From assembly GCA_947072715.1 (NCBI GenBank), contig CAMTJB010000006.1, forward strand, positions 1 to 15,490: 15,490 nucleotides of DNA. Reading direction: 5' to 3'. Positions within the stretch are counted from its first letter, which is position 1. Each line of letters opens with the position of its first letter. Made by a program: the position numbers and the translations under genes. Source of the stretch: an uncultured Fusobacteriaceae bacterium. Its GTDB lineage: Bacteria > Fusobacteriota > Fusobacteriia > Fusobacteriales > Fusobacteriaceae. Shown here piece after piece: positions 1 to 15,490 of the stretch. A model generated the notes under the pieces. That model had not been told where the DNA came from and did not search any database. It saw nothing but the letters and a program-made list of their open reading frames with translations.

Positions 1-1120
1 ACTTTCAGATGCAAGATTCTTCTATAATGAAGATTTAAAAGAGCCTCTTCATAAGAGTGTAGAGAAGCTTAAAACAGTTGTTTACCAGAAAGATTTAGGA
101 ACTATCTATGATAAAATAGAGAGAATGGAAAAGATAGCAGGTGCAATAGTTGAAAAGTGTGGTTTAGAAAGTAAAAAAGAAAATATAGAGAGAACAATAT
201 ATCTTTGTAAAGCAGATTTAGTATCTAACATGATTGGAGAAAAAGAGTTTACAAAACTTCAAGGATTTATGGGAGCGGAGTATGCACTTAAATCAGGAGA
301 AAATGAAGCAGTTTCAATAGGAATAAAAGAACATTACTACCCAAGATTCCAAGGAGATATATTACCTTCAGGAATAGAGGGAGCTATTGCAGGTATATGC
401 GATAAGTTAGATACTCTTGTTGGTTGTTTTGCTGTAGGTCTTATTCCAACTGGATCAAAAGATCCTTTTGCTTTAAGAAGAGCAGCTTTAGGTGTAGTTA
501 ATGTAATTCTTAACTCAAAATTAGAGTTTTCTATTCAAGATATTATGAAGTTTGCACTTGATATTTTAGAAGAAAAAGGTCTTTTAAAAAGAGATAAAGC
601 TCTTATTTTAAAAGATTTAGAAGAGTTTATGTTAAATAGAATATTAAATGTGTTTTCTGATTTAGGATATTCTAAAGATGTTGTATCTGCTGTTTTAAAT
701 GCAAAACACTTAACTTTATTAGAGATGAGAGATATGATTCAAGCTTTAGAAACATTAAAGCAAGAGCCTATTGAATACAATAAATTAGTTAATGTAGTAA
801 AAAGAATAGCTAATATATCAAAAGAGTGTAAAGAAGCAAGATTTGTAGAGGAGTTAATTAAAGAGCAAGTTGAGAAAGATTTATTCTTCTTTATGAGTGA
901 ATTTGATGATAAGACTACAACTCTAAATAATGAGAAGAAGTATGTTGAGTACATGAAAGAGATGATTTTAGCAACTCCAATAATTGAAAAATATTTTGAA
1001 GAAGTTATGATTATGGATAAAGATGAGACAATAAAAAATAATAGATTATCACAAATGAAAATTTTAGATAATATGTTTAATAAAGTTGTTAATTTTAGAT
1101 TATTAGAAAATACATTATAA
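1..1120 (+). CDS. glyS: Glycyl-tRNA synthetase beta subunit, 3' part (5' end outside window)
   Basis: Beta chain of the alpha2-beta2 glycyl-tRNA synthetase, which helps charge tRNA-Gly in the cytoplasm. The frame is open from base 2 (LSDARFFYNEDL...), so the true start lies upstream; the ATG at 125 is internal. Visible family blocks are KADLVSNMIGEKEFTKLQGFMG, the EHYYPRFQGDILP segment, and DKLDTLVGCFAVGLIPTGSKDPFALRR, the strongly conserved core of the family. The C-terminal part, ending IKNNRLSQMKILDNMFNKV, matches the helical anticodon-binding region. About 373 codons are seen, roughly the C-terminal half of a chain that is normally near 690 residues. The gene stops at TAA 1118-1120 and is followed by 141 bases without a gene. 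The alpha-chain gene (glyQ) would be expected just upstream. Identification is very secure. Confidence 0.97.
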   Translation, partial: LSDARFFYNEDLKEPLHKSVEKLKTVVYQKDLGTIYDKIERMEKIAGAIVEKCGLESKKENIERTIYLCKADLVSNMIGEKEFTKLQGFMGAEYALKSGENEAVSIGIKEHYYPRFQGDILPSGIEGAIAGICDKLDTLVGCFAVGLIPTGSKDPFALRRAALGVVNVILNSKLEFSIQDIMKFALDILEEKGLLKRDKALILKDLEEFMLNRILNVFSDLGYSKDVVSAVLNAKHLTLLEMRDMIQALETLKQEPIEYNKLVNVVKRIANISKECKEARFVEELIKEQVEKDLFFFMSEFDDKTTTLNNEKKYVEYMKEMILATPIIEKYFEEVMIMDKDETIKNNRLSQMKILDNMFNKVVNFRLLENTL

Positions 1121-1215
1121 TAATTTTAAACATGCTATTATTGTTATAAAAAATAAAGTATTTATTACAACAAAAAAATATGATATATTAAATATAAGAT
1201 TTATTTAATTTGAGA

Positions 1216-1248
1216 GGGGTAGCTAATAATTTAGGTACCCCTTTTTTT
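1216..1248 (+). terminator. Intrinsic terminator or leader hairpin between glyS and kdsB
   Basis: GGGGTA (1216-1221) pairs with TACCCC (1236-1241). Inside this, CTAA (1223-1226) pairs with TTAG (1231-1234) across one G-G mismatch, leaving a 4-base loop. A run of seven T follows (1242-1248). Only two bases separate the T-run from the AGGAGG ribosome site of kdsB (1251-1256), so kdsB must be transcribed through this structure. It may be the glyS terminator with read-through, or an attenuator in the kdsB leader. Confidence 0.8.
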
Positions 1249-1261
1249 CTAGGAGGAAGGG

Positions 1262-1999
1262 ATGAAGTTTTTAGGAGTTATTCCAGCAAGATATGCTTCA
1301 ACAAGATTAGAAGCAAAACCATTAAAAGATATAGAAGGTTACCCAATGATAGAGTGGGTTTATAAAAGAACTAGGCTATCTAAGTTAGATAGAGTTGTAA
1401 TTGCAACAGATGATATGAGAATATATAATGCAGTTTTAGAATTTGGTGGAGATGCAGTATTAACAAGAGAGGATCATCAAAATGGAACAAGTAGAATAGC
1501 AGAAGTATGTGAAAAAATTACAGGTTATGATGTTATAATAAATGTTCAAGGTGATGAGCCACTTATAGAGCCCGATATGATAAATACTCTTATAGAAGCT
1601 TTTAAAGAGGAAAAAGACTTAATAATGGGTACATTAAAACATAGACTTTCAAAAATGGAAGATATAGAGAATCCAAATGTTGTAAAAGTTGTTTCAGATA
1701 AAAATGATTATGCAATTTACTTTTCTAGAAGTGTTGTACCTTACCCAAGAAGTTTAGATATAAATAACTATTTTAAGCATGTGGGTATATACGGTTATAA
1801 ATCAGATTTTGTAAAAAAATACTCTGAGATGGAATCAACACCTCTTGAAAAATCAGAGTCTTTGGAGCAATTAAGAGTTTTAGAAAATGGATATAAGATT
1901 AAAGTAATTGAAACTCCTTTTGAAATAGTTGGAGTAGACACTATAGAAGATTTAGAAAGAGTAAGAGCAATTGTGAAAGAGAAAAAAATAAACATCTAG
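1262..1999 (+). CDS. kdsB: 3-deoxy-manno-octulosonate cytidylyltransferase (CMP-Kdo synthetase)
   Basis: Activates Kdo with CTP to give CMP-Kdo, the donor for the inner core of lipopolysaccharide, in the cytoplasm. The 245 residues are the usual family length. The N-terminal nucleotide-binding stretch IPARYASTRLEAKPL (residues 7-21) replaces the more common RLPGKP with RLEAKP. VQGDEPLIEP (95-104) holds the acidic residues D98/E99 of the active site. HVGIYGY (173-179), ESLEQLRVLENGYKI (199-213) and the metal-binding D226 in VDTIEDLERV complete the family pattern. ATG 1262 follows AGGAGG (1251-1256) with a 5-base gap. The gene is 20 bases ahead of the SpoIID-type gene and close to uvrA, so the three may be one transcript. 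Its presence argues for a Gram-negative organism with Kdo-containing LPS. Confidence 0.96.
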   Translation: MKFLGVIPARYASTRLEAKPLKDIEGYPMIEWVYKRTRLSKLDRVVIATDDMRIYNAVLEFGGDAVLTREDHQNGTSRIAEVCEKITGYDVIINVQGDEPLIEPDMINTLIEAFKEEKDLIMGTLKHRLSKMEDIENPNVVKVVSDKNDYAIYFSRSVVPYPRSLDINNYFKHVGIYGYKSDFVKKYSEMESTPLEKSESLEQLRVLENGYKIKVIETPFEIVGVDTIEDLERVRAIVKEKKINI

Positions 2000-2019
2000 C
2001 TATAATTTAGGGAGGACTT

Positions 2020-3531
2020 GTGAGAAAGAAGAGTTTTATAAAAAAATATTTGAAGAGAGTAATTTTAACTATGCTTTTAATAGTAAATTTTTCGTGTACA
2101 AGTTCATCATCAAGAGGAAATGCACCTAAAAATACAGTAAATAGTTACTATAATGAAAATGGAGTTCCAAGTTTAAATTATAAATTAGGGACAAACGCTG
2201 AGTATTTTAAATTTGTAAATGATACAAATACTAATCCTTTAAGTGGTACAAACAATAAGGCGTATTTAGATTTCTATAAGAATAAACATATAAAGGGTTA
2301 TGGATCATCTTCAGCATATTGGAGATGGGAAGCCTATTATACTCAGAAGCAAATGAATTCTGTAATTAATAATAATCTATATAGTTTAGCGCAATCTAGA
2401 CCACAAAATGTTTATACTTTAAAAAATGGATCATGGGTATCTGGTAGAGTAAGTGAAAATCCTGTGGGAACAGTTAAAAATATTAAAATAGTAAAAAGAG
2501 GTAGCTCAGGTGTAGTTATGGATCTTTTAGTTGAGGGAAGTAAAGGTAAATTTGTAATTACTAAAGAGGGGAATATTAGAAGACTGCTAGCTTTTTCATC
2601 ATCATCATTAGATGGAAATGGGAATGTAAAACTTGTAGGAAAAACAGGGAAAGTTTTATCTAGTGGTGCAACTCTTTTCCCGTCAGCATTTTTTTCAGTA
2701 GAAAAAGTTGGGAATGGATTTAAAATATTTGGTGGTGGATTTGGTCATGGAGTGGGAATGCCACAATGGGCAGTAAAAGATATAGCTAATGCAGGATATA
2801 GTTATGATAAAATATTGCACAGGTATTATCCAAATACCAAACTATCAAAGGCTAGATCTATAGATGGGTTTGATGGAGAGTTAAGAGTGGGTATAACAAG
2901 AAACTCAAGACCAGAGCATCCAAATATAGCAATCTCTTCAGGTGACAAAATAAAACTTAAATCTGGATGGGGTAGTACATCAGTTTCAAAAAATACAAAA
3001 ATACTATTTGAAATATCAAATGGAGAAACAATAGTTAAAACAAATGGTAAGGTTATAATGCGTTCAAAAGATAAAATAAAAGTAACCTCATCGTCTAAAA
3101 TAAGAGTGGATTCTATTGTGAGATCTTTAAAAACAAGAAATCCTAGCTATAGAGGGGATTTTGAAATAGTCCCTTATGGAAAAAGCTCTTTACTTTTAAT
3201 AAATATAGTGGATATAGAAGACTATTTATTACAAGTTGTTGGAAGTGAGATGCCTATTAGTTTTGGAGAAGAAGCTTTAAAAGTTCAAGCAGTTGCTGCA
3301 AGAACTTATGCAGTAAATGGTGTATTAGAAGGAAAATATAAAAAATATAATTTTGATTTGGTAGATACAGTTGCTAGCCAAGTGTATAATAATTTAGATG
3401 AAGCTGATGTTATAAATAAAGCTGTGAGAGCAACAAAAGGAAGAGTTTTAACATATAATGGGAAAATAATTCCTACGTTTTTTTACTCAACATCAGGGGG
3501 ATATTCAGCGACACCACAAGAGATATGGTAA
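2020..3531 (+). CDS. SpoIID/LytB-type peptidoglycan lytic enzyme, apparently circularly permuted, probable lipoprotein
   Basis: SpoIID-family proteins cleave peptidoglycan glycan strands as lytic transglycosylases. GTG 2020 is chosen because GGAGG sits at 2011-2015 and it includes a basic N-region (RKKSFIKKYLKR) and hydrophobic VILTMLLIVNF before C26, an imperfect lipobox (NFSC). An in-frame ATG at 2071 would destroy this signal. The block order is unusual. Residues about 78-275 carry what is normally the C-terminal half, ending FGGGFGHGVGMPQWA (237-251) and ILHRYYPNTKL. Residues about 286-503 carry the normally N-terminal half: LRVGITR, IVDIEDYLLQVVGSEMP with the likely catalytic E410, EALKVQAVAARTYAV, VASQVYNN, GRVLTYNGKIIPTFFYSTSGGY. 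The chain stops after QEIW, exactly where other family members continue into YL-x-V, and that segment is found near residue 81 instead (KAYLDFYK). The sequence shows the order; natural permutation is inferred. uvrA starts 18 bases on. Confidence 0.88.
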   Translation: MRKKSFIKKYLKRVILTMLLIVNFSCTSSSSRGNAPKNTVNSYYNENGVPSLNYKLGTNAEYFKFVNDTNTNPLSGTNNKAYLDFYKNKHIKGYGSSSAYWRWEAYYTQKQMNSVINNNLYSLAQSRPQNVYTLKNGSWVSGRVSENPVGTVKNIKIVKRGSSGVVMDLLVEGSKGKFVITKEGNIRRLLAFSSSSLDGNGNVKLVGKTGKVLSSGATLFPSAFFSVEKVGNGFKIFGGGFGHGVGMPQWAVKDIANAGYSYDKILHRYYPNTKLSKARSIDGFDGELRVGITRNSRPEHPNIAISSGDKIKLKSGWGSTSVSKNTKILFEISNGETIVKTNGKVIMRSKDKIKVTSSSKIRVDSIVRSLKTRNPSYRGDFEIVPYGKSSLLLINIVDIEDYLLQVVGSEMPISFGEEALKVQAVAARTYAVNGVLEGKYKKYNFDLVDTVASQVYNNLDEADVINKAVRATKGRVLTYNGKIIPTFFYSTSGGYSATPQEIW

Positions 3532-3549
3532 TTATTATAGTGAGGTATT

Positions 3550-6420
3550 ATGTTAGATAAAATAATAATAAAAGGCGCAAGACAGCACAATTTAAAAAAT
3601 ATCAATATAGAAATTCCTAAAAATGAATTTGTTGTAATAACAGGAGTAAGTGGAAGTGGAAAATCTTCCCTTGCTTTTGATACAATTTATTCAGAAGGGC
3701 AGAGAAGATACGTAGAATCTCTGTCAGCTTATGCAAGACAATTTATTGGTCAAATGAATAAACCAGATGTGGATAGTATTGAAGGGTTAGCACCAGCAAT
3801 ATCAATAGAGCAGAAAACAACCAATAAAAACCCTCGTTCAACAGTTGGAACAATAACAGAAGTCTATGATTATATGAGGCTTCTTTTTGCTCACGTAGGT
3901 ATAGCCCATTGTCCAATATGTGGGACTGTGGTATCAAAACAATCTGTTGAAGAAATAATTAACAATGTGGTAGAAAAATTTGAAGTTGGTGGAAAATTAA
4001 TTGTATTATCACCTTTAGTAAAAGGGAAAAAGGGAACTCATAAAAATTTGTTTTTAAATTTAGTAAAAAAAGGTTATGTAAGATGCAGAGTAAATGGAGA
4101 AATTCTTTATTTAGAAGAGGATATTGAATTAGACAAAAATAAGAAACATGATATTGAAGTTGTTGTTGATAGACTTGTTATAAAAAGAGAAGATGAAGAG
4201 TTTATAAGTAGATTAACTCAAAGTGTTGAAAGCGGAGTAGAGCTTTCAAATGGGAAAATAATATTAAATGTAGATGGAATAGACTACCACTATAGTGAAA
4301 ACTTTAGTTGCCCTTATCATGAGGAGGTAAGTATTCCAGAGCTTAGTCCAAGACTATTTTCTTTTAATGCTCCTTATGGTGCTTGTCCTCAATGTAAAGG
4401 GATTGGAAAAAATCTAGAAGTAGACGAGAATAGATTGATATTAGATGAAAATTTATCTATTAGTGATGGAGCTATATATGTTCCTGGAGCTGCTGCAAGA
4501 AATACATATTCATGGGAAATATTTACGGCTATGTGCAGAGCTTTTAAAATAGATTTAAAAATTCCCTTTAAAGATTTACCTAAAGAGGATAAGGAAATTA
4601 TTTTTAAAGGAACAAAAGGGAAAAAATTTAGACTAGATTATGATGGGGATTCTTTTAGCTTTCATGGTGAAAGGGAATTTGAAGGTATAGTAAATAATCT
4701 AGAGAGAAGATATAAGGAATCTTTCTCAGAAGCTCAAAAAGAAGAGATAGAAAACAAGTATATGATTGAAAAAATATGTACGTTGTGTCACGGAAAAAGA
4801 TTAAGAGATGAAGTATTAGCTGTAACTGTAGGAGATAAAAATATTGCAGAGATTTGTGATATGAGTATAAGAAATTCATTAGAATTTTTTGAAAAGATAA
4901 CTCTTACAGAGAAAGAAAAAAAGATAGCTTCAGAAATTTTAAAAGAGATAAAAGAAAGACTGAACTTTATGATAAATGTGGGACTAGACTATCTGACACT
5001 GTCTAGAGAAACAAAAACACTATCTGGTGGAGAATCTCAAAGAATTAGATTAGCAACCCAAATTGGATCAGGTTTAACAGGTGTATTATATGTTTTAGAT
5101 GAACCTAGTATAGGATTACACCAAAGAGATAATGATAAACTTTTAGTAACGTTGAATAGATTGAAATCATTAGGTAATACACTAATTGTTGTAGAACATG
5201 ATGAAGATACAATGATGCAAGCGGACTATATAATAGATATAGGACCAAAAGCAGGGGTGGAAGGTGGACATATTATATTTGCCGGAAAACCTGAAGATTT
5301 ATTGAAATGTGAAGAATCTTTAACAGGAAAGTATCTAAAGAAAGAGTTAAATATAGAGATTCCTGAAAAGAGAAGAGAGTTTACAGAAACTATAGTTTTA
5401 AAAGGGGCTAATGGTAATAACCTTAAAAATGTAGATATAGAAATTCCTAGAGGGGTTATGACAGTTGTTACAGGAGTAAGCGGAAGTGGAAAATCAACAC
5501 TTATAAATCAAACATTATTTCCAATACTATTTAATAAATTAAATAAGGGAAAATTATATCCATTGGAGTATTCAGAAATTAGTGGTATAGAAAATTTAGA
5601 TAAAGTAGTTGATATAGATCAGTCACCAATAGGAAAGACTCCGAGATCCAATCCTGCTACTTACACAAAAATATTTGACGAGATAAGAGATATTTTTGCT
5701 GAAAGTAAAGAAGCTAAAATGAGGGGTTATAATAAAGGACGTTTCTCATTTAATGTAAAAGGTGGAAGATGTGAAGCATGTCAAGGTGCAGGAATTATAA
5801 AAATAGAGATGAATTTTTTACCAGATGTTTATGTTGAATGTGAAATTTGTAAAGGAAAAAGATATAATAAAGAAACTTTAGATGTGCATTATAAAGGAAA
5901 AAATATATCTGATGTTTTGGAGATGACAGTTCAAGAGGGATATGAATTCTTTAAGAATGTTCCTCAATTAGAAAGAAAACTAAAGATATTAATAGATGTA
6001 GGTCTAGATTATATAAAAATCGGTCAACCTTCTACAACTTTATCTGGTGGAGAAGCTCAGAGGATAAAGTTAGCAACTGAATTATCTAAAACAAATCAAG
6101 GAAGAAATATATATATATTAGATGAGCCAACTACAGGGCTACATTTTGAAGATATTAATAAATTGTTAGGTGTTTTAAATAGATTAGTTGAAAAAGGAAA
6201 TACAGTTGTAGTTATAGAACATAACTTAGATGTAATAAAATCAGCTGACTATATTATTGATATTGGACCTGAAGGTGGAGAAAAAGGTGGAATGGTTATT
6301 GCTAAGGGAACTCCAGAAGAAGTAGCCAAGTCTAAAAAAAGTTATACAGGATATTATATAAAAAGAGAGTTAGATTCTTTGAAGAAAATAAGAAGTAAGG
6401 AAACAAAGAAGAAAAAGTAA
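3550..6420 (+). CDS. uvrA: Excinuclease ABC subunit A
   Basis: Damage-recognition ATPase of nucleotide excision repair; it loads UvrB on DNA lesions in the cytoplasm. The 956 residues are a normal length. There are two ABC ATPase halves. The first has Walker A GVSGSGKS (32-39, K38), zinc ligands starting CPIC (121-124), a further CPYH/CPQC zinc module in the insertion domain, and signature LSGGESQR (from 491) followed by VLDEPSIGLH. The second has Walker A GVSGSGKS (from 642, K648), the DNA-binding zinc finger C741-x2-C744...C764-x2-C767, and LSGGEAQR (from 831) followed by ILDEPTTGLH. The lysine-rich C-terminus (SKETKKKK) is a minor peculiarity. The start ATG 3550 has GTGAGG just upstream (3540-3545). 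No uvrB or uvrC is in the window. The gene ends before a strong bidirectional terminator. Confidence 0.98.
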   Translation: MLDKIIIKGARQHNLKNINIEIPKNEFVVITGVSGSGKSSLAFDTIYSEGQRRYVESLSAYARQFIGQMNKPDVDSIEGLAPAISIEQKTTNKNPRSTVGTITEVYDYMRLLFAHVGIAHCPICGTVVSKQSVEEIINNVVEKFEVGGKLIVLSPLVKGKKGTHKNLFLNLVKKGYVRCRVNGEILYLEEDIELDKNKKHDIEVVVDRLVIKREDEEFISRLTQSVESGVELSNGKIILNVDGIDYHYSENFSCPYHEEVSIPELSPRLFSFNAPYGACPQCKGIGKNLEVDENRLILDENLSISDGAIYVPGAAARNTYSWEIFTAMCRAFKIDLKIPFKDLPKEDKEIIFKGTKGKKFRLDYDGDSFSFHGEREFEGIVNNLERRYKESFSEAQKEEIENKYMIEKICTLCHGKRLRDEVLAVTVGDKNIAEICDMSIRNSLEFFEKITLTEKEKKIASEILKEIKERLNFMINVGLDYLTLSRETKTLSGGESQRIRLATQIGSGLTGVLYVLDEPSIGLHQRDNDKLLVTLNRLKSLGNTLIVVEHDEDTMMQADYIIDIGPKAGVEGGHIIFAGKPEDLLKCEESLTGKYLKKELNIEIPEKRREFTETIVLKGANGNNLKNVDIEIPRGVMTVVTGVSGSGKSTLINQTLFPILFNKLNKGKLYPLEYSEISGIENLDKVVDIDQSPIGKTPRSNPATYTKIFDEIRDIFAESKEAKMRGYNKGRFSFNVKGGRCEACQGAGIIKIEMNFLPDVYVECEICKGKRYNKETLDVHYKGKNISDVLEMTVQEGYEFFKNVPQLERKLKILIDVGLDYIKIGQPSTTLSGGEAQRIKLATELSKTNQGRNIYILDEPTTGLHFEDINKLLGVLNRLVEKGNTVVVIEHNLDVIKSADYIIDIGPEGGEKGGMVIAKGTPEEVAKSKKSYTGYYIKRELDSLKKIRSKETKKKK

Positions 6421-6437
6421 ATATATAAACAAAAAAT

Positions 6438-6471
6438 AAAAAGAGCCAATTATTAATAATTGGCTCTTTTT
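6438..6471. terminator. Bidirectional terminator shared by uvrA (+) and the first small RNA (-)
   Basis: AGAGCCAATTATT (6442-6454) is followed directly by its exact reverse complement AATAATTGGCTCT (6455-6467), giving a perfect palindrome whose apex must form the loop. It is flanked by A-runs on the left and T-runs on the right, so it gives a stem plus U-tract when read in either direction. It closes uvrA on the plus strand and would end the minus-strand small RNA that runs from about 6565. Confidence 0.9.
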
Positions 6472-6565
6472 ATTAATTTTATCATAAATTCTCTGGGGGA
6501 GAAATTACTAGTAAAGTTAAATAATTAAACATCCTTGGGGAGGAAGGTATTATTATTTTCTTTAT
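6438..6565 (-). ncRNA. Putative small regulatory RNA, copy A (about 120-130 nt)
   Basis: No database match is claimed; the call rests on promoter, body and terminator lying in order on the minus strand. Downstream of the promoter at 6601-6564 the RNA would carry a hairpin CCUU-CCUCCCC-AAGG (6547-6533) with the C-rich loop exposed. A second hairpin follows, UUCUC-CCCCA-GAGAA (6503-6489), then an AU-rich linker and the terminator palindrome (6467-6438). The second hairpin and its flanks (6482-6507) are nearly identical to copy B. The loops CCUCCCC and CCCCA resemble anti-Shine-Dalgarno seeds. A 16-codon frame starts at 6533 but is not conserved in copy B. The start point is estimated. F. nucleatum has sigma-E-dependent sRNAs (FoxI, FoxJ); whether these are homologues cannot be judged here. 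Confidence 0.6.
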
Positions 6566-6601
6566 TATAGTATTTTGACGGTGATAAATATAAAAAAGTT
6601 T
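6564..6601 (-). promoter_or_regulatory. Putative ECF-sigma-type promoter of small RNA copy A
   Basis: Read on the minus strand: AAAC (6601-6598) followed by TTTTTT, then CGTC (6580-6577) exactly 17 bases after AAC, and AAAATACTATAAT down to 6564. AAC in the -35 and CGT/GTC in the -10 element are the hallmarks of ECF sigma promoters; the TATAAT further down could alternatively serve the housekeeping sigma. The same elements and spacing recur at copy B while the bases between them differ, which supports function. Confidence 0.55.
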
Positions 6602-6639
6602 AAAAAATATTTTAAATAAGTAAAAAAATGAATTAAAAT

Positions 6640-6671
6640 AAAAAAGGAGCCGATAAAATCAGCTCTTTTTT
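6640..6671 (-). terminator. Intrinsic terminator of small RNA copy B
   Basis: Read on the minus strand: an A-run, then GAGCTGA (6665-6659), loop TTTTA (6658-6654), TCGGCTC (6653-6647) making seven pairs with one U-G wobble, then C and a run of six T (6645-6640). It probably also ends transcripts of the gene at 6786-7295. Confidence 0.8.
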
Positions 6672-6740
6672 ATTAAGTATAATAAATTCTCTGGGGGGAG
6701 AAATTATTGGCAGATCAATAACTGAAACTCTTTTTTCAAT
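6640..6740 (-). ncRNA. Putative small regulatory RNA, copy B (about 100 nt)
   Basis: Homologous to copy A and in the same orientation, about 198 bases away. The minus-strand RNA would hold the hairpin UUCUC-CCCCCA-GAGAA (within 6689-6703) with an exposed C-run, preceded by AAUAA and followed by UUUAUUAUACUUAAUAAAAAA as in copy A. It then ends in a terminator. It lacks the additional CCUCCCC-loop hairpin of copy A, so the two may share one seed and differ in another. No convincing start codon with ribosome site lies in it. The preceding gene on this strand (stop at 6786) has no terminator of its own before this unit, so a 3'-UTR-derived longer form is also possible. Confidence 0.6.
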
Positions 6741-6776
6741 TATAATATTTTGACGCGAAAGTTTACAAAAAAGTTT
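6739..6776 (-). promoter_or_regulatory. Putative ECF-sigma-type promoter of small RNA copy B
   Basis: Read on the minus strand: AAAC (6776-6773) followed by TTTTTTG, then CGTC (6755-6752) 17 bases after AAC, then AAAATATTATAAT ending at 6739. Element order, spacing and the string CGTCAAAATA match copy A, while the bases between the elements differ. It starts 10 bases beyond the stop codon of the C_GCAxxG_C_C gene. Confidence 0.55.
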
Positions 6777-6785
6777 AAAAAAAAA

Positions 6786-7295
6786 TTATTTTTCTAAAAT
6801 TGTATATCCTAACTCTCTTGCTAGTATTCTACCTGTTATCTCAACAACTTCACCAGTCATATTTACACAGTGTTTTAAGTGTTCTTTACTTCCTAATTCT
6901 TTTCCTTTAGTAAGTATTTTACAACAAGCAACTTTATGTGTTTTAGTAAATTCCTCATATAACTCTTTAGAAAGTAACATTGCTTTTTTAACTTCTTTTC
7001 CTTTAGATTGATTTCTACCAAAGAACATTCCTATAGCCATGACACCGGCATTAACAGCTCCGCAAGTACACATAGAGCCACCAATACCAACAGGAAAACC
7101 AGAGGCTAATTTTATTACATTATCATCAAATTCATTAGGGAAATGACTTAAAATAACCTTTATAACAGCTTCAGAGCAAAAGAAATCTCTGTTTCTATAT
7201 AATTCTTCCCCTTCTTTTCTTAATTGTAAAATATTTATTGTATTATCATCCATTTGTATTTTTTCTTTTTTTCTAAAAAAAAGTTTCTTTAGCAT
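6786..7295 (-). CDS. C_GCAxxG_C_C family cysteine-rich (putative redox) protein
   Basis: A small cytoplasmic protein of a family named for its conserved cysteine and glycine pattern; a redox or metal-linked role is often presumed but its biochemistry is not established. The 169 residues show C40 in FFCSEAVI, then ASGFPVGIGGSMCTCGAVNAG (C76, C78 and G84 give the C-x-CGA-x3-G core), ACC (C124, C125) and HCVNMTGEVVEI (C143). No signal peptide or membrane segment is seen. The lysine-rich N-terminus (residues 1-14) precedes a second Met at 15, but the ATG at 7295 is preferred because GGAGG lies at 7306-7302 with a 6-base gap. It is transcribed away from ruvA across an AT-rich palindrome and points toward the two small RNA units, with only about ten bases before the first of their promoters. 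Confidence 0.85.
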   Translation of the reverse strand: MLKKLFFRKKEKIQMDDNTINILQLRKEGEELYRNRDFFCSEAVIKVILSHFPNEFDDNVIKLASGFPVGIGGSMCTCGAVNAGVMAIGMFFGRNQSKGKEVKKAMLLSKELYEEFTKTHKVACCKILTKGKELGSKEHLKHCVNMTGEVVEITGRILARELGYTILEK

Positions 7296-7365
7296 TTAAA
7301 GCCTCCATTTATATATTCTATTTATATTTTATTTTTTTATATTATATTTTATCATAAATTTGTTT

Positions 7366-7401
7366 TTTATTTTATATTATATAGGTATAATATAAAATAA
7401 A
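7366..7401. promoter_or_regulatory. Perfect 16-bp inverted repeat carrying a -10-like TATAAT on each strand
   Basis: The left arm (7366-7381) and right arm (7386-7401) are exact reverse complements around TAGG. The right arm begins TATAAT (7386-7391), and the left arm holds the same hexamer on the minus strand (7381-7376). Lying between two divergent genes, it could be an operator or a back-to-back promoter pair. The composition is purely A/T in the arms, so chance similarity is a concern, and no clear -35 box was found for either direction. Confidence 0.4.
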
Positions 7402-7491
7402 TAGTAAATAAATATTTGATTAAAAGGAAAATAGCTTAATATTTATAATACTATTTATATAACAAGAAAAATTTACTAAAAAGGAAGAGCG

Positions 7492-8097
7492 ATGTTTGAA
7501 TATTTAAAAGGAAAAATAGAGTATAAAAAACCTGAATTTGCAGCACTGGATATAGGAGGAGTAGGTTATAAAATATACATATCTCTAAAGACTTATGACA
7601 AGTTAAAAGTTGGAGATACCACTAAAATGTATATTTACAACTTTATAAAGGAGGATAGTTTTAAGCTTATAGGATTTTTAGAAGAGAGAGAAAGAGTTAT
7701 GTTTGAAATGCTTTTAAGTGTTTCTGGAATAGGAGTTTCCTTAGCACTGTCTATTCTTTCAAGTTTTGATATAGAAGAGATTAGAAAGGTCGTTGCTGAT
7801 GAAGACTTTAAAACTTTAAAAAAGGTTCCTAAACTAGGAGAAAAAAAATCAAAACAGATTATTTTAGATTTAAAAACTAAGTTAGGTTCATTAGAAATGA
7901 TTTCAAGTGGAGGACTATTTACTTCTGAAATAGATGTGTCTCTTCAAATAATGGAAGAGGTATATTTAGCTTTAGAAAGCTTAGGATACTCTAGAAAAGA
8001 GATAGATTCTTTAGTTACTAGAGAGGAATTGAAAAAATTAGAAAGCATTGAAACAGCTATAAAGTTTGTTCTTAAGAAAATAAGAGAAAAAAAATAG
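7492..8097 (+). CDS. ruvA: Holliday junction branch migration protein RuvA
   Basis: Binds Holliday junctions as a tetramer and recruits the RuvB motor during recombination repair. The 201 residues have the standard three-domain layout. The N-terminal OB-fold starts MFEYLKGKIEYKKPEFAALDIGGVGYKI. Two helix-hairpin-helix motifs follow (VSGIGVSLALSIL at 77-89 and KVPKLGEKKSKQII at 111-124). A linker and the C-terminal RuvB-contact domain (about 148-201) include LGYSRKEIDSLV. ATG 7492 has AAGGAAG at 7481-7487. Neither ruvB nor ruvC is next to it, so it is a split-off locus; the genes before and after are unrelated. No clear terminator was found between it and the PhoH-type gene 103 bases on. Confidence 0.95.
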   Translation: MFEYLKGKIEYKKPEFAALDIGGVGYKIYISLKTYDKLKVGDTTKMYIYNFIKEDSFKLIGFLEERERVMFEMLLSVSGIGVSLALSILSSFDIEEIRKVVADEDFKTLKKVPKLGEKKSKQIILDLKTKLGSLEMISSGGLFTSEIDVSLQIMEEVYLALESLGYSRKEIDSLVTREELKKLESIETAIKFVLKKIREKK

Positions 8098-8200
8098 TTG
8101 GAATAAGAAATAAAAATCAGTAAAATAACAGATATTTTATATATTTATTACATATTAGTGTTATCAAAAATTTTATATTAAGTAATTAGGGGGTAGTAAA

Positions 8201-9505
8201 ATGAGAAAAATTTATATTTTAGATACAAATGTATTAATTCATGACCCAAACTGCATTTATAATTTTGTGGATAATGATGTTGTCCTTCCTATTTTTGTAA
8301 TAGAGGAGATAGATAGCCTAAAAAGAAAACCAGAAACAGCTATTCAGGCAAGACTTGCTGCTAGAGTTTTGGATGAGATAAGAGGGCAGGGATGCCTAGC
8401 TAAAGGTGTAAAATTAAAAAATGGAATAAATTTTAGAGTAGAAATAAGCTGTGATTTATCATTACTACCAAACTCTTTAAGAAGAGAGGTTATGGATAAT
8501 AACATTTTAGCAATAGTGTTAGAAATTTTAAAAAATAATGCTGATAAAAAAGTTGTTTTAGTAACTAAAGATATAAATATGAGAATAAAAGCTGATTCTT
8601 TAGGTATTAATGTAGAAGACTATCAGACTGATATGGTTGAATATTCAGAACTTTATGAGGGTGTAATAGAGTTAGAAGTTTCTAAAGAGATTTTTGATAA
8701 ATATGAAAAAACAGGAAAAATACCGTTAATAGACTTGGGAGTAAAGGAAGTGGTTCCACCAAACGTATTTATTAAAATGAAATATAAAGATAAAGAGACA
8801 ACAGGAAGATACTGTGAAGGAAAAATCAAAAAGTTAGTATATGGTGATATTAACGCTTGGGGAGCAAGAGCAAGAAATGATGAACAAAGATACGCTATGG
8901 ATCTTTTAATGGACCCTAATATAAAAGTAGTTTCTCTTGTTGGAAAAGCTGGAACTGGAAAAACATTACTTGCAATAGCAAGTGGACTTGAGCAAGTAAT
9001 AGAGAGAAAGATTTATAAAAAATTGCTTATAGCAAGACCAGTAATCCCTATGGGAAAAGATATTGGTTATTTACCAGGAAGTGAAAAAGAAAAATTAAGA
9101 CCATGGATGCAACCTATTTATGATAATATTGATTTTTTATCAGAAGCAAAGGATGATAAAACAGGAGAGAAAGTAGTTGAAGGTTTAGAAGCTATGGGAC
9201 TTTTAAAGATAGAAGCTTTAACTTATATAAGAGGAAGATCTATACCTAATGGTTTTATAATTATTGATGAAGCACAAAATTTAACTCCTTTAGAGGTAAA
9301 AACAATTGTAACGAGAGCAGGAACAGATACAAAAATTGTATTTACAGGAGATCCATACCAAATTGATAGTCCATATTTAGACGCTAATACAAATGGACTT
9401 ACTTATATGGCTGAAAAATTAAAAAATGAAGTACTATCAGGGCATATTACTTTAAAGAAAGGGGAAAGATCTCCACTTGCTGAAATAGCAGCAAAGTTAC
9501 TTTAA
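8201..9505 (+). CDS. PIN domain plus PhoH-type ATPase (PhoH2 / YlaK-like)
   Basis: Two-domain protein of the PhoH2 type, in which a PIN nuclease domain is joined to an RNA-helicase-like PhoH ATPase; studied members unwind and cut RNA. The N-terminal PIN domain (about 1-140) shows YILDTNVLIHDP with D8, VIEEIDSLKR with E35/E36, and VTKDINMRIKAD. The C-terminal PhoH domain starts near NDEQRYAMDLL and holds Walker A GKAGTGKT (248-255), ARPVIPMGKDIGYLPGS, KLRPWMQPIYDN, Walker B IIIDEAQN (D356, E357) and the sensor region FTGDPYQID. The 434 residues match the family. ATG 8201 follows AGGGGG (8186-8191). It is probably a single-gene unit, ending in a 14-bp terminator hairpin. It is not the short PhoH of the ybeZ type, since the PIN part is present and no ybeY follows. 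Confidence 0.93.
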   Translation: MRKIYILDTNVLIHDPNCIYNFVDNDVVLPIFVIEEIDSLKRKPETAIQARLAARVLDEIRGQGCLAKGVKLKNGINFRVEISCDLSLLPNSLRREVMDNNILAIVLEILKNNADKKVVLVTKDINMRIKADSLGINVEDYQTDMVEYSELYEGVIELEVSKEIFDKYEKTGKIPLIDLGVKEVVPPNVFIKMKYKDKETTGRYCEGKIKKLVYGDINAWGARARNDEQRYAMDLLMDPNIKVVSLVGKAGTGKTLLAIASGLEQVIERKIYKKLLIARPVIPMGKDIGYLPGSEKEKLRPWMQPIYDNIDFLSEAKDDKTGEKVVEGLEAMGLLKIEALTYIRGRSIPNGFIIIDEAQNLTPLEVKTIVTRAGTDTKIVFTGDPYQIDSPYLDANTNGLTYMAEKLKNEVLSGHITLKKGERSPLAEIAAKLL

Positions 9506-9564
9506 TAGTAAGGAATGAATTACATAAAATTTTAAATTGATGGTAAATAGTAATTAAAAAGTGG

Positions 9565-9610
9565 TAGCTAAGATATCTGATTTTAATGTAGATATCTTAG
9601 CTATATTTTT
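9565..9610 (+). terminator. Intrinsic terminator of the PIN-PhoH gene
   Basis: TAGCTAAGATATCT (9565-9578) and AGATATCTTAGCTA (9590-9603) form a perfect 14-bp stem with an 11-base loop, followed by TATTTTT. The stem is AT-rich but long. It separates the upstream gene from the riboswitch-controlled operon. Confidence 0.8.
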
Positions 9611-9651
9611 ATTTAAAAATCATATAGTAAAAATTAAGTTCAAAAAATAAT

Positions 9652-9680
9652 TTTACAAAATATATGCTTTGTGGTAAGAT
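9652..9680 (+). promoter_or_regulatory. Housekeeping-type promoter of the queuosine operon
   Basis: TTTACA (9652-9657), a 17-base spacer, then TAAGAT (9675-9680). This would start RNA near 9687, just ahead of a small hairpin TTACAG/CTGTAA (9704-9709 with 9715-9720) and the riboswitch. It is the clearest -35/-10 pair in the window. Confidence 0.65.
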
Positions 9681-9720
9681 AGATAGAATTTTAAAATATA
9701 TAATTACAGTTTTGCTGTAA

Positions 9721-9757
9721 GAGATGTTCGGAACCCTCCATCTATAAAAAACTAGGT
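9721..9757 (+). promoter_or_regulatory. preQ1-I riboswitch aptamer
   Basis: Senses preQ1 (7-aminomethyl-7-deazaguanine). Stem P1 is AGATG (9722-9726) with CATCT (9739-9743). The 12-base loop (9727-9738) begins TTCGG and contains the ACCC segment expected to hold the ligand-binding C. The A-rich tail ATAAAAAACTAGG (9744-9756) is the family's most recognisable part and folds back on the loop as a pseudoknot; ending in GG suggests the type 2 variant. A 6-bp hairpin (9704-9720) abuts the 5' side. Its position upstream of queF, queC, queD and queE agrees with the ligand. Repression by preQ1 is inferred from the downstream terminator. Confidence 0.92.
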
Positions 9758-9773
9758 CATAAACTAGACAACG

Positions 9774-9798
9774 AGGGGATAAGTGTTCCCTTTTTTTT
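9774..9798 (+). terminator. Expression-platform terminator of the preQ1 riboswitch
   Basis: AGGGGA (9774-9779) pairs with TTCCCT (9786-9791), with one G-U wobble, followed by T-run 9791-9798. GAGGG (9773-9777) can instead pair with CCCTC of the aptamer loop (9734-9738), and the tail CTAG (9752-9755) with CTAG (9764-9767). Both alternatives exclude the ligand-bound fold, so they are candidate antiterminator contacts. Predicted outcome: preQ1 present, transcription stops before queF. Confidence 0.78.
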
Positions 9799-9869
9799 AT
9801 GCTTAAAAAAATAAAAAGATATATGATGGGGATTCTTATACAAAAAAATAAAGTGTTAAGGAGAGTAAA

Positions 9870-10352
9870 ATGCAAAAACATCATAAAAGAAATGACGAAG
9901 AACTACAAGGAGTATCACTGTTAGGGGATCAAAAAGTAAAGTATCCAACAGAGTATGCACCTGAAATATTAGAAACTTTTATAAATAAACATCAAGGAAA
10001 TGATTATATGGTTAATTTTACTTGCCCGGAATTTACAAGTCTTTGCCCAATGACAGGACAGCCGGATTTTGCTAATATTACAATTTCTTATGTTCCAAAT
10101 ATAAGAATGGTAGAAAGTAAAGCTTTAAAATTATATTTATTTAGTTTTAGAAATCATGGAGATTTTCATGAAGATTGCATGAATATCATAATGAAGGATT
10201 TAATAAAAGTTATGGATCCTAAGTATATAGAAGTATTTGGAGATTTTACTCCAAGAGGTGGAATTAGTATTAAACCTTTCGCTAATTATGGAATGAAAGG
10301 GACTAAGTTTGAAAAAATAGCTGAGGATAGATTAATTTCTAGGGGGTTATAA
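9870..10352 (+). CDS. queF: NADPH-dependent 7-cyano-7-deazaguanine (preQ0) reductase
   Basis: Reduces the nitrile of preQ0 to the amine of preQ1 in queuosine synthesis. The 160 residues are the short unimodular form, as in Bacillus. The catalytic cysteine is C59 in [14 protein letters not shown], with the partner D66; the spacing equals that of the Bacillus enzyme's C55/D62. The QueF signature [21 protein letters not shown] (from 82) includes H100/E101, the substrate-binding pair. ATG 9870 follows AAGGAG (9858-9863). It is the first gene after the preQ1 leader, so its product is the riboswitch ligand and the operon senses its own output. queC begins three bases after the stop codon. Confidence 0.96.
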
Positions 10353-10355
10353 TAG

Positions 10356-11027
10356 ATGAAAGCATTAGTAATTTTTAGTGGCGGACAAGACTCTACAACA
10401 TGCTTAGGTTACGCTTTAAAAAAGTATGATCAAGTTGAAGCAGTTTCATTTATATATGGTCAAAAACATAGTAAAGAGGTAGAGATAGCAAAGAATATAG
10501 CAGAAGAGTTAAATGTTAAATTTCATACGATAGATCTTTCTTTCTTTAAAGATATTTCGGTTTCTGCTCTAACAAGTGATGGAGATATGAATGGAGAGCA
10601 TCCTCTTAATAAAAATTTACCAGCATCATATGTTCCTAATAGAAATGCTTTATTTATAACAATAGCTCATGCTATGGCTCAAACAGTAGGCGCAGGAGTG
10701 TTAATAACTGGAGTTTGTGAAACTGACTTTAGTGGTTATCCAGATTGTAGAAATGATTTTGTAGTTAGCTTAGCTAAAAGTTTAAATATAGGAGCAGAAT
10801 CAGATATATTTGTAGAAACACCACTTATGTATTTAGATAAAAAACAGACATGGGAACTAGCTAAAGAGGTAGGAGTATTTGAACTGGTAAGAACAAGAAC
10901 ATTAACTTGTTATAATGGAGTAGAAGTTCTTAATGAATGGGGAATGGGATGTGGAGAATGTCCATCTTGTAAATTAAGAGAGAAGGGATATAACGAATTT
11001 ATCAAGGGGGAAAACAGTGATAATTAA
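10356..11027 (+). CDS. queC: 7-cyano-7-deazaguanine synthase
   Basis: Converts 7-carboxy-7-deazaguanine to preQ0, using ATP and ammonia. The 223 residues show the N-terminal PP-loop ATP-binding motif FSGGQDST (7-14), then SFIYGQKHSKEVEIA, YVPNRNALF and GVCETDFSGYPDCRNDF, all family blocks. The C-terminal zinc site is formed by C185 with C199, C202 and C205 (CGECPSC), followed by KLREKGY. The ribosome site AGGGGG (10341-10346) lies inside the end of queF. The last 11 bases overlap the start of queD, a sign of translational coupling. Confidence 0.96.
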   Translation: MKALVIFSGGQDSTTCLGYALKKYDQVEAVSFIYGQKHSKEVEIAKNIAEELNVKFHTIDLSFFKDISVSALTSDGDMNGEHPLNKNLPASYVPNRNALFITIAHAMAQTVGAGVLITGVCETDFSGYPDCRNDFVVSLAKSLNIGAESDIFVETPLMYLDKKQTWELAKEVGVFELVRTRTLTCYNGVEVLNEWGMGCGECPSCKLREKGYNEFIKGENSDN

Positions 11028-11451
11028 AAAAACTGTAGAATTTGATTTGGCTCATTTATTAAGTAATCATATGGGTGGTTGTCAGAATTTACACGGGCAT
11101 ACTTATAAGATGATTGTTGGAGTTTCAGATTCAAAAGATAACTTAATAAAAACAGGATCTTCAACAGGCATGATAATGGATTTTAAAGATTTAAAAAAAG
11201 CTTTAAATGATTTAGCTTCAAAATTAGATCATGCTTTTATATATAATTCTACAGATGAGTTTCAAGTTAAAATAGCAACTTTACTACAATCTGAAGGAAA
11301 AAAAACATTTGAAATGAACACAGAAACAACAGTTGAAAATATGACGCAATTATTTATGACTATGTTAAAACAAGAGATTCCTCTTATCCATAGTATGGAA
11401 ATTTGGGAAACTCCAACCTCTAGTTGCTATTTAGAGGCTACAGAAGTTTAA
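11017..11451 (+). CDS. queD: 6-carboxy-5,6,7,8-tetrahydropterin synthase
   Basis: Turns dihydroneopterin triphosphate (the FolE product) into 6-carboxytetrahydropterin, the second step to preQ0. The 144 residues carry zinc ligands H13 (FDLAH), H26 and H28 (NLHGHTY), the catalytic cysteine C22 just before them, the MDFKDLK strand, LDHAFIYN, and the C-terminal ETPTSSCYLEA with the substrate-binding glutamate. The start is GTG 11017, with AAGGGGG (11004-11010) six bases ahead, and overlaps queC by 11 bases. C22 together with LDHAFIYN favours QueD over the related eukaryotic-type 6-pyruvoyl enzyme, as does the operon. Confidence 0.94.
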   Translation: MIIKKTVEFDLAHLLSNHMGGCQNLHGHTYKMIVGVSDSKDNLIKTGSSTGMIMDFKDLKKALNDLASKLDHAFIYNSTDEFQVKIATLLQSEGKKTFEMNTETTVENMTQLFMTMLKQEIPLIHSMEIWETPTSSCYLEATEV

Positions 11452-11477
11452 TAACTCATAACTAAAAAGAGGTAATT

Positions 11478-12068
11478 ATGGAAAAATTTAAAATAGATGA
11501 AATATTTAAAAGTATTCAGGGAGAAGGAGCTAATTTTGGAAAGGAATTTGTATTTGTTAGATTCTGCGGTTGTAATTTTGATTGTAGTTGGTGTGATCAA
11601 CCAACTAAGACTAATATCGAAGCAACAGAGGAAGGGCTAGTTGAGTTAGTTGAGAAAGAAGGTATAAAATCTGTTCTTTTTACAGGTGGAGAACCAACAC
11701 TTCAACTTACAGAAAAACTTGTTAAGAGATTTAAAAATTTAGGCTATTATATTGCTATTGAGACTAATGGAAGTAATAATGTGCCTGTTGGAGTAGACTA
11801 TATAACTGTTTCTCCAAAAATAGGATTAAGAAAGGATGTTATATTAAAAGAGGTTTCTGAAGTTAGAGTTCCAGCAGATACTTTAGAAATCGAGAAGTAT
11901 ATAGGAGTATATAATCAGATAAAAGCAAAAAAATATTTTCTGAGCCCTATATATTTAGAGAAAGAAGAAAGATTTGATTTTGAAACTTTAGCAAAAGTTT
12001 ATGATGCTTTAAGAGAATATGATTTTAGAATTTCAATTCAACTTCACAAACTTATGGGGGTTAGATAA
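11478..12068 (+). CDS. queE: 7-carboxy-7-deazaguanine synthase (radical SAM)
   Basis: Rearranges 6-carboxytetrahydropterin to 7-carboxy-7-deazaguanine with a 4Fe-4S cluster and S-adenosylmethionine. The N-terminal IFKSIQGEG leads to CGCNFDCSWCD, where C32-x3-C36-x2-C39 binds the cluster (C30 is an additional cysteine). FTGGEPTLQ is the SAM-contact motif, ETNGS and YITVSPK follow, and the chain ends ISIQLHKLMGVR. At 196 residues it is at the short end of the family, like other compact QueE proteins. ATG 11478 has AAGAGG (11466-11471), and the gene lies 26 bases after queD. Its 3' end supplies the ribosome site of folE (GGGGG, 12056-12060). Confidence 0.95.
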   Translation: MEKFKIDEIFKSIQGEGANFGKEFVFVRFCGCNFDCSWCDQPTKTNIEATEEGLVELVEKEGIKSVLFTGGEPTLQLTEKLVKRFKNLGYYIAIETNGSNNVPVGVDYITVSPKIGLRKDVILKEVSEVRVPADTLEIEKYIGVYNQIKAKKYFLSPIYLEKEERFDFETLAKVYDALREYDFRISIQLHKLMGVR

Positions 12069-12069
12069 A

Positions 12070-12588
12070 TTGAGTAAAACGCTAGAAAATAAGATAAATA
12101 TTGAAAGTGAAATATCATCAATCTTAACCAAAATAGGTGAGGATATAAGTAGACAAGGATTAGAGGATACTCCTTTAAGAGTTGCCAAAGCTTATGGAGA
12201 AATTTTTGAAGGATATAAACCTTTTGAAGAGATTGTAAGTGTTAAAGAGTTTGATTTAGAAAATAGTTTAGAGAGAGAGGTTTCAATAGAAAATATACCT
12301 TTTTATTCTATGTGTGAGCATCATATGCTACCTTTTTGGGGAACTGTAAATATTACATATTATCCTAAAGGAAAAGTAATAGGTTTAAGTAAAATACCTA
12401 GAATAATAAACTACTTTTCAAGAAGGCTTCAACTTCAAGAAAGACTTGCAGAGCAGATTGGAAAAAAAATAAATGAACTTACAGGAGCAGAGGTAAAAGT
12501 TGAAATGAGAGCTCGTCATATGTGTATGGAGATGCGTGGAGTTAATACTTTTGGTAGTGAGACTGTTGTTAAATGTGAAATAAAATAA
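12070..12588 (+). CDS. folE: GTP cyclohydrolase I
   Basis: Opens GTP to 7,8-dihydroneopterin triphosphate, the shared entry to folate and, here, queuosine. I start it at TTG 12070, two bases beyond the queE stop, with GGGGG (12056-12060) nine bases ahead; the ATG at 12019 would lie 50 bases inside queE and lacks a ribosome site. The 172 residues begin SKTLENKINIESEI, as in other FolE proteins. Motifs: GLEDTPLRVAKAYGEIF, the zinc site FYSMCEHHMLPFWG (C82, H85) with RHMCMEMRG (C152), and KIPRIINYFSRRLQLQERL. As the last gene under the preQ1 leader it may serve mainly queuosine; no other folate gene is nearby. Confidence 0.95.
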   Translation: MSKTLENKINIESEISSILTKIGEDISRQGLEDTPLRVAKAYGEIFEGYKPFEEIVSVKEFDLENSLEREVSIENIPFYSMCEHHMLPFWGTVNITYYPKGKVIGLSKIPRIINYFSRRLQLQERLAEQIGKKINELTGAEVKVEMRARHMCMEMRGVNTFGSETVVKCEIK

Positions 12589-12594
12589 AAAAAT

Positions 12595-12704
12595 AAAAAG
12601 GAACAGATTTAAAAAATATTTTGATTTAATAGAATGAATAAAACCTTTAGTAAGGGAAATTTTATTTAAAGAAAGATGTTAAATTTTTTAAATCGTTCCT
12701 TTTT
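12595..12704. terminator. Long nested hairpin after folE, probable operon terminator
   Basis: AAAAAGGAAC (12595-12604) pairs with GTTCCTTTTT (12695-12704). After a single bulged A, GATTTAAAAAAT (12606-12617) pairs with ATTTTTTAAATC (12683-12694), giving 22 pairs in all. The 65-base interior holds another stem, AATAAAACCTT with AAGG...TTTTATT around TAGT (about 12637-12666). T-runs follow the stem in both directions, with a longer one on the minus strand. The size is unusual for a terminator; a structured RNA or a decayed palindromic element is possible. Confidence 0.6.
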
Positions 12705-12746
12705 GTTGTGGATTAATAATTAAATGAGAAAGACTTCGGAGGAAAG

Positions 12747-13766
12747 ATGTTACAAGATTTTTTAAAAGCATTTACACTTATTTTATGTGCAGAGATGGGG
12801 GATAAAACTCAAATAATAGCTTTAACTTTTGCTACAATGTATAGAATGAAGGACATATTATGTGGTGTTGCACTAGGAGCTGGATTAAATCATGCCATTG
12901 CAATAGCTCTAGGAGTAATGTTAACAAAGTTTATATCTTTAGATTTTTTACAATTAATAGCAGGGGTAGTGTTTGTGATATTTGCAATACTTTCTATATC
13001 TTGTGAAGAGGAAGAAGATGAAGGTAATAGTAAGAAAAAATTAGGACCTATTTTTACAGTTGCACTAGCTTTTTTTGTTGGAGAGTTAGGAGATAAAACT
13101 CAAATTTCAGCATTGACTTTATCTTTAGACAGTAATTATCCATTGTTAATATTATTAGGAACTACTTCTGGAATGATTGTAACTTCTTTTTTAGGGATAT
13201 TAATTGGAGGGAAATTAGGAAAAAAAATACCTGAATTTCACTTAAAAGTATTAGCTTTTATTATATTTTTAGTTTTTGGAATAGAGAAGTTAGGTAGTTC
13301 GAAATATCTAAATTCATTAGGGGTACATACTGTTAAAATTTTTTATATTACAATAATTTTGTTTGCATCACATAGGTTATATAAGTTTTATGAGTTTTTT
13401 AAAATGAAAAAAGTTACTCTTTTACAAAAGAAAGCAGAAGAATTATATAATTTAAAAAATATGATTTTTGAAAAAGTACAGAAAATTTGTTTAAATGGTA
13501 GAGAGTGTAGTAGCTGTATTGGAGAAGATTGCATTGTCAATTTTATATTAATTATTACAAAGGAATCTTTCGAAAGTAATATAAGGATAACTGATGAAGA
13601 TCTTAAAAAAATAGGTTTTTTAGTGGTTAGCAATCTTCATAAAAAAGAGTTGGCAAAAGAAATATTAAAAGAAATAAAATTGTATGTAGAAAAATTTCCA
13701 GAGGAAAAAGAAAATATCTATATAGAGACAATAGAAGAATCTATAAAAAAAATTATCTCTGAATAG
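12747..13766 (+). CDS. GDT1/TMEM165 (UPF0016) family cation transporter with C-terminal cysteine-cluster domain
   Basis: The family exports Mn2+ or exchanges Ca2+/Mn2+ across the membrane. Residues 1-183 contain the two family repeats, each with the metal-binding motif: E16-x-GDKTQ and E113-x-GDKTQ, within six predicted membrane helices split by an acidic loop (CEEEEDEGNSKKK, 86-98). An additional hydrophobic helix (about 195-211) and a charged tail to residue 339 follow. The tail is not part of the usual 190-230 residue protein. It holds C248-x5-C254-x2-C257-x4-C262, a likely zinc or iron-sulfur site, then a mixed alpha/beta stretch (IVNFILIITKESF, IGFLVVSNLHKKEL). I do not recognise the tail. 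ATG 12747 follows GGAGG (12738-12742). The sequence shows fusion and cluster; metal sensing or regulation is inference. Confidence 0.88.
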   Translation: MLQDFLKAFTLILCAEMGDKTQIIALTFATMYRMKDILCGVALGAGLNHAIAIALGVMLTKFISLDFLQLIAGVVFVIFAILSISCEEEEDEGNSKKKLGPIFTVALAFFVGELGDKTQISALTLSLDSNYPLLILLGTTSGMIVTSFLGILIGGKLGKKIPEFHLKVLAFIIFLVFGIEKLGSSKYLNSLGVHTVKIFYITIILFASHRLYKFYEFFKMKKVTLLQKKAEELYNLKNMIFEKVQKICLNGRECSSCIGEDCIVNFILIITKESFESNIRITDEDLKKIGFLVVSNLHKKELAKEILKEIKLYVEKFPEEKENIYIETIEESIKKIISE

Positions 13767-13867
13767 AATAAATTTATTTTATATGAGTAAAAAAAATATA
13801 AAAGGGATAAAAGAAAAAAAACCATTTAAATTTATAGAATTTCCTTTTAATTTTAGATAATTTATTA

Positions 13868-13873
13868 TATAAT
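13868..13873 (+). promoter_or_regulatory. Possible -10 element upstream of secG
   Basis: TATAAT, 33 bases before the secG ATG, within a very AT-rich 140-base gap. No good -35 box is seen at 16-18 bases upstream (13845-13850 reads TTTTAA). No convincing terminator for the preceding transporter gene was found in this gap either. Confidence 0.35.
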
Positions 13874-13906
13874 TAATAGTATAAAAAAAGCTTTTTGGAG
13901 GGAACA

Positions 13907-14131
13907 ATGATAGGTTTTGTAACAACAATCCTTTTCTTATCTGCATTAATTCTTATAGGTCTTGTACTTGTACAACCAGATAGAAGTAACGGGATGACAG
14001 CTAGTATGGGAGCTGGAGCATCAAATACAATATTTGGAATATCTAAGGATGGAGGACCACTAGCAAAAGCTACTACAGTAGCAGCGATAGTATTTATGCT
14101 TTCGGCTATGGTATTATATATTATAAAATAA
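13907..14131 (+). CDS. secG: Protein translocase subunit SecG
   Basis: Small membrane partner of SecY and SecE in the export channel. I start it at ATG 13907, because GGAGGG (13897-13902) lies four bases ahead; an in-frame TTG at 13895 would consume the ribosome site. The 74 residues show helix 1 (FVTTILFLSALILIGLVLVQ), the conserved glycine-rich loop (SNGMTASMGAGASNTIFGISK), and helix 2 (TTVAAIVFMLSAMVLYII). Family hallmarks are VLVQ before the loop and the phenylalanine-glycine pair within it. The gene stands between an AT-rich gap and a terminator hairpin, so it may have its own transcript. Confidence 0.93.
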   Translation: MIGFVTTILFLSALILIGLVLVQPDRSNGMTASMGAGASNTIFGISKDGGPLAKATTVAAIVFMLSAMVLYIIK

Positions 14132-14136
14132 TATGT

Positions 14137-14165
14137 AGGCGTGTTGAGAGCTCAATACGCCTTTT
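14137..14165 (+). terminator. Hairpin terminator after secG
   Basis: AGGCGTGTTGA (14137-14147) pairs with TCAATACGCCT (14152-14162), with one G-T wobble, followed by only four T (14162-14165). The stem is the most GC-rich of the window but the T-run is short, so some read-through into rarA is likely, and rarA begins only 22 bases later. Confidence 0.7.
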
Positions 14166-14187
14166 AACATATAAAGTTGGTGATTTT

Positions 14188-15417
14188 TTGAATACACTTT
14201 TTAAAAGTAATGTTGACAATAGTGCACCATTAGCAGTTAGGTTAAGACCTAACTCTTTAGAAGATTTTATTGGTCAAGAAAAGATTCTATCAAAAGGAAA
14301 AGTATTGAGACGGATGATAGAAGGAAAAAATCTTAGTAATATGATTTTTTATGGTCCACCTGGAGTTGGAAAAACAACTTTAGGTAAAATAATATCTAAA
14401 GAGCTTGAATATAATTTTGAAACTTTAAATGCGACTACAGATGGAATTTCAGTGTTAAAAGAGATTGTAGAGAAGGCTAAGAAAAATTTAGAATTTTATG
14501 GGAAAAGAACAATTGTTTTTTTAGATGAAATTCATAGATTTAATAAATTACAACAAGATTCTCTTTTATCATCAACAGAATCAGGAACAATAATTTTAAT
14601 TGGGGCAACAACAGAAAATCCCTATTATAATCTTAATAATGCGTTACTTTCAAGAGTTTTAATTTTTGAATTTAAATCATTAACAGATAGTGATATACAT
14701 AAGCTATTAAAAAAAGCGGTAGAGTATTTAAAATTTGAAGATGTATCAGAGGAAATTTTAAATATTATTGTGGAAGTAGCTAAGGGAGATTGTAGAGTCG
14801 CTTATAATTATTTGGAATTGTATAGTAAATGTGATAAAGATATTCCATTGGACGATTTAAAAGATATTTTCAGAGAAAGAAGAGCTTCATTTCATAAAAC
14901 TGAAGATAAATATAATATTATATCAGCAATGATTAAGTCCACGAGGGGAAGTGATCCTGATTCAGCACTATATTGGATGGGAAGATTACTTGTTGGTGGA
15001 GAGGATCCTAAATATATAGCTAGAAGATTAATGATTTTAGCAAGTGAAGATATAGGGATGGCAAATCCACAGGCTCTTCTTATGGCACATGCTGCTATGG
15101 ATGCCAGTGAAAGAATAGGAATGCCAGAAATAAGAATAATATTGGCACAAACTATAATCTATTTAGCTATTTCAACAAAAAGTAATTCGTGTTATAATGG
15201 CATAAATAATGTTTTACAAGATATAGAAAAAGGTAATTTAGAAACTGTGCCATCACATATAGATTCTCAAGCTTTTGGCTATAAATATCCACATGATTAT
15301 CCAGAAAATTTCGTTTTCCAAGAGTATAGCTCAAGAAAAAATGAATATTATATTCCAGGGGATAATAAAAATGAAAAAATAATTAGAGAAAAATTGGAAA
15401 AATTATGGAATAAATAA
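14188..15417 (+). CDS. rarA: Replication-associated recombination protein A (AAA+ ATPase, MgsA)
   Basis: AAA+ ATPase of the RarA/MgsA/WRNIP1 family, acting at stalled replication forks. The 409 residues show PLAVRLRPNSLEDFIGQ at the N-terminus, Walker A GPPGVGKTT, Walker B IVFLDEIHRFNKLQQD, sensor 1 IGATTENP, and the SRV arginine. The C-terminal tetramerisation region has SDPDSALYWMGRLLVGGEDP, YIARRLMILASEDIGMANP and GYKYPHDYPENF. The segment between VPSHI and GYKYPHDYP is shorter than the family's usual HLRDAHY...G stretch. The start is TTG 14188 with GGTGA at 14179-14183; no in-frame ATG is close by. hisS follows after 23 bases, so the two probably share a transcript. Confidence 0.95.
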   Translation: MNTLFKSNVDNSAPLAVRLRPNSLEDFIGQEKILSKGKVLRRMIEGKNLSNMIFYGPPGVGKTTLGKIISKELEYNFETLNATTDGISVLKEIVEKAKKNLEFYGKRTIVFLDEIHRFNKLQQDSLLSSTESGTIILIGATTENPYYNLNNALLSRVLIFEFKSLTDSDIHKLLKKAVEYLKFEDVSEEILNIIVEVAKGDCRVAYNYLELYSKCDKDIPLDDLKDIFRERRASFHKTEDKYNIISAMIKSTRGSDPDSALYWMGRLLVGGEDPKYIARRLMILASEDIGMANPQALLMAHAAMDASERIGMPEIRIILAQTIIYLAISTKSNSCYNGINNVLQDIEKGNLETVPSHIDSQAFGYKYPHDYPENFVFQEYSSRKNEYYIPGDNKNEKIIREKLEKLWNK

Positions 15418-15440
15418 AATTGAAAATAGGAGGGAAAAAC

Positions 15441-15490
15441 ATGGAGTTAATAAAAGGTGTTAGAGGAACAAAAGATATATATGGAAAAGA
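15441..15490 (+). CDS. hisS: Histidyl-tRNA synthetase, 5' end (continues beyond window)
   Basis: Only 16 full codons are visible: MELIKGVRGTKDIYGK. The segment RGTKDI is the N-terminal signature of histidyl-tRNA synthetases, which charge tRNA-His in the cytoplasm. ATG 15441 has an excellent ribosome site, AGGAGGG (15428-15434), six bases ahead. It follows rarA by 23 bases. The identification rests on this short signature alone. Confidence 0.85.
   Translation, partial: MELIKGVRGTKDIYGK

Follow-up and report, generated by a model that had tools for sequence, protein, structure and literature searches.

FoxI and FoxJ are sigma-E-dependent small RNAs (sRNAs) of Fusobacterium nucleatum (PMC11005410, PMC12153356); in one paper, FunR7 is likewise assigned to the sigma-E regulon. 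According to PMC11005410, foxJ lies between der and ylmH, and its transcript of about 156 nt carries a C-stretch seed in a hairpin loop. The same source describes F. nucleatum as lacking Hfq and ProQ, and the porin FomA as a target of FoxJ.

Here, we analysed a window of 15,490 nucleotides (the whole stretch of DNA shown above) from an uncultured Fusobacteriaceae bacterium, in which the minus strand carries two paralogous cassettes, each with a promoter ahead of a short, non-coding body that carries C-runs and a terminator behind it. Similar to FoxJ as described, both copies possess a sigma-E-type promoter, AAACTT-N15-CGTC, a likeness at the level of the motif, and their C-runs are placed in predicted hairpin loops, a feature that is weak when compared with shuffled sequences. 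In contrast to foxJ, the window units are situated between uvrA and a C_GCAxxG gene, their RNAs are estimated from promoter to terminator at only about 100 and 130 nt, and they form a tandem pair of mutual homologs, of which copy A has two loops. Since C-run units are found just 3' of der in the two relatives G049 and G017, as for foxJ, and a loop string is shared, the window units look FoxJ-like with differing locus and length, whereby they are likened to FoxJ by its description and not by its sequence. A sequence-only reading of this DNA had pointed to FoxI and FoxJ for comparison, which proved apt; our comparison adds to it that both promoters are sigma-E-like in their motif. The pair belongs to a group of such RNAs that is widespread in fusobacteria and has been described only little. 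A literature search, with most subscription papers outside its scope, retrieved no paper on fusobacterial sigma-E sRNAs in tandem or in multiple copies.

Outside the fusobacteria, the closest design is that of LhrC1-5 from Listeria monocytogenes, which combines multiple copies, UCCC loops and envelope stress. These near-identical copies are encoded by the lhrC1-4 locus and lhrC5, and UCCC motifs in loops and in a single-stranded stretch are connected with translation block, cell-envelope stress and LisRK control (PMC4132741). However, LhrC is under the two-component system LisRK in a Gram-positive host, and the window units have no match to the LhrC family in Rfam. CcsR RNAs carry a C-rich loop motif. 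CcsR1-4 of Rhodobacter sphaeroides derive from a single RpoHI/RpoHII precursor with a DUF1127 protein and are cut by RNase E (PMC10253847). They resemble the window pair in being homologous sRNAs that lie in a cluster and are controlled by stress sigma factors, whereas in the window a separate promoter and terminator belong to every cassette. OmrA and OmrB are encoded by adjacent genes, have outer-membrane targets and are under a different regulator. These homologous twin sRNAs of Escherichia coli are described to pair with the assistance of an RNA chaperone (PMC12692685). The window pair shares the twin arrangement with them but differs in sequence and from their chaperone-aided mode.

Anatomy of the cassette pair and its conservation

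The coordinates of all elements are collected in Table 1. The sequence-only reading had placed the pair at 6438..6776, which is nearly right, the actual extent being 6776-6435. It had described two minus-strand units about 198 bases apart, each with promoter-like elements, a body and a terminator, and all these parts were recovered by inspection of the sequence; the hairpins are separated by 198 nt and the promoters by 175 nt. The letters of the shared UUCUC/GAGAA hairpin, with its loop CCCCA in copy A or CCCCCA in copy B, had been read correctly, and the extra copy A hairpin with loop CCUCCCC is indeed present. Between the copies, the promoter regions are 75% identical over 57 nt and the C-loop region is 95% identical over 20 nt. 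The tandem copy brings a second predicted seed type, CCUCCCC in A1 in comparison with UCUCCCCC in A2 and B. By this comparison, both cassettes can with little doubt be regarded as sRNA genes, presumably transcribed from their own promoters.

Table 1. Elements of the two cassettes and their neighbouring genes in the window.
Feature	Position	Strand	Remark
Copy B -35 element AAACTT, sigma-E type	6771..6776	-	15 nt from CGTC
Copy B -10 core CGTC(AAAAT)	6752..6755	-	followed by TATAAT, 6744-6739
Copy B putative sRNA body and terminator	6642..6742	-	about 100 nt, predicted transcript ends
Copy B C-loop hairpin UUCUC-CCCCCA-GAGAA	6687..6702	-	predicted seed
Copy B intrinsic terminator	6647..6665	-	also first terminator-like site 3' of the C_GCAxxG gene
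Copy A -35 element AAACTT, sigma-E type	6596..6601	-	
Copy A -10 core CGTC(AAAAT)	6577..6580	-	15 nt from AAACTT; followed by TATAAT, 6569-6564
Copy A putative sRNA body and terminator	6435..6566	-	about 130 nt, predicted transcript ends
Copy A first C-loop hairpin CCUU-CCUCCCC-AAGG	6533..6547	-	predicted seed 1 (A1)
Copy A second C-loop hairpin UUCUC-CCCCA-GAGAA	6489..6503	-	predicted seed 2 (A2)
Terminator A, perfectly palindromic, bidirectional	6435..6474		common to copy A (-) and uvrA (+)
uvrA, convergent neighbour	3550..6420	+	Pfam
C_GCAxxG_C_C family redox protein gene, upstream same-strand neighbour	6786..7295	-	Pfam PF09719, NCBIfam TIGR01909

Copy B is predicted to fold with a minimum free energy of -22.5 kcal/mol and a mean unpaired probability of 0.84 for its C-run, and copy A with -34.2 kcal/mol and values of 1.00 and 0.80 for its two C-runs. 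Terminator-like sites number 3 in 5800-7400 on both strands, one of the two sites being scored on both strands, compared with a mean of 0.4 after shuffling. The claim that stems are kept while loops vary was not supported, as the C-loop stems are without compensatory changes, the stem in G048 is one pair shorter, and shuffled flanks form comparable loops in 77, 55 and 60% of cases for the three C-runs of the window. Both copies have a perfect TATAAT behind the -10 element of sigma-E type, and TATAAT- or TGTAAT-like hexamers occupy the corresponding place in many related units; possibly this is an overlapping housekeeping promoter with basal expression.

Several other identities were considered and rejected. 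A small protein has no usable reading frame, in line with the earlier statement that no protein is encoded: the region contains no ORF of at least 60 aa, and the longest ATG-started frame on the minus strand has 16 codons. A cis-acting leader or riboswitch is contradicted by the lack of a minus-strand gene 3' of copy A before the convergent uvrA and of any Rfam match at threshold, and an antisense RNA to uvrA by terminator A, which stops at 6435, before the uvrA 3' end at 6420. No described Rfam sRNA family reaches its curated cut-off in 6435-6776; the 27 matches at E<=5 all remain under their own family's threshold, and none is named LhrC. The only Rfam family at its cut-off in the window is PreQ1, a riboswitch aptamer at 9717-9761 (+) that scores 39.3 versus 39 bits and precedes QueF-, QueC- and PTPS-family genes.

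The UvrA protein of the window is most similar by score to that of G048 (90% identity), followed by those of G050 and G049. Absence from close relatives had been named as evidence against sRNA genes; G048, the one close relative tested, has a unit in this place. This single unit is situated at the uvrA 3' end, with a xanthine dehydrogenase-like gene as the other neighbour and no adjacent C_GCAxxG gene, and it is like copy A in that both have CUCCCCAAG as the first C-run. When window A, window B and the G048 unit are aligned, the -35 element, CGTCAAAAT and UUCUCCCCC(C)AGAGA are invariant (copy A having one C fewer) and the spacers diverge, so that outside the promoter the invariant part comprises the C-run and its flanks. 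The only compensatory changes were found in terminator A, where 4 of 16 pairs are doubly compensated in G048, 12 are unchanged and none is broken; since this terminator also serves uvrA, its compensation is not evidence for the sRNA alone. A scan of 32 uvrA loci with A(A/G)CTT-N14..16-(C/A)GTC found an adjacent promoter with C-run only in G048, and therefore the uvrA placement seems local to the clade of the window and G048. A whole-unit DNA similarity scan returned mostly AT-rich noise, with useful matches in G048, G036 and G049.

Promoter type and spread of the units in Fusobacteriota

Both copies have a promoter of the type AAACTT-N15-CGTCAAAAT. In 98 Fusobacteriota genomes, the pattern AACTTTTT-N12-CGTC-NN-AA gave 77 matches in 45 genomes versus 55 for the backward-read control, which divide into 65 versus 23 in G001-G053 and 12 versus 32 in the remaining genomes. 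Their surroundings were inspected except for one match each in G007, G043 and G044 and 12 in G055-G091. In the relatives, the motif stands before ECF sigma genes at 8 loci, before clpB at 2 and before an OmpH/Skp-like gene at 1, and many other sites precede short C-rich units with terminators. Sigma-70 regions are present in all eight sigma genes (by Pfam in six of them), and the NCBIfam sigma70-ECF model was above cut-off in all four tested; the RpoE equivalog model gave 62-66 bits against a cut-off of 236. Both clpB genes encode ClpB or Clp/AAA domains, and the OmpH match of 28.1 bits, under the cut-off of 32.4, belongs to a protein cut by the contig end. It has been reported that foxI, foxJ and rpoE have common -10/-35 motifs and that skp and clpB are members of the sigma-E regulon (PMC11005410). 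Because the same motif heads ECF-sigma, clpB and OmpH/Skp-like genes in relatives, we regard the promoter as sigma-E type, an assignment by motif that compares the window with its relatives, the F. nucleatum promoters being outside the alignment. Judged by this regulon, sigma-E control of the window copies is very likely.

The association of this promoter with C-runs is clear. A run of at least four C within 130 nt downstream occurs at 45 of 69 scorable promoter sites, compared with 2119 of 20000 random windows (10.6%) from the same loci. The 69 sites include the two of the window and remain from 70 distinct ones, one being cut by a contig end, after merging matches with identical first 70 nt; some of the loci came from C-rich searches, and most of their promoters also matched the promoter-only pattern. 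By the rule of promoter plus C4+ run, units exist in at least 30 of the 98 genomes, and further ones with AGTC or TGTC in place of CGTC are found in G017, G038, G039, G052 and G053. The strict combination of promoter and CUCCCC gave 8 matches in 4 of 98 genomes and none when read backward.

Tandem units outside the window were observed in five genomes. G049 has four promoters 96 bp apart on C7, up to the contig end, and two in tandem on C2, and G023 has two. In G015 the third of three tandem promoters, and in G036 the first of two, is without a C4 run; G050 shows a repeated unit body cut by the contig end. G011 contains six units, which are dispersed. As several arrays lie at or near contig ends (L169 1-322, the end of L161, the start of L130), assemblies may break there and real copy numbers may be higher.

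The C-runs are displayed in different ways. Genomes like G001 and G002, the two of Cetobacterium, have one linear C-run and a second one in the terminator loop, and across units the C-run is presented in a loop in 32 of 55 cases versus 23.4 by shuffling, mildly above expectation. The loop string TTCTCYCCCCNNAGA has 18 matches in 15 of 98 genomes, against 7 in the backward control, including units of G016, G017, G018, G038, G039, G048, G049, G052 and G053. Ten further matches were examined. A clear AAACTT-N15-NGTC promoter is present in four of them (G038, G039, G052, G053), five (G036, G046, G050, G051, G097) are coding or unclear, and in G020 there is just a -10-like string. A MAFFT alignment of nine short hairpins was misaligned and left out. 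The distribution suggests that the design of sigma-E promoter and C-run seed is found throughout the Fusobacteriaceae, Cetobacterium among them, with several copies that in some cases form tandem arrays.

Sigma-E-type promoters were also seen ahead of other sequences. Downstream of those at about 2047 (-) of L115 (G007) and about 2044 (-) of L124 (G011) stands a leader or RNA, CAUCACACAGUUUCAAA..., which is long, similar in both and has no C-run, and in L124 a secreted-protein-like ORF begins about 420 nt past the promoter. At about 727 (+) of L200 (G048), a sigma-E-like AAACATTTT...TTCGTCAAAAT precedes a small secreted-protein-like gene near der.

Porin translation starts as predicted targets and alternative explanations

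The units are in several cases neighbours of porin genes. In G016, G018 and G038, the next gene downstream of a unit, in the same orientation, scores above the NCBIfam cut-off for FomA (major outer membrane protein), and in G049 a unit is convergent with a gene matching the FomA family porin model. The FomA-like translation starts, GGGGAGAUC in G016 and G018, GGGGAGGAAC in G049 and GGGGGAGAAAAUU in G050, have Shine-Dalgarno sequences complementary to the C-runs. In G048, a 1.5-Mb genome in many contigs, no FomA match was found at E<=1e-10.

When starts were ranked by duplex energy with the units of their own genome, against control sets of 12-35 starts per genome, 20 FomA-like starts, which are not independent since they include paralogs and related genomes, had a mean fractional rank of 0.18, with 16 of 20 at or below 0.20 and four at 0.42-0.67. 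FomA-like genes with a non-fitting Shine-Dalgarno sequence (at least L251 and L253) were left out here, and both this ranking and that with the window seeds excluded loci selected through GGGGAG. The pool for the window seeds comprised 593 starts, 17 of them FomA-like. The best FomA-like start was that of G050 for seeds B and A2, with 0.3% and 1.4% of non-FomA starts as strong, respectively, and that of G049 for seed A1, with 0.5%; these figures are only suggestive because each refers to the best of 17 FomA-like starts. Many other FomA-like starts were unremarkable, and several non-FomA starts pair equally well or better. Two of ten starts read in the window itself are within the strongest 5% for one seed; with A1, the start at 1262 (cytidylyltransferase gene) reached -19.5, and with B, an ATG inside the SpoIID-like gene reached -21.2.

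Exchanging sRNA groups and porin starts between lineages, a test confounded by kinship, gave a mixed result, as the sRNAs of the G019-G024 group form stronger pairs with porin starts of the Cetobacterium type than with those of their own group. Counts of GGGGAG near ATG exceeded the backward control only moderately among the matches listed (G048 121 versus 85, G049 50 versus 39, G050 85 versus 44) and give no basis for naming targets. The earlier proposal of exposed C-runs as potential partners of the Shine-Dalgarno sequences in outer-membrane protein mRNAs is upheld by the comparison. On complementarity, porin targeting by the window sRNAs appears somewhat favoured. As a separate observation, L134, L136, L137 and related units of G019-G024 carry UUCAUAAAAUUCUUUCCCC, the reverse complement of an ideal start (GGGGAAAG-AAUUUU-AUG-AA), and could therefore cover Shine-Dalgarno sequence and start codon together.

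Overall, we consider it likely that the locus encodes FoxI/FoxJ-like, sigma-E-dependent sRNAs which repress porin translation and are arranged as a tandem pair at uvrA. Each cassette would be an sRNA gene in its own right. When the envelope is stressed or oxygen stress arises, an ECF sigma factor of the sigma-E type would transcribe it from AAACTT-N15-CGTCAAAAT, and the own terminator of each cassette would end transcription to yield an RNA of 95-130 nt with C-runs in small loops. These C-runs may pair with the purine-rich Shine-Dalgarno sequence (GGGGAGA or GGGGAGG type) of outer-membrane protein mRNAs, chiefly of FomA-family porins, whereby covering of this region would block translation. 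A1 would be expected to act on GGGGAGG-type starts and A2 and B on GGGGGAGAAA-type starts. The units would then constitute the non-coding repressor arm of the sigma-E response, as in FoxI/FoxJ of F. nucleatum, with the tandem copy raising the dose and adding a second seed type.

It is rather unlikely, though the strongest of the alternatives, that the units are real sigma-E-type sRNAs whose main action is not porin repression but FoxJ-like activation of operon-terminal genes via intra-operonic terminators, or generic anti-Shine-Dalgarno pairing on many mRNAs. FoxJ is described to repress fomA and also to activate other genes (PMC11005410), and many non-FomA starts score equally well with the window seeds; nevertheless, in most of the tested genomes the FomA-like starts come out clearly better than the median, and units adjoin fomA-family genes in four genomes. 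A further explanation takes copy B as the terminator of the C_GCAxxG mRNA together with an RNA derived from its 3'-UTR, and copy A as a mere uvrA terminator, with the promoter motifs unused. Counted from the final base of the C_GCAxxG stop codon, the -35 element of copy B does start 10 nt further on, no other terminator-like site exists between this gene and copy B, and the palindromic terminator A is able to serve uvrA. This is improbable in view of G048, where a unit with the same promoter is found at uvrA without a neighbouring C_GCAxxG gene, and of the recurrence of the promoter and C-run cassette beside unrelated genes in many genomes.

That functionless AT-rich promoter-like motifs and C-runs have met by chance is highly improbable. 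Taken over all 98 genomes, the promoter pattern is not rare relative to its backward control, and TTCTCYCCCCNNAGA alone also has matches in the backward reading; but in G001-G053 the promoter counts exceed those of the control, and the sequence downstream is strongly non-random. Moreover, the arrangement AACTT-N15-CGTCA followed by CUCCCC within 12-60 nt occurs twice in the window and never in 500 dinucleotide shuffles, and window A, window B and G048 retain seed and promoter despite diverged spacers. With the spread of the design suggested above, it becomes directly testable whether porin repression by sigma-E sRNAs is ancient in the phylum, and how sRNA arrays grow and specialise in bacteria reported to be without Hfq and ProQ.

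Cassette arrays and the der neighbourhood

In G049, the array on C7 lies directly 3' of der (355-1647, minus strand) and runs from 322 downwards. In G017, der is followed by a unit under an AGTC promoter, which measures about 163 nt when estimated likewise from promoter to terminator; it was recognised by reading the sequence and not by scans requiring CGTC, and its C-loop region is near-identical to those of the G016 and G018 units. Among the der neighbours, those scans gave a single looser match, in G036, and otherwise no clear unit.

Tentatively, and against somewhat unfavourable odds, the non-coding sigma-E arm of the Fusobacteriaceae may be pictured as evolving in the form of a self-contained cassette of about 96-200 bp, which duplicates in tandem and settles at uvrA, der, fomA and disA. 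Array length would then set the dose of the porin brake, copies would re-tune their seeds to Shine-Dalgarno variants, and the window pair (CCUCCCC versus UCUCCCCC) would represent an early stage.

Another element was noticed 3' of der in G020, G021, G019, G024, G022 and G023 (L190, L196, L204, L205, L206 and L207, respectively), where AAUCUUUCCCCAA and AUAUUUUAUAUAUUAGAUAAC are conserved and followed by a terminator-like hairpin. It has no AAACTT-N15-CGTC promoter and is perhaps another C-seed sRNA under different control.
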